NCBI GenBank assembly: GCA_947630795.1
Contig: CANRJC010000004.1
Span: 1 to 64,000, forward strand
Direction of reading: 5' to 3'
DNA from: an uncultured Phascolarctobacterium sp.
GTDB lineage: Bacteria; Bacillota; Negativicutes; Acidaminococcales; Acidaminococcaceae
Length of the DNA: 64,000 bases
How positions within the stretch are numbered: the stretch's first letter is position 1; each line of letters starts with the position of its first letter. Below are positions 1 through 64,000 of the stretch, one piece after another. Made by a program: the position numbers and the translations under genes. The notes under the pieces were generated by a model, which did not search any database, was not told the DNA's origin, and saw only the letters and a program-made list of their open reading frames with translations.

Positions 1-29
1 GCCATGGCAAAGATAAGAGACTTTTTCAT
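1..29 (-). CDS. 5' end of a gene running off the left edge, probably exported
   Basis: An ATG at 29 (minus) is preceded by a strong Shine-Dalgarno GAGGAGG about 8 nt upstream. Only nine codons are inside the window (MKKSLIFAM), which look like the basic-plus-hydrophobic start of a signal peptide. The product cannot be named. It appears to have its own promoter about 270 bp upstream and therefore an unusually long untranslated leader. Confidence 0.55.
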
Positions 30-272
30 TTTGCATTCCTCCTCAGGAATAAATGTATTTTACAAACTCCCGAGGCAACCGGTCCCCACCAAAGTATCCG
101 TGTTTCCTTTGCGTATCGCCCGGCAGCGACGGAGTTCATAAACATTTCTTTTGGGCCCGGGCGCTCGCCTCAGCGCCCAAGCCCTCGACGATGTTTCCGG
201 CGGCTTGCGAGAAAAAGTTGCGGGAGAAGAAATCCTTGAAACTACCCCGAACTTTCCCACCTTTCGCATCAT
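30..272 (-). other. Long 5' leader of the left-edge gene, unassigned
   Basis: This is about 240 nt of leader between the predicted promoter and the start at 29. It contains a clear hairpin, GGGCGCT / AGCGCCC with a 6-nt loop (159-178), and a second small one, CAAAG...CTTTG, nearer the gene. I do not recognise a known riboswitch in it. The overlapping short reading frames on both strands have no credible ribosome binding sites and look like noise. Confidence 0.3.
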
Positions 273-279
273 CGCTTTT

Positions 280-307
280 ATTGTAGCACAGTTGAACCCC
301 CCCACAA
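280..307 (-). promoter_or_regulatory. Promoter for the left-edge gene
   Basis: On the minus strand, TTGTGG (302-307) is followed 16 bp later by TACAAT (280-285). Transcription would start near 272 and run about 245 nt before the ATG at 29. Confidence 0.45.
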
Positions 308-364
308 GACTTTTTCAGTCGAAACTGAAAATTTTTTGTGAATTTCCGCGAACTTTTGCGCAAA

Positions 365-905
365 AATTTTGAGAGGCGCTTTCGCGCCCCTCGTCTTTAG
401 CGATCGTCTTTCACTTTTTAAAATCGACTTTCTCTTTTTGAGATGACCTTTATTTTTTTACATCGAAGGCTGAGCAGCCCTCTCTTTTGCAAACGATCAA
501 CGCTGCTCATGCATGAGCATCAAGATCTCGGACTTTTTCAAAAAATCGATGAGATCATGACCCGAACTTTTTCTTCTTCGGCTTTTTCAAAAAACAATAA
601 TGCGTTGCCGTGAACGTTTTAAGTTCAGCATTTTTCGAAAAATCGACGGCTCTTTGTCTTGAAGGTTTCCGTCTCGGTTTTTTCGAAAAGTCATCGCCGC
701 CCTATCGTGGGCGTAAAAGTTTTCGGCTTTTCCAAAAATTGACGATGCTCATAGGTGAACGTCGGGCAGCTCTGCTTTTTTCATTTAGCCGGTGCTGCTG
801 CACTTTTCATTTTTTCCTGCGACCGAGGATGCCGGCACTTCTCTCTTTTTCATTCGACTATAAGTGCGAAAGCCCTACATCTTTTCCTTTTTCAAAAAGC
901 ATAAG
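365..905. repeat. Gene-free AT-rich stretch with degenerate CTTTTTCAAAAA-type repeats
   Basis: About 540 bp between the edge gene and efp carry no credible gene. The sequence is built from recurring short elements: TTTTTC followed by AAAAA at about 533, 580 and 890, TTTTTCGAAAA variants at about 640 and 680, and GAYGATGCTCAT-like pieces. A GGCTGAGCAGC segment near 470 also occurs in the third tandem unit near 60,978. The stretch may be a decayed dispersed repeat. Confidence 0.4.
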
Positions 906-908
906 GAA

Positions 909-936
909 AGAGGGCCCGCCCTCAGGCAGGCCCTCT
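909..936 (-). terminator. Terminator of the pepP-efp unit
   Basis: A 12-bp stem with one mismatch (AGAGGGCC at its base, loop TGAG) lies directly after the efp stop codon on the minus strand. It is followed by a T-rich run. Confidence 0.75.
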
Positions 937-960
937 CGAACTGCGCCGCTTATTTCGGTT

Positions 961-1518
961 TTACGCTCTGGAAATGTATTCGCCGCTGCGGGTGTCGATG
1001 GCCAGCACTTCACCCTCGTTGATGAAAAGAGGCACCTTCACCACATAACCCGTCTCCAAAGTGGCTGGTTTGCTGCCGCCGGTGGCGGTGTCGCCCCGCA
1101 CGCCGGGCTCGGTCTTCACAACTTTCAGCTCTACGGTGTTAGGCAGTTCCACGCCCAAGATGCGCTCTTCGTAAACGACGATCTTCACTTCCATGTTCTC
1201 CAACAGGAAGTTGAGGGCGTTGCCCAATTGTTCTCTGTTCAATTCGGTCTGCTCATAGTTGTCCGTGTCCATAAATACGAAGCTGTCGCCGTCGGCGTAG
1301 AGATATTGCATGGAACGGCGGTCGATGTGGGCCTTGGGCAGCTTTTCGCCGGCATTGAAGGTCCTCTCGATGACGGCCCCGGTGCACAAATTGCGCATTT
1401 TGGCCCGCACGAATGGAGAGCCCTTACCGGGTTTTACATGCTGGAACTCCATCACTTGCCAGGCATCGCCGTCGATGGTGACTGTTAAGTTGGTCTTGAA
1501 TTCGTTGGTAGAAACCAT
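961..1518 (-). CDS. efp: Translation elongation factor P
   Basis: EF-P (185 residues, the normal length) binds the ribosome between the P and E sites and relieves stalling at polyproline stretches. The N-terminal KOW-like domain carries the loop PGKGSPF, with lysine 32 at the tip, as in Firmicutes such as Bacillus where this lysine is modified; the OB-fold domains follow, ending SGEYISRA. The ATG at 1518 has the ribosome binding site GAGGAGG. It is the second gene after the M24 peptidase, the same pairing as in Bacillus (yqhT-efp). No EF-P-modifying enzyme is seen in the window. Confidence 0.97.
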
Positions 1519-1610
1519 GATCTTATCCTCCTCGCAGATCGTCTGCGTTTTTTATCGATCGCTTATATTTGCCCCACGGCCCGTCTCGCAAAGCTTCGGT
1601 TCGCGGCCGT

Positions 1611-2669
1611 TTAAGTGATCTCGAGCAATTCTTTGGTGAATTTCGTGAGTGGCTCGGCCCCTGTTTCTGTCAAGAGCACCGAATCTTCGATGCGCAGGCC
1701 GCCCCGCCCGGGGAAGTAGAGCCCCGGCTCTATAGAAAAGACCATGCCGGCTGCCAGAGGCGTGTCGCCTCTGCTGTTGATGTGGGGCAGCTCGTGGATC
1801 TTTAAACCCACACCGTGGCCGGTGCCGTGGTTGAAATAGGCACCATAGCCCGCCGCTGTCAAAAGGCTCCTCACTTCGCCGTCGACTTCTTTCCCGCAAC
1901 GGCCGGCTCGTGCGGCTTCGAGCCCTTTTTTTTGCGCCGCCAGCACCGAAGAATAAATTTCTTTCTGCCAAGGCGAAGCTTTGCCTATCGCAAAAGTACG
2001 GGTGATATCGCCGTGATAGCCGCCCCGCACCGCACCGAAGTCCAAAGTGAGAAAGTCTCCCGCTGCTAAGAGCCGCTCTGTCGGCCGCCCGTGGGGCAGG
2101 GCAGAGCGAGGCCCCGAGGCTGCTATAGTATCGAAGGAAGGTTTTTCGCTGCCCAGTTCAGCCAAATAATATTCCAATTTGGCCGCCACCTGCCGCTCGC
2201 TGAGGCCGGGCCGCAGCTCTTTCAGCAATTTTTTCAGCGCTTCGTCCTCGATAGCCGCCGCCTGCCGCAAAAAAGCGATCTCTTCCGGCTCTTTTATCTG
2301 CCTGATGGGCTCTAAGTCTATACTGCACAATCGACGCCCGGGCCCGAGGGCCGCAGCCAAAGCACAGTGCTCGTTATAAGTGAAAGCATCACCGTCGAAG
2401 GCCACATCGCCTGCCGACCCCACGAGGCCTGCCGCCGCTTGCCAAAGAGAATTTTTATATTCCAAGACCTCAGCCTGCCGCAGTTCTTTTTGCGCCTGCT
2501 GCGTGTAGCGGCCGTCGGTGATGAGCACGGCCCTTCTTTCGTCAAAAAAGAGAAGACTGCTGTCGCCGCTGAAGCCGCACAGATAGCGGATGCTGCTCTC
2601 GTCTTTTAAGACGGCGCAGCCCGCCCCGACCTTCGCCAAAAATCCTCGGGCTTTTTCTAAGCGCCCCAT
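1611..2669 (-). CDS. M24 family Xaa-Pro aminopeptidase (PepP/YqhT type)
   Basis: A 352-residue metallopeptidase of family M24 that removes N-terminal residues preceding proline. An N-terminal creatinase-like domain (about 1-125) is followed by the pita-bread catalytic domain. Its dinuclear metal ligands are visible in LDFGAVRGGYHGDITRTF (two Asp), the HGTGHGVG segment (His), SIEPG (Glu) and GLRIEDS (Glu). The start has the ribosome binding site GGAGGAG. It lies 92 bp upstream of efp, under one promoter, so the two proline-related functions are probably co-expressed. Family assignment is firm; the exact substrate is not known. Confidence 0.93.
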   Translation of the reverse strand: MGRLEKARGFLAKVGAGCAVLKDESSIRYLCGFSGDSSLLFFDERRAVLITDGRYTQQAQKELRQAEVLEYKNSLWQAAAGLVGSAGDVAFDGDAFTYNEHCALAAALGPGRRLCSIDLEPIRQIKEPEEIAFLRQAAAIEDEALKKLLKELRPGLSERQVAAKLEYYLAELGSEKPSFDTIAASGPRSALPHGRPTERLLAAGDFLTLDFGAVRGGYHGDITRTFAIGKASPWQKEIYSSVLAAQKKGLEAARAGRCGKEVDGEVRSLLTAAGYGAYFNHGTGHGVGLKIHELPHINSRGDTPLAAGMVFSIEPGLYFPGRGGLRIEDSVLLTETGAEPLTKFTKELLEIT

Positions 2670-2727
2670 GCTTTTCTCCTCCCGTTTGTGCGGAAGCGAT
2701 CTTTTTTTGCTGCTTACAACAAATTTG

Positions 2728-2756
2728 ATTTTATCATGTTAAGCTTCAACTGACAA
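2728..2756 (-). promoter_or_regulatory. Promoter of the pepP-efp unit
   Basis: TTGTCA (2751-2756) and TAAAAT (2728-2733) lie 17 bp apart on the minus strand. The -35 lies inside the 3' end of the U32 peptidase gene, so the unit can be transcribed independently of the upstream operon. Confidence 0.6.
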
Positions 2757-3980
2757 GTCCCGACAGTTTTTTCTCCGCAAGATGCTGTCTTTGGCCACTG
2801 GCAAGGGGCAGGCGGTGCTGAAATGCTGCTGAGCGTGAGGAGCCACGTCGATGGCGTTGCCTTCTTCGTCTTGCATGTCGCACAAAACGAGGGGCAGCAC
2901 GCTGCCGTCGGGCTGCAAAATTTCCAATCGTTGACCGCTTTTCACATTGTTTCTCTGTTCGATGTATAAACGTTTGCCCGCTTCGTCGTAATTCAAAGCC
3001 AGACCCACGAAGCTGTAAACCTCTGCCGCTTTGGGATCGTCGTACACCATGGCGCTGCCGTCCGGCTGCCCGAAAGCGAAGCCGGCGGTGTAGGCCCTAT
3101 GAGAGATCTTCCCCAATTCTTGCAGCCACTCTTCTTTGGGGACATAATTTTCCGGATCGGCGCAGGCTGTGTCGATGGCCCGGCGATAAACGCTGACCAC
3201 CGTGGCTGCGTAATGGGCGCTCTTCATCCGCCCCTCTATCTTCAAACTGGCGACTCCCGCTCTTATGAGCTGAGGCAGATAGGCGATGAGGCAGAGATCT
3301 TTGGAGTTCATGATGTAGCTGCCCCGTTCGTCTTCTTCGACGGGGAAGTAAAGACCGGGCCTTTTTTCTTCCGTTAAAGCATAACGCCAGCGGCAGGCTT
3401 GAGTGCAGGCCCCTCGGTTGCCGTCTCTGCCGGTGAGATAGCTGGAGAGGAGACAGCGGCCCGAATAAGAGATACACAGAGCCCCGTGCACGAAGGTCTC
3501 CAATTCGATCTCCGTCTGTGCGGCTATAGCTGCGATCTCCGCTAAAGAAAGTTCCCGGGCCAGCACCACTCTTTGCGCTCCCAGTTTTTGCCAAGCTCTC
3601 ACTGCCGCCGCATTGGTGGTGTTGGCCTGAGTGCTGACGTGCAGAGGGAGCTGCGGCACTACCCGACGGGCTGTCTCCCACACTCCCAGGTCCGACACCA
3701 ACAAAGCATCCACCTTACACTTTGCCAATTGCGCTAAATAGGCGGGAAGAGCGGCGATGTCTTCGTTGCGGGCGAAGATGTTCACCGTCACATAAACTTT
3801 TTTCCCCAAACTGTGAGCCAGACGGGTGATGGTCTCGATCTCTTCTAGAGAAAAATTGCCGGCATAGGCCCGCAGGCCGAAGGCTTTGCCGCCGAGGTAA
3901 ATGGCATCGGCCCCGTATAAAAGGGCCAGCCGTCCCTTTTCGATGTCTCCTGCCGGTGCCAAAAGTTCCGGTCTTTTCAT
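2739..3980 (-). CDS. trhP: U32 family protein, TrhP-type tRNA hydroxylation factor
   Basis: A 413-residue member of the peptidase U32 family. The N-terminal TIM-barrel-like part (ELLAPAGDIEKGRLALLYGA) and the signature ETFVHGALCISYSGRC are diagnostic. Proteins of this group (YegQ/TrhP, Bacillus YrrN and YrrO) are needed for 5-hydroxylation of uridine-34 in tRNA, although the name recalls a collagenase. The signature is followed by three further cysteines (GACTQACRW and nearby), fitting an Fe-S site. It follows mltG as yrrN/yrrO do in Bacillus, but the methyltransferase gene yrrM usually between them is absent. The symbol is by family and context. Confidence 0.85.
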   Translation of the reverse strand: MKRPELLAPAGDIEKGRLALLYGADAIYLGGKAFGLRAYAGNFSLEEIETITRLAHSLGKKVYVTVNIFARNEDIAALPAYLAQLAKCKVDALLVSDLGVWETARRVVPQLPLHVSTQANTTNAAAVRAWQKLGAQRVVLARELSLAEIAAIAAQTEIELETFVHGALCISYSGRCLLSSYLTGRDGNRGACTQACRWRYALTEEKRPGLYFPVEEDERGSYIMNSKDLCLIAYLPQLIRAGVASLKIEGRMKSAHYAATVVSVYRRAIDTACADPENYVPKEEWLQELGKISHRAYTAGFAFGQPDGSAMVYDDPKAAEVYSFVGLALNYDEAGKRLYIEQRNNVKSGQRLEILQPDGSVLPLVLCDMQDEEGNAIDVAPHAQQHFSTACPLPVAKDSILRRKNCRDLSVEA

Positions 3981-4039
3981 TTACGGCTCCTTTGCTCTTC
4001 GCCTTTTTTCATCAACTGTCCATCGTCGGCGAAAATTTT

Positions 4040-5080
4040 TTACTGTTTCTCTTCTATCTCTCTGATGGCCTGCATGTGTTCCCCGTAGGTGCGGCTGAAG
4101 CGATGCCGCCAGTTGCTGTCCGCCACGAAATAAAGATAGTCGGTGTCGGGGGCCTTCACCACCGCCAACATGGCGCTCAAGCCCGGGGCAGCGATGGGCC
4201 CCGGGGGCAGGCCGCTGTGGCGATAAGTGTTGTAGGGGCTGTCCGCTTCCAGATCGGCGTAAGTGATCAGCTCTTTTTGTTCGCCGCCCAACACATATTG
4301 CACCGTTGTGTCCGATTGGATGGGCATGCCGATGGCCAAGCGTTTCAGAAAGACCCCGGCGATGAGGGGCTGCTCCTCGCTCAAAGCCGCTTCCAATTCT
4401 ACCATGGCGGCGATATTCACCATGTCTCGGATGCTGAGCTTTTTTTCTTCGCAAAGTTCGGGCAAATTCGCAATATGGAGCTCGATATCGAATTGTTCCA
4501 CCATACGCCGTAAAATTTCTTTTTCGTCGGCCCCCACATGAAATTCGTAAGTGGCGGGGAAAGTGAAGCCCTCGGCTTTGAAGAGCACCCTCTCATCCCC
4601 CTCCATGTAAGGATAAGGAGCATAATCTTTGGCCAGTTGTAAAAATTTTTCGCTTTTGCCCAAACCTTCGGCCTCTAATTTGGCGGCGATCTTTTGGATG
4701 TTATAGCCCTCCGGCAAAACGAAATTTATGAGCGCCACCTGCCCCTTCAACAATTTTCGAGCCAACTGCCGGTTGTTGAGGCCGCCCTGTAAGCGATAAG
4801 TTCCTGCCTGCAGTTTCCCTTCATAACCGTGCAGCCTCACCGTCATTTTAAAAGCAGTCGCGTTTTTCACAAGACCGGCCTCATGAAGAAGGCGGCCTAT
4901 CTCTTCGGTGGCTGCTCCCTCGGGTATGGTGATTGCCCTGCTGCCCCGTTGGGCGAAGTCGCTGTTGTCGTTGAGCCGGGAAAAATAAAAGGCCGCAAGG
5001 AGCAGGCACAGCAAGACCGCCGCCGCTACCGGGCCGGCAGCCCTGCCTTCATACCCATCCTTCAGCCTAAATTTTGTCAT
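4040..5080 (-). CDS. mltG: Endolytic murein transglycosylase MltG
   Basis: MltG cuts nascent glycan strands and so sets the length of peptidoglycan chains at the membrane. There is one N-terminal transmembrane segment (about 17-34), a LysM-like region, and the YceG catalytic domain with the glutamate in AAMVELEAA (about residue 228), followed by LKRLAIGMPIQSDTTVQYVLG and the motif SPYNTYRHSGLPPGPIAAPG. The ATG at 5080 was preferred over the GTG six bases upstream because AGGTG then sits at a normal distance. It belongs to the ireB-ruvX-yrzB-mltG-trhP operon. Confidence 0.95.
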   Translation of the reverse strand: MTKFRLKDGYEGRAAGPVAAAVLLCLLLAAFYFSRLNDNSDFAQRGSRAITIPEGAATEEIGRLLHEAGLVKNATAFKMTVRLHGYEGKLQAGTYRLQGGLNNRQLARKLLKGQVALINFVLPEGYNIQKIAAKLEAEGLGKSEKFLQLAKDYAPYPYMEGDERVLFKAEGFTFPATYEFHVGADEKEILRRMVEQFDIELHIANLPELCEEKKLSIRDMVNIAAMVELEAALSEEQPLIAGVFLKRLAIGMPIQSDTTVQYVLGGEQKELITYADLEADSPYNTYRHSGLPPGPIAAPGLSAMLAVVKAPDTDYLYFVADSNWRHRFSRTYGEHMQAIREIEEKQ

Positions 5081-5129
5081 AAGCACACCTGTTCGAAAGT
5101 TCGAAAGAATTTATCGAAGGCTCTTTCTT

Positions 5130-5486
5130 TTAAGCTTCACCTTCCGGCTCGCCCATCAATTCTTCGTAAGCAGCCAAAGCCGCCCCGAATTCTTCCTCAC
5201 TGGGGTCCACGTAGCAGGCTTCTCCCTCTTCGTCGAAGATCACTTTGGCGATGACCACCTCTTCGTCTTCTTCGGCCGCCTCTTCTTCCGCCTCCGGGTC
5301 CAACTTCACCAGCACGGCAAAAGTGTCTTTGCCCACGGGGAAGACCATTTCTTCGAAATAGTAGGTCTCATTGCCCTCGGCGTCCGTCATCACCACGATG
5401 TCTTCCATATCCTCCTCTTCGGGAGGCAGTTTGCTGAGATCCAACTCTTCCGTCTGTTCGGGGGGAGTTTTGCCTTTTTTCGTCAT
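5130..5486 (-). CDS. DUF1292 protein (YrzB family)
   Basis: A 118-residue, strongly acidic cytosolic protein of the DUF1292/YrzB family. It has the family core DIVVMTDAEGNETYYFEEM and a second strand-rich stretch rich in Glu. Biochemical function is not established. The position between ruvX and mltG is the conserved one in Firmicutes, and a ribosome binding site AGAGGTG precedes the start. A long acidic run in the middle (about residues 65-85) is lengthened compared with the Bacillus protein. Confidence 0.85.
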   Translation of the reverse strand: MTKKGKTPPEQTEELDLSKLPPEEEDMEDIVVMTDAEGNETYYFEEMVFPVGKDTFAVLVKLDPEAEEEAAEEDEEVVIAKVIFDEEGEACYVDPSEEEFGAALAAYEELMGEPEGEA

Positions 5487-5489
5487 GTT

Positions 5490-5921
5490 TCACCTCTTGA
5501 AATTTTGTCCGTCCAAATAAGTTTGCAAGATCACCTGAGCCGCTTGCTTATCTATCACTTGTTTTCGTTTTTTGCGGGAAAAATCCGCTTCCAACAGAGT
5601 GCGGGCCGCTGCCACCGTAGAGAGCCGCTCGTCCTGCAGCACCACTTTTAATTCGGGGTGACGCACGGTCATCTCCCGAGCAAAAGCGGCGCAGGCTTCT
5701 GCCCTCTCACCGACAGTGCCGTTCATGTTTTTCGGATAGCCCACCACCAAAACGGCCACCTCGTGCTCTGCGATAAGTTCATCCAAGCGGGCCAGGTCCG
5801 CAGCCTTGCTGCTGCGGCGGATCACTTCGAGACCGCCGGCGATGAGGCCGCCGGGATCGCTGAGGGCCACGCCGATGGTGCGGGTGCCCACGTCCAGGCC
5901 CATACTGCGCCGCAGCTCCAC
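5490..5921 (-). CDS. ruvX: YqgF/RuvX family Holliday-junction resolvase-like nuclease
   Basis: A 143-residue RNase H-fold protein of the YqgF family. The fold's acidic residues are visible in MGLDVGTRTIG (Asp), LQDERLST (Glu) and IDKQAAQVIL (Asp), and VGYPKNMNGT is the family motif. Members act in 16S rRNA 5'-end processing (YqgF, Escherichia coli) or have been proposed as alternative junction resolvases. The start is GTG at 5921, three bases after the ireB stop, implying translational coupling. Confidence 0.93.
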   Translation of the reverse strand: MELRRSMGLDVGTRTIGVALSDPGGLIAGGLEVIRRSSKAADLARLDELIAEHEVAVLVVGYPKNMNGTVGERAEACAAFAREMTVRHPELKVVLQDERLSTVAAARTLLEADFSRKKRKQVIDKQAAQVILQTYLDGQNFKR

Positions 5922-5924
5922 CTT

Positions 5925-6185
5925 TTACGCCTTCCCTATTTTTTGCAGATAGCTGGCCACCAGTGTCTCGATCAATTCGTAACGCTCGTGCCGGCGCAGC
6001 TTGCTGCGTGCATCCTTATGGCTGGTGATGTAAGTAGGGTCGCCGCTGAGCAGATAGCCGGTCAATTGATCGATCGGTTTATAGCCCCGCTCTTCCAAAG
6101 CGGCGCAAACTTCACGCAAAGTAGCTTCCACGCTCACCTTGTCTCTGTCTCTTTTAAATAATACGGTCTCCTGAGAAACGTCCAT
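5925..6185 (-). CDS. ireB: IreB family regulatory phosphoprotein
   Basis: An 86-residue protein of the IreB/DUF965 (YrzL) family, with the conserved GYKPIDQLTGYLLSGDPTYI stretch. In Enterococcus faecalis IreB is a substrate of the kinase IreK and negatively affects cephalosporin resistance; whether that role holds here is unknown. It is the first gene of the operon and has a perfect AAGGAGG ribosome binding site and its own promoter. The order alaS-ireB-ruvX-yrzB-mltG matches Bacillus. Confidence 0.92.
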   Translation of the reverse strand: MDVSQETVLFKRDRDKVSVEATLREVCAALEERGYKPIDQLTGYLLSGDPTYITSHKDARSKLRRHERYELIETLVASYLQKIGKA

Positions 6186-6220
6186 CGATTTTCGACCTCC
6201 TTCGGGGCTCTTCTGTTTTG

Positions 6221-6249
6221 ATTATAACATAAATGGAAAAGAGAAACAC
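6221..6249 (-). promoter_or_regulatory. Promoter of the ireB-ruvX-yrzB-mltG-trhP operon
   Basis: A perfect TATAAT (6221-6226) on the minus strand has a weak -35 (GTGTTT, 6244-6249) 17 bp upstream. Confidence 0.6.
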
Positions 6250-6308
6250 AAAAATTATCCGTTGCCGCAGTCTCTCTTGCGCCGAAAAAATTTTTTTCGA
6301 AAGAAAAA

Positions 6309-6337
6309 GCCGCAGCCCGAAAGAGCCGAGCCGCAGC
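6309..6337 (-). terminator. Terminator of alaS
   Basis: An 11-bp stem (GCTGCGGCTCG paired with CGGGCTGCGGC, three G-U pairs) with a 7-nt loop, followed by TTTTTCTTT on the minus strand, 14 bp after the alaS stop. Confidence 0.75.
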
Positions 6338-6350
6338 TTATCGCGAATTT

Positions 6351-8975
6351 TTATTTCAACATTTTTCCCAAAAGGGCGGGTGCAGCGGCCAAAGCTTCGG
6401 CCAATTTAGCCGCATCTTTTGCTCCGGCCTGCGCCATGTCCGGTCTACCGCCTCCGCCGCCACCGCACATTTGCGCCAACACTTTCACCAACTGCCCGCT
6501 GTGAGCGCCGCGAGCCACTGCCTCTTTAGACGCCATCACCAGCAAATTGATCTTGCCCTTGACTTCGGCGGCCAGCACCACCACGCCGCCGGTCTTGTCC
6601 CGCAGTTGGTCGCCTAATTTTCTCAAGGCGTCGATGTTGTCCGTTTCTACTTTTTGCACCAACAATTTGATGCCCTGCACTTCTTGAACGGCGTCGACGG
6701 CTGAAAGGGTGCGTTCTTTATCCAGCTTAGCCTGCAATTCTTCGCTGTGTTTTTGAGCGGCCTTCAGCTCTTTTTGCAAAGTTGCCAAATGCTCGGGCAC
6801 TTGCTCGGGTCTGCATTTGAAATGAGCGGCCACATCAGCGGCCAATTTTTCAGCCGAACGCACGTGCTCTAAAGCTCCCAGGCCCGTCACCGCTTCGATG
6901 CGGCGCACCCCGGACCCGCTGGATGCTTCGCTCACGATCTTGAAGAGACCGATCTGAGCCGTGTTGCTCACATGCACGCCGCCGCACAATTCTCTGGAAA
7001 AATTCGGCACCGTCACCACTCGCACTACCTCGCCGTACTTTTCGCCGAAGAGGGCGGTGGCCCCCAGTTTTTGCGCTTCTGTCAGAGGCATTTCTCTGAT
7101 GTCCACCGGCAGAGCTGCCAGCACTTCTTTATTCACCAAAAGTTCTGTCTGCTCCAATTCTTCCTCTGTCATAGGAGAAAAATGAGAGAAGTCGAAACGC
7201 AGACGATCGGGGCCCACATAGGACCCGGCCTGATTGACGTGGCTGCCCAGCACCTGCCGCAGGGCCGCCTGCAGCAAATGAGTGGCGGTATGATTGCGGG
7301 CGATGGCAGCCTTTCGCTCGCCGTCTACTTTAAAGCTTACTTCGTCGCCGCAGGACAAACTGCCTTCTGTTACCGTGCCTATCATAACGGCGCTGCCGTC
7401 GGGCAATTTTTTGCACTGTTCGATGACTGCTTTGCCGGCAGGAGCTTCCACGCTGCCGATATCTCCCACTTGGCCGCCCCCTTCGGGATGGAAGGGGCAC
7501 ACGTCGCAGATGAGGGCTACCTGCTCGCCGTCGGCTGCGACCTCAACGGGAGAAGAAGCGGCGGCGGCAAAAAGGCGCAACACCTTCCCGCCGACAGCAG
7601 CTTCATCTATTTTCAAAGTTTTTATGTCTAGGCCCCTCGTATCGTAGAGGACGGGGCGGCCCGCTTTGTCGTCTCTGGCGGCTCTGGCCCGCTGCTTTTG
7701 TTCGGCCAAGGCGGCGTCGAAGCCTGCTTTGTCCATAGTGAGATCCGCTTCTGCCAAGATCTCCGCCGTAAGTTCCCAGGGGAAGCCGAAGGTATCGTTG
7801 AGCCTGAAAGCGGTCTCGCCGTCCAGTTGAGTTTTTCCTTCTGCATGCAAACGAGCGATCTCTGCCGTTAAAAGTTCACTGCCCTGCTTCAAGGTACGGC
7901 TGAAGCTGCCTTCCTCCATGGCTACTACTTTTTGGATGTAATCTCTCTTTTCCCGCAGATCGGCATAGGCTCCGCCGTAAAGATCGATCACTGTGTCCAC
8001 TGCTCCCGCCAAGAAAGGTTTTTCGATGCCCAAAAGGCGGCCGTGGCGCACTGCTCTGCGCAAAATACGGCGCAACACGTAGCCCCTGCCCTCGTTAGAG
8101 GGCAGGATGCCGTCGCCTATCATGAAAGTGAGACTGCGGGCGTGATCGGCGATGACCTTCATAGAAACATCGGCGGCCTCTTTAGAACCGTAATCGATGC
8201 CGGCGGTCTCGGCCGCATATTCGATGAGGGGGAAGAGCAGGTCCGTCTCAAAATTGGATGGTTTGCCCTGGATGACACTGGCCAATCTTTCCAAGCCGCA
8301 GCCGGTGTCGATGTTTTTGCTCTTCAAAGGAGTGTAAGAGCCGTCTTCGTTTTTGTTGAACTGAGTGAAGACCAGGTTCCAGATCTCCAAAAAACGGTCG
8401 CAGTCGCAGCCCGGCTTGCAATCGGGGCGGCCGCAGCCTCGCTCGGGCCCCAGGTCGATGTGGATCTCGCTGTCGGGACCGCAGGGGCCGGTGCCTATCT
8501 CCCAAAAATTTTCTTCCAGCCGCACGATGCGCTCATCGGGGACGCCCACCGTGTCGTGCCAAATTTTATAAGCTTCGTCGTCTTTGGGATAAATGGTCAC
8601 CCACAGTTTATCTGCGGGCAGACCCATCACTTCCGTCAAAAATTCCCAACTCCAGGGGATGATCTCTTTTTTGAAATAATCGCCGAAAGAAAAGTTACCC
8701 AGCATTTCGAAATAGGTGTGATGGCGGGCGGTGCGGCCCACGTTCTCGATGTCGCCGGTGCGCACGCATTTTTGACAGGTGACCACGCGGGGAGAGGGAG
8801 GCTTCAGTTTGCCGGTGAAAAAGGGCTTGAAGGGAGCCATGCCCGCCCCGATCAAAAGCAGAGTAGGATCGTCCTGAGGGATGAGGGAAGCGCTGGGCAG
8901 ATGCAAGTGCCCTCTCGCTTCGAAAAATTCGATGAATTTGGCGCGGATCTCGTCGCCGCTCATATATTTCATCAT
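6351..8975 (-). CDS. alaS: Alanyl-tRNA synthetase
   Basis: A class II synthetase that charges tRNA-Ala and edits Ser/Gly mischarging (874 residues from the chosen start). The N-terminal catalytic core begins GDEIRAKFIEFFEARGHLH, with the zinc-cluster-like CGRPDCKPGCDC insertion. The editing domain has the metal ligands HTATHLL and the CGGVHV motif; the C-terminal DHHA1 part ends in a Gly-rich GGGGGGRPDMAQAG. The reading frame is open 44 codons further upstream, but that extension is not conserved-looking, and AAGGAG sits 7 nt before the ATG at 8975. The approximately 90-nt leader is too short for a T-box and none is visible. Confidence 0.98.
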   Translation of the reverse strand: MMKYMSGDEIRAKFIEFFEARGHLHLPSASLIPQDDPTLLLIGAGMAPFKPFFTGKLKPPSPRVVTCQKCVRTGDIENVGRTARHHTYFEMLGNFSFGDYFKKEIIPWSWEFLTEVMGLPADKLWVTIYPKDDEAYKIWHDTVGVPDERIVRLEENFWEIGTGPCGPDSEIHIDLGPERGCGRPDCKPGCDCDRFLEIWNLVFTQFNKNEDGSYTPLKSKNIDTGCGLERLASVIQGKPSNFETDLLFPLIEYAAETAGIDYGSKEAADVSMKVIADHARSLTFMIGDGILPSNEGRGYVLRRILRRAVRHGRLLGIEKPFLAGAVDTVIDLYGGAYADLREKRDYIQKVVAMEEGSFSRTLKQGSELLTAEIARLHAEGKTQLDGETAFRLNDTFGFPWELTAEILAEADLTMDKAGFDAALAEQKQRARAARDDKAGRPVLYDTRGLDIKTLKIDEAAVGGKVLRLFAAAASSPVEVAADGEQVALICDVCPFHPEGGGQVGDIGSVEAPAGKAVIEQCKKLPDGSAVMIGTVTEGSLSCGDEVSFKVDGERKAAIARNHTATHLLQAALRQVLGSHVNQAGSYVGPDRLRFDFSHFSPMTEEELEQTELLVNKEVLAALPVDIREMPLTEAQKLGATALFGEKYGEVVRVVTVPNFSRELCGGVHVSNTAQIGLFKIVSEASSGSGVRRIEAVTGLGALEHVRSAEKLAADVAAHFKCRPEQVPEHLATLQKELKAAQKHSEELQAKLDKERTLSAVDAVQEVQGIKLLVQKVETDNIDALRKLGDQLRDKTGGVVVLAAEVKGKINLLVMASKEAVARGAHSGQLVKVLAQMCGGGGGGRPDMAQAGAKDAAKLAEALAAAPALLGKMLK

Positions 8976-9071
8976 CGCTGCACTCCTTGCGTCGTTGATC
9001 GAAAAATTTTTGCCGATGCTTTGCGAGCCTGCGCTTTGCGCCTGCTCCCTTTTTCTCACGTCGGTATCCTC

Positions 9072-9101
9072 ATTATACACTACCGCCGAAGAAAAAAACA
9101 A
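9072..9101 (-). promoter_or_regulatory. alaS promoter
   Basis: TTGTTT (9096-9101) and TATAAT (9072-9077), 18 bp apart on the minus strand. The -35 overlaps the T-run of the upstream gene's terminator. Confidence 0.65.
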
Positions 9102-9154
9102 GCGCAAATCGCCTCTCCCTTTCTGCCGCGGCAGTAAGGGAAAGAGACCTGCGC
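9091..9154 (-). terminator. Terminator of the aminotransferase gene
   Basis: A large interrupted hairpin: outer stem GCGCA/TGCGC, then an inner stem of about 10 bp and GCC/GGC at the tip, followed by TTGTTTTTTT on the minus strand. Confidence 0.8.
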
Positions 9155-9192
9155 TTTTCGTTCGCTGCCTTTTTATTTTTTCTTCGGCTTTT

Positions 9193-10380
9193 TTATTTGG
9201 CGTTATAAGCTTTCAACGCTTCGCCCAAAATATAGATGGCCCGCTCTAAACTTTCGCAGTTCAGCACATAGGCCAGCCGCGCTTCCTTCGTCCCGCAACC
9301 GGGGGTGCTGTAAAAGCCGTTGCCGGGGGCGAACATCACCGTCTCATTGTCGATGGCAAAATTTTCCAACGTCCAAATGGCGAATTTTTCCGCATCGTCC
9401 ACTGGCAGGCTCACCATCACGTAGAAGGCGCCCTTGGGATCGCCGGCCTTCACGCCTGGCAGTTTGGCCAGCGCTGCCACGATAGTGTCTCTTCTCTTTT
9501 TATATTCGGCGTTCACCGCTTCGAGATAAGAGGCGGGTGTGCCGTAAAGAGCCGCGGCTCCCACCTGCTCCAACGCCGGGCTGCACAGTCTGCCCTGACA
9601 GCATTTCAGCAATTCTTTGCCCAAAGCTTTGTTCTTGCTGATGATGCAGCCGATGCGGGCGCCGCAGGCGCTGTAGCGTTTAGAGATGGAGTCGATCAAA
9701 ATAAGATTCTGCTCCAATTCTTTCATGCTGCCGAAACTGCGGTAGGCACCGTCGTAGACGAATTCTCTGTAAACTTCGTCGGCGATGAGAGCCATATCGT
9801 GTTTCAACACCAGACGGGCGATCATGTCCTGCTCTTCGCTCGTGTAGACCACACCGGTGGGGTTGCCGGGGTTGGTGAGGATGACGGCCTTGGTGCGAGG
9901 AGTGATGTAGCTTTCGATCACTTCCTCGGGCGGCAGATGATAGCCGCTCTCCACATCGGTGGGCACCGCTTTGATCTTTGCGCCGAACTCGCCGGCGAAA
10001 GTGCTGTAGTTGGCGTAAAAAGGCTCGAAGGCCAGCACTTCGTCGCCGGCGTCGCACAAAGCGAGCACGGCGAAGAAAAGGGCCTCGCTGCCGCCGTTGG
10101 TGATGAAAATATCAGCTGTGTCGTAATCCATGCCCAAAGCGGCGTAATAGCGTTGAATGGCGGCGATGAGAGCGGGCTCTCCTTTGGAGTTTCCGTAGGC
10201 CACCACTTTTGCGTCAAAAGCTTTCACCGCTTCCATGAAGGCCGGCGGCGTCACGATATCGGGCTGGCCGATGTTCAGGTGATAGACCTTTTTCCCCGCT
10301 GCCTTGGCCTTATCGGCATAAGGCGTCAGTTTGCGGATGGGCGACTGCTGCAATAGTTGTACTCGCTGAGATAATTTCAT
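9193..10380 (-). CDS. Class I/II PLP-dependent aminotransferase
   Basis: A 395-residue fold-type I aminotransferase. The PLP lysine lies in SISKRYSACGARIG, NPGNPTGVVY is the substrate-binding loop, the aspartate for the pyridine nitrogen is in LIADEVYREF, and the C-terminal arginine is in EARLAYVL. It resembles aspartate/aromatic aminotransferases of the AspC/PatA type; the substrate cannot be fixed from sequence. The ATG at 10380 was chosen because GGGAGGGGG lies 9 nt upstream and LSQRVQLLQQSPIRKL is the usual N-terminus; the frame is open ten codons further. It is monocistronic with its own promoter and terminator. Confidence 0.93.
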   Translation of the reverse strand: MKLSQRVQLLQQSPIRKLTPYADKAKAAGKKVYHLNIGQPDIVTPPAFMEAVKAFDAKVVAYGNSKGEPALIAAIQRYYAALGMDYDTADIFITNGGSEALFFAVLALCDAGDEVLAFEPFYANYSTFAGEFGAKIKAVPTDVESGYHLPPEEVIESYITPRTKAVILTNPGNPTGVVYTSEEQDMIARLVLKHDMALIADEVYREFVYDGAYRSFGSMKELEQNLILIDSISKRYSACGARIGCIISKNKALGKELLKCCQGRLCSPALEQVGAAALYGTPASYLEAVNAEYKKRRDTIVAALAKLPGVKAGDPKGAFYVMVSLPVDDAEKFAIWTLENFAIDNETVMFAPGNGFYSTPGCGTKEARLAYVLNCESLERAIYILGEALKAYNAK

Positions 10381-10463
10381 CGTAAATGACCCCCTCCCAA
10401 AAAATAACAAAGCAAGGAGCAGCAGGCTGCACTGCCCGCTGTCCTTCCCGAAAACGAAAACTC

Positions 10464-10522
10464 GTCTACTTAATATTATAAGGCCCGGCTCTCACAATGC
10501 AAGAGCCGAGCCTTATGTAGAC
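10464..10522. repeat. 59-bp interrupted palindrome containing the aminotransferase promoter
   Basis: Outer arms GTCTAC / GTAGAC flank inner 13-bp arms (10480-10492 and 10502-10514, one mismatch) around a 9-nt loop. The -10 and -35 of the aminotransferase promoter fall inside the arms. It lacks a T-run, so it is not an ordinary terminator; it could be an operator or a clpB 3' hairpin. Confidence 0.55.
10475..10502 (-). promoter_or_regulatory. Promoter of the aminotransferase gene
   Basis: TTGCAT (10497-10502) and TATAAT (10475-10480) on the minus strand, 16 bp apart, both within the 59-bp palindrome. Confidence 0.6.
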
Positions 10523-10666
10523 AGTATACAAGTTGCGACGCCGGCGCCGAAAATTTTTTCGAAAATTTTTTCTCTTGAAAATTTTTCCCGAACTTTTTTC
10601 TTGCGACCGTGAGCCGCGAGCCGTCAAATTTTTGTTTCGATCGCGAGCAGAGGATCGCGCCTTTTT
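10523..10666. other. AT-rich spacer after clpB with GAAAATTTTTTC runs
   Basis: About 140 bp contain three copies of a GAAAATTTTTTC-like motif and the palindromic word CGATCGCGAGC. There is no open frame with a ribosome binding site and no clean intrinsic terminator for clpB. Confidence 0.4.
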
Positions 10667-13210
<2,544 letters not shown>

Positions 13211-13259
13211 CTCACATCACTCCGATCTCTTTCGTATGCAGTTCTTTTCTGCTGTCTCT

Positions 13260-13289
13260 ATTATAAGTCAAAAAGTCAAAAAGTCAAAG
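13260..13289 (-). promoter_or_regulatory. clpB promoter with three tandem 8-bp repeats
   Basis: TTGACT (13282-13287) and TATAAT (13260-13265), 16 bp apart on the minus strand. The -35/spacer is made of three head-to-tail copies of AGTCAAAA (plus strand, 13266-13289). AGTCAAA is the half-site type bound by the heat-shock repressor CtsR, but the spacing here (8-bp period) is tighter than the usual 10-bp CtsR arrangement. Confidence 0.65.
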
Positions 13290-13680
13290 CTTTTTTCTGA
13301 CTTTCTCGAAATATTTTTCTTTTCTTCGCAGCAAGAGCGAAAGCATCCGCCTAAAAACAAAAAAGCGAGAGCGTTTTCCGTTTCTGATTTTTTTACAAGA
13401 ACGACTCTCTTTCTCTCTGTCCTTTTCGTTTTAGTCTCTGTCATTTTTGTTTCAGTATGAAAGGACCGACGTTCAGGATCAAAAAGTCAAGTAAACCGCA
13501 AAACATAGGGGCTTCGTGTTCATGCTCCCTTGCAAAAAGTCCGCCGCTTCTGCGCTTTGACTTTTTTCAAAACATTTTTCTTTTTTCGCGGCGAGCTTTT
13601 CTTTGAGATCATCGCTCCTCGAAGCAGTCTTTTCTTTTTCGTTGTTTAGATTTTTTTGGCGATTGCAGCAGTTGCGGCCA
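13290..13680. other. Gene-free spacer rich in TTTTTC/GAAAA words
   Basis: About 390 bp between the clpB promoter and the terminator of the next gene. They contain a GACTTTTTTCAAAAC element (near 13,560) like those near 530 and 60,910, and pyrimidine-rich runs. No supported gene. Confidence 0.4.
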
Positions 13681-13689
13681 AAACAAAAA

Positions 13690-13710
13690 GAGGGAAGCAA
13701 AACTTCCCTC
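13690..13710 (-). terminator. Terminator of the TPR-like gene
   Basis: Stem GAGGGAAG / CTTCCCTC, loop TTTTG, followed by TTTTTGTTTT on the minus strand, 25 bp after the stop codon. Confidence 0.85.
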
Positions 13711-13734
13711 CTTTCTTCGATCTTTTTCCCCGAT

Positions 13735-14559
13735 TTATTCGGCCTGCTCTTTGGTGTTGGCCGCTTCTTTTTCCAAATAACGTTGATATTGTCGTCTGCG
13801 TACTTCTGCCACGTCCGGCACCGGCAATTTCTCCCAAGGCACGAACTGGATCTCGGTGCAATGGAGCAAAGCCGCATAGCGTTCCTTCTCTGTGGAACGA
13901 CCGAGAGCTTCGCCCACCGCTTTTTCTGCCGCCAAGGCCGTGGGAAAATGTTCGTAAGCTTTTTGAAGAAGTTCGCAGCCTTTTTTATAGTCTTCTTTCT
14001 CTGCCGCCAGCGTCGCCAAAAAAACATAAGCGTAAAAACGGTAGGGGTCCACTGCCGGTCCTTCCGCCCAGCAGACGGCTTCGTTCAGCGGAGCGGCCTG
14101 CAAAACATTTTGAGCCTCTGCCTCGGCCTTCTCTTTTTCCCCGGCCGCTTTTTGCAGCTCTAAACGGCGCAGCCAGATGCGCCCTCTGTTGGCGCTGCGG
14201 AAAGGATGCTTATAGGCAAGACAAATTTGATGAGCTTCTTCGAAAAAAGGCAGGGCCGCAGCCGTTTGCCCCGTCAATAGCCACACGATCTCTCCCAGAT
14301 CTCTCAGGCAAAGGGTCTTGTGCTCCGCTTCGCTGAGGCCCCAATCAGGAGCATCGTTCATATCGGGCTTGATATAGCGCACGGTGCTCAGCACCCGCAT
14401 AGCCCCTTCCACGTCTTTGAGGATGAGCAACATGCGGCCTACGGTGCTGCGGTTGCGCCAATCGTTGTATTCGCCTATCAAACTGGCAGGCAACGGATAG
14501 TCACAGGTCTCGATCTTGTGCAGGTAGCCCTGCCATTCATCTCTGCTCAATGCTTCCAT
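13735..14559 (-). CDS. Hypothetical TPR-like protein
   Basis: A 274-residue soluble protein that I do not recognise. It is largely alpha-helical with repeated amphipathic pairs resembling tetratricopeptide repeats: about 75-115 (LRDLGEIVWLLTGQTAAALPFFEEA), 120-160, and 185-225 (YVFLATLAAEKEDYKKGCELLQKAYEHFPTA split over two helices). No signal peptide or membrane segment. The start has TAGGAG. A strong promoter and terminator mark it as a monocistronic gene. A scaffold or regulatory role is possible but not shown. Confidence 0.75.
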   Translation of the reverse strand: MEALSRDEWQGYLHKIETCDYPLPASLIGEYNDWRNRSTVGRMLLILKDVEGAMRVLSTVRYIKPDMNDAPDWGLSEAEHKTLCLRDLGEIVWLLTGQTAAALPFFEEAHQICLAYKHPFRSANRGRIWLRRLELQKAAGEKEKAEAEAQNVLQAAPLNEAVCWAEGPAVDPYRFYAYVFLATLAAEKEDYKKGCELLQKAYEHFPTALAAEKAVGEALGRSTEKERYAALLHCTEIQFVPWEKLPVPDVAEVRRRQYQRYLEKEAANTKEQAE

Positions 14560-14593
14560 AATATTTCTCCTAATCGGCCCGCTCTTTTAGTTC

Positions 14594-14622
14594 AGTGTAA
14601 CATAGGGACGAGAGGCAGTCAA
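14594..14622 (-). promoter_or_regulatory. Promoter of the TPR-like gene
   Basis: TTGACT (14617-14622) and TACACT (14594-14599), 17 bp apart on the minus strand, 35 bp from the start codon. Confidence 0.65.
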
Positions 14623-14691
14623 ATGCATTTGCCGACGGCGCAGGCGACTGCAGCTGCCGATCCCGGCGTCCTTTTGCCCTTGCTGCGATGC

Positions 14692-15114
14692 TCACCTGTT
14701 CAAAAAAAAGAGGCCCACGAGACACAGGCAGATGCCCAGCACCTTGTTTAGAGTAATGGCTTCGTTATACAACAATGCCCCTGCCGCCAACAGAGCCAAG
14801 CTCAAAAATGCGCTTTGCACTACAGCGGCCATGCTGACGGCCCAGCCGTTTTTATAAGCATATATGTAGCCTCCCTCCAGGCCTACCACAGCCACGCCCA
14901 ATAAAAGGGGCGCCAAATTCATTTTGGCAAATTCCTCCGACAGGCTGCCCCCTCTGTTGGTGGCGAAAAACAGTGCAGCTGCGCTTGCTGCTCCCACAAG
15001 ATAGACGATGGTCATAGACGCCATGGTGTCCATTTCTTTGGGAACGTTTTTAGCGCAAATGTGGTAAACCACATTGGAAAATACTACTAAGGCGATGGGC
15101 CAGATCATAGCCAT
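14692..15114 (-). CDS. Half-size EamA/DMT-family membrane protein
   Basis: A 140-residue membrane protein with about five hydrophobic helices (3-20, 31-50, 67-85, 91-112, 120-138) and the EamA-like C-terminal helix pair (LALLAAGALLYNEAITLNKVLGICLCLVGLFFL across two segments). Most DMT transporters carry two EamA repeats in about 300 residues; a single-repeat form would have to dimerise, like small multidrug resistance proteins. Substrate unknown. The ribosome binding site is GGGGAGGG. Confidence 0.8.
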   Translation of the reverse strand: MAMIWPIALVVFSNVVYHICAKNVPKEMDTMASMTIVYLVGAASAAALFFATNRGGSLSEEFAKMNLAPLLLGVAVVGLEGGYIYAYKNGWAVSMAAVVQSAFLSLALLAAGALLYNEAITLNKVLGICLCLVGLFFLNR

Positions 15115-15186
15115 TTTTCATCCCTCCCCAAAAACAACAGCCAGACTTTTCAGCCTGACCGGCGGCAGGTGCCCTCCCGCGGCTTC

Positions 15187-15215
15187 ATTATACCCTCGCG
15201 GCAAGGGGCCGTCAA
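15187..15215 (-). promoter_or_regulatory. Promoter of the EamA-like gene
   Basis: TTGACG (15210-15215) and TATAAT (15187-15192), 17 bp apart on the minus strand. Confidence 0.7.
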
Positions 15216-15317
15216 GGGACCAGGGCCTGCAGAAATGTCAGAGGCAGTGTCAAATGATCGTTGGCAAAATTTCGCAAACCGGCTGAGAGAGAACTCTGTC
15301 ATTTTCAAAAAGCCGTT

Positions 15318-15414
15318 ACTCGAGCGCCTTTAACTTTCTCTCGCTGACTCACCCTCGAGTGCTCTTCGCTTTTTTCTGCGGATCTATTATAGAGTGTCCT
15401 TCCTCTTTTCTAAA
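15318..15414 (-). promoter_or_regulatory. Orphan promoter plus hairpin in a gene-free gap (possible small RNA)
   Basis: TTTAGA (15409-15414) and TATAAT (15386-15391), 17 bp apart on the minus strand, fire into a sequence bounded by the 7-bp arms ACTCGAG / CTCGAGT (15318-15324, 15354-15360) and then GGCTTTTTG. No open frame follows before the separate EamA promoter, so a short untranslated transcript of about 80 nt is possible. No known family recognised. Confidence 0.35.
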
Positions 15415-15548
15415 CGCTCACGGTCGCGCGACCTCATCCTTTTTCTCATAGATCCTAAGCTGACTTCCTTCTGATTTTGCGCATAACATTGTTCCTTGTC
15501 GGCGTCGGTATTCTTTAGTGTTCGGTCGTCACTTCATCGTCAAACGAA

Positions 15549-15580
15549 AACAGCCTCCGAAATTATGTCCGGAGGCTGTT
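15549..15580 (-). terminator. Terminator of the M20/DUF3100 operon
   Basis: An 11-bp perfect stem (AACAGCCTCCG / CGGAGGCTGTT) with a 10-nt loop. T-runs lie on both sides, so it can work in both directions. Confidence 0.85.
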
Positions 15581-15616
15581 TTTCGATCGTGCTTTTTATA
15601 AAGTTATCGCTCGTAC

Positions 15617-16063
15617 TCAGATCTGCCCCAGCATCTTCAAAATGCCCTGTGCGATGATGGCGCTGAAGATGTAAGTGCCGATGAAGATGACGCAGCTCAA
15701 GATGATCATCCGCCAGCCGGTCTTGGCGAAAACGTCCAAATCTTTGCCGATGGCGATGCCTGCATAAGCCAAGATCTGAGTGCAGAGGGCCACGAAGTTC
15801 ACCTTAGCCACATAAGCGTTGATGATGTCGGCCCCGGGCACACCGGGAATAGTGAGGATGCAACCGATGGTAACTACCCAGCCTGCAGCGGGGAACTTGA
15901 AGGGCACTGCTCTGGACAACAGGATGGAGATGATCACCATCACGTCCAAGATGATGAGGCCGGGAATAGATTCCAAAATGGTGGCCTTTGTGGCCAGCAC
16001 GTTGGATACCAAGCTCATGAAAGTTATAATGGCCAAAGAAAGGATTATGTCTTTGATCTTCAT
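15617..16063 (-). CDS. Small integral membrane protein paired with DUF3100
   Basis: A 148-residue, very hydrophobic protein with four or five predicted membrane helices (about 5-24, 32-50, 58-77, 84-106, 115-145). I do not recognise its family with confidence. The start overlaps the stop of the DUF3100 gene by 4 nt and has AAAGGAGG, so the two are made in equal measure and probably form one membrane complex. A small plus large membrane pair recalls LrgA/LrgB-type two-part carriers, but that is only an analogy. Confidence 0.75.
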   Translation of the reverse strand: MKIKDIILSLAIITFMSLVSNVLATKATILESIPGLIILDVMVIISILLSRAVPFKFPAAGWVVTIGCILTIPGVPGADIINAYVAKVNFVALCTQILAYAGIAIGKDLDVFAKTGWRMIILSCVIFIGTYIFSAIIAQGILKMLGQI

Positions 16064-16860
16064 GCTTTTTCATCCTCCTTTGCCTCTATTTCAGCCGGTT
16101 TGTCCTTGTGTAACTTTTTGTAGAGCCACTCGGTGAGAGGCAGGCCCAGCCATACGCTCATGTAGAGACCGTCCAGACCGGAAAGCATGTTGGAGGCGGC
16201 GCCGAAGGCTGCCAACTGTCCTCCCATTTCCGGGTAAGCCGCGGTGAGAGAAGCCACAGACGCGGTCATCATAGAGGCGCTGCCCACGCCGCTGGCCATG
16301 GCCAATGCGTAGGGATGGAAAAGATTCAGCGCAGCGGCCACGCTGGCCATGAGGCCAAAGAAGATGGTGCCGAACACGGTGCCGGAGATATAAACGCCCA
16401 TCACGCCGCGACCCTCGGCGCTGTCTAAGCCGAAGCGCTCGCCGATAAGGGCTACGTTAGGTTCTCTGGCGATGGAGTGAGCTGCGCCGATAGTCTCGCG
16501 GCCCAAGCCCAGCATAATGGCCAGAGGCACGCCCAAAAGCACAGTGCCCAAGTTGCCGAACTCTTGCAAAATAAGGGCAGGGCTGGCAGCGATGATCTTA
16601 GGCAGAGTGGGCCCTACCAAAGTGCCGTAGCGGGCCATCAGCAACATCAGTGTGATGCTGATAAGACCGCTGGCGTCGTCCATTTCCTTCTTGCCGGATA
16701 TCTTTAAGAACTTCGGAGTGGTAAAGATACCCAGCAACAAGGCATACAACATGGGCACCAGCACGATCTGTCCGACGCCGAACTTGAATGCCTTGGTGCC
16801 GATCAATTCAGAGATGATGACCAGCACCAAGACCGTGGCGTGTAATTTGATATTTTTCAT
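16060..16860 (-). CDS. DUF3100-like integral membrane protein, putative transporter
   Basis: A 266-residue membrane protein with about eight helices. The N-terminus (LHATVLVLVIISELIGTKAF) and the glycine/serine-rich loop GVGSASMMTASVASL look like the DUF3100 family, of unknown function and often found beside M20 amidohydrolases. The polar Gly/Ser-rich re-entrant-looking segments (ARYGTLVGPTLPKIIAASPA and the one above) are typical of elevator-type carriers. The C-terminal tail is charged and cytosolic. It lies between the amidohydrolase and the small membrane protein in one operon, so it probably imports the hydrolase's substrate or exports its product. Family call from memory of the motif, not a search. 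Confidence 0.75.
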   Translation of the reverse strand: MKNIKLHATVLVLVIISELIGTKAFKFGVGQIVLVPMLYALLLGIFTTPKFLKISGKKEMDDASGLISITLMLLMARYGTLVGPTLPKIIAASPALILQEFGNLGTVLLGVPLAIMLGLGRETIGAAHSIAREPNVALIGERFGLDSAEGRGVMGVYISGTVFGTIFFGLMASVAAALNLFHPYALAMASGVGSASMMTASVASLTAAYPEMGGQLAAFGAASNMLSGLDGLYMSVWLGLPLTEWLYKKLHKDKPAEIEAKEDEKA

Positions 16861-16899
16861 TACACAGACCTCCTTAAATTATTATCTATCCCTTCAACC

Positions 16900-18222
16900 T
16901 CAGTGGCTAAAGTAACCGGATAACTTGGCGATATATTGCTCCTTGGTAAGGATGTTCTTGTGAGTGCTTAAGATCTCTTTGGCTTCGGCGGCATCGTCAT
17001 AAAGCAGATCGATGAGCATGCAGGCAAAGGCTTTGGCCGGCAGCAACGCGGCAGCGGCAAAATCTACCACTTTAAAACCCGCTGTGTGCAACAGCCCGGT
17101 CACACCTCCTATATAGGGATGGATGACCGGCATGATGTGAGATACATCCCCCATGTCCGTCGACGCACTGAAATGGCCGGCATCTCTGATTTTTACATCG
17201 GGGAAGGCGAACTTCGCTCCCTCCGCAAAAAGTTCGTTCATTCTGGGGCAGCAGGCCAAAGGGAACATCCCCGGCAGTGTTTCGATATGAGTGACGGCCC
17301 CCACGGCATCGCCGCCGGCTTTCAAAGCCGCATCCACCCGGGTGTGAGTACGGTCGATGGCATCCATGCTGGCCGCCCGCACATAAAGTTCCATCCGCAC
17401 ATCGGCAGGCACGGAGTTGACGATGTCTCCGCCTTTGGTGATGATGGGATGCACCCGCACTACATCTTTTTCCTGAAAAGTTTCCCGCAGGGCATTGATG
17501 CCCATCAAGCCCAGCATTGCCGCATTAAGAGCGTTCACTCCTTCGTGAGGAGCATCGGCGGCGTGAGCGACCTTGCCTACATATTGCACCGTCTTGCCGA
17601 CAAAGCCGTTGCTGGTGTTGCCGATGGAGACGGTAGGCTCGGGAGTGTTCTTATCGGCATGGATCTGCATGGCCATGTCGATATCGTCGAAACATCCCAG
17701 ATAAATGAGCTCGCCTTTGCCGCTCAAAAGATGTAACTTGCCTTCTTTCAGCAATTTTTTCCGATAAGCCAGATCTACATATTCTTCTGCAGGCACGCCG
17801 AAGAAAACACAATCACCAGCCAGTTCCGCCATGGCCCCGCTTTTGAGTAGCCCGCAAGCAGCCCCCAACATAGCCGTCACCTGCAGGTTATGGCCGCATT
17901 GATGAGCCACCCCGGTAAGAGGATCTGCCAAAGGAGCATCGGGGCAACTGATGGCATCCAATTCTCCCAAAACGGCTGCGGTAGGACCCTGCCCTTTGTT
18001 TTTTCCTCCTCGGGCTCTGGCTTTCACACCGTTGATGGCCAACCCCGTCTGAGGCTCCAGCCCCAATTCCTGCCGCATAAAGTCGGCCACTTTGGCCGCC
18101 GTCTTCGTTTCTCTGAAACCGGGCTCCGGTTCGTGAGCTATGCTGTCGCAGATGGCTTCCAGTTTGACTGCGTAAGCATCCACCGCGGCACAGGCCGCTT
18201 TCTTCAGCTCGATCTTTTTCAT
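16900..18222 (-). CDS. M20 family amidohydrolase (aminoacylase / AbgB-like)
   Basis: A 440-residue zinc-dependent M20 peptidase of the amidohydrolase subgroup that removes acyl or aminobenzoyl groups from amino acids or cleaves dipeptides. The metal-site motifs are visible: LGELDAI (Asp), VAHQCGHNLQV (His), FGVPAEEYVD (Glu-Glu), and a late His in DMGDVSHIMPVIHP. The lid/dimerisation domain (about 190-310) contains APHEGVNALNAA. No signal peptide, so cytosolic. The start has GGGAGG. It is the first gene of an operon with two membrane proteins, suggesting uptake and hydrolysis of an amide-conjugated substrate. Confidence 0.9.
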   Translation of the reverse strand: MKKIELKKAACAAVDAYAVKLEAICDSIAHEPEPGFRETKTAAKVADFMRQELGLEPQTGLAINGVKARARGGKNKGQGPTAAVLGELDAISCPDAPLADPLTGVAHQCGHNLQVTAMLGAACGLLKSGAMAELAGDCVFFGVPAEEYVDLAYRKKLLKEGKLHLLSGKGELIYLGCFDDIDMAMQIHADKNTPEPTVSIGNTSNGFVGKTVQYVGKVAHAADAPHEGVNALNAAMLGLMGINALRETFQEKDVVRVHPIITKGGDIVNSVPADVRMELYVRAASMDAIDRTHTRVDAALKAGGDAVGAVTHIETLPGMFPLACCPRMNELFAEGAKFAFPDVKIRDAGHFSASTDMGDVSHIMPVIHPYIGGVTGLLHTAGFKVVDFAAAALLPAKAFACMLIDLLYDDAAEAKEILSTHKNILTKEQYIAKLSGYFSH

Positions 18223-18301
18223 GTTTTGCCTCCCTTTTAAAACAAAACACTATGCTAAAACGCCGCGAGGGCGGGGCTCGGACACAAAAATTTTACAGTT
18301 A

Positions 18302-18330
18302 ATTATAACATATAAAAGGACTGCTTGAAA
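18302..18330 (-). promoter_or_regulatory. Promoter of the M20 amidohydrolase operon
   Basis: TATAAT (18302-18307) on the minus strand, with a weak -35 (TTTCAA, 18325-18330) 17 bp upstream. The leader is about 80 nt and GC-rich (CCCCGCCCTCGCGGCG), able to fold. Confidence 0.5.
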
Positions 18331-18800
18331 AGGACGGAAAGCAAAAGCCTTCGATATTTTCGTTTCACCCGCATCATTTGTCAAAGAAAACGCAAAAGAA
18401 ATATATAGGTTTTTTGCATTTGCTATGACGAATTTGCCTTCACATCGATGATCGACCTCTTTTCGTTTTGCGCGATGAAAACAAAACCTTTCCCCGCTTT
18501 TCTCCGCCTCTCGGCAAAAAATTTTTCCTATCTGCTCTGTTAATGTCTGATTTCAGTCGGCAAGTTCACATTTCGTCTTCCGTTTTTTTCAGAAGAAAAA
18601 ATGGAGGAACTGTCATGTTTCACCGGGATATACACAGACTAGACGGCAATGAAGCAGAAATGCGGAGAAAAATATCCGGCCCGCATTTTTATAACGATGT
18701 TCGCCGAAGATGGCGAGACCCGCCGATGATCTGCAAGATCTTGCCGACGCTCGCTCGCCCCTGTCTGGCTTGAAAGAAAAACCGTTGCCTCTTTGTTTCC
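18331..18800. other. Divergent gap between the amidohydrolase operon and lepB
   Basis: About 470 bp. The only item of note is a 52-codon frame (18615-18773, plus) with a good GGAGG 8 nt before its ATG (see separate entry). The rest is AT-rich with no supported gene. Confidence 0.4.
18615..18773 (+). CDS. Possible small basic protein, 52 residues
   Basis: An ATG at 18615 follows GGAGGAACTGTC, a well-placed ribosome binding site very like the one before rnhB. The product is basic and Arg-rich in its middle (VRRRWRDPP), with no domain I recognise. No convincing promoter. Coding status is uncertain; it may be chance. Confidence 0.25.
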   Translation: MFHRDIHRLDGNEAEMRRKISGPHFYNDVRRRWRDPPMICKILPTLARPCLA

Positions 18801-18802
18801 TC

Positions 18803-18831
18803 TTTACTAAGAAAAATTTATCTGTTATACT
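18803..18831 (+). promoter_or_regulatory. lepB promoter
   Basis: TTTACT (18803-18808) and TATACT (18826-18831), 17 bp apart, about 33 bp before the lepB start. Confidence 0.6.
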
Positions 18832-18863
18832 AAAGCGTAGTTGTAGAAAGGTGAACAGTTTTT

Positions 18864-19451
18864 ATGAACAGAACGCGAAAGGAAAGGGAGAAGCACTCTT
18901 GGCAGGATACGGTCAGCGATTGGCTGGTCAGCATCATCGTCGCCGTAGCTCTCGCCTTTTGCATCCGCACTTTTTTGGTAGAGCCCTATATGGTGGAGGG
19001 TACTTCCATGTACCCCACCTTAGTGAATCACGAAAGATTGCTGGTGGACAAGCTCAGCTACTTTTTCACCGATCCTGCCCGCGGCGAGATAGTGGTCTTC
19101 CGTTATCCCAAAGATGAGAGCAGAGATTTTATCAAGCGGGTCATTGCCGTAGGCGGCGATACGGTGGAGATGAGAGACGGCAGAGTGCTGGTCAACGGCT
19201 CTCCCCTGCAGGAAGATTATGTTTGGAAAGATGATCCCCGCGGGGCCAATCACAGCGATTACCGTAAAGCAGTAGTGCCCAAGGATCACATCTTCGTCCT
19301 CGGTGATAACCGAAACAATTCGGAAGACAGCCGTTTCTCCGACGTGTCCTTCGTTGCTCACAAGCTTGTAAAGGGCAGAGCTCTGGCGGCCTTTTGGCCC
19401 TTAGATAAGGCCCGCATCATCCGGCCCGATGCCGGCGTTTCGAAACGATGA
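18864..19451 (+). CDS. lepB: Signal peptidase I
   Basis: A 195-residue membrane serine protease that cleaves signal peptides on the outer face of the membrane. One N-terminal anchor (about 20-36) is followed by the catalytic serine 48 in EGTSMYPTL and the general-base lysine 91 in FIKRVIAVGGD; the box VLGDNRNNSEDSR completes the family pattern. Short Firmicutes-type enzyme. It overlaps rbgA by 4 nt (ATGA), as expected for the lepB-rbgA pair. rplS, which commonly lies just upstream of this pair, is 16 kb away here. Confidence 0.96.
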   Translation: MNRTRKEREKHSWQDTVSDWLVSIIVAVALAFCIRTFLVEPYMVEGTSMYPTLVNHERLLVDKLSYFFTDPARGEIVVFRYPKDESRDFIKRVIAVGGDTVEMRDGRVLVNGSPLQEDYVWKDDPRGANHSDYRKAVVPKDHIFVLGDNRNNSEDSRFSDVSFVAHKLVKGRALAAFWPLDKARIIRPDAGVSKR

Positions 19452-20308
19452 AGCGACCTCAGTTGGCCATCCAGTGGTTCCCCGGTCACATGACCAGAGC
19501 CAAGCGGATGATAGAGGCGCAGCTGAAACTGATAGATGTAGCGGTGGAACTGCTGGATGCCAGAGCTCCCCGCTCCAGCCGCAGTCCTTTGTTGGGGCAG
19601 TTGCTGAAAGACAAGCCCCGAGTGCTGGCCCTCAACAAAGCGGACATGGCTGACAGCGCCGCCACTGCCAGACATCTTGCGGCGATGAAAGAAGAAGGCT
19701 GTCAAGTCTGTTTGCTGGCAGCTGCTAAGGACAAAGGTCTGAAAGAACTGCTGACCGCCATAAGAGAGGCCGCCCGTCCCGCTCTGGAAAAATGGCAGAA
19801 GCGGGGACTGGGCAAAAGAGCCGTGCGGGTGATGATCTTGGGTATACCCAATGTGGGCAAGTCTACTCTCATCAATCGGCTGGCCGGTAAAAACAAGGCA
19901 GCGGCGGAAGATCGACCCGGCGTGACCAGAGGTCAGCAGTGGGTGCATATAGCCCAAGGGATGGAACTGTTGGACACTCCCGGCGTGCTGAGCCCCAAAT
20001 TGGAAGACGGTGGCGTTGGCTTCGCACTGGCTGTGACGGGAGCCATTAAAGAAGAAGTGTTCGACCGAGAGCAAGCGGCCCTGCTGCTGACGGATTTTTT
20101 GGCCGACGCCTATCCCCAACTTTTGAGACAAAATTATAGTATCGATATAGAGACCGATGATTCGGTAGATGATGTAGTGGCGAAGATCGCAGTTTCTCGC
20201 GGTTGTATCAAGACCGGCGGCAGCGTTGATGTTCAGCGTGTGCTCAGTTTGATTCTTCGAGATTTTCGCTCCGGCAGACTGGGCAGGGCTACTCTTGACC
20301 CGGTGTAA
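19448..20308 (+). CDS. rbgA: Ribosome biogenesis GTPase RbgA (YlqF)
   Basis: A circularly permuted GTPase (286 residues) needed for late 50S assembly. The G4 motif NKAD (63-66) precedes the G1 P-loop GIPNVGKST (132-140) and DTPGV (G3), the order that defines the YlqF/YawG group. The N-terminal QWFPGHMTRAKR is the family's characteristic start. A C-terminal ANTAR-like helical domain follows (about 200-286). The last gene before a terminator. Confidence 0.96.
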   Translation: MKRPQLAIQWFPGHMTRAKRMIEAQLKLIDVAVELLDARAPRSSRSPLLGQLLKDKPRVLALNKADMADSAATARHLAAMKEEGCQVCLLAAAKDKGLKELLTAIREAARPALEKWQKRGLGKRAVRVMILGIPNVGKSTLINRLAGKNKAAAEDRPGVTRGQQWVHIAQGMELLDTPGVLSPKLEDGGVGFALAVTGAIKEEVFDREQAALLLTDFLADAYPQLLRQNYSIDIETDDSVDDVVAKIAVSRGCIKTGGSVDVQRVLSLILRDFRSGRLGRATLDPV

Positions 20309-20311
20309 GCG

Positions 20312-20337
20312 GCCGCCGTGAGGCGGCTTTTATTTTT
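20312..20337 (+). terminator. Terminator of lepB-rbgA
   Basis: Stem GCCGCC / GGCGGC with loop GTGA, followed by TTTTATTTTT, 3 bp after the rbgA stop. Confidence 0.85.
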
Positions 20338-20492
20338 AACGATCGCATCAGCTTTTGTTTTTCATCATCATCCCCTATAAAACACAGTTTCTCTCTCCCG
20401 TAAAAAGGAGAGTAACGGGACCGACCTTTCAGGCAGTACGCGGTCGATCTCAAAGCAGCGAAATCTTCCGGAAAGGAGGAGGTACTGTCATC

Positions 20493-21332
20493 ATGAGTAG
20501 TTTGACTATAGGAGAAATAAAAAAACTTTTACGAAGTTCCGCCGGACCCGAACCGGAAGTTTTAGCCGCTTTGGAGCAGGATCCCCGACAGGGAGCTCAA
20601 GCCCTGCTGGCCAGCTATCGAACCAAAGAACTGCGCCTGCGGGAAGAAAGAGCCCGTCTCCATCTGCTCTATAATTACGAGAGGCAACTGGCCGCCAACG
20701 GCTATAGTTCCATCTGCGGCGTGGACGAAGCAGGACGGGGTCCCTTGGCCGGTCCCATGGTAGTGGCGGGGGTGATCCTGCCGCCCGAGGCCTTTCTGCC
20801 CGGCCTCAACGACAGCAAAAAATTAAGCTCCGCCGCCAGAGAGAAGCTTTACGAAAAAATTTTGCGGCAAGCACTGGCGGTGCAGGTGGCTGTCGTAAGT
20901 GTCGCCACTATCGACCGACTGAACATTTATCAAGCCGCCAAACAAGGTTTCAAACAGGTCATCGAGAGACTTGACCCCAGGCCGGCCGCCGCCATCACAG
21001 ATGCCATGCCCTTAGACTTTGCGGACATCAAAGTCCTGAGCCTTATCCACGGGGATGCGCTCAGTGCATCCGTTGCCGCCGCCAGCATCATTGCCAAAGT
21101 TACTCGAGACCGACTGATGCTGGACTTGGATAAGCTCTATCCTCTTTACGGTTTTGCCAAACACAAGGGTTACGGCAGCAAAGAGCATATGGAAGCTTTG
21201 GCTCGCTTCGGCCCCTGCCCTCAGCACCGCCGTTCTTTCGAACCGGTGAGGAGCATGTATGTAGGTCCGGCTGAATTCAAAGAGGATGTGCTTTATTCTC
21301 CTTTAGCAGGGCAGTATCGAACCGACTTTTGA
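20493..21332 (+). CDS. rnhB: Ribonuclease HII
   Basis: Removes RNA from RNA-DNA hybrids and single ribonucleotides from DNA (279 residues). The catalytic core begins CGVDEAGRGPLAGP (Asp78, Glu79), with later acidic residues in ITDAMPLDF and the HGDALSASVAAASIIAKV segment. An approximately 70-residue helical N-terminal extension (IGEIKKLLRSS...) is typical of Firmicutes RNase HII. The frame is open 46 codons upstream, but AAGGAGGAGG precedes the ATG at 20493. yraN overlaps its end. Confidence 0.95.
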   Translation: MSSLTIGEIKKLLRSSAGPEPEVLAALEQDPRQGAQALLASYRTKELRLREERARLHLLYNYERQLAANGYSSICGVDEAGRGPLAGPMVVAGVILPPEAFLPGLNDSKKLSSAAREKLYEKILRQALAVQVAVVSVATIDRLNIYQAAKQGFKQVIERLDPRPAAAITDAMPLDFADIKVLSLIHGDALSASVAAASIIAKVTRDRLMLDLDKLYPLYGFAKHKGYGSKEHMEALARFGPCPQHRRSFEPVRSMYVGPAEFKEDVLYSPLAGQYRTDF

Positions 21333-21697
21333 CTAAAGCTACCGATAAATTAGGGGCCAATGGCGAAGACTTGGCCTGCAGCTATCTGGAAGAGCAGGGC
21401 TACACTATTTTGGAGCGCAATCTCACCTGCGGCCGTCTGGGAGAACTGGACATCGTGGCAGGCAGGGCGGGGTTTTTGTGTTTCATCGAGGTCAAGACCC
21501 GAAGCAGCGAGCTCTACGGCTTGCCCTGCGAAGCGGTGACCAAAAGCAAGCAGAAAAAACTGCGCCGCTGCGCTCAGTACTATTTGCTGAAAAAGGGCTA
21601 CGGCCGTAAAGTGCCGCCCATTTCTTTCGACATCGTTGAGATCTACAAACAGGCAGACGGGACCGCTTATCTGCGCCACCTGCCCCATTGTTTCTGA
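21329..21697 (+). CDS. yraN: UPF0102 (YraN) nuclease-fold protein
   Basis: A 122-residue member of the YraN family, an endonuclease-like fold related to Holliday-junction resolvases. The core is visible in GANGEDLACSYLEEQGY, GELDIVA and FIEVKTRSS, including the D...ExK catalytic pattern; biochemical role unproven. The start is TTG overlapping the rnhB stop (TTGA), with no other initiator nearby, which indicates coupled translation. Followed by comM, a common pairing. Confidence 0.88.
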   Translation: MTKATDKLGANGEDLACSYLEEQGYTILERNLTCGRLGELDIVAGRAGFLCFIEVKTRSSELYGLPCEAVTKSKQKKLRRCAQYYLLKKGYGRKVPPISFDIVEIYKQADGTAYLRHLPHCF

Positions 21698-21774
21698 AAA
21701 GCCGTAAATTTTTACGCAGCGATGCCGGGTAACATCCCCCGGCAAATGGGGCAGAAGTATGGAGGAGATAATCT

Positions 21775-23295
21775 ATGTTTGCTCATGTTTTAGGCGAGAC
21801 CACTCTGGGGATCGACGGAGTGAGCATCGCCGTAGAAGTCGACGTCGCCAACGGCCTGCCTGCTTTCGACATCGTAGGCCTGCCCAATACGGCGGTAAAA
21901 GAATCGAAAGAAAGGGTAAAGGCAGCCCTGCGCAACACGGGCCTGCCCTTTCCTCTCACTCACATCACCGTGAATTTGGCGCCGGCCGATCTGAAAAAAG
22001 AAGGATCGGGACTGGACCTGCCCATAGCTGTGGGTATTCTGGCCAGTTCCCATTACCTGCGTCAAAAAGAGGTAAACGAAAAAGTTTTCGTCGGCGAATT
22101 GTCTTTAGACGGAAATTTGCGGGAGGTCAGCGGAGTACTCTCCATGATCTTAGAGGCCCGCAGGTGCGGTTATAAAGAGATCTTCATCCCCGCAGGCAAC
22201 GAAGCAGAAGGAAAATTGGTCCACGGCATCACTGTCTACGGCGTGCCGGATCTGGCGGCGCTGGTAGCGCATCTGAAAGGAGAGCAGCCTCTTTCTCCGC
22301 TGCCCAAAGAAAATCTTCTCCTTAAGGGACAGGATGGTTTTTCCTACGACTTCAGCGAAGTGAGGGGTCAACTGGTGGCTCGGAGGGCTTTGGAGATCGC
22401 TGCCGCCGGCGGCCACAGCATACTTTTGGTAGGCTCCCCCGGTTGCGGCAAAACTATGCTGGCCAGAAGGTTAGTTACTATCATGCCGCCTATGACCGAA
22501 GCCGAGGCTTTGGAAGTAACTAAGATCTACTCCATCGTGGGGATGCTGCCTAAGGGAGGCACCATCATGCTGGAGCGCCCTTTTCGCAGCCCGCACCACA
22601 GTGTCTCCGCCAATGCGCTTTTGGGCGGGGGCAGCGTGCCCCGGCCCGGAGAAGTTACCTTGAGCCACAACGGCGTGCTTTTTTTGGACGAACTGCCTGA
22701 ATTCGAACGCAACACTTTGGAGATGTTGCGTCAGCCGTTGGAAGACGGTGTGGTGAATATCTCTCGAGTGCGGGCGGCCCTCAGTTTTCCCAGCCGTTTT
22801 CTTCTCATAGGGGCTATGAATCCCTGCCCCTGCGGTTATTACGGCGACCGTGCCCGTCCTTGTACCTGTAAGCCCAAACAGGTGGAAGATTATCGCCGCC
22901 GCATCTCCGGGCCTCTTTTGGATCGCATCGACATGCAAATCAATTTGGTGAGGGTCGAATTCGGCCAGTTAAAGCACAAAGAGGCCGGTGAATCATCTGC
23001 GGCCATCAGAGAAAGAGTGGTGGCTGCACGGCAGCGGCAGTTAGAGCGTTTTGCCGGCAGCGACATTTATTGCAACGCACAGATGGGCCGCAGCCAAGTT
23101 GAAAAATTCTGTACTCTGGACAAAGAAGCCCAGCAGTTGTTGGAAAAATATTTCCACACGCTCAGCCTCAGCGCCCGCAGTCACGACCGAATCTTAAAGG
23201 TGGCCCGCACCATAGCTGACCTGGGAGGTGAAACCGATATCTCCGGCAAACACATAGCCGAAGCGATCTCTTTGCGCACCAGTGTGCAAAGCTGA
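21775..23295 (+). CDS. comM: ComM/YifB family AAA ATPase (Mg-chelatase-like)
   Basis: A 506-residue protein of the YifB/ComM family. An N-terminal Lon-protease-like domain (about 1-170) is followed by an AAA+ module with Walker A GSPGCGKTM (about 220), the Mg-chelatase signature FRSPHHSVSANALLGGG, Walker B LFLDELPEF and the zinc-binding CPCGYYGDRARPCTC. In Vibrio ComM promotes branch migration during natural transformation. The start has GGAGGAG. Whether this organism is transformable is not shown. Confidence 0.95.
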   Translation: MFAHVLGETTLGIDGVSIAVEVDVANGLPAFDIVGLPNTAVKESKERVKAALRNTGLPFPLTHITVNLAPADLKKEGSGLDLPIAVGILASSHYLRQKEVNEKVFVGELSLDGNLREVSGVLSMILEARRCGYKEIFIPAGNEAEGKLVHGITVYGVPDLAALVAHLKGEQPLSPLPKENLLLKGQDGFSYDFSEVRGQLVARRALEIAAAGGHSILLVGSPGCGKTMLARRLVTIMPPMTEAEALEVTKIYSIVGMLPKGGTIMLERPFRSPHHSVSANALLGGGSVPRPGEVTLSHNGVLFLDELPEFERNTLEMLRQPLEDGVVNISRVRAALSFPSRFLLIGAMNPCPCGYYGDRARPCTCKPKQVEDYRRRISGPLLDRIDMQINLVRVEFGQLKHKEAGESSAAIRERVVAARQRQLERFAGSDIYCNAQMGRSQVEKFCTLDKEAQQLLEKYFHTLSLSARSHDRILKVARTIADLGGETDISGKHIAEAISLRTSVQS

Positions 23296-23512
23296 AAAAT
23301 TTTATCGCGTCAAAACAGCTCTTGCTCCGTTTATCGTCTTTCTTATTCTGTATTTTTATTGTAAAATGTTATCAGGGAAGCAGCAGAGACAACGGGGCAA
23401 GAAGGACGCCCGCCGCTCTTTGCGCAAAGGGAAGCATTGCCGATGAAAAGGGCCGGGCGGAAAGGAAAAGTGTCGAGCCCGGCGATGATCTTGAAAACGA
23501 GGTGCAGTTAAG

Positions 23513-23839
23513 ATGATAAGCAACGAATTCATCATCACCCGTATCAACGAGCTCTGCGAAAAACAGAAGATCTCTCACTATCGTCTGGCTAAGGATAGCG
23601 GTATCGCTCAATCTTCGGTGTCTGCCATACTGAACGGAAAGAGCGTCCCTACTATCTACACTGTAGAAAAACTGTGTCGAGGCCTCGGCGTGACTCTTTC
23701 CCAATTTTTTGCTTCGGAGACAGCGGGCCGAAGTTTTTCTCCCGTGGAGATGGAGCTGCTCACCGCTTTCGAAGCTCTCTCCAAGGGAAAAAAGCAGCTG
23801 GTAGTAAAATACATCCAAGAATTAAAGACCGATAAATGA
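23513..23839 (+). CDS. XRE-family helix-turn-helix regulator
   Basis: A 108-residue protein with an N-terminal HTH_3 domain (about 8-65): KISHYRLAKDSGIAQSSVSA is the helix-turn-helix, followed by ILNGKSVPTIYTVEKLCRGLGVTLSQFF. The C-terminal approximately 40 residues are helical (MELLTAFEALSKGKKQLVVK), probably for dimerisation. GAGGTG precedes the start; the closing terminator makes it monocistronic. Targets unknown; the neighbouring lipase-like gene is a candidate. Confidence 0.88.
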   Translation: MISNEFIITRINELCEKQKISHYRLAKDSGIAQSSVSAILNGKSVPTIYTVEKLCRGLGVTLSQFFASETAGRSFSPVEMELLTAFEALSKGKKQLVVKYIQELKTDK

Positions 23840-23846
23840 AAAAGCA

Positions 23847-23879
23847 GGGCCCGAGAGGAAAAACATCCTCTCCGGGCCC
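23847..23879 (+). terminator. Terminator of the XRE regulator gene
   Basis: A GC-rich 12-bp stem (GGGCCCGAGAGG paired with CCTCTCCGGGCCC, one bulge) with an 8-nt loop, followed by a weak TATCGTGTTTT run. Confidence 0.75.
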
Positions 23880-23908
23880 TATCGTGTTTTGTTCGGTGTT
23901 GAAGAAAA

Positions 23909-25399
23909 ATGAGAAAATATTTTAACGTTGCGGCTCTTCTCTTGTGTGCCGCAGTAACGACCTTACCTCTCACGGCAGCCGCCCGGAGCGTAAATTCGAT
24001 GTCGGCGGCCGCAAAGGCCTCGGCTTCGACAAAAAAAGAAACTGCCGTCTCTTCGGTGAAAAGCGCTGCGGCAACGGCAGCGATGAAGGAAGAAGCGCGG
24101 CGGGCTTTCGAACAGGCCTACTTCGTGCAGACGGCAGCCGCAGCCTGCTGCGGTGTTTATCGCGATAAAGAGGCGGCAAGCTTCGACCTTTTGCGGGAAC
24201 GGGGCTGGCAGCTGGACCCTCCTCTTTCTCTTGCCGGCGCCAAAGCTCAGCCGCATTTGCTGATAGGACGCAAATATTTTGCCAAACTTGACAGATATTT
24301 TTATGTGGTGGCTTTTAAGGGCTCCACCACTTTCAAAGATTGGAAGCTCGATCTCTCCACCAAACAAGTAACTTATGGCGGCAGCACTCTCGCCGAAATG
24401 ACGAAGATCGCGAAAGAAACAGAGACGGGCAAAGAAACGCCGGCGGTGCACGGAGGCTTCGACGCTTACGTGCAGACGGTCCTCGCCCGAGTAGTTTTGG
24501 ATGAAAAAGAAAATTTTACGGGCATCTTCAAAGAAGCGGCGGAGCGGGAAAATGCCTACCTTCTTCTTTGCGGCCACAGCTTGGGAGGAGCGGCGGCCAC
24601 TTTGCTGGGCCAGCGGCTGCTGGACTTGGGCTTTCCTCAAAAAAGGCTGGGCGTGGTGAGCTTCGGCGCTCCTGCCGTCGGCAACGCCGCTTTTGCTTCT
24701 CTTTACGGGAAAAGGCTGCAGCTCTTGCGGGTGGTGAACGATCTGGACCCTATCCCCGGCAGCCTGCAAACTTTTTTCGGCGGCTACCGGCAATTCGGCG
24801 AGTTGAAAGAATATAAGATCAGCGCCCGCGAAGCAGACTATCAACATCCCATGGCCGTTTATTTCGACTACGGCATGGTAGATTTTTACAAAGCGGTCGG
24901 TCAGGCTGCGGCCGCAGGCGCACTAGAACCGCCTCCCCGGCAGCGCACTGCGGCCGGAGAGGCGACTGTGGCGGTGTGGGTGGTGACTGCTCCGGCTTTG
25001 GAGAAACGGCCCTTAGGAGCCTACCTGAAACATTTCGTCACCGATGAATACCGCTCTCTTCTGCCTTATTACATTTTCATGGGAGAAGACCTGTCCGAAG
25101 ACGAACGGCAAAGACCTCTGCTGCAGCTGAGCAAAGAGGCGGGAGCAGACTACATGCTGGTGTGCGCAGTCGATGCCAAACAAGCCCCCGATGCCAACTA
25201 TTGGTATGTCAGTCTGCAGCAGGCCCTTTTCTCCACCGAGGGCAGCCTTATCACCATGGGCTTTTACGGACGCAAGGTAGAGGCGAACGTGGGCCAATTT
25301 CAGGCTGCGGGCCTCGCCTTTTCGGAGGCGGCGGGCGATCTCTATACCGCTCTGCCCTCGGTCTTTGCCCGGCGGGAAGAAACATATTCGCCCGCATAA
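23909..25399 (+). CDS. Secreted lipase (class 3)-like alpha/beta hydrolase with unknown C-terminal domain
   Basis: A 496-residue exported protein. A signal peptide (1-25, cleavage after AAA) and a low-complexity Ala/Ser/Lys linker (about 26-60) are followed by a lipase class 3 domain: AFKGSTTFKDWKLDL (oxyanion strand), the nucleophile elbow GHSLGGA with Ser224, the Asp in VVNDLDPIPG, and a His in QHPMAVYF. Residues from about 345 form a separate domain I do not recognise (TVAVWVVTAPALEKRPLGAYL onward). The ribosome binding site is poor (GAAGAAAA). Substrate could be lipid or another ester; only the fold and triad are supported. Confidence 0.85.
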   Translation: MRKYFNVAALLLCAAVTTLPLTAAARSVNSMSAAAKASASTKKETAVSSVKSAAATAAMKEEARRAFEQAYFVQTAAAACCGVYRDKEAASFDLLRERGWQLDPPLSLAGAKAQPHLLIGRKYFAKLDRYFYVVAFKGSTTFKDWKLDLSTKQVTYGGSTLAEMTKIAKETETGKETPAVHGGFDAYVQTVLARVVLDEKENFTGIFKEAAERENAYLLLCGHSLGGAAATLLGQRLLDLGFPQKRLGVVSFGAPAVGNAAFASLYGKRLQLLRVVNDLDPIPGSLQTFFGGYRQFGELKEYKISAREADYQHPMAVYFDYGMVDFYKAVGQAAAAGALEPPPRQRTAAGEATVAVWVVTAPALEKRPLGAYLKHFVTDEYRSLLPYYIFMGEDLSEDERQRPLLQLSKEAGADYMLVCAVDAKQAPDANYWYVSLQQALFSTEGSLITMGFYGRKVEANVGQFQAAGLAFSEAAGDLYTALPSVFARREETYSPA

Positions 25400-25468
25400 A
25401 AAAGAAAAGACGGCCGCCAAAAGCGAAAGATGCTGCGTCTTTCGACAGCGTCTGAAAGGATGTGTGCG

Positions 25469-27163
25469 ATGCTGAAAAAATTCGGGAAATTTCTGCCGAG
25501 GGGCGCTCTTCTATCCTTTGCCTCGCTCATCATCGCGGGAGCCGTCGCCCTCGCCGCTGCGGCAAACGCTTATGCCGACGGCTCACCTGTAATACATAGC
25601 GAAGAGAAAGAAGCCGTCGTGCTCTATACCAACGATGTTCACTGTAGCATCGAAGGCTATGCCGCCGTGGCCGCCTTGCGCGCTTCTCTTGAAGAAGAGG
25701 GACACGCTGTGCTGGCAGTGGATGCCGGCGATAATTTTCAGGGTGAGACCATCGGCTCTCTCACTCGGGGCGAGGCGGCCGTCGAGCTGATGAACGCCGT
25801 TCCCTACGCCCTCTCCGTGCCCGGCAATCACGAGTTCGACTTCGGTCTGCCCCGCTTTTTTCAATTGCTGAAGAAGGCGCACTATGCAGAGCTCAGCTGC
25901 AACATCCGCGAAATAAGAACGTGGAAATTGCTGTTGCCTGCCTATAAGATTTTTGCTCTCGGCGGCCGCAAGGCAGCCTTCGTCGGGGCGACCACTCCCG
26001 AAACTTATACTAAAGTAAATCCCCGCCACTTTGCCGACAGCGAAGGCCGGCAAGTGTACGGCTTCAGCGAAAAAGATCTGTACGCCAGGGTGCAGGAGGC
26101 CGTGGATGCGGCCCGAGCCGAAGGAGCAGAGACGGTGATCCTCGTCTCCCACTTGGGCATGGGCGGTATCACGCCCAAATGGACAGCCCGAGAAGTGATC
26201 GCCCAAACCCGGGGGATAGATGCCGTGTTGGACGGCCATTCCCACGAAGTGTTCGCCGGCGAAATTTTTAAAAATGCCGACGGCAAAGACGTGCTCTACT
26301 CGCAAACGGGAACAAAACTGCAATACATCGGCAAACTGTCAATCTCTCCCGACGGCGCTTTGCGCTCCGAGCTCATCCCTTGCACCGCTGTGAACGTGAA
26401 GAAAAGTTCCGGCGTCAAAAAAGCTTACGCTGCCGTTCGTTCTAAAACACTTGCTTACGAAAAGCTCCTCGCCGCTCTCGATGAGCCGGTCGCTTTCGCC
26501 GAGGTCTCTCTTGTCACCGACGATCCCCGCACGGGAGAGCGCCGCGTTCGCAAAGGCGAGACCAATCTGGGCGACTTCTGCGCCGATGCCTATCGCACCG
26601 TGATCGGTGCTCAGGCGGCCATGGTCAACGGCGGTGGCCTGAGATCTGCCGTAAAAGCAGGCCCTGTCAGTCTGCGCTCTTTGATGGATGTCAATCCCTG
26701 GAACAATCCCATGTGTGTCGTAAAAATGTCGGGGCAGGCCGTCTGCGATTTTTTGGAATTCAATTCCCGCAATTTGCCAGACGGCGAGTGCGGCGGCTTC
26801 TGCCACGTTTCCGGCATTAGCTATGAGATCGATCCCGCCGTTAAAAGCCCTGTGCTGACGGATGACAAAGGTGTGTTCGCCGGTGTTCGCGAAAAAGCGG
26901 CCCGCCGAGTGAGCAACGTGCGCATCCAAGGGCGCCCCGTCGATCTTGCCGCAGACTACACGATAGCAGGCGATAAATTTTTTCTCATGGACGGAGGCGA
27001 CGGCACCGGGGGCATCCAAGGCATAAGGCCTCTCATCGTCACAGGGCTGCCCGACGATGTAGCCTGCCTCTTCAAATATGTTACGGAGCATTTGCACGGG
27101 AAGATCACCGCCGAATCGTACGGCGATCCCCTCGGTGCCGGGCGTATAGTCATCCGCGAGTAA
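25469..27163 (+). CDS. Secreted 5'-nucleotidase / 2',3'-cyclic phosphodiesterase family (UshA-like)
   Basis: A 564-residue exported metallophosphoesterase. A signal peptide (about 1-36, cleavage after AYA) precedes the calcineurin-like domain with all metal motifs: YTNDVHC, DAGDNFQG, PGNHEFDFG, SHLGMGG and GHSHE. The C-terminal 5'-nucleotidase domain (about 330-540) has NLGDFCADAYR, VNGGGLR and DGGDG. No LPXTG or SLH anchor, so periplasmic or released. The ATG at 25469 was chosen over one 13 codons upstream because AAAGG is correctly spaced. Likely scavenges nucleotides. Confidence 0.92.
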   Translation: MLKKFGKFLPRGALLSFASLIIAGAVALAAAANAYADGSPVIHSEEKEAVVLYTNDVHCSIEGYAAVAALRASLEEEGHAVLAVDAGDNFQGETIGSLTRGEAAVELMNAVPYALSVPGNHEFDFGLPRFFQLLKKAHYAELSCNIREIRTWKLLLPAYKIFALGGRKAAFVGATTPETYTKVNPRHFADSEGRQVYGFSEKDLYARVQEAVDAARAEGAETVILVSHLGMGGITPKWTAREVIAQTRGIDAVLDGHSHEVFAGEIFKNADGKDVLYSQTGTKLQYIGKLSISPDGALRSELIPCTAVNVKKSSGVKKAYAAVRSKTLAYEKLLAALDEPVAFAEVSLVTDDPRTGERRVRKGETNLGDFCADAYRTVIGAQAAMVNGGGLRSAVKAGPVSLRSLMDVNPWNNPMCVVKMSGQAVCDFLEFNSRNLPDGECGGFCHVSGISYEIDPAVKSPVLTDDKGVFAGVREKAARRVSNVRIQGRPVDLAADYTIAGDKFFLMDGGDGTGGIQGIRPLIVTGLPDDVACLFKYVTEHLHGKITAESYGDPLGAGRIVIRE

Positions 27164-27300
27164 AAACGAAGAGGCACAAAAAATCGCTGCCGAGAGCCGA
27201 GACCTGCGCCGAAAAATTTTCGGCAAAAGTTTTTTGCTTTTGTTTTTGCGCACGAAGCTTGGCGAAAAGAGCCCATCGCCGCTGCTCTTTATTTAAAAGG
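27164..27300. other. Spacer with GCCGAAAAATTTTCGGC palindrome
   Basis: A 17-bp near-perfect palindrome followed by AAAAGTTTTTTG lies about 50 bp after the nucleotidase stop and may serve as a weak terminator. AT-rich otherwise. Confidence 0.4.
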
Positions 27301-27309
27301 TGAGCTCAT

Positions 27310-27972
27310 ATGAGTGAAGAAGAAAAACGCACAGCTCTGCAAAAAACGGAAGAAGAACTGCGCCGCTGCGAGGCCTGTCCTCTGCGTCGCGATTGTTTGG
27401 CTCCCGTAGGAGGCTTCGGCGCCGCCGACACGCCTCTCGTCTTAGTGGGCGAAGGCCCCGGCGGTGTGGAGGACGATTACGGCTGTCCCCTCATCGGTCC
27501 TTCCGGCCAATTATTGGACAAAGCGCTGTGGGCAGTGGGCATCACCCGCGACAGAATTTACACCACCAACGTGATCAAGTGCCGTCCTCTCAACAACCGC
27601 ACCCCCGATATAGCAGAAGCAGCTTTTTGCGGCGCCCGTTTTTTGGAAAAAGAATTGGCCGTGATACGGCCGAAGATCATCGTGGCCCTGGGCAGCGTGG
27701 CCCTTCACTATTTCGGCGGCAGCGATCTGCGCATCCTCCGTGACCGAGGGCAGTGGTTCCTCACCGCCGGCGGCTATCCCTGCATCGCCACCTATCACCC
27801 GGCCTATTTGCTGCGGCTGACGGGAAAAGAACTTGTGCAAGCGAAGTGGGATGTTTTTCACGATCTGCAGGCGGCCCTGGCCAAGGCAAAAGAAGCGGAG
27901 CCAGCTTATGTTTTCAAGAGCGAAGCAAAAATAAATTTGTTCGATCTTTGCAAGAAGCGGGAGCGGACCTAG
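27310..27972 (+). CDS. Family 4 uracil-DNA glycosylase
   Basis: A 220-residue Fe-S glycosylase that removes uracil from DNA. The four cluster cysteines fit the family pattern: CEAC at residues 20-23 and C-x15-C in the stretch beginning KCRPLNNRTP. Motif GEGPGGVEDDYGCPLIG (about 49-65) holds the active-site loop, and ATYHPAYLLR the second motif. The C-terminal tail beyond about 190 is an extension. Preceded by AAAAGGTG. Confidence 0.93.
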   Translation: MSEEEKRTALQKTEEELRRCEACPLRRDCLAPVGGFGAADTPLVLVGEGPGGVEDDYGCPLIGPSGQLLDKALWAVGITRDRIYTTNVIKCRPLNNRTPDIAEAAFCGARFLEKELAVIRPKIIVALGSVALHYFGGSDLRILRDRGQWFLTAGGYPCIATYHPAYLLRLTGKELVQAKWDVFHDLQAALAKAKEAEPAYVFKSEAKINLFDLCKKRERT

Positions 27973-27988
27973 TTCACAAAAATTTTTC

Positions 27989-28019
27989 TTGACTTGCACC
28001 GAGGCACAAAGCCTATATT
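27989..28019 (+). promoter_or_regulatory. Promoter of the membrane metallophosphoesterase gene
   Basis: TTGACT (27989-27994) and TATATT (28014-28019), 19 bp apart, with TTTTT just upstream. Confidence 0.5.
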
Positions 28020-28065
28020 ATATGTGGATTTTATGAACACGATCGGCTTGAAGGAGCGTCAGCAC

Positions 28066-29169
28066 ATGCGGGTGGTTTATTTTATTTTGCCGGTGACTTT
28101 GATCTTGGGCACCGTCGGCTATCTCTATCTGCGGCTGGCGCTGCCTTTTTCTTTCACTAAGGGGCCCCTCTTCGCCCTGCTCTTTTTCCTGCTGGCCGTC
28201 AACAATGTGGGCGCCCGCCTGCTGCCCGCCGCCTGCCCGGCTTTTTTGATGAAAGTGAGCGGTTTTCTCAGCGGTCTTTGGATCGCCCTCATGTTTTATT
28301 TTCTCTGGGCGGCTATTTTACAGCTTTTTCTTTTTATCATTATGAAATTGACGGGCTCGGCCTGGTCTTTGGGAAAGATCGCCGCTGCCGTCTGTGCCTT
28401 CTGCGTCTGCTTTGTGCTGTGGGGCTGCTATCGTGCCTTCAGCCCCGTGCTGCGGCAGGAAGAGATCGTCACCGCTAAATTGTCCGAAGGTGAAAGTTAC
28501 CGCATCGTTCTCCTCAGCGATCTGCACTTGGGGCAGATCAACGGCCGCTCATACAGCGAAGAGCTAACGGCGAAAGTGAATGCTCTGCAGCCTGACCTCA
28601 TCCTCATCGCCGGCGACATTTTGGATGAGATGCAGCTTTACGTGGAAAAAGAAGGAGGCCTCGCTCCTTTGGCCGAGCTCAAAGCGCCTAAGGGCGTGTA
28701 CATGGCCTACGGCAATCACGATTACATCGATCGGCCGACTTTGTGGCAGCAAAAATTGGAGGCCGTGGGCATCCGCGTGCTGCGGGACAGCTCTGCCATC
28801 ATCGACGGCAGGCTGAAGCTCACCGGCTTGGAAGATTACAGTTTTTACCGGGGCACGGAGCCCATGAAGGCGCTGAGCGCAGACAACGACAAATATTACA
28901 ACATCGTGCTCGATCATCAGCCCCGCCGTTTCGCTCCCGCCGCCGCTTTGGGCTACGACCTTTATCTGGCCGGGCACACTCACACCGGCCAGCTCTTCCC
29001 CAATCGGCAAGTCACCAAAAGACTTTATTGGCTGGACTACGGCCGAGCCCAATGGGAAAAGATGACCGCCATCACCAGCAACGGCTACGGCTTCTGGGGC
29101 CCGCCGGTGCGGACGGAAGTTGCTCCCGAATATTTGCTCATCACTTTGCGGGGCGAAGATCGATCTTGA
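28066..29169 (+). CDS. Membrane-anchored metallophosphoesterase
   Basis: A 367-residue protein of the YkuE/YaeI-like calcineurin phosphoesterase group. Four hydrophobic helices occupy about 3-135. The catalytic domain shows LLSDLHLGQ, IAGDILDEM, YGNHDY, LDHQPRRF and AGHTHTGQLFP. In related proteins the enzyme acts on lipid-linked substrates (YaeI/LpxH-like), but the substrate here is unknown. The ATG at 28066 follows AAGGAG; the frame is open 24 codons further, overlapping the promoter. Ends at a strong terminator. Confidence 0.9.
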   Translation: MRVVYFILPVTLILGTVGYLYLRLALPFSFTKGPLFALLFFLLAVNNVGARLLPAACPAFLMKVSGFLSGLWIALMFYFLWAAILQLFLFIIMKLTGSAWSLGKIAAAVCAFCVCFVLWGCYRAFSPVLRQEEIVTAKLSEGESYRIVLLSDLHLGQINGRSYSEELTAKVNALQPDLILIAGDILDEMQLYVEKEGGLAPLAELKAPKGVYMAYGNHDYIDRPTLWQQKLEAVGIRVLRDSSAIIDGRLKLTGLEDYSFYRGTEPMKALSADNDKYYNIVLDHQPRRFAPAAALGYDLYLAGHTHTGQLFPNRQVTKRLYWLDYGRAQWEKMTAITSNGYGFWGPPVRTEVAPEYLLITLRGEDRS

Positions 29170-29186
29170 CCTTTCGCAACGATGAC

Positions 29187-29222
29187 AAAAGAGCCTTGCC
29201 CCTTGCGGGCAGGGCTCTTTTC
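29187..29222 (+). terminator. Terminator of the metallophosphoesterase gene
   Basis: A long stem (AAAAGAGCC.TGCCC type, one mismatch) with a TTGCG-rich loop and TTTT at its 3' side. The next promoter is embedded in it. Confidence 0.75.
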
Positions 29223-29231
29223 GTGTACAAT
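29203..29231 (+). promoter_or_regulatory. Promoter embedded in the preceding terminator
   Basis: TTGCGG (29203-29208) lies in the terminator loop and TACAAT (29226-29231) just after it, 17 bp apart. It would drive the hypothetical gene and the YccF gene. Confidence 0.6.
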
Positions 29232-29302
29232 GAGTTTGAAAAAGTTCAGACTTTTTGCCAAAGGCAGAAAAATTTTTTCAAGAGAACGCGGGAGGTCAAG
29301 CC

Positions 29303-29698
29303 ATGGTGAAACTGTCCTTTCCTCGGCCCCAAAGACAGGGACGCACGGCGTCTCCTTTAGAGCCCGACGAATACGGAGTTTTAGATGTGGGTTACGTCAC
29401 CGGCACTTTCTGCGACGGCCGTCCTTATCGTTTGGAGTGCTGGCGCATGGAAGAGCTCGTGCTGGCCACCGTCTTTTTTTCTTCTCTCTATTTGGAAGAT
29501 TATGAGCGGGCCGACTTGCGTCTTCTCTTAGAAGCAGAATGCGTCATCAACTTCGGCTATGACGAAAAGCCTCGTCTGCAAGCGGCCCTCACTCAAGATG
29601 AAGTGGGAGAAAAAATGTGGGCGGTGAATGTGCAATTGGCAGCGGGGAAAAAAGTCTTCGCCGAAATTTTGCCGTCTTTACGGCGTTACGTTATTTAA
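29303..29698 (+). CDS. Conserved-looking hypothetical protein, 131 residues
   Basis: A soluble, slightly acidic protein that I do not recognise. The ATG at 29303 follows GGGAGG by 7 nt. An N-terminal Arg/Pro-rich stretch (SFPRPQRQGR) is followed by a predicted alpha/beta core (GVLDVGYVTGTFCDGRPYRL, then LVLATVFFSSLYLEDYERA). Two cysteines only; no signal peptide. Its real promoter, good ribosome binding site and position before another small gene argue that it is genuine. Confidence 0.6.
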   Translation: MVKLSFPRPQRQGRTASPLEPDEYGVLDVGYVTGTFCDGRPYRLECWRMEELVLATVFFSSLYLEDYERADLRLLLEAECVINFGYDEKPRLQAALTQDEVGEKMWAVNVQLAAGKKVFAEILPSLRRYVI

Positions 29699-29735
29699 AA
29701 ATAGACAAAAAATTTTAAAAAGGGAGCGAGAGAAA

Positions 29736-30119
29736 ATGAGTATGCTGGGCAACATCCTCTGGTTCGTTTTCGGCGGCGCCTTAGCGGGACTGGGCTGGTT
29801 TTTCGTGGGCTTCTTGTGGTGCATCACCATCATCGGCGTCCCCGTAGGGCTGCAGTGTTTCAAACTGGGACGGCTGAGCTTCTTCCCCTTCGGCAGAGAA
29901 GTGCTGCCGGGCGGCGGCGCCGGCTCTCTCTTCCTTAATATTTTATGGCTGCTCTTCGGCGGCTTGGAACTGGCGGCGGCTCACGGCGTCTTCGGTCTCA
30001 TGCTCTGCGTCACCATCATCGGCATCCCCTTCGGCATGCAGCATTTCAAACTGGCTCTTTTAGCTCTCTTGCCCTTCGGTGCCCGCATCGTCGACGCAGA
30101 CGAATTGAACATACATTGA
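29736..30119 (+). CDS. YccF domain membrane protein
   Basis: A 127-residue membrane protein with two YccF repeats: each has a helix ending in WFVFGGALAGLGWF or LLFGGLELAAAHG, then CITIIGVPVGLQCFKL or CVTIIGIPFGMQHFKL. The internal duplication is plain by eye. Function of the family is unknown. The ATG at 29736 was chosen because GGGAGCGAG precedes it; the open frame extends upstream without a ribosome binding site. Confidence 0.9.
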   Translation: MSMLGNILWFVFGGALAGLGWFFVGFLWCITIIGVPVGLQCFKLGRLSFFPFGREVLPGGGAGSLFLNILWLLFGGLELAAAHGVFGLMLCVTIIGIPFGMQHFKLALLALLPFGARIVDADELNIH

Positions 30120-30157
30120 GCAGGACCCTTGCGCTTTCTTTCGTTTTCTTTTTATGC

Positions 30158-30163
30158 TATAAT
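30158..30163 (+). promoter_or_regulatory. -10 of the yloC-remA-gmk-rpoZ-coaBC-recQ operon
   Basis: A perfect TATAAT with only a weak T-rich -35 (TTTCTT about 17 bp upstream), 75 bp before the yloC start. Confidence 0.5.
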
Positions 30164-30237
30164 TGATTTTCGAAAAAGAAACATCGCCGTTTTGTGCGGC
30201 CGTCTTTCTTTAAAATATTTTTTGATGCAGGTGCGTT

Positions 30238-31137
30238 ATGGTAAAAAGCATGACCGGCTTCGGCCGAGGGGCTTACGAAGATCAGACCTTCAGCTGTACC
30301 GTGGAGATGAAGACGGTGAACCACCGCTACAACGAGGTGGCCATCCGCTTGCCCCGCTTTCTCAATCCGCTTGAAGACCGACTGCGCAAACAGATCCTCG
30401 CCACCGTGAGCCGGGGCCGCATCGATGTGTTCATCTCCGCCGCCGTGACCGGCAGCAGCGGCAGCCGTTTGAAAGTAGACGAAGAGCTGGCGCTGGCCTA
30501 TCACGAAGCGCTGGGGAAGATCGCAAAAACTTTGGGCGCGGCGGATAACGCTCTCGGTATCGGTGCAGAGCTCCTGCACATCGCCCGCTGCCCAGAAGTG
30601 ATCGTCCCTCAGGACGTTAGCCCCGATCTGGAAGAGTTGTGGCCCAAATTACAGCAGGCAGCGGCTCAGGCCTTAGAGCAATTGGCAGCCATGCGGAGCG
30701 TGGAAGGCGAGAACATCGCCGCCGATATGGCGGCCAGAGCCGACTTGATCGCCGCTAAACTGGCACAGGTAGAAGTGCGAGCTCCTCAGATCGTCAGCGA
30801 ATATCAGACGAAATTGCAAGAAAGGCTGAACGCCCTCTTGGCCGGCGCAAAAGTTCAGGTAGAACCGGAGCGGCTGCTGCAGGAAGCGGCCGTCTTTGCC
30901 GACCGCACCAACATCACCGAAGAGATCGTGCGGCTGAAGAGCCACCTGCTCCAGTTCAAAGCTATTTTGAAACAGGAAGTGCCGGTAGGCCGCAAGCTGG
31001 ACTTTTTGGTGCAGGAATTCAATCGGGAAGCCAACACCATCGGATCCAAGGCCAACGACTATCAACTGGCCCAACTGGTGGTAGAGATCAAAGCCGAGAT
31101 CGAAAAGATCAGAGAGCAGCTCCAAAATCTGGAATAG
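30238..31137 (+). CDS. yloC: YicC/YloC family endoribonuclease
   Basis: A 299-residue protein of the YicC family, recently recognised as an endoribonuclease group. It has the diagnostic start [10 protein letters not shown] and [14 protein letters not shown], a long coiled-coil middle (about 150-235), and the C-terminal DUF1732 domain ([24 protein letters not shown] split across two helices, then [10 protein letters not shown]). First gene of the conserved yloC-remA-gmk-rpoZ-coaBC cluster. AGGTG precedes the ATG. Confidence 0.94.
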
Positions 31138-31153
31138 ACCGCAGGAGGCCGCC

Positions 31154-31420
31154 ATGGACATCAAGCTCATCAACATCGGCTTCGGCAACATCGTAGCCGC
31201 CAACCGCATCATCGCCATCATCAGCCCCGAATCGGCTCCCGTCAAACGCATCATCCAAGAAGCGCGGGACAAAGGCCTTTTGATCGATGCCACTTACGGC
31301 CGCCGCACCCGGGCAGTCATCGTCACCGACAGCGCTCATGTCATCCTCAGCTCCGTGCAACCGGAGACGGTGGCCAATCGTCTGAGCAGCAGCGAAGCGA
31401 ACGGGGAGGATGAAGAATGA
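31154..31420 (+). CDS. remA: RemA/DUF370 extracellular-matrix regulator
   Basis: An 88-residue DNA-binding protein of the RemA family, which activates biofilm-matrix and osmoprotection genes in Bacillus. The core [19 protein letters not shown] and [20 protein letters not shown] are family hallmarks. The C-terminal tail is acidic. It overlaps gmk by 4 nt. Role in this organism unknown. Confidence 0.94.
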
Positions 31421-32043
31421 TGGCGGCGGCTCCTCACGGCCTGCTGTTGGTGGTATCGGGCCCCAGCGGCGCAGGCAAAGGCACTATCTGCGGTCTGTTG
31501 CGGCAGCAGTTGCCTGATTTAGGCTACTCTGTTTCCGTCACCACCAGGGCTCCCCGAGCAGGCGAAACAGACGGAGTCAATTATTTTTTCAAAAGCGCGG
31601 CCGAAGTTCAACGCATGATTGCCGACGACGAATTGTTGGAATATGCTGAGGTGTACGGCAATTACTACGGCACTCCCCGCCGTTATGTAGAAGAGCAATT
31701 AGAAGCGGGCAAAGATGTGCTTTTGGAGATAGACATCCAAGGGGCGCTGCAGGTGAAGGAACATTATCCGGAAGGAGTATTCGTCTTCATCGTGCCTCCC
31801 AGTTTGGACGAACTGTCCAAACGCATCTATAAGCGGGGGACCGACAGTTTGGACGTGATCGCCCGCCGGCTGGCGGAAGCGGAGATGGAGTTGGGCTATG
31901 CCCGTAAATACGATTACATTATCGTCAACGATGTGGCGGCCAAAGCTACGGCTAAAGTGCTGACCATCATGGAGGCGGAACGCTACAAAGTTTCCCGCAC
32001 CTATTTCATCGTCGACGAGATTTGTCAGCAAAAAGAAAAATAG
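31417..32043 (+). CDS. gmk: Guanylate kinase
   Basis: Phosphorylates GMP to GDP (208 residues). P-loop [11 protein letters not shown] (about 13-23), GMP-binding [20 protein letters not shown], lid region around 130-150, and [11 protein letters not shown] near the end. The start has GGGAGG. Part of the yloC-coaBC operon. Confidence 0.97.
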
Positions 32044-32055
32044 GAGGCCGAGATC

Positions 32056-32247
32056 ATGTCTATGGTAGATCCATCCATCGATAAGCTGGCGGAAATGGTA
32101 GACAGCAAGTACACTTTGGTCATCATGGCCGCAAAAAGGGCCAGAGAATTGACCAAGCCCGGGGTCAACCTGAAGGAGAGGGAAGTGAGCACCGCTCTGA
32201 AGGAGATAGCCCGGGGCGAGATCACCTACGAAAAGGACAGAGGCTGA
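32056..32247 (+). CDS. rpoZ: RNA polymerase omega subunit
   Basis: A 63-residue omega subunit with the conserved VDSKYTLVIMAAKRARELT helix that contacts beta-prime. Immediately after gmk, as in most bacteria. The ATG at 32056 follows AGGAGG; it starts MSMVDPSIDKL. Confidence 0.95.
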   Translation: MSMVDPSIDKLAEMVDSKYTLVIMAAKRARELTKPGVNLKEREVSTALKEIARGEITYEKDRG

Positions 32248-32268
32248 ACTGTGTCCGGAGGCAGAGAG

Positions 32269-33477
32269 ATGTTGCAAGGCAAAAAAATCGTGTTGGGAGT
32301 GACCGGAGGCATCGCCGTCTACAAAGTTGTGGATCTGGCGAGCCGCCTGCGCAAGGCCGGCTGTGAAGTGAAAGTCATCATGACCGCCCATGCTCAGGAG
32401 TTCGTCGCCCCTCTCACTTTTAAAGAGATCAGCGGCAACAAAGTGGCCGTCTCCATGTGGGACGCCAATGCGGAATACAATGTGGAGCATATCGCTCTGG
32501 CCAACTGGGCCGATATGTTCCTCGTCGCTCCCGCCACCGCCAACATTTTGGCCAAGCTGAGCTGGGGGATAGCGGACGATCTTTTGAGCACTGCTCTGCT
32601 TGCCACCACCGCCCCCGTTTTGGTGTGCCCGGCGATGAACAGCAATATGTATCTCGCCCCGGCCACGCAGGAAAATTTAAAGCGGCTGAAAGAGCGGGGC
32701 GTTTTAGTATTGCCTCCCGCCGTGGGGCAGCTGGCCTGCGGCACCTCGGGGCCGGGGCGACTGCCGGAACCGCCCCAGATCGTAGCGGCGATAGAGGCTT
32801 TCTTTGCCAAAAAAGACGGCGACTTGCGCGCCTTAAAAATTTTGGTGACTGCCGGCGGCACCAGAGAGCCTATCGATCCGGTGCGCTTTGTAGGCAATAG
32901 GTCCAGCGGCAAAATGGGCTATGCCATCGCTCAGGTGGCGGCACAAAGAGGCGCAGACGTGCTGCTGATCACCGGACCCTGCGCCCTCCCCGTTCCCGCC
33001 AACGTTCAGGTGCAGCGGGTGGAGACTACTCAGGAGATGCTGACCGCCTGTCTGTCCGCCTATCCGAAAACGGACGTGGTGATCAAAGCGGCGGCAGTAG
33101 CCGATTTCAAACCGCGAGAAGTTGCTCCTCAAAAGATCAAAAAGAAGGGCGACGAAGGCCTCACCGTAGTGATGGACAAAAATCCCGACATCCTCGCAGA
33201 ATTAGGCCGGCGCAAAGAGAGGCAGATCTTAATCGGCTTTGCCGCCGAGACTCAGGATCTTTTGGCCAACGCCCGGGAAAAATTGACGAAGAAAAATTTG
33301 GATCTGATCGTAGCCAACGATGTCACTGCGGCCGGAGCCGGCTTCAACAGCGATACCAACATCGTGAAATTCCTCTACCCCGACGGCAGGGTGGAAAGTT
33401 TGGAGAAAATGGCCAAGCAGGAGGTGGCCCGGCGTCTTTTGGACGCAGCTTTGATTCTGAAACAAAATAAATGTTAG
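32269..33477 (+). CDS. coaBC: Bifunctional phosphopantothenoylcysteine decarboxylase / synthase (CoaBC)
   Basis: Two successive steps of coenzyme A synthesis. The N-terminal flavin-dependent CoaC domain (1-175) has GVTGGIAVYK and PAMNSNMY; the C-terminal CoaB domain (about 185-400) has VTAGGTREPIDPVRFVGNRS, ITGPC and KAAAVADF, with KIKKKGDE as the nucleotide loop. The ATG at 32269 was chosen over a GTG six codons upstream because GGAGG sits 7 nt before it. Its stop overlaps the recQ start. Confidence 0.96.
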   Translation: MLQGKKIVLGVTGGIAVYKVVDLASRLRKAGCEVKVIMTAHAQEFVAPLTFKEISGNKVAVSMWDANAEYNVEHIALANWADMFLVAPATANILAKLSWGIADDLLSTALLATTAPVLVCPAMNSNMYLAPATQENLKRLKERGVLVLPPAVGQLACGTSGPGRLPEPPQIVAAIEAFFAKKDGDLRALKILVTAGGTREPIDPVRFVGNRSSGKMGYAIAQVAAQRGADVLLITGPCALPVPANVQVQRVETTQEMLTACLSAYPKTDVVIKAAAVADFKPREVAPQKIKKKGDEGLTVVMDKNPDILAELGRRKERQILIGFAAETQDLLANAREKLTKKNLDLIVANDVTAAGAGFNSDTNIVKFLYPDGRVESLEKMAKQEVARRLLDAALILKQNKC

Positions 33478-34709
33478 GGCGGCCGCAGGATGAACTGCGC
33501 CGTGCATTAAAAAAATATTTCGGTCACGACCGCTTCAGACCGGGTCAGGAGGAAATAGCCGCCGGCATCTTGAGGGGCACGCCTATCTTGGCAGTGCTGC
33601 CCACAGGTGCCGGTAAAAGCATTTGTTTTCAACTGCCCGGTCTTTTGTTGCCTCATTTGACTTTGGTGATCTCGCCCCTCTTGTCGTTGATGAAAGATCA
33701 GGCAGAGCACTTGGCAGAGCGAGGCATAGGTGCGGCTTTTTTGGGCAGCCACCTCAGCCGGTGGGAGCAGGGCCGCACATTGGCCCGAGCCCGTGAGGGC
33801 GAGATAAAATTTCTTTATGTGTCGCCGGAGCGGCTAGAGCAAAAAGATTTCATCGCTTTTGCCAAAGAAGTTCCTCTTTCTTTAACGGCAGTGGACGAAG
33901 CCCATTGCATCAGTCAGTGGGGCCCCTCCTTCCGCCCGTCTTATTATCGCATTCCGCTTTTTTTGGAGCAGCTGCCCGTTGAGCCCCGGCTCTGCGCCTT
34001 CACCGCTTCCGCCACGCCCCGAGTGCGGCGAGACATCATCTGCCGTTTGGGGATGAAGGAAGCAAAAATTTTGGTGGGAGGTTTCGATCGGCCCAATCTT
34101 TTTTTGGAAGTAAAAGAGACCGAGGCCAAGCCCCGGGCGCTGTTGGATTTTTTACGGGCTCATCGGGGCGAGTGCGGCATCATTTACTGCGCCACCCGCC
34201 TTTTGACGGAGGAAGTGTGCAGTTTCGTGAAGCGGCAGGGCTTCAACGCTCTGCGCTATCACGGCGGCCTCACCTCCGAGGAGCGGCGGCTCAATCAAGA
34301 GCGCTTCATCGCCGAGCCCGCTCTCTTGATGGTGGCCACCAACGCTTTCGGCATTGGCATCGACAAAAGCGATGTTCGCTTCGTTTTGCACTACAATATG
34401 CCGGCCGACTTGGAATCCTATTATCAGGAAGCGGGACGGGCGGGGCGGGACGGCCTGCCGGCCCGTTGCCTTCTGCTCTTCAACGAAGAAGACGTAAGGA
34501 TTAACAGATATCTTGCGGCGAAAAACTCTGCCGCTCCTCGCTTGCGGGCCCAAGGCGAAGAACTTTTGGCGAAAATGTTGGGCTACTGCCGCAGCAAGGC
34601 CTGCCTGCGCCACTCGCTTTTGGCTTATTTCGGAGAAGAGAGCCCGTTCCGCTGCGGCAATTGCGGCAATTGCTGCACAGCCTCGCTGTGGGAAAATTTT
34701 TTCGGTTGA
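33471..34709 (+). CDS. Short RecQ-family DNA helicase
   Basis: A 412-residue superfamily 2 helicase. RecQ motifs: FRPGQEEIAAGIL (motif 0), LPTGAGKSICFQLP (I), TAVDEAHCISQWG (II plus the RecQ-specific aromatic loop), FTASATP (III), ATNAFGIGIDKSDVRFV (V) and YYQEAGRAGRDG (VI). A C-terminal cysteine cluster (CRSKAC... CGNCGNCC) fits the RecQ zinc site, but there is no winged-helix or HRDC domain, so it is much shorter than E. coli RecQ. It overlaps coaBC by 7 nt. In Bacillus priA occupies this position. Confidence 0.9.
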   Translation: MLGRPQDELRRALKKYFGHDRFRPGQEEIAAGILRGTPILAVLPTGAGKSICFQLPGLLLPHLTLVISPLLSLMKDQAEHLAERGIGAAFLGSHLSRWEQGRTLARAREGEIKFLYVSPERLEQKDFIAFAKEVPLSLTAVDEAHCISQWGPSFRPSYYRIPLFLEQLPVEPRLCAFTASATPRVRRDIICRLGMKEAKILVGGFDRPNLFLEVKETEAKPRALLDFLRAHRGECGIIYCATRLLTEEVCSFVKRQGFNALRYHGGLTSEERRLNQERFIAEPALLMVATNAFGIGIDKSDVRFVLHYNMPADLESYYQEAGRAGRDGLPARCLLLFNEEDVRINRYLAAKNSAAPRLRAQGEELLAKMLGYCRSKACLRHSLLAYFGEESPFRCGNCGNCCTASLWENFFG

Positions 34710-34736
34710 GCGTCGATCCGCAAAAAGGCATGAGAA

Positions 34737-34760
34737 AAGGGACCGCTTTTGCGGTCCCTT
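34737..34760 (-). terminator. Terminator shared by rplS and recQ
   Basis: A perfect 10-bp stem (AAGGGACCGC / GCGGTCCCTT) with loop TTTT. The T-run is better on the minus strand, so it mainly ends rplS, but it also separates the convergent recQ. Confidence 0.8.
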
Positions 34761-34787
34761 GCCCGATACGAAAACGAGAAGCTTTTG

Positions 34788-35129
34788 TCAGCGCCGCTCT
34801 TTGATGCGAGCGGCCTTGCCGGTCAAATTGCGCAGATAATACAATTTTGCCCGACGCACGATGCCCCTGCGGGCCACGACGATCTTGTCCAAACGGGGGC
34901 TGTGGAGGGGGAACACCCGCTCAACGCCTACACCGTAGGAAACACGGCGCACGGTGAAGTTCTCTCTTACGCCGCTGCCGCTGCGGGCGATGCACACGCC
35001 TTCAAAGACCTGGATACGTTCGCGAGTGCCCTCGACTACTTTTACATGCACCTTCAGGGTGTCGCCGGGGCGGAAGTCGGGAATGTCGCTGCGAAGCTGT
35101 TCACTCTCTAAAACTTGGATGATGTTCAT
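34788..35129 (-). CDS. rplS: 50S ribosomal protein L19
   Basis: A 113-residue L19 with the typical [17 protein letters not shown] and [21 protein letters not shown] segments (the latter at the C-terminus). AGGAGG lies 5 nt before the ATG. It stands alone with its own promoter and terminator, whereas rplS commonly lies next to trmD or lepB. Confidence 0.97.
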
Positions 35130-35319
35130 TCTTTCCTCCTGTTGTCATAGACGTTCGTGTCTTCTCCCCGAGCCCGAGCCGCTGCGCTGCAGCTGCCGCC
35201 CCCGACGTTTTTCGTCAAGGCCGGCCAGAGGGGGCCGAGCCCTTCGCAAAAACTGCCGTGCCGTGAAGGCAGGGACGTTGAGCACGGGGACGATCAAAAC
35301 AGAGGACCGCCCGTATTAC
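35130..35319 (-). other. Long leader of rplS, possible L19 autoregulatory element
   Basis: About 190 nt lie between the predicted transcription start and the start codon. They are GC-rich and contain several short hairpins (for example GACGAAAAACGTC and GGCC...GGCC). Ribosomal-protein leaders of rplS are known in Firmicutes; I cannot confirm a match by eye. Confidence 0.35.
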
Positions 35320-35325
35320 CGTCAC

Positions 35326-35354
35326 ATTATACCAAAAGCCGCCGCCCTTGGCAA
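35326..35354 (-). promoter_or_regulatory. rplS promoter
   Basis: TTGCCA (35349-35354) and TATAAT (35326-35331), 17 bp apart on the minus strand. Confidence 0.7.
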
Positions 35355-35404
35355 GGGCCTGCGAAAAAATTTTCCCGCTCGCCGCAAGTGCAGCGCCCGA
35401 AAAT

Positions 35405-35437
35405 AAAATAAATTTTTTCGGAGCTTGTGCTCCCCAT
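35405..35437 (-). terminator. Probable terminator of sbcDC
   Basis: Short stem GGAGC / GCTCC (loop ACAA) on the minus strand, followed by an A-run and TTTATTTTATTTT. Weak stem but well placed, about 65 bp after sbcC. Confidence 0.45.
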
Positions 35438-35502
35438 GTCTTGCTCCTGCGGCCCTCGGGCTGCAGTTTTTTTATTTAGAGACGGACGTGAAACCCTCGG
35501 CC

Positions 35503-38268
35503 TCACACTTCCACCCGCACCGTACTGCTCGTGTGAGGGCCGACACCTGCCTTCTCCACTACGATCTTTTTATCGATCCGTTCCGCCAGACCGTTGACAT
35601 GAGAGATGATGCCCACCAGCCGCCGCCCTTCTGCCAATTCGTATAAGGTCTCTACCGCCTGCTGCAGCGCTCCTTCGTCCAAACTGCCGAAGCCTTCGTC
35701 GATGAAGAGAGCATCAAGGCCCAAACCTCCCGCTTCTTTCTGCACCACATCGGCGAGGCCCAGAGCCAAGGCCAAACTAGCTTGAAAACTTTCGCCGCCG
35801 GAGAGAGTCTTCACACTGCGCACTGTGCTGTTGTAGTGATCCCGCACCGCCAGCTCCAGCCCCGTTTTGCCGCTCAATTTGACGCTTTCCTGCCGCTCCA
35901 GTTCGTAGTGCCCCTGAGTCATCTGCAAAAGCCGCACGTTGGCCTCTGCCAGCACCTGATCGAAGTAGGCTTGTTGAGCGTAAGTTTCGAGGTCTAATTT
36001 CTGTTTGCCGCTGAGCTTGCCGTTGGCAGTGTCGCTCAAATTTTTATAAAGAGAAAATTTTTCTCTTGCCTCTTCTAAAGCGTCCCGCTGTTTTTCTAAG
36101 TGGAGGTAGATTTTTTTGTTGTTGTTCAAAACGGCGAACTGTTTTTCTTTTGCATCGTTCAGCGCCGTGAGCCTCTCCTCTGCCTCGGCCTGTTCCTCCT
36201 TTGCCGCCTGCTCCGCTTTTGCGTCGTAGGGCCCCAGTTCCTTCGCTCTTTCTTCCAGCATTTTCATTTTGCTTTGATTTTCCGTCCGGGCCTGCAGACA
36301 ACGCTGTTTTTCTTTTTCCCAAGCCTCGAACTTTTCTTTGAGAGCTTGGGCTCTTTCTTGCAATTCTCGCAGCAAAACGGCCGCACCCGCTGCCAAAGAG
36401 AGGCCGTAAGAAGCGGCCAGCTTCTTGGAATTTTCGTCTGCCGCTTGCCGCCGGCCCTGCAGATGGCTGCGCTCTGCTGCTGCGTCCTGCAGACTTTTTT
36501 CCAAAACAGGCGCTTTTTCTTCCGCTGTTTTTACTTCTTGCTGCCAATGAGCTTCTTTTTCGGCGACCGCTTGTAAAGAGCTGAGCCGTGCGGTCACTGC
36601 CTGCCGCTCCTGCAGCAGTTCTTCTTTGTGCCGAGCGGCAGCCCGGCAGATTGCCCCCGCTTCTTCTTCGCCGTATAAAAATTTCCCCTGCTCGCAAAAA
36701 TCCCTCAAGGCTTTTTCTTGGGCGCTCTTAGTTTGTCCCGCCGCCTCGGCCGCGGCGGCTTGAGCGGCGGCAGCAGCATTTGCCTCTTTTTCGCTTTTTT
36801 GCAAACTACTTTGATCGGGAGCCCCCGGGGCAAGCCGAGCCGGCGCAGGATGGTCTCTCGCCCCGCACACCGGGCAGGGCTGCCCCGGCTGCAGAGCACG
36901 GGCCAAGAGGCCTGCCTGAGCGTCGTAAAAAGCAGTGCGCAGTTCAAGATAATTTTTTTGGGCGAGCTCCGCTTCTTTTTTTGCTTTAATGTAAGCGTCT
37001 GCCTTGGCCCGCCCCTCCTTGACCGCTGCGTCATAACGTTTATAGGCCGTTCTCAGTTCGTTCAGTTCCTTCTCTTTATTTTGCAGCTGCAGCTGCTGCA
37101 TCTCGAGCCCCGCCAGTTCACGCCCGGCCTTGCGGGCCTCATCCAGAGCCTGCCGAGCGGCCGTCGATCTTTTTTCTCCCTCTTCTTTGGCAGCGGCGGC
37201 CGCCTTTTCCCGAGCCGAACTTTTTTGCAGTTCCCGCTCCAAACGCCGAGTTTCTTCCAGCGAATCCCCCAATCGTTTGCACTCTTCTTCGATGCGCAGG
37301 CTCTCGCTCCCTGCTGCCTGAGCCTCTGCTGCCGCAGCCTGTACGGCGGCATTTTTTTCGCCCAAGATCACTTCGTTCCTGCGGCAAATTTCCAGTTCTG
37401 CCTCGCAGGCTGCAGCCTGCTGCCACCGCTCCAGCTGTTTGCCCAGCTCTTCTTTTCTTCTTTGCAGATCTTGCAGAGCTGCGCCCCTCTCTTCATAAGC
37501 GGCCTCTTCTTCCCGCACCAGTTGCCGCAACAAGTCCAGCGCTGTCCCAAGGTGCAGGCCCACAGCTTCCGGTCCCAATTCGGCGAGAGCTTTTTCTATC
37601 TCCGGTCGATCGGCCGCTTCTCTTGTGTTCAGGCTCTGCTCCAAACTGCGCCGCAGCTCCTTATATTTTTCTTCCCACTCTGCGGCTTTGGCCTGCAGGC
37701 CTTCCTGCCAGCGGCGATAGAGGCCGGTGCGGAAGATATCCTGAAAGATCTTTCTTCTCTCGGCTGTGTCCGCCATGATGATCTTTTGAAAATCGCCCTG
37801 AGCGATGAGAGCGATCTGAGTGAATTGCTCGTAGTCCAGACCCAGCAAGTCTTCGATCTTTTGATTCACGTCCCGAACTTTGGAGGCCAAAAGCTCGCCG
37901 TTTTCATCGTAGAGATAAGCTTCGGCGTTGTGCTGCGTGTTGCCTTCGCCTCTTTTTTTCGGCCGCCGGTAATCGGGGCTGCGCCGTATGCGAAACAGTT
38001 TACCCTGAAAAAGAAAAGTCAATTCCACAAAAGTTTCCCTCTCCGGCTCCGTATTATAGCTGCGGAGCAGGTCGGGCTCGTCTTTTTTGTAGCGGCCGCT
38101 GGCCTTACCGTACAGGGCGAAGGTGAGAGCGTCGAAGATGCTGCTCTTGCCGGCGCCGGTGGGCCCCGAGATGAGGTAGAGCCCCTGCTCCCCCAATTTG
38201 GTAAAATCTATCCGGGCCGTCTCGGCGTAGGGCCCGAAGGCGCTCATCAGCAGTTTACACGGTCTCAT
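35503..38268 (-). CDS. sbcC: Exonuclease subunit SbcC (Rad50-like ATPase)
   Basis: A 921-residue SMC-like ATPase that with SbcD cleaves hairpins and processes double-strand breaks. N-terminal Walker A SGPTGAGKSSIFDALTF (about 34-50), two very long coiled coils rich in Glu/Ala/Lys, the zinc hook PCPVCGARDHPAP near the middle, and the C-terminal ABC signature VKTLSGGESFQASLALALGL with Walker B LDALFIDEGFGSLD. The stop of sbcD overlaps its start by 4 nt. Confidence 0.96.
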   Translation of the reverse strand: MRPCKLLMSAFGPYAETARIDFTKLGEQGLYLISGPTGAGKSSIFDALTFALYGKASGRYKKDEPDLLRSYNTEPERETFVELTFLFQGKLFRIRRSPDYRRPKKRGEGNTQHNAEAYLYDENGELLASKVRDVNQKIEDLLGLDYEQFTQIALIAQGDFQKIIMADTAERRKIFQDIFRTGLYRRWQEGLQAKAAEWEEKYKELRRSLEQSLNTREAADRPEIEKALAELGPEAVGLHLGTALDLLRQLVREEEAAYEERGAALQDLQRRKEELGKQLERWQQAAACEAELEICRRNEVILGEKNAAVQAAAAEAQAAGSESLRIEEECKRLGDSLEETRRLERELQKSSAREKAAAAAKEEGEKRSTAARQALDEARKAGRELAGLEMQQLQLQNKEKELNELRTAYKRYDAAVKEGRAKADAYIKAKKEAELAQKNYLELRTAFYDAQAGLLARALQPGQPCPVCGARDHPAPARLAPGAPDQSSLQKSEKEANAAAAAQAAAAEAAGQTKSAQEKALRDFCEQGKFLYGEEEAGAICRAAARHKEELLQERQAVTARLSSLQAVAEKEAHWQQEVKTAEEKAPVLEKSLQDAAAERSHLQGRRQAADENSKKLAASYGLSLAAGAAVLLRELQERAQALKEKFEAWEKEKQRCLQARTENQSKMKMLEERAKELGPYDAKAEQAAKEEQAEAEERLTALNDAKEKQFAVLNNNKKIYLHLEKQRDALEEAREKFSLYKNLSDTANGKLSGKQKLDLETYAQQAYFDQVLAEANVRLLQMTQGHYELERQESVKLSGKTGLELAVRDHYNSTVRSVKTLSGGESFQASLALALGLADVVQKEAGGLGLDALFIDEGFGSLDEGALQQAVETLYELAEGRRLVGIISHVNGLAERIDKKIVVEKAGVGPHTSSTVRVEV

Positions 38269-39401
38269 TGTTCCTCCTCCGCCTTTTCCAGCGTTTCTTT
38301 AAGAACGGCCAGCTGTTTTTCTTTTAAAGGCTCGCCCTGTTGTTGAAAATAAAAAGCGGCGAAAAGTTCCATGGGACTGCGGGGCCGTGCCTCCGCTCCC
38401 GGGGCTGCGGCCGCGGCTCTGCGTCTTCGCTTTTCGTAAGTGAGGCTGAGAGGACGGCTGTAGACGGACTGCAGCTTGCGCATAGCCTCCGGCACTTCTT
38501 CTTCGTCGGTCAAAACGAATTGGATGAAATCGTCCCGTGAACGGCTGGCGTAAAAGGTGGGGTCCATCAGCTCCCGATAGCTGCCTTTCAGCTGCACCAA
38601 GTCCCGCAAAGGGATGAGAGGCAAAAGCATCTGGGCGAGGCTGCCCTTGGGGCCCAATTCGACCACCGTCAAACTTTTTTGCTGACCTATTTCTTTGCCG
38701 CTATATTTTAAAGGCGTGCCCGCATAGCGAAGGTTTTCTCTTCCTCCCACGGCCTGAGGCCGATGGATGTGGCCCAAGGCGGTGTAGTCGAAGGCAGAAA
38801 AAAGTTCTGCGGCCGCATTGTCCAGCCCTCCCACTTGGATGAGCTCATCGGTGCCGCTGAAGAGACTTCCTTGCACGTATTGATGAGCCGCCAGCACATT
38901 GCGTTCTTTCAGATCTAATTCGGCGGTGCCCAAGGCGGCGTTCAGGGCGCCGTTGTAATCGACGATCTCTTTTTCGGGGAAGAAGCGGCGCACCGAAGCA
39001 GGACGGATGAAGGGCAACAGAAAAAAATTCACCGGCCCGTATTCGTCTTGCAGCGTTATCTTTTGCACTTTGCCGGCGAAGGCCGGAGCCAAATAGACGC
39101 CGCTGCGGACGAAAAAGTCTTTGCCGAAAGAGAGGCGGGTGACAGAATCGTGATTGCCCGCGATCACCATGACCTTGCAGCCTAGATCCGTCAATTTTTG
39201 CAAAAAAGTTTCGAAAAGATCCATGGCGCTCTCTGCCGGCACCGAACGATCGTAAACGTCGCCGGCGATGAGCACCGCCTCGGGCCGCTCTTCTTCGGCG
39301 TAAGCGGCTATCTCATCTAAAATGTATCCCTGATCTTCCCGCAGGTCGTAACCGTTGAGGCGAAGGCCCAAATGCAGGTCAGCCAAATGAAAAAGTTTCA
39401 T
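38265..39401 (-). CDS. sbcD: Exonuclease subunit SbcD (Mre11-like nuclease)
   Basis: A 378-residue Mn-dependent nuclease. Phosphoesterase motifs in order: HLADLHLG, IAGDVYDR, IAGNHDS, and later HQYVQGSLF and ALGHIHRPQ. The ATG at 39401 was chosen because GGGAGG lies 7 nt upstream; the frame is open 13 codons further. It pairs with sbcC in a two-gene operon; a TATAAT-like -10 lies about 39,440. Confidence 0.95.
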   Translation of the reverse strand: MKLFHLADLHLGLRLNGYDLREDQGYILDEIAAYAEEERPEAVLIAGDVYDRSVPAESAMDLFETFLQKLTDLGCKVMVIAGNHDSVTRLSFGKDFFVRSGVYLAPAFAGKVQKITLQDEYGPVNFFLLPFIRPASVRRFFPEKEIVDYNGALNAALGTAELDLKERNVLAAHQYVQGSLFSGTDELIQVGGLDNAAAELFSAFDYTALGHIHRPQAVGGRENLRYAGTPLKYSGKEIGQQKSLTVVELGPKGSLAQMLLPLIPLRDLVQLKGSYRELMDPTFYASRSRDDFIQFVLTDEEEVPEAMRKLQSVYSRPLSLTYEKRRRRAAAAAPGAEARPRSPMELFAAFYFQQQGEPLKEKQLAVLKETLEKAEEEQ

Positions 39402-39499
39402 GTGCGTCCTCCCGCTGTCGTGTTGTCTCTGTTTTTTCATTATATCATAAACCCGCAGAAGTTAGGGCTGCGGCCGCGGAAAATCGGCGCAAAGGAAAG

Positions 39500-39524
39500 A
39501 GCCCGGCAGATCGGCTGCCGGGCT
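39500..39524 (-). terminator. Terminator of the glutamine synthetase gene
   Basis: A perfect 10-bp stem (AGCCCGGCAG / CTGCCGGGCT), loop CCGAT, followed by CTTTCCTTT on the minus strand. Confidence 0.8.
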
Positions 39525-39555
39525 TTGAAAGTCGCATTCAAAAGCAAAAACTTTT

Positions 39556-41463
39556 TCAATCGATGATATTTTGTTTGTAATCGTGGTACAAGCTCTCCAA
39601 TTCTTCCATCAGCTCGATCATTTCCACCTTCAAGCGGGAAGCCTTGTCGTAATCTTTGTTGGCGATGGCCCGGCGCAGGCTGGTGAAAACGCTCAGCTCT
39701 TCGAAAGAATCTTTGGCCAATTTGGTCCGCAGCCCTTGGATCTTCCGCCACAGAGAAAGGTCGCAGTCGGTGCAGGTGTCTGCGGAGTGGAGCTTGCGCA
39801 TGGCGATGACGGCGGCGATGTTCTCGGGGATGATGCGGCCGGTGAGCTCGGTGCACCAGCGAATGAGAGCGCCTTCTTTAAAAGACTGCAGATAAGCGGC
39901 CTTGAGGATATCGCCCTGAGTCAGCACCTTCACCTTCTCCGGATATTTATCGAAGGCGATGAGGTTCTCCCACACGGTAGCGGGGGGCTTGCCGAAGAGC
40001 CGATCTCTCTCGGCGGCGTTGAAGTCTTCGAACACGTCTTCCTCGGTGCGATACTGCCGGTCTTTTTCCAGATAGAAGCCTTCTTCGCCCGCTTCTTTGG
40101 AAATTTCTTTCTCCAATTCTTTCAGGCCCTTGCCTGATTCGATGCAGGCCTTGATGCCGTCCAAGCAGGAAAGATAGAAGGCGGCCAGTGCGATGTAAGT
40201 GTTGGTGTAAGGATTGGGCGAACGCATCTCGATGCGGGTAGCCATGGGGCTTGCCAGATCTCTGATGAGGCCGGCCAAAATGGTGCGGTTGCGGGAAGGC
40301 ACCTCGGGGCTGATGCCTAAAGAGGTGACGATGCACACCGGCGCTTCGAAGCCGGGCTTCAAACGATTGAGGGAATCCAGCGTGCAGGACACCAGCGGGT
40401 TCACCACTTCGTAATTTTTCAAAAGCCCCATGAGAGCGCCGTAGCCGATGGCGCTCAAATAATCTTTTTTCATGTCGGTGGGCGCGAAGAGGTTCACCAA
40501 TTTGCCGTTCTTCAATTTGGCAGCCATGCCCACGTGGGTGTGCTCGCCGCTGCCGGCCACACCGTGGATTGGCTTGGCTTGGAAAGAGACCTCCAGCCCG
40601 TTGGTGCGGAAAACTTCTTTCACGATAGTGCGGGCCAACAGCTCGTTGTCGCAAGTCTGCACGCCCCCGGCGAACTTCCAATCCACTTCCAACTGCTCCA
40701 TGACGTGGGTCATGTGGCCGTTGGCATCGATCTGTCCTTTGATGCCGCCGCATTCTTTGTGGCCCATCTCCGGTTCCAGGCCATACAGTTCCAAAGTTTC
40801 GACGGTCTGTTCCAAAGCAGTGCGCACGTTGCCGCGGGTGCGCTGCCAATATTGCTCCTGCATGATCTGGGAAGAAGAGAGGGCTTCGATGGGCGCCGCC
40901 TCTCTGGGGGTCTTCACCCAAAATTCCAACTCGGTGGCAGAAGTGAAGACCAATTTCTCCACCTCTTCTCTCTTCACATGCTCCAAGCCGGGAATAACGG
41001 GGTGTTTGGCCCACAGAGCTAAAATTTCTTTTTCCACATAATCTAAAGTGAGCTTGAGGATGGAACGGCTGCCCACCTGCTCCCCGTTGTGGAGCAAAAA
41101 GCAGGGCAGACGCAGGGTGCCTATCATGCGGCCGCTCTCTTCGTCGAAATGCTCGTAATTGTAATCTACGAACCAATTGACGGAGGTATCCACCTGCATG
41201 TCCACGCGGGCATCGTTCAAAGTGGCGATGCCGGGCAGCACTACGGAGGAGCCGTCGGTCTGAGCGGCGCTGCCGTGGAGGAAAGTGTCCATGTCTTCTT
41301 TAAAAATTTTGATGGGGATCTTTTCGTCGGTGTCGTTGCCGGCGAAGTCCACGCCCATCAGCGAGACGAATTTGATCTCCGGATGCAGTTCCAAAAGTTC
41401 CTGCAGTGCAGCTTCGTTCTGCTGCTCGGGCCTGATCACATACAGCAAATCTTTTTTCTTCAT
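39556..41463 (-). CDS. Long glutamine synthetase with C-terminal helical extension
   Basis: A 635-residue glutamine synthetase-fold protein, clearly longer than GSI (about 445-470). The beta-grasp region (about 30-110) has KFVSLMGVDFAGNDTDEKIP; the catalytic barrel shows the metal ligands in SATELEFWV and EMGHKECGG, the ammonia/glutamate loop AGSGEHTHVGM, and RIEMRSPNPYTNTY for ATP and glutamate contact. Residues from about 450 form an extension unlike ordinary GSI, ending in a coiled coil (RLKVEMIELMEELESLYHDY) with a CTDCDL pair. Such long forms occur in anaerobic Firmicutes. Monocistronic; its translation start is unusual (see the separate ribosome binding site entry). Confidence 0.88.
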   Translation of the reverse strand: MKKKDLLYVIRPEQQNEAALQELLELHPEIKFVSLMGVDFAGNDTDEKIPIKIFKEDMDTFLHGSAAQTDGSSVVLPGIATLNDARVDMQVDTSVNWFVDYNYEHFDEESGRMIGTLRLPCFLLHNGEQVGSRSILKLTLDYVEKEILALWAKHPVIPGLEHVKREEVEKLVFTSATELEFWVKTPREAAPIEALSSSQIMQEQYWQRTRGNVRTALEQTVETLELYGLEPEMGHKECGGIKGQIDANGHMTHVMEQLEVDWKFAGGVQTCDNELLARTIVKEVFRTNGLEVSFQAKPIHGVAGSGEHTHVGMAAKLKNGKLVNLFAPTDMKKDYLSAIGYGALMGLLKNYEVVNPLVSCTLDSLNRLKPGFEAPVCIVTSLGISPEVPSRNRTILAGLIRDLASPMATRIEMRSPNPYTNTYIALAAFYLSCLDGIKACIESGKGLKELEKEISKEAGEEGFYLEKDRQYRTEEDVFEDFNAAERDRLFGKPPATVWENLIAFDKYPEKVKVLTQGDILKAAYLQSFKEGALIRWCTELTGRIIPENIAAVIAMRKLHSADTCTDCDLSLWRKIQGLRTKLAKDSFEELSVFTSLRRAIANKDYDKASRLKVEMIELMEELESLYHDYKQNIID

Positions 41464-41491
41464 GTTCGGTGCGGCTGCCGCCGCTCTCCTT
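41464..41491 (-). promoter_or_regulatory. Split ribosome binding site: Shine-Dalgarno and ATG separated by a hairpin
   Basis: The nearest good Shine-Dalgarno, AAGGAG (41486-41491), is 22 nt from the ATG of the glutamine synthetase. The intervening 14 nt (41471-41484) form GCGGC-GGCA-GCCGC, a 5-bp stem with a 4-nt loop. Folding it would bring the Shine-Dalgarno to about 8 nt from the ATG. Confidence 0.45.
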
Positions 41492-41568
41492 TCCCTTAAC
41501 TCCCTCGGCCTGATGTAAACGACTCCCTATGTCCTCCCTAAGCCCGGCCTCGTCGGCTTAAAGAAAAA

Positions 41569-41606
41569 GACGCAGCTTTCTGGGCATAAACGTCCCAGCC
41601 TGCGTC
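41569..41606 (-). terminator. Terminator of the secA-ctpA operon
   Basis: Stem GACGCAG / CTGCGTC with an inner CTGGG / CCCAG, followed by TTTTTCTTT on the minus strand, about 70 bp after the ctpA stop. Confidence 0.8.
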
Positions 41607-41674
41607 TCCGTTGACTTCATCGATTTTCATTATAACTATTTTCTCTTGCCTGCGCAAGGCAAATTTTGCGAAAG

Positions 41675-42835
41675 TCATCGCCGCTCACGCACCGTCTGCT
41701 GCAAATATTTTTCCGCCGCCCGAAGAGCGGGATCTGCGGCACCGTCGGCTTTCGGCTCCACCGATTCGTCCGGTTCGATGCCGGTGTTGTGGATGGACGT
41801 GCCCTTGGGAGTGTGATATCTGGCGGTGGTGACCTTCACCGCCGTTTCGTTGTCCAAACGGTAAACGGTCTGCACGCTGCCCTTGCCGAAAGTGCGGCTG
41901 CCGAAGAGACGGCCGCTGCCCGTGTCTTTAACTGCGCCCGCTACGATCTCGGCAGCAGAAGCCGTGCCGTGATCTACCAGCACAGCGAGAGGATGCTTCA
42001 CTTTTTCCAACGAAGAATTTTCCGTGAACTTTCTTCCTTTGCCGTCCACCACCGAAACGATGGGACCTTTCGGCACCAATTGAGCGGCCACTGCCACTCC
42101 CGCATCCAAAAGACCGCCGGGATTAGAACGCAGATCCAAAACGAGAGCCTCCATCCCCTGCTCTTCCAGTTCTTTGTAAAGACGAGCGAAATCTTCACCC
42201 GTATCGTTATTGAAGAGAGCGATGCGGATATAACCTATTTTACTTTCGGGCAGCAACTGCCCGGCCACAGACGGATTTTTGATCTCTTTTCTTTCGACTG
42301 AGACTTTATATTTTTCACCTTTCTCATCTGCCAGCTCCAGTTCCACAATGCTGCCTATCTTGCCGCGAATGGCCGCCGCCACCTGCTCCATGTTCATGGT
42401 CTTGCAGCTTTTGCCGTCAACCGCCAAAATATGATGGCCGCTTTTGATGCCGGCCGCAGCCCCCGGATTGCCAGGCAGAGCGGAGATCACCACGAAGTCC
42501 TGTCCCTTTTGGCCGAAAACGATGCCGATGCCGCCGAAGCTCCCCTCGGTCATTTCGTTCAAACGGGCAAAGTCTTCCTTGTCCAGATAAACGCTGTAAG
42601 GATCATCCAATGCATCCAGCAGGCCTTTGATGGCTCCTTCGTACAATTTATGTTTGTCCGCTTTTCCGTCGAAGCTCTCTTCTACGATAGAAAGAGCCCG
42701 AAAGAAACGCCATGCCTCCCGCCCGTCGCCGGTGAGCCGCCCCAGCTGCCACAGCACCGCACCCAAGGTGAGGGCAACGGAGACGACGCAGCAAAGAGCG
42801 AGCTGCAGAAAGGGTGAGCGAAAAAATTTTTTCAC
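41675..42835 (-). CDS. ctpA: C-terminal processing peptidase (S41)
   Basis: A 386-residue envelope protease. One N-terminal anchor (about 10-30), a PDZ domain (about 95-175; FGGIGIVFGQKGQDFVV and GIKSGHHILAVDGK), then the tail-specific protease domain with LDLRSNPGGLLDAG, the nucleophile Ser in GTASAAEIVAGA and the general-base Lys in FGKGSVQT. The start is GTG at 42835 with GGAGAGG. Last gene of the secA operon, next to envC; CtpA proteases regulate cell-wall hydrolases. Confidence 0.95.
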   Translation of the reverse strand: MKKFFRSPFLQLALCCVVSVALTLGAVLWQLGRLTGDGREAWRFFRALSIVEESFDGKADKHKLYEGAIKGLLDALDDPYSVYLDKEDFARLNEMTEGSFGGIGIVFGQKGQDFVVISALPGNPGAAAGIKSGHHILAVDGKSCKTMNMEQVAAAIRGKIGSIVELELADEKGEKYKVSVERKEIKNPSVAGQLLPESKIGYIRIALFNNDTGEDFARLYKELEEQGMEALVLDLRSNPGGLLDAGVAVAAQLVPKGPIVSVVDGKGRKFTENSSLEKVKHPLAVLVDHGTASAAEIVAGAVKDTGSGRLFGSRTFGKGSVQTVYRLDNETAVKVTTARYHTPKGTSIHNTGIEPDESVEPKADGAADPALRAAEKYLQQTVRERR

Positions 42836-42852
42836 GATCTGCCTCTCCGTCT

Positions 42853-44010
42853 TTACGGCAAATAATTCAAAGGTTCCGTCACTTCGCCGTGCAAGCGGAC
42901 TTCAAAGTGACAGTGAGGGCCGGTGGAATAGCCGGTGCTGCCGGCATAAGCGATGACGGTGCCCTTGGCCACGTACTGCCCTTCGTTGACGTTCAAAGCT
43001 TGGTTGTGACCGTAGAGGGTGACTATCCCCTGCCCGTGATTGATCATGACGCAATAACCGTAGCCGCCCAGCCAGCCGCTGTATACAACTGTCCCGGCAT
43101 TGGCCGCATGGATGGGGGTTCCGTAGTCTACTGCGATATCCATGCCCGAGTGGTACTTGGTGACACCGGAGATGGGGTGAGTGCGCCAGCCGTAATAGCT
43201 GGTGATCTCGCCGGTGCAAGGCCACATGAATTTGCCCGGCGGCTCGGGAGCGGGAGCGGCAGGCGCAGGCTCGGCCTGTTTATCTTTTTCCAAATTGCGA
43301 AGCATGGCGGCGATATTTTCCGAGATGGCCAACAGGCGATCGTACTCTTCGTCCTTAGCATGTTTAGCTTCTTCTGCTTTATAGAGGATCTGAGCCCGGC
43401 GCTCCCTCACCGTTTCCGTCTCCGCTTCCTGCAGAGCCAGCTGCCTTTTGCTGATCTGCACCTGCTCCAACTGCTCTTGCAAGACCGCTTGCTGCTTGGC
43501 GATCTCTTCCGCAGCTTTTTTCATGCTCTCCATCAAAGCGATGTCTTGTGCGATGACCTTTTGCAGCAAATACATCCTCGAAGAAAAATCGCTGAAATCT
43601 TTTGCGCCCAGCAACACGTCCAAATAGTTGACCGAGCCGTTGATGTAGATGTCTCGCAACCGCTGCTTGTAGATGACCAGCCGCTGTTTTTGTTCTTCCT
43701 GCTTTTTGGCCAAGGCCTCCCGATTGACGACGATATCTTTTTCCAACTGCCGCTGCTGCCGCGTGAGAGATTTGGTCCTGCCCTGCAGATCGTTTAGTTG
43801 ATCGAGAACTTGATCCAGCTCGCCGCTGGCGGCCTCTACTTCTTTGCGGGCCGCTTCTTTTTGCCGGGCCATCTCTTCCATTTGCGCCTTGACCTGTTCC
43901 AATTCGGCCCGTTTTTCGGCGGCCTCGTCTGCAAAAGCTCTATGTCCCGTTGCAGGCAAGAAGAGCAGAGCGACGAGAAGAGCTGCCAAGCCCTTAGTGA
44001 TAAACTTCAT
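42853..44010 (-). CDS. envC: Murein hydrolase activator EnvC-like M23 protein
   Basis: A 385-residue exported protein. Signal peptide (1-27, AFA-DE), two long coiled coils (about 30-115 and 150-240) and a C-terminal LytM domain with HSGMDIAVDYG and GPHCHFEVR. The zinc ligands HxxxD and HxH are present, unlike E. coli EnvC whose site is degenerate, so it may itself cut peptidoglycan. Next to ftsX, whose external loop should contact the coiled coil. Confidence 0.93.
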   Translation of the reverse strand: MKFITKGLAALLVALLFLPATGHRAFADEAAEKRAELEQVKAQMEEMARQKEAARKEVEAASGELDQVLDQLNDLQGRTKSLTRQQRQLEKDIVVNREALAKKQEEQKQRLVIYKQRLRDIYINGSVNYLDVLLGAKDFSDFSSRMYLLQKVIAQDIALMESMKKAAEEIAKQQAVLQEQLEQVQISKRQLALQEAETETVRERRAQILYKAEEAKHAKDEEYDRLLAISENIAAMLRNLEKDKQAEPAPAAPAPEPPGKFMWPCTGEITSYYGWRTHPISGVTKYHSGMDIAVDYGTPIHAANAGTVVYSGWLGGYGYCVMINHGQGIVTLYGHNQALNVNEGQYVAKGTVIAYAGSTGYSTGPHCHFEVRLHGEVTEPLNYLP

Positions 44011-44020
44011 CGCCCTTACC

Positions 44021-44908
44021 TCACACCCGCAGGAACTTGCGCAAAGAAATGTAGCTGCCCAAAGCGCCGATACCCACGCCGATCAGCAAAAGGAAAACAG
44101 TTACATAGTAAAGAAGAGGCGTCGCCGGCAGCATAGGCAAAAAGGCCAGAGTGGAATGGATCCTTCCCAGCATGGCCCCGTAGACGCTGTCCAAAAAGAA
44201 AGAGGCCACCACCGCGCCTAAAAAGCCCAAGGTCATGCCTTCCAGCAAAAAAGGCCAGCGGATGAACCAATCGGTCGCCCCCACATATTTCATGATAGTC
44301 ACCTCTTTGCGCCGGGCAAAAACGGTGAGACGAATGGTGTTAGAGATGATGAAAAGAGTGCCCATGGCCAAAAAGAACACCAGTATCAGCCCGCCGAAGC
44401 GGATGATGCGGGAAAGAGAAAAAAGCTGCTCCACCACTTCTCGGCCGAACTTGGCGGTCTCTACCTTGGCCAATTCGCCGATCTTGGGCGTCAGCTCTTT
44501 GATCCGTTCCGGACTGTCCACCTGCACATCGAAAGAAGCGGGGAAGGGATTGCTCTCCCCCAGCGCATTCAGCAATTGCTTCTGATCGCCCAGCCGCTCT
44601 TCGAAACGTTTTTTCGCTTCTTCCCGGCTGATGGCAGTCACCTTCACCACGCCCGGCAATTTTTTCAAAGTCGCTTCGGTGGCCTTCAATTCATCCGCAG
44701 TGCAACTGTCTTCCATATAAACGGAGATCTGCACCTGACTTTCCAAATATTGCGCCAAATTATTGGTGTTGAGAGAGAGAAGGAGAAAGAGCCCCAAGAT
44801 TAAAAGAGACACCGCCACCGTGGAGATGCAGGCGGCGCTCATAAAACCGTTGCGGCGCACGCTCTTATAGGTCTCCCTTACGAAATATTCTTTGGTGCTA
44901 AAGCTCAT
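44021..44908 (-). CDS. ftsX: Cell division protein FtsX
   Basis: A 295-residue membrane subunit of the FtsEX transporter-like complex. Four helices (about 22-45, 170-195, 222-245, 263-285) with a large external loop (about 50-165) between the first two. The N-terminus RETYKSVRRNGFMSAACIST is typical. It overlaps ftsE by 11 nt. FtsEX transmits ATP hydrolysis to EnvC-type hydrolases at the septum. Confidence 0.95.
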   Translation of the reverse strand: MSFSTKEYFVRETYKSVRRNGFMSAACISTVAVSLLILGLFLLLSLNTNNLAQYLESQVQISVYMEDSCTADELKATEATLKKLPGVVKVTAISREEAKKRFEERLGDQKQLLNALGESNPFPASFDVQVDSPERIKELTPKIGELAKVETAKFGREVVEQLFSLSRIIRFGGLILVFFLAMGTLFIISNTIRLTVFARRKEVTIMKYVGATDWFIRWPFLLEGMTLGFLGAVVASFFLDSVYGAMLGRIHSTLAFLPMLPATPLLYYVTVFLLLIGVGIGALGSYISLRKFLRV

Positions 44909-45581
44909 AACCGTAGCCTCCGTGCTGCTCGTCTCTCACTATGCGGCCCTTTTCGATGGCCAAGACCCTTTTTCCCATGCCGTCCACGATCTCCTTATCG
45001 TGGGTGGCCATAACGATGGTGGTGCCGCTGGCATTTATCTCTTTGAAGATCTCCATGATATCCCAACTGGTCTCCGGATCCAAATTGCCGGTGGGCTCAT
45101 CGGCGATCACTAAGAGAGGATCGTTGACGATGGCCCGGGCGATGGCGATGCGCTGCTGCTCGCCGCCGCTCAGCTCTCCGGGAAAAGAGTCGGCCCGCCG
45201 CCTAAGCCCTACCAGATCCAGCACGTTCATCACTCTTCTTTTGATCTTGCGATGAGGCGTTTCGATAACTTCCATGGCAAAGGCCACGTTCTCATACACC
45301 GTTCTGTCCGGCAGCAGCCGATAATCTTGAAAGATGATGCCCAACTGCCGCCGCATGAAGGGTATCTCTTTAGGCTCCATCTTGATCACGTCGCAGCCGT
45401 TGACGAAGATGCTGCCGCTTGTAGGCAGCACTTCTCTGAAACACAGTTTGATGAAAGTGCTTTTGCCTGCGCCGCTGGGCCCCACCACGAAAACGAATTC
45501 GCCGGGCTGGATGCGGACGTTGATGTCGGTCAAAGCCGTGTTGCTGCCGTAAACTTTGCTCACATTATTCATTACAAGCAC
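44898..45581 (-). CDS. ftsE: Cell division ATP-binding protein FtsE
   Basis: A 227-residue ABC ATPase partner of FtsX. Walker A GPSGAGKST, signature ELSGGEQQRIAIARA and Walker B LLVIADEPTGNLD. The start was set at the GTG at 45581 (MLVMNNVSKVYGSNTAL), 9 nt after AAAGGGG, which gives the standard FtsE length; the frame is open 41 codons further without support. Confidence 0.94.
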   Translation of the reverse strand: MLVMNNVSKVYGSNTALTDINVRIQPGEFVFVVGPSGAGKSTFIKLCFREVLPTSGSIFVNGCDVIKMEPKEIPFMRRQLGIIFQDYRLLPDRTVYENVAFAMEVIETPHRKIKRRVMNVLDLVGLRRRADSFPGELSGGEQQRIAIARAIVNDPLLVIADEPTGNLDPETSWDIMEIFKEINASGTTIVMATHDKEIVDGMGKRVLAIEKGRIVRDEQHGGYGYEL

Positions 45582-45657
45582 AGTGGTCGACCCCTTTCCG
45601 CCGGGTGGCTGCCGTCTGACCCCGAGGGTCCTTTTTATTTGCTCCGAATTTTTTCGT

Positions 45658-46755
45658 TCATGCTTTTCCCGATCTCTGCGCCAGCTGCAGAGCCAGTTCC
45701 GCATTGGCCATAGCCTTGGCCCGCAGCTTGGCTGCCAAAGCTTCGCCGGCTGCTCCCTGCCTCAGGGCTTCGCCGGCCGCCGCTACCAAAATATCGCTGT
45801 CCAATTCATCCACCTTGCCGCCGCTGTAGCCTCCCGCCAATTTGGCGAAGGCTTCGATCTTGGGATCGTAGTCTACCGCCACGAAGGGCGTTTTCATCAA
45901 AGCGGCGAAGATGAGAGCGTGAAGACGCATGGCTATCAGAAGATGAAAATTGCCGATGACCGCCAAAAAATCTTCGGTGCTGAAGTCTCTATCCAAAATG
46001 ACGCTTTTGGTGCGGACGGAGAGCAATTGCTTCAAACGTCGGCAAGGAGCCACGTCTGCCGGATATTGCAGAGGCAGCAACACCACTTTGGCGCCGGCCT
46101 CGTGAGCCAAAACATCCGCCGCTCTGGCGATGCTTTTAAGATGAGCTTCTTCCTGCTGCCACTGACGGACGTTCACGCCTATCAGCTTTTCTCCTTTTTC
46201 TATGCCGAAAGCGCGGAGCAATTTTGCTCCTCGGCCCACATCCTCCGCCGGCAAAGTGAACACCGCATCGGCAGTGACCTGTATAGAGGCGGGATCCAAT
46301 CCCAAACGTACCAGCTCCGAAAGAGAATCTTCGTCTCTCACGGTGATGGCATCGGCCTTCGCAAGGATACGGCGGGTGAGAGAACGCAAAAACGGCGAAG
46401 AGATAGGTCCAATCCCCTGTGCGTACAGCATCACCCTTTTTCCCAGCAACCGTCCCAAAAAAAGGATGAAGAGATAATAGAGCAGGCTACGCCGACTGGT
46501 AACATCCTGTAAAAGACTGCCGCCCCCGCTGAGCAACAGATCGGATCTGATGAGAGCATATATGATCTTGAGAAAGTCGAAGCGATGGATGCTGGCCACT
46601 CGATGTTTGACAGCGGTGACTTCGGGCCGACCGGAAATGACGGTGATGGCCGCCTCAGGCTCCCGCAGCCTCAGTGCTTTGACTATGGCAGTCAGCATGG
46701 CCTCATCTCCGGCGTTGGCAAAGCCGTAGTAGCCGGATATCACAAACTTGCTCAT
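45658..46755 (-). CDS. csaB: Polysaccharide pyruvyl transferase CsaB
   Basis: A 365-residue enzyme that adds pyruvyl groups to a secondary cell-wall polymer, the ligand of S-layer-homology (SLH) domains. The N-terminus SGYYGFANAGDEAML and LLLSGGGSLLQDVTSRRSL are the CsaB signatures; RLHALIFAALMKTPFVAV is near the end. Its presence implies SLH-domain surface proteins or outer-membrane tethering of the Negativicutes kind, but no SLH gene lies in the window. Start overlaps the DUF5693 stop by 4 nt. Confidence 0.93.
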   Translation of the reverse strand: MSKFVISGYYGFANAGDEAMLTAIVKALRLREPEAAITVISGRPEVTAVKHRVASIHRFDFLKIIYALIRSDLLLSGGGSLLQDVTSRRSLLYYLFILFLGRLLGKRVMLYAQGIGPISSPFLRSLTRRILAKADAITVRDEDSLSELVRLGLDPASIQVTADAVFTLPAEDVGRGAKLLRAFGIEKGEKLIGVNVRQWQQEEAHLKSIARAADVLAHEAGAKVVLLPLQYPADVAPCRRLKQLLSVRTKSVILDRDFSTEDFLAVIGNFHLLIAMRLHALIFAALMKTPFVAVDYDPKIEAFAKLAGGYSGGKVDELDSDILVAAAGEALRQGAAGEALAAKLRAKAMANAELALQLAQRSGKA

Positions 46756-48842
46756 GAATTACGAAGTTTCCTCCATAAACCGCTGCCCGCAGGCAGCAAG
46801 AGAGCGACGGCGACCACCGCGATGCAGCCCAACGCCGCTCCCAAAAAATATCCGTCCACTGCCCGCCACACGGTCATGATCAGCGGAGTGCGCATGTGGC
46901 AGAAAGTTTGCGCCAAAGAGCCCTGACCGATGACGGCGGCGACGGTGAAAACGCTCAGCAGCCATTTGGGCCAGCCTTTATAAGCGGCAAACACCGCCAA
47001 AAAGAAGGCCGGGTGTCCGATAAGAAATTCTTTTTCCCGAGGGCGTGCGTAAAACACTTCTTCCAGAAGAGTACGCATCTTTATTTCCAATGCCGGCACG
47101 GGGACACCGCCGCCGTGGCCGCTGCGGCCTATGAAGTAGTAGACTGCGAAGGCCAACACTCCCAAGATCAACACATATTTATAAGAAAGAGGCCGAGAGA
47201 GCAGCTCCCGTACGCGTCGGCAAAGCACCGCCGGTCCCTGCCCCGCCGCTTCCAACAGATCGTAACGGAAGAGACAGAGGAGACCGCAGCCCAGCACCGG
47301 CAGTATGAAGGTGAGCTTCACTCCACGATAGATATCCAATTCCAAGAAGAAGCGGCTGTCACCCAAAATAGCGGAAAGGAAGAGGCCGCCGCAGAGAGAA
47401 ACTGCCACAGCCGCTGCCAACAACACAAAAGCTCCCCCCAAGGCAGCCGCCGTTTTTCCTCTTCTGTTCTCCAACGAACGAAGAGTGAAGGCCATGGCCA
47501 GCACAGGCCAAGAGGTGACCGCCAACAAAGCCAGAGCCTGCCGAAGGACCAAGCCTCTGCTCAAAATAAGTCCGAGGGAAATGATCGAACCGCTCAGTGC
47601 CAGGCCCCACAGCAAATATTTTCCTTTCACTTTGAAGAGCTCACCTAAAAGCAACCAAGCCCCGGCTAAAATCCCCCAGGCCAAAACAAAATATGTCCAG
47701 CGCGGCGGAAAGAAAGGTGCGTAAATTTCGTCGGACGCACTGAAGAGCCCTATGCTCCCCAATTTGTAGCCCCGCTTTTCCACAGCTGCTTTGATGTCTT
47801 TGACGTAAGCCAAATTCAGAGACATTCTGTCCTGACCGTTTTGCTGCAGATAGAAAGGCCGGAAGTAATTGACGCGAATGTTCCTCTCTTCATCGGTGAG
47901 AGCCCAGCGACGCAAAGCGGTCGCAACGTCGATCTTCTTCTGCTCCAGACCGTCTATCACGTAAGCGCGGGCCACCTTGCAGTCCACTGCCTCCGCCAGT
48001 TCCCGATAGCCGTTGATGGGAACGAACTGCAATTGAGTATAGTGCTCCAAAAGCACCAGCGGCAGTCCCTTCTCTTTCATCCTTTGACCCAGATGATCGA
48101 TCTGATCGGGATAACCTACCACCTCTTTACCGCAGGGCATGAGGGCGATGGCCTCCACGCCGCTGTTCTGCAGCCGCCGAAAAATGCTGTCGATTTGTTC
48201 CGGCTTGACGTTGGTATAATTTTGCGGCCTAATAATAACGGAAAAGCCGGCCCTCGCCACCTGCTGCAGATCACGTCTGGGCAAACCCAAAGGAGCCTGC
48301 CAAAGGCCCAAAGGTTCAGAGTAATCATCTTCGGGCACCAAGGCGGTACTGCCCAGCACCCGCAGCAGTTCCGGCCGGCCGGCTACGAAACTGACTCGTT
48401 CTTTGCCGTAGCGAAGGATAAGATCTTCCGTCAGATCGGCGAAAAGTTCCTCGTCCTCCCCTTTGGCGATATATATCGTATTTTTTTGAGGCTGTTCCTG
48501 TGCGAGAACAGCCTTAAAGGGACCGAGATCGGCCCCCAAAAGAGCGGCCCGAGCCAGATCGGTGCCACTGACAGCTTTGATCTGCCCGTTAACAGTCAAA
48601 CGCTCCAAAGTTGTGTCGAAGATCATCAGGCTGTCGATGCCCGCTTCTTTGAACTTGGCCAGCACTTCTTCTTCAGGCAACCCTTCCAAAGCGGCCAATC
48701 TACGCAAGTTCTCATACTCCGCAGCCATGGTGACGCCGTTGTTGGCCTCTTCGACCCGATAACGTTGGAAGTTGAGCCAAAGGGCGCAGCAAAAGCTTAT
48801 TAAAATGCAGAGACACAGACAGAACCTGCAGCGGTCTTTCAT
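46752..48842 (-). CDS. DUF5693 integral membrane protein
   Basis: A 696-residue protein. An N-terminal membrane anchor (about 7-26) is followed by a large extracytoplasmic domain (about 30-380; AAEYENLRRLAALEGLPEEE, FSVIIRPQNYTNV) and about eight membrane helices (from about 384). This layout and the position just before csaB match the DUF5693 family, of unknown function. An envelope-polymer role is plausible from context only. Confidence 0.85.
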   Translation of the reverse strand: MKDRCRFCLCLCILISFCCALWLNFQRYRVEEANNGVTMAAEYENLRRLAALEGLPEEEVLAKFKEAGIDSLMIFDTTLERLTVNGQIKAVSGTDLARAALLGADLGPFKAVLAQEQPQKNTIYIAKGEDEELFADLTEDLILRYGKERVSFVAGRPELLRVLGSTALVPEDDYSEPLGLWQAPLGLPRRDLQQVARAGFSVIIRPQNYTNVKPEQIDSIFRRLQNSGVEAIALMPCGKEVVGYPDQIDHLGQRMKEKGLPLVLLEHYTQLQFVPINGYRELAEAVDCKVARAYVIDGLEQKKIDVATALRRWALTDEERNIRVNYFRPFYLQQNGQDRMSLNLAYVKDIKAAVEKRGYKLGSIGLFSASDEIYAPFFPPRWTYFVLAWGILAGAWLLLGELFKVKGKYLLWGLALSGSIISLGLILSRGLVLRQALALLAVTSWPVLAMAFTLRSLENRRGKTAAALGGAFVLLAAAVAVSLCGGLFLSAILGDSRFFLELDIYRGVKLTFILPVLGCGLLCLFRYDLLEAAGQGPAVLCRRVRELLSRPLSYKYVLILGVLAFAVYYFIGRSGHGGGVPVPALEIKMRTLLEEVFYARPREKEFLIGHPAFFLAVFAAYKGWPKWLLSVFTVAAVIGQGSLAQTFCHMRTPLIMTVWRAVDGYFLGAALGCIAVVAVALLLPAGSGLWRKLRNS

Positions 48843-48860
48843 CTCATCACCTGTTCTTGC

Positions 48861-49968
48861 TTAGCGTTTTTTCTGCTGGCTGCGCAGATAACTTTCCACG
48901 AAGTTCATGAGGTCGCCGTCCATCACCGCCTGAATGTTGCCGGTCTCGCAGCCGGTGCGATGATCTTTCACCAGCGTGTAGGGCTGGAACACATAAGAAC
49001 GGATCTGGCTGCCCCATTCGATATTTTGATATTCTCCGGCTATGTCGCTGACCAAAGCCTCCTGCTTGGCCTTCTCCAATGCGTAGAGTTTTGCCCGCAA
49101 CATCTGCAGACATTTCTCTCTGTTTTGGATCTGAGAACGCTCGTTCTGACACTGCACTACGATGCCCGTTGGCAAGTGGGTCATGCGTACGGCTGAAGAA
49201 GTTTTGTTGACGTGCTGACCGCCGGCGCCGCTGGAACGATAAGTGTCCACCCTCACCTCGTCCATGTTGATGTCCACCTTAACTGTATCGTCCAATTCAG
49301 GCATCACGTCGCAAGCAGCAAAAGAAGTGTGACGGCGGGCATTGGCATCGAAGGGAGAGATCCTCACCAAGCGGTGCACACCTTTTTCCGAACGAAGATA
49401 ACCGTAAGCATGATAACCGTTGATCTGGATAGTGGCCGATTTTATCCCGGCCTCATCGCCCGGCAAGAGGTCCAAAGTTTCCAGAGCGAAGCCCTGCTTT
49501 TCCGCAAAGCGGCAGAACATGCGCAACAGCATACTGGTCCAATCCTGAGCTTCTGTGCCGCCGGCCCCCGCATGCAAAGTGAGGATGGCATTGTTGGCGT
49601 CATATTCGCCGCTCAAGAGCAGGCCCAGTTCCAAATGCTCTACATCCTGCTTCACCTCGGCATACAACGCTTCGATCTCCGGCAACAGGCTCTCGTCTTC
49701 CTCTTCCTCCGCCATTTCCCGCAGAGTATCCAGATCGGCCACTTTGCTTTTCAATTTGGCAAAACCGTCGACCTCTTCTTTTAATGCGGCCACGTCTCGG
49801 GTGATCTTTTGCGCTTCCTCCGGTTCGTCCCAAAAGGAAGGCGCCCCCATTTTATGTTCTAATTCGGCAATGCGTTCGCTCTTTTGAGCGATGTCAAAGA
49901 GATCCCCTCATTTCCTCTAATTTTGTTTCCAGGGCGGCGATAACGGGTCGATATTCTCCCAGCAACAT
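48861..49968 (-). CDS. prfB: Peptide chain release factor 2, with programmed +1 frameshift
   Basis: RF2 recognises UAA and UGA. The gene is in two frames: 24 codons from the ATG at 49968, ending CTT-TGA, then a +1 shift (GAC...) into the long frame that ends at 48861, total about 368 residues. The shift site is classic: AGGGGA (49903-49908) just before CTT TGA C (49893-49899). Motifs in the main frame: SPF (ISPFDANAR), which reads the stop codon, and GGQ in RSSGAGGQHVNKT. AAAGGTG precedes the start. High RF2 terminates at the UGA; low RF2 allows the shift, giving autoregulation. Confidence 0.96.
49893..49908 (-). promoter_or_regulatory. prfB frameshift signal
   Basis: Minus-strand AGGGGATCTCTTTGAC: an internal Shine-Dalgarno-like AGGGG, 3 nt, then CTT TGA C, matching the conserved RF2 slip site. 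Confidence 0.95.
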
Positions 49969-50020
49969 TTTTTTCAACACCTTTCGTCGTTTGCTTTTGT
50001 TATTTTATGCGCCTGCGGGT

Positions 50021-52423
<2,403 letters not shown>

Positions 52424-52471
52424 GATCTATCACTCCTCATGCATCGAGTCAAACACTTTATCTAGTGTAGT

Positions 52472-52500
52472 ATTATATCAAATACGCCGAAGATATGCAA
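52472..52500 (-). promoter_or_regulatory. secA operon promoter
   Basis: TTGCAT (52495-52500) and TATAAT (52472-52477), 17 bp apart on the minus strand, about 50 bp before the TTG start. Confidence 0.7.
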
Positions 52501-52517
52501 AAAAAGATGAGTGATGA

Positions 52518-52577
52518 GCAAAAAATAAAAGAGCGAAGGCACCGCCTGCTGCGGCCGCGCCTGCTCTTTTTTCGCTC
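52518..52577 (-). terminator. Terminator between the structured RNA and secA
   Basis: Outer stem GAGCGAA / TTCGCTC enclosing a GC-rich inner region, followed by TTTTATTTTTTGC on the minus strand. It insulates secA from transcription coming from the RNA promoter. Confidence 0.65.
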
Positions 52578-52718
52578 CGACCTTTCGCAAAAAAACTTTT
52601 TTCGCAAAGCCCGAGAGTTTTCCAAAAAACTTTTTCGCAAAAAGTTTGATGTTTTTTACAAATATAATTTTCTATGAAAGTTATCGCAAAATTTTCGAGC
52701 TTTTCGAAAAACGAAAAA

Positions 52719-52940
52719 GGATGCGGTCTTGCTGACCTGGTCTTTGCCCCCACACTCGCCTGCCGGAGGCTTCGCTCCTAAGCTTTTGCTCCCCACTGCA
52801 ACCCCTCTCGTCCCCGTTTTCGAGGACGGCAGGCCTTACATCTACACCGCGCCATGCTCACAGAGACCTTTTCTCTGCTTACGTGGATCGTTTTGCCCGC
52901 GACTGGCCTCGACTTGCAACCACAGACCAAGGCCGCACCC
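52719..52940 (-). ncRNA. Structured noncoding RNA, candidate raiA-motif RNA
   Basis: About 220 nt on the minus strand start just after a strong promoter and end at TTTTTCGTTTTTC. The two ends pair: GGGTGCGG (52933-52940) with CCGCATCC (52719-52726), and CTTGGTC (52925-52931) with GACCAGG (52736-52742). Inside are an 8-bp helix GCCTGCCG / CGGCAGGC (52827-52834 with 52758-52765), a perfect hairpin CAGAGA / TCTCTG (52861-52877) and a CGTCC / GGACG hairpin. No open frame with a ribosome binding site. The spot upstream of secA-prfB is where hpf/raiA usually lies in Firmicutes, so raiA-motif RNA is the leading guess; 6S RNA is an alternative. Not SRP, tmRNA or RNase P. Confidence 0.6.
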
Positions 52941-52945
52941 ACTTC

Positions 52946-52974
52946 ATTATACGGTAAATTTTTTTCGCCCGCAA
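52946..52974 (-). promoter_or_regulatory. Promoter of the structured RNA
   Basis: TTGCGG (52969-52974) and TATAAT (52946-52951), 17 bp apart on the minus strand, with no gene downstream before secA. Confidence 0.75.
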
Positions 52975-53010
52975 GCCTCGTCACCCCTTTTATTATTTTA
53001 AATAGTATGC

Positions 53011-53046
53011 TATACTTTGAGAAGTAACCGAAGAGCTTTGCTCTTT
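53011..53046 (+). promoter_or_regulatory. -10 and small hairpin upstream of the HD-domain gene
   Basis: TATACT (53011-53016) is followed by AAGAGC-TTT-GCTCTT and two more T residues (53031-53047), a terminator-like hairpin 14 bp before the gene. It could attenuate transcription. Confidence 0.4.
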
Positions 53047-53059
53047 TGAAAGATGGGTC

Positions 53060-53674
53060 GTGTTTTCGATGATCGCCCTGCCCAGAGTTTTGGATTTTCC
53101 TCTGGATCAAAATTGTCATCTCGTTTGCGATTTCTACCTGCAACTGTTGGAGACCAAGAACCGTGCGCTCTACCTTCACAGCCTGCAGGTGGCCAATTAC
53201 GCATTGAGCACCGGCATCCAGATGGGGCTGTCCAAAGCCGAAGCAGGCCGCTTGAAGATGGCCGCCCTTCTTCACGACATCGGCAAACTGGCCGTGCCCA
53301 ATTTGATCCTCGGCAAGTTCCCCTATCTTTCTACCAGAGAACAGCAGGTCTATAAGCGGCACCCTGTTGCCGGCGCCAGTATGTTGGAGAACCTGCCCGC
53401 TTTGTCTGAGGTGGCGCTGATGATCAGCTGCCATCACGAAAGATGGGACGGCAAGGGCTTCCCCCGCCGTCTGAAAGGGCAGAACATCCCCTTGGGCGCT
53501 TCCATCATCGCCGTGTGCGATTATTACGACCGTTACCTCAACCCCTGCATGGAAAATTATCGTTCCGAGCATTCCCGCTCTTTGATGGAACTGAACAACT
53601 TGGCCGGTCAGGCCTTCGATCCTCTGGTAGTGCAGGCCTTCACTCAGTGCCTGCTGGGCAAGACCGGGCAGTAA
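53060..53674 (+). CDS. HD-GYP-like phosphohydrolase, stand-alone
   Basis: A 204-residue HD-domain protein. LYLHSLQVANYAL, LLHDIGKLAVP (the HD pair), HPVAGASML and HHERWDGKGFPRRLKGQNIP (the GYP region, here with KGFP) follow the HD-GYP order, so it may hydrolyse c-di-GMP. There is no sensor domain. The start is taken as GTG at 53060, with ATG at 53069 as the alternative; the ribosome binding site is weak. Monocistronic. Confidence 0.85.
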   Translation: MFSMIALPRVLDFPLDQNCHLVCDFYLQLLETKNRALYLHSLQVANYALSTGIQMGLSKAEAGRLKMAALLHDIGKLAVPNLILGKFPYLSTREQQVYKRHPVAGASMLENLPALSEVALMISCHHERWDGKGFPRRLKGQNIPLGASIIAVCDYYDRYLNPCMENYRSEHSRSLMELNNLAGQAFDPLVVQAFTQCLLGKTGQ

Positions 53675-53730
53675 GACCTGCGCCCCTCGGCAAAGAGGCG
53701 CGGAAAATTTCAAATTATCATGAACGACGC

Positions 53731-53757
53731 GAGCCCGAGGCCGGATGCCTCGGGCTC
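53731..53757 (+). terminator. Terminator of the HD-GYP-like gene
   Basis: A perfect 11-bp stem (GAGCCCGAGGC / GCCTCGGGCTC), loop CGGAT, followed by TTTCTTTT. Confidence 0.9.
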
Positions 53758-54053
53758 TTTCTTTTGATCGACGGCAATGACGGCCGTCGCTTTTTTGTTT
53801 TTTCTTCGCCCGTGTCTCTCTATGCAAAAGGAAAAATATCTTCGAAAAATTTTGAGCTCCGCCGGCAACGGCACCGATGTTGCCGGATCGAGCAACGAGC
53901 AAAACTTTGCGAAAAATTTCAAAGTCCGTATTCTCTTTGCGGGCTCAGTGACGACACAAAGTATATTTATCTTTTCTATAAGACGAATATACTTTACTTA
54001 TTTTTGGCTTTATTCTATAATAGGTGCCATAAAAAACAAGGGAGCATCCTTCA
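53758..54053. other. Gap before the anion transporter gene
   Basis: About 300 bp of AT-rich sequence with GAAAAATTTTG runs near 53,845 and 53,910 and the transporter promoter at its end. No supported gene. Confidence 0.4.
53993..54021 (+). promoter_or_regulatory. Promoter of the DASS-family transporter gene
   Basis: TTTACT (53993-53998) and TATAAT (54016-54021), 17 bp apart, 32 bp before the start codon. Confidence 0.7.
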
Positions 54054-55469
54054 ATGTCCGGGAAACGTCTGAAATATTTATTGGCCGGCCCTTCGCTCTT
54101 TTTGCTGACGGGCTTCGCTCTCGGCGGCAGCTTCGGCTATAAAGCCGCTTTGTCTCTGGGGCTCATCATCTGGATGGGCCTGTGGTGGATCACCCGCCCC
54201 GTTTACATCGGCATCACCGGTCTGTTGCCCATCCCCGTCAACGCCGTCTTCGGCCTCATCCCTTCGGCGCAGCTCATCGCCCAATATTTTTCCGAAGTGG
54301 TGGTGCTGCTCATCGGCGCAGATTTTATCTGCCAGACTTGGAGCCGCACCGGTCTCGATAAACGGCTGGCCATGGGCGCCCTTCGCTTCATCGGCCCCAA
54401 CACCCGACAGCAGATCGCCGTGTGGCTTTTGGCTTCCACTTTTATGTCCGTCTTTCTGCCTAACGTGGTGGTGGGCGCCATCTTCGTGCCGGTGGCCATC
54501 GCCATGCTGAAAGTGGAAGGAGAAGACATCAAGACCAGCCACATCTCTCAGGCCGTCGTGCTGGCCATCGTCTGGGGCGCGGGCATCGGCGGTTTCGGCT
54601 CTCCCATCGGCGGTGCCGCCAACTTGGTAGTCATCAATTATATGGAAGAATTGATGGGCAAAGAATTCATGTACGTCGCCTGGCTGTGGCGCTTCCTGCC
54701 TCTTTTGGCGCTGGTGATCTTGCTCAATCTCTTCTTTCTTTTGCACATCCCTCTGGAAAAAAGCAACATGCCCGGCTCCAAAGCTTATTTCAAAAAATTG
54801 CTGGCCCAACTGGGCCCGTTGACCTACGGCGAGAAGCTGGGGCTCGCCCTCTTCTTCATCGCCATGATCCTTTCTTTCGCCCGGCCTCTTTATGCTGAGG
54901 TGATGCCGGGGCTGAGGCCCGCTTATGTTTTCTTCGCCTGCGGCCTCTCCGCTTTCTTCATCAGCCTGCGGGACGAAGAAGGCAACACTCTTCTCGATTG
55001 GGCTTATGCCAACGAACACACCGACTGGGGCCTGCTCTATCTTTTCTCCGGCGGTCTGGCTCTGGGCCGTTTGATTACCGGCACCGGCGCTGCCGATGCT
55101 TTGGCCAAATGCATCACGGCCCTCCCTCTTACCGGAGGACCGGAGACTCTCGTGGTCTTCACCGCCTTCACCACTTTGCTGACGGAGATATCGAGCAACA
55201 CCGGCTCCGCTTCTATCTCCGCTCCTGTGATCATCAGCATTTGCCGCGAATTGTCCATAGACCCGCTGCCTTATTTGCTGCTGTCCGCCGTCGCCATCAA
55301 CTGCGCCTACACCCTGCCGGTGTCCGTGCGGGCTTTCGCCGTCAGCTACGGTCTCGATCCTCAGGTGCTTTTTCACAGAGGCATGTTGCTGACAGTCTGC
55401 AACATTTTGCTCACCACCGCTGTGGGTTCTCTCATCCTTATCCTGCTGCCCGCCTTCGGCAAACTTTAA
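54054..55469 (+). CDS. SLC13/DASS-family anion (dicarboxylate) symporter
   Basis: A 471-residue membrane protein with about 12 helices and the inverted repeat of the DASS fold. The second repeat has the SNT motif, LTEISSNTGSASISAPV; the first repeat's counterpart is degenerate (VFLPNVVVGAIFVPVA). Family members move succinate, citrate, sulfate or similar anions with sodium. Substrate not determinable; dicarboxylate uptake would fit an anaerobic succinate user. The start has GGGAG about 10 nt upstream. Confidence 0.88.
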   Translation: MSGKRLKYLLAGPSLFLLTGFALGGSFGYKAALSLGLIIWMGLWWITRPVYIGITGLLPIPVNAVFGLIPSAQLIAQYFSEVVVLLIGADFICQTWSRTGLDKRLAMGALRFIGPNTRQQIAVWLLASTFMSVFLPNVVVGAIFVPVAIAMLKVEGEDIKTSHISQAVVLAIVWGAGIGGFGSPIGGAANLVVINYMEELMGKEFMYVAWLWRFLPLLALVILLNLFFLLHIPLEKSNMPGSKAYFKKLLAQLGPLTYGEKLGLALFFIAMILSFARPLYAEVMPGLRPAYVFFACGLSAFFISLRDEEGNTLLDWAYANEHTDWGLLYLFSGGLALGRLITGTGAADALAKCITALPLTGGPETLVVFTAFTTLLTEISSNTGSASISAPVIISICRELSIDPLPYLLLSAVAINCAYTLPVSVRAFAVSYGLDPQVLFHRGMLLTVCNILLTTAVGSLILILLPAFGKL

Positions 55470-55510
55470 AAGAAAATTTTCCGCGCTTGCGAAGGGACAT
55501 TATAAGAAAA

Positions 55511-55543
55511 GCTCCCCTGCCGGCCTGCTGCCGACGGGGGAGC
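55511..55543. terminator. Bidirectional terminator between the transporter and the deacetylase gene
   Basis: Stem GCTCCCC / GGGGAGC with a GCCGGC...GCCGAC inner region. T-rich runs lie on both sides, serving the convergent genes. Confidence 0.8.
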
Positions 55544-55612
55544 CTGCTTTTTACGGTGCGATTTTTCATCATGGGGCGATCTTCGGCAGAAACTTTAAAC
55601 TTTCAAGAAAAA

Positions 55613-56485
55613 CTACTCGAATAATTCCCGCAAAGGGTTGATGTCCAGCCCCTTGGTCTGTAAAAAACCTGCCAGATAGGCCCGCTGCAATCTTTTTTTG
55701 AAACCTTCCAAACCCTCGCCGTCGTCGCGGATGACTACCCTATACAATTCCAAGGGAGCTTCCTCGTAACTTGCTTTGGTGTTCACGCCTAAATGCCCGG
55801 TGACGGCCCGAGAGAAGCCCCAGCGATGGACGACCTTGAGCACTTCTTCGTTATAGCTGCCGTTGGGATAAGAAAGGCTGCGGACCAAATAGCCGTCGAA
55901 TCTTTTCTTCAGCCAGTAGCGGGAGGTGGCCGTCTCCCAGGTCAAATATTTCGCCTCTATCTTTGCTAAGGGATCGTGGCTGTAAGTGTGAGTGCCCAAC
56001 TCCATACCGGCGGCCAATAAAGCCTTGATCTCTTCGTCATTCATGTGGATGGGATCGCCGATGCATTTATTGACGACGAAGAAGGTGGCTTTGGCCCCGT
56101 ATTTTTGCAAAAGGGGCAGCACCACGCTGTAATTGTTTTTGTAGCCGTCGTCGAAACTGAGAGCGGCGCACTTTTTTACATCGTCCCCTTCTTCCAAACG
56201 GTGACACAGCTCGGCCACGGTGAGCAGCTGCCAGCCTTCTTCTTGCAAATAACGCAGCTGTTCTTCGAAAAGATCTGCCGGAAGCAGCAGCGACTTGGGC
56301 CAGGGCTTGCCCTTATAGGGCGGCTCTTCTCCCACGCCGTGATACAGCAAAATAGGGGCGGCGGTAGGACAGAAGGCAGCATACTCCGCTTCCCAGCGCT
56401 CTTTGTTCATCAAATAACTCAGACCGGCGGCCGCGGCATTGGCGATGACGAGGACCAAGAGAGCCTTACAAACTTTTTTCCACAC
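55613..56485 (-). CDS. Membrane-anchored polysaccharide deacetylase (NodB domain)
   Basis: A 290-residue carbohydrate esterase family 4 protein. N-terminal anchor or signal (about 6-25), then PILLYHGVG, ALSFDDGYKNNY (Asp-Asp of the metal site) and LGTHTYSHDPL (two His). Acts on peptidoglycan or a surface glycan outside the membrane. The start is GTG at 56485 with AAGGAG 7 nt before it, overlapping the whiA stop by 20 nt. An unusual addition to the rapZ-yvcK-whiA cluster. Confidence 0.9.
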   Translation of the reverse strand: MWKKVCKALLVLVIANAAAAGLSYLMNKERWEAEYAAFCPTAAPILLYHGVGEEPPYKGKPWPKSLLLPADLFEEQLRYLQEEGWQLLTVAELCHRLEEGDDVKKCAALSFDDGYKNNYSVVLPLLQKYGAKATFFVVNKCIGDPIHMNDEEIKALLAAGMELGTHTYSHDPLAKIEAKYLTWETATSRYWLKKRFDGYLVRSLSYPNGSYNEEVLKVVHRWGFSRAVTGHLGVNTKASYEEAPLELYRVVIRDDGEGLEGFKKRLQRAYLAGFLQTKGLDINPLRELFE

Positions 56486-57416
56486 GGTCTCTCTCCTTCA
56501 GGCCCAGGCTCAAGGCCAAAGCCTCCAATTTTTTGAAACGGTGATTGAGCCCCGACTTCCCCAAGCCGCCGCTGTATTCTACCAGCTCCGCCAAAGACAG
56601 GTCGGTGTGCTGCAGCCGCAGCTTGGCCACGAAGAGCAAAGGCTCGGGCAATTCTTCCAAGCCTATCTTCTCGCGAAGAAAATCGATGCATTCTATCTGC
56701 CTCATGCTGGAGCGCACCACTTTGTTGAGGTTGGCGGTCTCGCAGTTCACCGCCCTGTTCACGTTATTGCGCAATTCTTTCAGCACCCGGGCGCTTTCGA
56801 AGGTCAAAAGAGAAGCGTGGGCGCCGCTGAGATTGAGAAAGCGGGCGATGCTCTCGCCGTCTTTCAAATATACTATGTAGTCTCTCTTTCTCTCTGTGGT
56901 TTTCGCTTTCATGGAAAAGCGGGCCATGAGCTTGCTGACCGAGCGGGCCGCTTCTTTGTCGCTTAATGCGATCTCCAAATGATAATCGCCCGAAGGTTTG
57001 GAGATGCTGCCGCCCCCGAGGAAGAGGCCCCGCAAATAGCACCTTCGACCCAGAGCCGTGGCCAAAAGAGGATTGTCGGCGTCAGAAAGACCAAGGCCCA
57101 ATTCATTTAAAGCTTTCACCGTGGCGGGGCCCGGCTCGACCTGCACCTGATAGCGATTATTTTTGTGTAAGCGGCGGCTGCGGGTGATGATCACCTTGGC
57201 CGGCAATTTGTAGTCGGCTCTTAATAGCTGCCACACTCTGCGGGCCGAGGCTGCGTTCTCCGTCACGTAGGCCACGACCTGCTCTCCTTCAAGAGCAGGA
57301 CCGAGCGTTAGAGTGCCTCCGCTTCTTAAAAGTCCCAATAATTCTGCTTGAGCCCTGGGCCCTGCAACGATGGGCAGGCGGGCCAATTCGTTTTTTACAT
57401 CGTGAGAAAAAGACAA
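56466..57416 (-). CDS. whiA: DNA-binding protein WhiA
   Basis: A 316-residue protein with an N-terminal LAGLIDADG-type homing-endonuclease fold (about 1-220: RRCYLRGLFLGGGSISKPSG, YHLEIALSDKE) and a C-terminal helix-turn-helix (about 225-300; LSLAELVEYSGGLGKSGLNH). WhiA influences division and chromosome segregation. The start is TTG at 57416, with GGGAGG 7 nt upstream; no nearby ATG fits. Confidence 0.95.
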   Translation of the reverse strand: MSFSHDVKNELARLPIVAGPRAQAELLGLLRSGGTLTLGPALEGEQVVAYVTENAASARRVWQLLRADYKLPAKVIITRSRRLHKNNRYQVQVEPGPATVKALNELGLGLSDADNPLLATALGRRCYLRGLFLGGGSISKPSGDYHLEIALSDKEAARSVSKLMARFSMKAKTTERKRDYIVYLKDGESIARFLNLSGAHASLLTFESARVLKELRNNVNRAVNCETANLNKVVRSSMRQIECIDFLREKIGLEELPEPLLFVAKLRLQHTDLSLAELVEYSGGLGKSGLNHRFKKLEALALSLGLKERDRVEKSL

Positions 57417-57456
57417 AGCCTCGCCTCCCTTCGAATTTTTCGAAAACGACAGCGGT

Positions 57457-58362
57457 CTAGCTCACCCTGTTGATGAGATGGCCGATCTTTTCCACATAAC
57501 AATCCACCACATCTCCCGCTCGCAAAAAACGGGGCGGGTCGAAGCCCATGCCCACGCCGGCGGGAGTGCCGGTAGCGATAACGGTGCCCGCCTGCAAAGT
57601 GAGCCCCGCAGAAAGTTCGGCGATAGCCCCGGCCACCGTCTGCAGCATAAACTTCGTGTTGCTGTGCTGCCGTACCTCCCCGTTCACGTAACTTTCGATA
57701 GTCAAAGCTTGAGGGTCGCCGATCTCATCGGCGGTGACGATGCAGGGACCCATGGGCGTGAAGCCGTCCAAACTTTTGCCCAGATACCACTGTTTGTGAC
57801 GCGTCTGAAGATTGCGGGCGCTCACGTCGTTGAGGATCGTATAACCGAAAACGTAGTCCAAAGCTTCTGCCTCGCTCACACCGTAGCAATCTCGTCCCAA
57901 AATGACGGCCAATTCACATTCGTAGTCTAAACTGTCCACCAAAGGGGCGTGGCTCGCTATAAAAGCTCCCGGTGCCACTGCTTCGTTCACTCGCTTGGAA
58001 AAATAAATGGTGGCGGGCCGTTGACCGCCGAAGTCGGCGCTGCTGAATTTGTCCGCCTCCTCGGCGTGCTCCTCGTAATTGATGCCGAGACAGATAACAT
58101 CTTGCCTCGGCCGAGGAAGAGGCGCCGAAAGAGCAAGCTCGTTCAATTCGCCAGCTGCGGCGGTCAGCACATCTTCCGATCTGCTCATGGCTTCCAACGG
58201 GCCTCGCAAAACGGACCAGCGGCGGATGATTTCTTCCATATCTTTCACTGCCAAAGCCGGGGCGAGAGCCGCCAATTTTTTCAGACGATAAGCTCTCCCG
58301 CCTTCACGAAAAGCCACCAACACTTCTTCTTTCTCATTTATGAGAGCGGTATAAAAACGCAT
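57457..58362 (-). CDS. Fumarylacetoacetate hydrolase family protein
   Basis: A 301-residue FAH-superfamily enzyme (C-terminal catalytic domain about 85-300). Metal ligands: CLGINYEEHAEE, DYECELAVILGRD (two Glu) and the Asp/Asn in FGYTILNDVSARN; TVIATGTPAGVG is the family signature. Such enzymes hydrolyse acylpyruvates, decarboxylate oxaloacetate or act on related keto acids; the exact substrate is not predictable. It sits between yvcK and whiA, where no such gene usually occurs. The start has GGAGG. Confidence 0.9.
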   Translation of the reverse strand: MRFYTALINEKEEVLVAFREGGRAYRLKKLAALAPALAVKDMEEIIRRWSVLRGPLEAMSRSEDVLTAAAGELNELALSAPLPRPRQDVICLGINYEEHAEEADKFSSADFGGQRPATIYFSKRVNEAVAPGAFIASHAPLVDSLDYECELAVILGRDCYGVSEAEALDYVFGYTILNDVSARNLQTRHKQWYLGKSLDGFTPMGPCIVTADEIGDPQALTIESYVNGEVRQHSNTKFMLQTVAGAIAELSAGLTLQAGTVIATGTPAGVGMGFDPPRFLRAGDVVDCYVEKIGHLINRVS

Positions 58363-58387
58363 CTTTTTTCCTCCGTCGATCCAAAGC

Positions 58388-59755
58388 TCAGCTTGCTTTA
58401 TTTTTGTTCATACGATCGAGGCCTTGCTTCATAAAGAAATAATCGAAGAACTGCACGCCTCGGCCGAAAAGCCTGAGCCGATAGATGAGAGCGATCAAAG
58501 TACGGGCCAGCTTGCGGGGATCGTGGCGCACCAGATCGTTTTTGCTGATAAGATGGGCCGGCACCACAGTGATGCCCAAATTGCGGATCTTGTTCACATC
58601 GGGAGTGACGGGCATAGAGCCCTCTTCCTGATAAAGTTTCAATTTTTCGTAGGGGATCTCCTGATCGTTCACCACTGCATAATCTAAAAATTGCCGGCCC
58701 ACGCAGTCCAACAGAGCCCGCACGTGCTGATAAGCGCCGAAACCGTCGGTCTCGCCGGGCTGAGTCATCACGTTGCAGATATAGATCTTCACCGCTTTGG
58801 AAGCGATGACGGCACGGCGTATGCCTTCCACCGCCAAATTGGGCATGACGCTGGTGTAGAGACTGCCCGGCCCCAAGATCAGCACATCGGCTTTCATGAT
58901 GGCTTCCACCGCCGCTCCCGCCGCCGGCGCATCTTCCGGCACGATGCCTATCTTGCGGATGCGTTTATTGGCGTGAGATATCTCGCTCTCGCCGGTGACG
59001 ACGGTGCCGTCAGTCATTTGAGCCTGCAGTTGGATGTCGGCCAAAGTGGAGGGCACCACTCGGCCCCGCACTTTCAAAATTTGACTGGTGGCGTTGAGCC
59101 CCGCCTCCATGCCCCCTTCTGCTTCCGCCATGGCGGCGATGAAAAGATTGCCAAAGCAATGCCCGGCCAAGGGAGATTCGCCGGTGAAACGATATTGCAT
59201 CAAACGCTCCATCAAAGGCTCTCTGTCGGCCAGAGCTGTGAGACAGTTGCGCAGATCCCCCGGCGGGATGATGCCCAATTCTTTGCGCAGCCGGCCGGAT
59301 GAGCCGCCGTCGTCACCGGTGGTGACCACGGCCGTGCAATTGTTGGTGATGTACTTCATCCCCCGCAGCAAAGTGGAGAGCCCAGTCCCTCCCCCCAGCA
59401 CCGTGATGGCAGGGCCGTGAGTGAGCTTGCGTTGGATGAAGATGTTCTCCATCAAAGAGCCGTTCTTATCGGGGATGAGGGCATTGACCACAGAAAAGAT
59501 GAGGCGGCGAGTGCCGTAGACCATAAGAGCAAAGCCACCCAGCAAGAGAGCCAAGCCCACCGCCATCAAGAGGCGGTTGGAATAGCGGCCGGTGGTGAAG
59601 TACTCCATTTGAAAGAGCAACTCCTCTGCCTTGCCCATGATCTGATAATTGAAGAAGAAAGCGAGGCCCAAGGCCGCCAGCAACACTCCCAACGCAAAGA
59701 GCAGCAGCCAGCGTTTGATATTGATGCCCGGACAGAACCAGCTGATCCAACCCAT
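58388..59755 (-). CDS. yvcK: YvcK/GlmR family protein with an N-terminal membrane anchor
   Basis: A CofD-like protein (455 residues) that in Bacillus supports gluconeogenic growth and wall synthesis by stimulating GlmS. The core has VLGGGTGLSTLLRGMK (about 119-135), TTGDDGGSSGRLRKE and PPGDLRNCL. It is about 110 residues longer than the Bacillus protein at the N-terminus, where two membrane helices lie (about 15-36 and 61-80), tethering it to the membrane. Confidence 0.93.
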   Translation of the reverse strand: MGWISWFCPGINIKRWLLLFALGVLLAALGLAFFFNYQIMGKAEELLFQMEYFTTGRYSNRLLMAVGLALLLGGFALMVYGTRRLIFSVVNALIPDKNGSLMENIFIQRKLTHGPAITVLGGGTGLSTLLRGMKYITNNCTAVVTTGDDGGSSGRLRKELGIIPPGDLRNCLTALADREPLMERLMQYRFTGESPLAGHCFGNLFIAAMAEAEGGMEAGLNATSQILKVRGRVVPSTLADIQLQAQMTDGTVVTGESEISHANKRIRKIGIVPEDAPAAGAAVEAIMKADVLILGPGSLYTSVMPNLAVEGIRRAVIASKAVKIYICNVMTQPGETDGFGAYQHVRALLDCVGRQFLDYAVVNDQEIPYEKLKLYQEEGSMPVTPDVNKIRNLGITVVPAHLISKNDLVRHDPRKLARTLIALIYRLRLFGRGVQFFDYFFMKQGLDRMNKNKAS

Positions 59756-59770
59756 GTCCCGTCTCCCCCC

Positions 59771-60640
59771 TTATTGACCGGACAAAGGGTCTGCCAGTTC
59801 CCTGTGAGTGAGTTCCACCTGGTAGCCCTGAGTGTGGAGATATTCGGCGATCTTGTTGGCGATAAAAACGCTGCGGTGCTGGCCGCCGGTGCAGCCCACG
59901 CTGATCACCAACTGGCTCTTGCCTTCGACGAGATACTGCGGCAACAGAAAGTCCAGCAGCTGCACTTCCAACTTCAAATATTGAAAAGTTTGAGGATAAC
60001 GGCAGATGAAGTCCTGCACTTCTTTATGATTGCCGGTCAAAAAGCGCAGCTTCTCTTCGTAAAAAGGATTGGGCAAAAAACGCACGTCCAGCACCAGATC
60101 GCTGTCTAACGGCAGGCCGTACTTGTAGCCGAAAGAACGCACCACGATGCCCATCCGTTTTTGACGGCTCCCGCCGGCGTAAAGTTCCAGCAATTTTTCT
60201 TTCAGCTGGGCAGTGCTGAGACCGGTGGTGTCGATCACCGTGTCGGCCTTGGCCTTCACCGGCGCCAACATTTTTCTTTCGCTGGCGATGTTGGCCAAAA
60301 GAGTCTGCCCCGAGCCCAAAGGATGGCGGCGGCGGGTCTCTTTGTAGCGCCGCACCAAAGTTTCGTCCGACGCATCCAAAAAGAGGAGCTCGTATTTTTG
60401 CCCGGAAGCGGCCATCTCCTCCAGCACCTGCAAAAGTTTGTCGAAGAAATCGGCGTCCCTGATGTCCACCACCAACGCCGCCTTATCGGTGGAAGTTTGG
60501 CGATAAAGCTCCACCACTTTGGGGATCAGGGGAGCAGGCAGATTGTCTATGCAAAAATAATTCAGATCTTCCAGCGTGCGCACCGTTTGGCTCTTGCCTG
60601 CGCCGGACATGCCCGTGATTATCAAAAAATGGGATTGCAT
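59771..60640 (-). CDS. rapZ: RNase adapter RapZ (YvcJ)
   Basis: A 289-residue P-loop protein. ITGMSGAGKSQTVRTLED (Walker A, Lys16), FCIDNLPAPLIPKV, and the C-terminal ISVGCTGGQHRSVF phosphosugar-binding motif. RapZ controls GlmS levels in enterobacteria; in Firmicutes YvcJ affects competence. First gene of the rapZ-yvcK cluster, 15 bp before yvcK. Confidence 0.95.
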   Translation of the reverse strand: MQSHFLIITGMSGAGKSQTVRTLEDLNYFCIDNLPAPLIPKVVELYRQTSTDKAALVVDIRDADFFDKLLQVLEEMAASGQKYELLFLDASDETLVRRYKETRRRHPLGSGQTLLANIASERKMLAPVKAKADTVIDTTGLSTAQLKEKLLELYAGGSRQKRMGIVVRSFGYKYGLPLDSDLVLDVRFLPNPFYEEKLRFLTGNHKEVQDFICRYPQTFQYLKLEVQLLDFLLPQYLVEGKSQLVISVGCTGGQHRSVFIANKIAEYLHTQGYQVELTHRELADPLSGQ

Positions 60641-60683
60641 CTCATCACCCCTCTGTTCGCTTCGCGGCCGGGCCGCTGCTTTT

Positions 60684-60712
60684 ATTATACACTACCTGCG
60701 CCCGATTCTAAA
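60684..60712 (-). promoter_or_regulatory. rapZ-yvcK operon promoter
   Basis: TTTAGA (60707-60712) and TATAAT (60684-60689), 17 bp apart on the minus strand. Confidence 0.65.
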
Positions 60713-60794
60713 GCCCCCGCCCCCCGTTGCGGCAAAAAGGCAAATTTTTTTCGGCAGAGAGCCGAAGCAGCGTTGCTTTTTTCAAAAAGACCCG

Positions 60795-61033
60795 ATTTTT
60801 TCGACAGGTCGATGAGCGCCGTCGACTTTTTTAAAAAAGTGCGGCTTTTTCATCATGAAGTTTTTTCAACTCAGCTCGTTTTTTTCGACAGGTCGATGAG
60901 CGCCGTAGACTTTTTCAAAACAGCTCGGCTTTTTCATCACGGAGTTTTTGCAGCTCGTCTCATTTTTTTCGACAGGAGGCTGAGCAGCGTCGACTTTTAC
61001 AAAAAAGCGGTGCTTTTTACGGCCCGCTCTTTT
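60795..61033. repeat. Three tandem 84-bp repeats plus a decayed fourth
   Basis: The element T(5-7)CGACAGGTCGATGAG starts units at about 60,795, 60,879 and 60,963; the CGACAG words fall at 60,802, 60,886 and 60,970, an exact 84-bp period. Each unit continues GCGCCGT-GACTTTTT and a GGCTTTTTCATCA-like segment. Units 1 and 2 are near-identical; unit 3 has GGAGGCTGAGCAGC. CGGACAG at 61,034 begins a fourth, shorter, degenerate unit. Several arms are self-complementary (GTCGA, AAAAAGTC). Confidence 0.8.
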
Positions 61034-61082
61034 CGGACAGAGGGCGGCGTGGCGGCTCTTAAAAAGATCCGAAAATTTTTTC

Positions 61083-61111
61083 TTGACAAGGCCTCGCATT
61101 CAGTGTACAAT
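61083..61111 (+). promoter_or_regulatory. metNIQ operon promoter
   Basis: Consensus TTGACA (61083-61088) and TACAAT (61106-61111), 17 bp apart, about 25 bp before the riboswitch. Confidence 0.85.
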
Positions 61112-61133
61112 GGGCTACATCAGTTTTATAGAA

Positions 61134-61231
61134 CTTCATCCAGAGTAGCTGAGGGACTGGCCCTATGAAGCTACGGCAACCACGCTGCGGCGTAAGGTGC
61201 CAATTCCAACGGCTACGGTCGGCAGATGAAG
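61134..61231 (+). ncRNA. SAM-I (S-box) riboswitch
   Basis: The S-box core is plain: CTTCATC (61134-61140) pairs with GATGAAG (61225-61231) as P1; CAGAGTAGCTGAGGGACTGG, GATGAAGC-like TATGAAGCTACGGCAACC, and GGTGCCAATTCC all sit in order. SAM binding stabilises P1 and favours the downstream terminator, turning the methionine transporter off. Confidence 0.95.
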
Positions 61232-61254
61232 GACTTCTTCCGAGGAAGACCTCT

Positions 61255-61290
61255 GTACCATGACCATAGTCTCATGGTACTTTTCTTTTA
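61255..61290 (+). terminator. Riboswitch-controlled terminator
   Basis: A perfect 9-bp stem (GTACCATGA / TCATGGTAC), 8-nt loop, followed by TTTTCTTTTA, between the SAM-I aptamer and metN. It is the expression platform of the riboswitch. Confidence 0.9.
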
Positions 61291-61318
61291 TCTCTGTGCG
61301 ATTCGAGAAGGGACAAAA

Positions 61319-62356
61319 ATGATCGACTTAGTGAACGTCGCCAAAACTTATTACAGCAAGGCAGGAGACATCAAGGCTCTGCAGCCTACCGATCTCCACA
61401 TAAGATCAGGCGAGATCTTCGGCATCATCGGCCTTTCCGGGGCGGGCAAAAGCACCTTGGTTCGCTGCATCAACATGCTGGAGCGGCCCAGCAGCGGTCA
61501 GGTTTTTGTCGACGGGCAGGAACTGACTAAGATGAGCGAAAAAGAGCTGCGCAAAGTGCGCCGCAGCATCGGCATGATCTTTCAGCATTTCAACCTGCTG
61601 GCCAGCCGCACCGTCTACGATAACATCGCCTTTCCTCTGGAGATCCAGGGGCTGAGCAAAAGCGAGATCGCCAAAAAAGTGCAGCCGCTTTTGGAACTGG
61701 TGCAGTTGGAAGACAGGGCCGATTATTATCCCAGTCAATTGAGCGGCGGCCAAAAGCAAAGAGTGGGCATAGCCAGGGCCTTGGCCTCCGATCCCAAAGT
61801 GTTGCTGTGCGACGAAGCCACCAGCGCGCTGGACCCGCAAACTACGAAATCAATCTTGGACCTTTTGCAGAACATCAATAAAAAGCTGGGGCTCACCATC
61901 GTCCTCATCACTCATCAAATGGAAGTGGTGAAAGCCATTTGCGACCGGGTGGCCGTCATCGAGAACGGCGTCATCGTAGAACAGGGCAGCATGGTGGAAG
62001 TTTTCACCCAGCCCCAACACCCCACCACCAAAGAATTCACCAAAAGCGTCATCAACGCCGAGCTGCCCGAGATCATCAAAAAGATGGCTCTCTCCGATAC
62101 TTATGAAGAAGGCAGCAAACTCATCGTCCGCCTCACCTTCTTGGGCGATTCCGCCGGCGAGCCCATCGTGTCCGGTATGGTGAAGCGTTTCGATGTGGAA
62201 GTCAGCATCATTTACGGCAACATCGACCAGTTGAAGGATACTCCCTTCGGCATCCTCATCGTAGAAGTTGCCGGTGAGAAAAACAACATCGCCGCTGCGT
62301 TGGATTATCTCCACGCCCGCGAGTTGAAAACGGAGGTGATCGGTTATGAGCTCTGA
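61319..62356 (+). CDS. metN: Methionine ABC transporter ATPase MetN
   Basis: A 345-residue ATP-binding subunit of the D/L-methionine importer. Walker A GLSGAGKST (Lys44), signature QLSGGQKQRVGIARA, Walker B CDEATSALD, and the C-terminal NIL domain (about 265-345) that senses methionine. The frame is open 31 codons upstream, but that would lie inside the riboswitch; AAGGGA precedes the ATG at 61319. It overlaps metI by 11 nt. Confidence 0.96.
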   Translation: MIDLVNVAKTYYSKAGDIKALQPTDLHIRSGEIFGIIGLSGAGKSTLVRCINMLERPSSGQVFVDGQELTKMSEKELRKVRRSIGMIFQHFNLLASRTVYDNIAFPLEIQGLSKSEIAKKVQPLLELVQLEDRADYYPSQLSGGQKQRVGIARALASDPKVLLCDEATSALDPQTTKSILDLLQNINKKLGLTIVLITHQMEVVKAICDRVAVIENGVIVEQGSMVEVFTQPQHPTTKEFTKSVINAELPEIIKKMALSDTYEEGSKLIVRLTFLGDSAGEPIVSGMVKRFDVEVSIIYGNIDQLKDTPFGILIVEVAGEKNNIAAALDYLHARELKTEVIGYEL

Positions 62357-63005
62357 GATGATAGACCTATTGCTGAAATCATTCTGGGAGACCTGCTATA
62401 TGGTGGGCGCCTCCACTCTGCTGGCTACTCTCATCGGGCTGCCTTTGGGCGTGATCCTTACGGTGACCCGCCGGGATCATATTCTTCCTAACCAGCCTCT
62501 GAACACGGTGTTGGGCGCTGTGGTCAACGCCACTCGCTCCACTCCCTTCATTATTTTGATGGTAGCCATCATCCCTCTCACCCGCTTCATCGTGGGTTCG
62601 TCCATCGGCACCACCGCGGCCATCGTGCCTCTCACCATTTCAGCCGCTCCTTTCATCGCCCGCATCATCGAATCCAGTTTGTTGGAGATCAGCCCCGGCG
62701 TGATCGAAGCAGCGGAGGCCATGGGAGCCAGCCCCATGCAGATCATCACCAAGGTGCTGATCCCCGAGGCTCGGCACTCCATCGTCTTAGGCGTGACTCT
62801 GGCCATCATCAGCCTCATCGGTTATTCTGCCATGGCCGGCACTTTGGGCGGCGGCGGCTTGGGCGACTTGGCCATCCGTTACGGCTATCAGCGTTTTCAA
62901 ATGGATGTTATGGTGGCCACCGTGGTCGTGCTCATCTTCATGGTGCAGGCCATGCAGTCTTTGGGCGATTGGCTGAGCAAAAAACTGAACAAAAACAAAT
63001 TGTGA
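62346..63005 (+). CDS. metI: Methionine ABC transporter permease MetI
   Basis: A 219-residue permease with five membrane helices (about 18-42, 55-80, 85-110, 150-175, 187-208). The EAA coupling motif region is EAAEAMGASPMQIITKVLIP. GGAGG precedes its ATG. Partner of MetN and MetQ. Confidence 0.95.
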   Translation: MSSEMIDLLLKSFWETCYMVGASTLLATLIGLPLGVILTVTRRDHILPNQPLNTVLGAVVNATRSTPFIILMVAIIPLTRFIVGSSIGTTAAIVPLTISAAPFIARIIESSLLEISPGVIEAAEAMGASPMQIITKVLIPEARHSIVLGVTLAIISLIGYSAMAGTLGGGGLGDLAIRYGYQRFQMDVMVATVVVLIFMVQAMQSLGDWLSKKLNKNKL

Positions 63006-63093
63006 TCGATCACTGCGCAGAGCTGAGCGCGATCCGTTCTGATTCGTTTTCAAAGAGAACCTATTTTCATATCATTTATCGGAGGTAAGAAAA

Positions 63094-63921
63094 ATGAAAA
63101 AATTAGCGAAACTTTTGACCATAACCGCCCTCGGTGCCTGCCTGCTTTTGGCAGCCGGCTGCGGCGGCGATAAAAAAGACGAGAAAAAGGCCGACACCAA
63201 AGCACCGGTGAAGATCGGCGTCACTGCCGGCCCTCATGCCGAGATCATGGACAATGTGAAAAAGCTGGCCGCCAAGGAAGGCCTGCAAGTGGAAGTGGTG
63301 GAGTTCCCCGACTTCGTCACTCCCAACGTTGCTCTCGCTCAGGGCGATCTCTTCGCCAACAGCATGCAGCACGCTCCCTATCTGGCCGCCACTTTGAAGA
63401 AAGAGCCCAAGTTCCAATTGGTGGAAGTTTTCAAGACCGTCTCTTTCCCCATGGCCGTCTACTCCGCTAAATTCAAAAAAGGCGACTCCATCCCCGACGG
63501 CGCCCTCATCGGCATACCCAACGATCCTTCCAACGGCGCCCGGGCACTGATGGTCCTCCACGACAAAGGCTTTTTGAAGATCAAAGACCCGAAAGACGTT
63601 ACCTCCAGCGTAGCCAGCATCGTGGATAATCCTCACAAGTATCGCATCCAGGAGATCGATGCCGCCAGCCTGCCCAAAGCTCTGCCGGATGTGGATCTTG
63701 GCGTCATCAACGTCAACTACGCTCTCGTGGCCAAAATGGATCCTGCCAGAGATGCTCTCTATATCGAAGACCCCAACAATCCCTTCGTCTGCATCTTCGT
63801 CACCACCAAGGCCAACGAAAAAGATCCCCGCATCGCCACTTTGCAGAAAGTTTATCAGTCTGCCGAAAATAAAAAGTTCATCGCCGATCACTTCAAAGGC
63901 ACCATCACCTGCGGCTTCTGA
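63094..63921 (+). CDS. metQ: Methionine-binding lipoprotein MetQ
   Basis: A 275-residue solute-binding lipoprotein of the NlpA family. A signal peptide with the lipobox LLAAGC (Cys23 lipidated) precedes a Lys/Asp linker and KIGVTAGPHAEIMDNVKKLA; FPDFVTPNVALAQGDLFAN and NVNYALVAKM are the family motifs. AGGAGG-like GGAGGTAAG before its ATG. Delivers methionine to MetNI. Confidence 0.95.
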   Translation: MKKLAKLLTITALGACLLLAAGCGGDKKDEKKADTKAPVKIGVTAGPHAEIMDNVKKLAAKEGLQVEVVEFPDFVTPNVALAQGDLFANSMQHAPYLAATLKKEPKFQLVEVFKTVSFPMAVYSAKFKKGDSIPDGALIGIPNDPSNGARALMVLHDKGFLKIKDPKDVTSSVASIVDNPHKYRIQEIDAASLPKALPDVDLGVINVNYALVAKMDPARDALYIEDPNNPFVCIFVTTKANEKDPRIATLQKVYQSAENKKFIADHFKGTITCGF

Positions 63922-63956
63922 GCTTCTTTCGGCGTTTGCGTCGGCTCTGCATGAAA

Positions 63957-63987
63957 AAAGGACTGTCCGAGATCGGGCAGTCCTTTT
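63957..63987 (+). terminator. Terminator of metNIQ
   Basis: A 10-bp stem (AAAAGGACTG / CAGTCCTTTT) with a TCCGAGATCGGG inner region, followed by CTTTATG. Confidence 0.85.
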
Positions 63988-64000
63988 CTTTATGCCTGCT

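Follow-up and report, generated by a model that had tools for sequence, protein, structure and literature searches.

A full-length raiA (ModT) RNA upstream of secA in a Phascolarctobacterium genome without detectable HPF, Spo0A or GGDEF proteins

Upstream of secA, an uncultured Phascolarctobacterium sp. carries a structured stretch of about 220 nt on the minus strand, which raises the question of what RNA it encodes and which partners that RNA needs in its host. We analysed a window of 64,000 nucleotides (contig CANRJC010000004.1, assembly GCA_947630795.1) from a draft genome of 51 contigs that is estimated to be 100% complete (G000). An initial annotation had placed a structured RNA gene at 52719-52974, with a raiA RNA as the first candidate and, failing that, 6S RNA or a new class, and had asked for a search with the Rfam covariance models. 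In that search (cmscan), the raiA/ModT model RF03072 matched window positions 52936-52723 (-) with 190 bits and an E value of 1.4e-48, far above its gathering score of 101.3 bits, and the alignment ran end to end over all 209 model positions (1-209). Only a single copy was found in the genome. Judged by its score over the full model, the RNA before secA is a full-length raiA (ModT) RNA, a further member of a known family, as the first candidate had it. The earlier interval does hold the RNA, but it takes in the promoter as well; the RNA proper occupies 52723-52936 (-), so that RNA position n is window position 52937-n. The description of about 220 nt without coding potential holds, as the listed open reading frames across the RNA look like chance frames, and the long minus-strand frame over the RNA is antisense to an HD-GYP gene.

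6S RNA is an abundant, trans-acting RNA of about 200 nt that is linked to growth phase, and the locus resembles it in size and in its closed ends. However, no 6S model matched at E values up to 1 in the 901-base stretch scanned against Rfam, nor did any other credible family besides the full-length RF03072 match, and we regard a 6S RNA or a new RNA class at this locus as having next to no probability. Weak matches to microRNA families at about 52581-52720 were rejected as A/T-rich noise.

The promoter was found exactly as first annotated, with the -35 element TTGCGG at 52969-52974 (-) and the -10 element TATAAT at 52946-52951 (-), separated by 17 nt. The layout TTG-N16/17-TATAAT stands at the same place before the raiA RNA in all 31 family loci (raw count): a TTG-type -35 element in 31/31, and TATAAT or a sequence with one mismatch to it in 31/31. 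Because TTGCGG matches TTGACA at only 3 of 6 positions, a generic promoter scan misses this promoter. The T-run and the further terminator that had been noted ahead of secA are likewise present. Directly after the closing helix P1 lies the T-tract TTTTTCGTTTTT at 52718-52707 (-), the likely end of a short isoform, and a T-rich stretch follows P1 in 25 of the 31 family loci. Promoter and T-tract together predict a short transcript from about 52940 to 52707 (-). Further on, an intrinsic-terminator-like hairpin with ATTTTTT (52520-52570, hairpin 52570-52527, -) is likely to end a long isoform and to insulate secA; the fold of 52610-52520 has -35.6 kcal/mol (z -1.93), and the hairpin is also present in the congener G001. 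With its own housekeeping promoter and terminator, and with the promoter and the T-tract conserved among family loci, the sequence has the layout of a stand-alone RNA gene. Since ModT of Clostridioides difficile has two ends and two isoforms (PMC11706538), we infer that a short form (~225-235 nt) and a rarer long form would be expected here as well, the putative long form having ~410 nt compared with 260 nt in C. difficile.

The predicted fold has a minimum free energy of -89.6 kcal/mol, compared with -77.8 kcal/mol (sd 4.4) for dinucleotide shuffles (z -2.67), and lies below 196 of 200 shuffles. The paired ends reported initially were recovered as P1, in which 52940-52923 pairs with 52734-52719 (-), including a 4-nt extension beyond the Rfam model; among its first 13 positions, the extension included, 12 are paired and one is a C-A mismatch. 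In this helix 1, 9 of 12 pairs change on both sides among 40 sequences. The P3 hairpin GCC-[AGUCGCG]-GGC (52895-52907, -) has its stem pairs intact in 40/40 sequences, and its loop forms pseudoknot 1 with the partner CGCGGUG (pk-loop; 52845-52851, -, opposite 52904-52898). This helix joins RNA positions 33-39 with 86-92 by seven pairs, in the window six standard pairs and a terminal A-G, and two of the seven change on both sides among relatives (U-A/C-G and A-U/G-C). In the cryo-EM structure, pseudoknot 1 is formed by the P3 loop with the P5-P6 junction (PMC11751092), and the helix 33-39/86-92, whose first strand lies in a loop closed by the nearly invariant GCC/GGC stem, fits it.

The covariation analysis, also called for by the initial annotation, was run on 40 distinct sequences of the class on the Rfam structure, with one hairpin (59-77) shifted by one base, as the Rfam drawing needs this shift to hold in the window. 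Excluded were the doubtful pairs 28-30/183-185 and 54-55/80-81, together with two terminal pairs of a variable hairpin. We found that 98.6% of cells formed standard pairs and that 24 of 49 pairs had both partners changed in one or more sequences; the structure was adjusted by hand on the window row, which favours the percentage paired and hardly the double changes. The covariation score was 0.390, compared with 0.156 for shuffled alignments, and was reached by 0 of 500 shuffles, and controls with slid partners gave at most 47% paired and a score of at most 0.079. The consensus helices of the raiA RNA are hence accompanied by compensatory changes. The Rfam pairs 28-30/183-185 were set aside because they do not hold in the window; as 11 of 40 sequences have G-G or A-G at 29/184, we preferred the P3/pseudoknot model of the cryo-EM papers.

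If the RNA is a raiA RNA, is it a leader of the gene that follows? The secA gene (50021-52423, -; 800 aa; NCBIfam/Pfam) lies on the same strand about 295 bp downstream, in the window and in G001, and Rfam labels the family 'Cis-reg; riboswitch', both of which would suit an RNA that acts in cis on the gene downstream, as a leader or riboswitch. On the other hand, secA has a predicted promoter of its own, TTTGCA-18-TATAAT with TG (52472-52501, -; 10/12 matches in the promoter scan), and the terminator hairpin lies in between. In the family the gene order is a divergent HD-GYP gene, the raiA RNA, mostly a gap of ~3 kb, hpf (176-180 aa), secA, prfB and DUF5693. The gap in the relative L113 holds an amino-acid ABC transporter operon (two binding proteins, permease and ATPase), whereas in G021 hpf directly follows the RNA, so the gene next downstream varies among relatives. 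Orthologues of the RNA also complement in trans (PMC11706538). Because secA has its own promoter, a terminator intervenes and the downstream gene is not conserved, we consider a role as a secA leader very unlikely. The 800-aa SecA lacks the C-terminal SEC-C zinc motif (PF02810) that is present in the 840-aa SecA of L113, and its frame terminates at an ordinary stop; further SecA matches were from Selenomonadaceae, Mitsuokella and Veillonella, in line with an organism of the Negativicutes.

In the window, both hpf and the ABC operon are missing between the raiA RNA and secA. The expectation that hpf/raiA stands at this place in Firmicutes is right for the relatives, but no such gene was found here at the level of profile searches. 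According to figures cited through PMC11706538, the usual neighbours of raiA RNAs are comFC (74%) and the raiA/hpf gene (66%), which are typical rather than defining; here the neighbours are the HD-GYP gene and secA instead. The ABC operon was located elsewhere in G000, on contig C18 (L152 4919-7159), with its binding protein, permease and ATPase at 70-80% identity, and a joint relocation of hpf with this operon was rejected, as the operon on C18 carries no HPF. A tblastn search of the window with the HPF of a relative gave chance matches only, none of them between the RNA and secA. Where relatives have hpf and the ABC operon, the stretch 52580-52700 is A/T-rich with repeated GCGAAAAA/GTTTTTT motifs, which are possibly debris of the deletion.

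Profile searches detected neither PF02482 (Ribosomal_S30AE) nor PF16321 (S30AE C-terminal) in G000, and no PF02482 in G001 (estimated 89% complete) or G015. In a survey of 380 genomes of the class, 234 of them near-complete, PF02482 was found in 232 of the 234; the two exceptions are G000 and G015, which belong to different genera and both keep a full-length raiA RNA. These absences are read from draft assemblies and profile cut-offs, by which a very divergent hibernation factor, or another type of c-di-GMP synthase, would be missed. The reverse case was seen in family f15, where no raiA RNA was found in ~190 genomes, nearly all of them with HPF. In this class-wide run few candidates were scored per genome, but true copies score ~190 bits; the f15 member G051 was negative in a deeper run too. 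Similarly, hpf and secA are arranged as usual in G053, and the 6.75 kb examined there shows no raiA RNA. Because HPF-less genomes keep the RNA and f15 keeps HPF without the RNA, the two appear separable both ways.

With hpf and the ABC operon gone from the locus, the RNA could also be a relic: hpf would have been its functional partner, and the RNA would have outlasted the loss of that gene by chance. Against this, the fold, the invariant nucleotides and the promoter are all intact. Between the raiA RNAs of G000 and G001 only two of 222 positions differ (0.9%); they lie in the same hairpin and leave its pairs intact. The divergence in secA, the secA-side spacer and the HD-GYP gene is 3.5-3.9% by comparison. 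Moreover, G015, from another genus without detectable HPF, also keeps a copy, of 193.5 bits. Given these observations, we have very little belief in a relic.

Other proteins that have been connected with this RNA are likewise not detectable in the genome. Profile searches found no Spo0A C-terminal domain and no GGDEF domain in G000, G001 or G015. Neither absence is peculiar to G000: Spo0A is absent from every sampled genome of the family, GGDEF was undetected in 22 of 37, and the occurrence of ModT in non-spore-formers had already been stated (PMC11706538). What is distinctive is the combined absence of Spo0A, GGDEF and HPF, which is common to G000, G001 and G015. Given these profile-level absences, the core function of the raiA RNA would be one that cannot require HPF, Spo0A or GGDEF-made c-di-GMP in this host. 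In C. difficile, c-di-GMP links ModT to sporulation, and deletion of ModT raises c-di-GMP (PMC11706538). If G000, in which the profile search detected no GGDEF domain, has no c-di-GMP synthase of another kind, this link cannot be a universal mechanism.

We therefore propose, with good though not full confidence, that the RNA is a trans-acting, housekeeping-like raiA RNA for which HPF, Spo0A and GGDEF proteins are not obligatory partners, since it is kept nearly unchanged where none of the three is detectable. Signals in the sequence suggest that a housekeeping sigma-A type promoter would drive synthesis of an RNA of ~225 nt, which would fold into the compact, P1-closed and pseudoknotted raiA fold and end at the T-tract that follows P1, while some transcripts would occasionally run on to the second terminator before secA. 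Going by orthologues, it is most likely a stable, trans-acting RNA of high abundance and may aid the exit from exponential growth, through some protein or small-molecule partner or through catalytic activity of the RNA itself. Trans action, high abundance and two isoforms have been reported for ModT in C. difficile (PMC11706538), and trans action is drawn from both C. difficile and C. acetobutylicum (PMC11706538). If the three proteins are not obligatory, the sporulation and c-di-GMP effects seen in Clostridia are probably downstream outputs.

The remaining neighbour is the HD-GYP gene (53060-53674, +), which is divergent from the raiA RNA and encodes a stand-alone protein of 204 aa (PF13487, E 1.5e-34) with HDIG and HHERWDGKGFP motifs, its catalytic motifs being mostly intact. 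It is the only PF13487 gene found in G000. The gene is adjacent to and divergent from the RNA in 35/35 sampled family genomes where both could be located, 33 of them from match coordinates or short loci and two (G033 and G008) read directly. Two family genomes stand outside this count: G025, whose contig ends ~113 bp beyond the HD gene, and G011 (63% complete), in which no raiA RNA was found. Seven loci of family f35 show the same adjacency at ~350-560 bp, and of the 18 near-complete family genomes that lack GGDEF, 17 carry exactly one PF13487 (HD_5) gene. No paper in the literature collection searched brings raiA, noncoding RNA and HD-GYP together.

It is conceivable that the raiA RNA works with this phosphodiesterase, controlling it or being controlled by it, which would link the RNA to cyclic (di)nucleotide signalling. 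The constant adjacency in the family and in f35, the sole HD_5 gene in nearly all of the near-complete genomes without GGDEF, the mostly intact catalytic motifs and the rise of c-di-GMP upon ModT deletion in C. difficile (PMC11706538) all speak for such a link. However, plain inherited gene order can give the same adjacency, no HD-GYP gene was seen near the raiA RNA in the sequence examined from several other families of the class (G037, G039 and G050), and G000 has no detectable GGDEF proteins, so that the substrate in this genus would not be GGDEF-made c-di-GMP. Inherited gene order suffices as an explanation of the adjacency. That the RNA is functionally linked with the HD-GYP protein is possible, and we hold it to be rather unlikely. 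The same tentative weight goes to the idea that in this family and f35 the RNA and the protein function as a unit, which is suggested by the retention of just these two in genomes without GGDEF, Spo0A and, beyond that, HPF. If true, the conserved role of the raiA RNA would be to regulate an HD-GYP enzyme, or to be regulated by one, with a substrate different from the c-di-GMP that GGDEF proteins make. On the far side of the gene, the spacer to a transporter gene (53675-54053) is ~769 bp longer in G001 and 20% diverged where aligned.

Knock-out phenotypes (sporulation, aggregation and c-di-GMP) and cryo-EM structures have been published for the raiA RNA family (PMC11706538, PMC11751092, PMC12286853). 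The statement that these RNAs are functionally unsolved still applies to their biochemical function, but no longer to phenotypes and structures. The RNA described here shares with the C. acetobutylicum raiA RNA (PDB 9CXF, 9ELY) and with C. difficile ModT the full-length model match, the invariant core, P1, pseudoknot 1 with the P3 loop, the sigma-A type promoter, the T-tract following P1 and another terminator downstream of it. It differs in having neither an hpf/raiA gene nor comFC directly beside it, in a host without detectable HPF, Spo0A and GGDEF, and in its stand-alone HD-GYP neighbour. OLE, ROOL and GOLLD are comparable to raiA, being conserved bacterial RNAs of large size and ornate structure with a function still under debate, but they are separate families, and they form multimers while the raiA RNA is monomeric by cryo-EM (PMC12286853). 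Few bacterial RNAs with an unexplained molecular role are as conserved and abundant as the raiA RNA. It has been tied to HPF, the ribosome-hibernation factor after which it is named, to Spo0A sporulation and to GGDEF-made c-di-GMP; a small genome that keeps the RNA while none of these is detectable leaves fewer candidates for its true partner and is a simple host in which to find it. Its natural separation from HPF, together with an HD-GYP gene that stays beside it, should make this question easier to test.

Two further RNA observations were made. The raiA RNA of a relative in genus g17 (L126 11125-11409, -) is ~80 nt longer and still scores 184 bits; near a variable hairpin it has GCAGCTTAGA.GTAAGTCCTGCCGCAG partially duplicated in tandem. 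In the window itself, a SAM riboswitch (RF00162) is present at 61133-61232 (+) with 88.5 bits.
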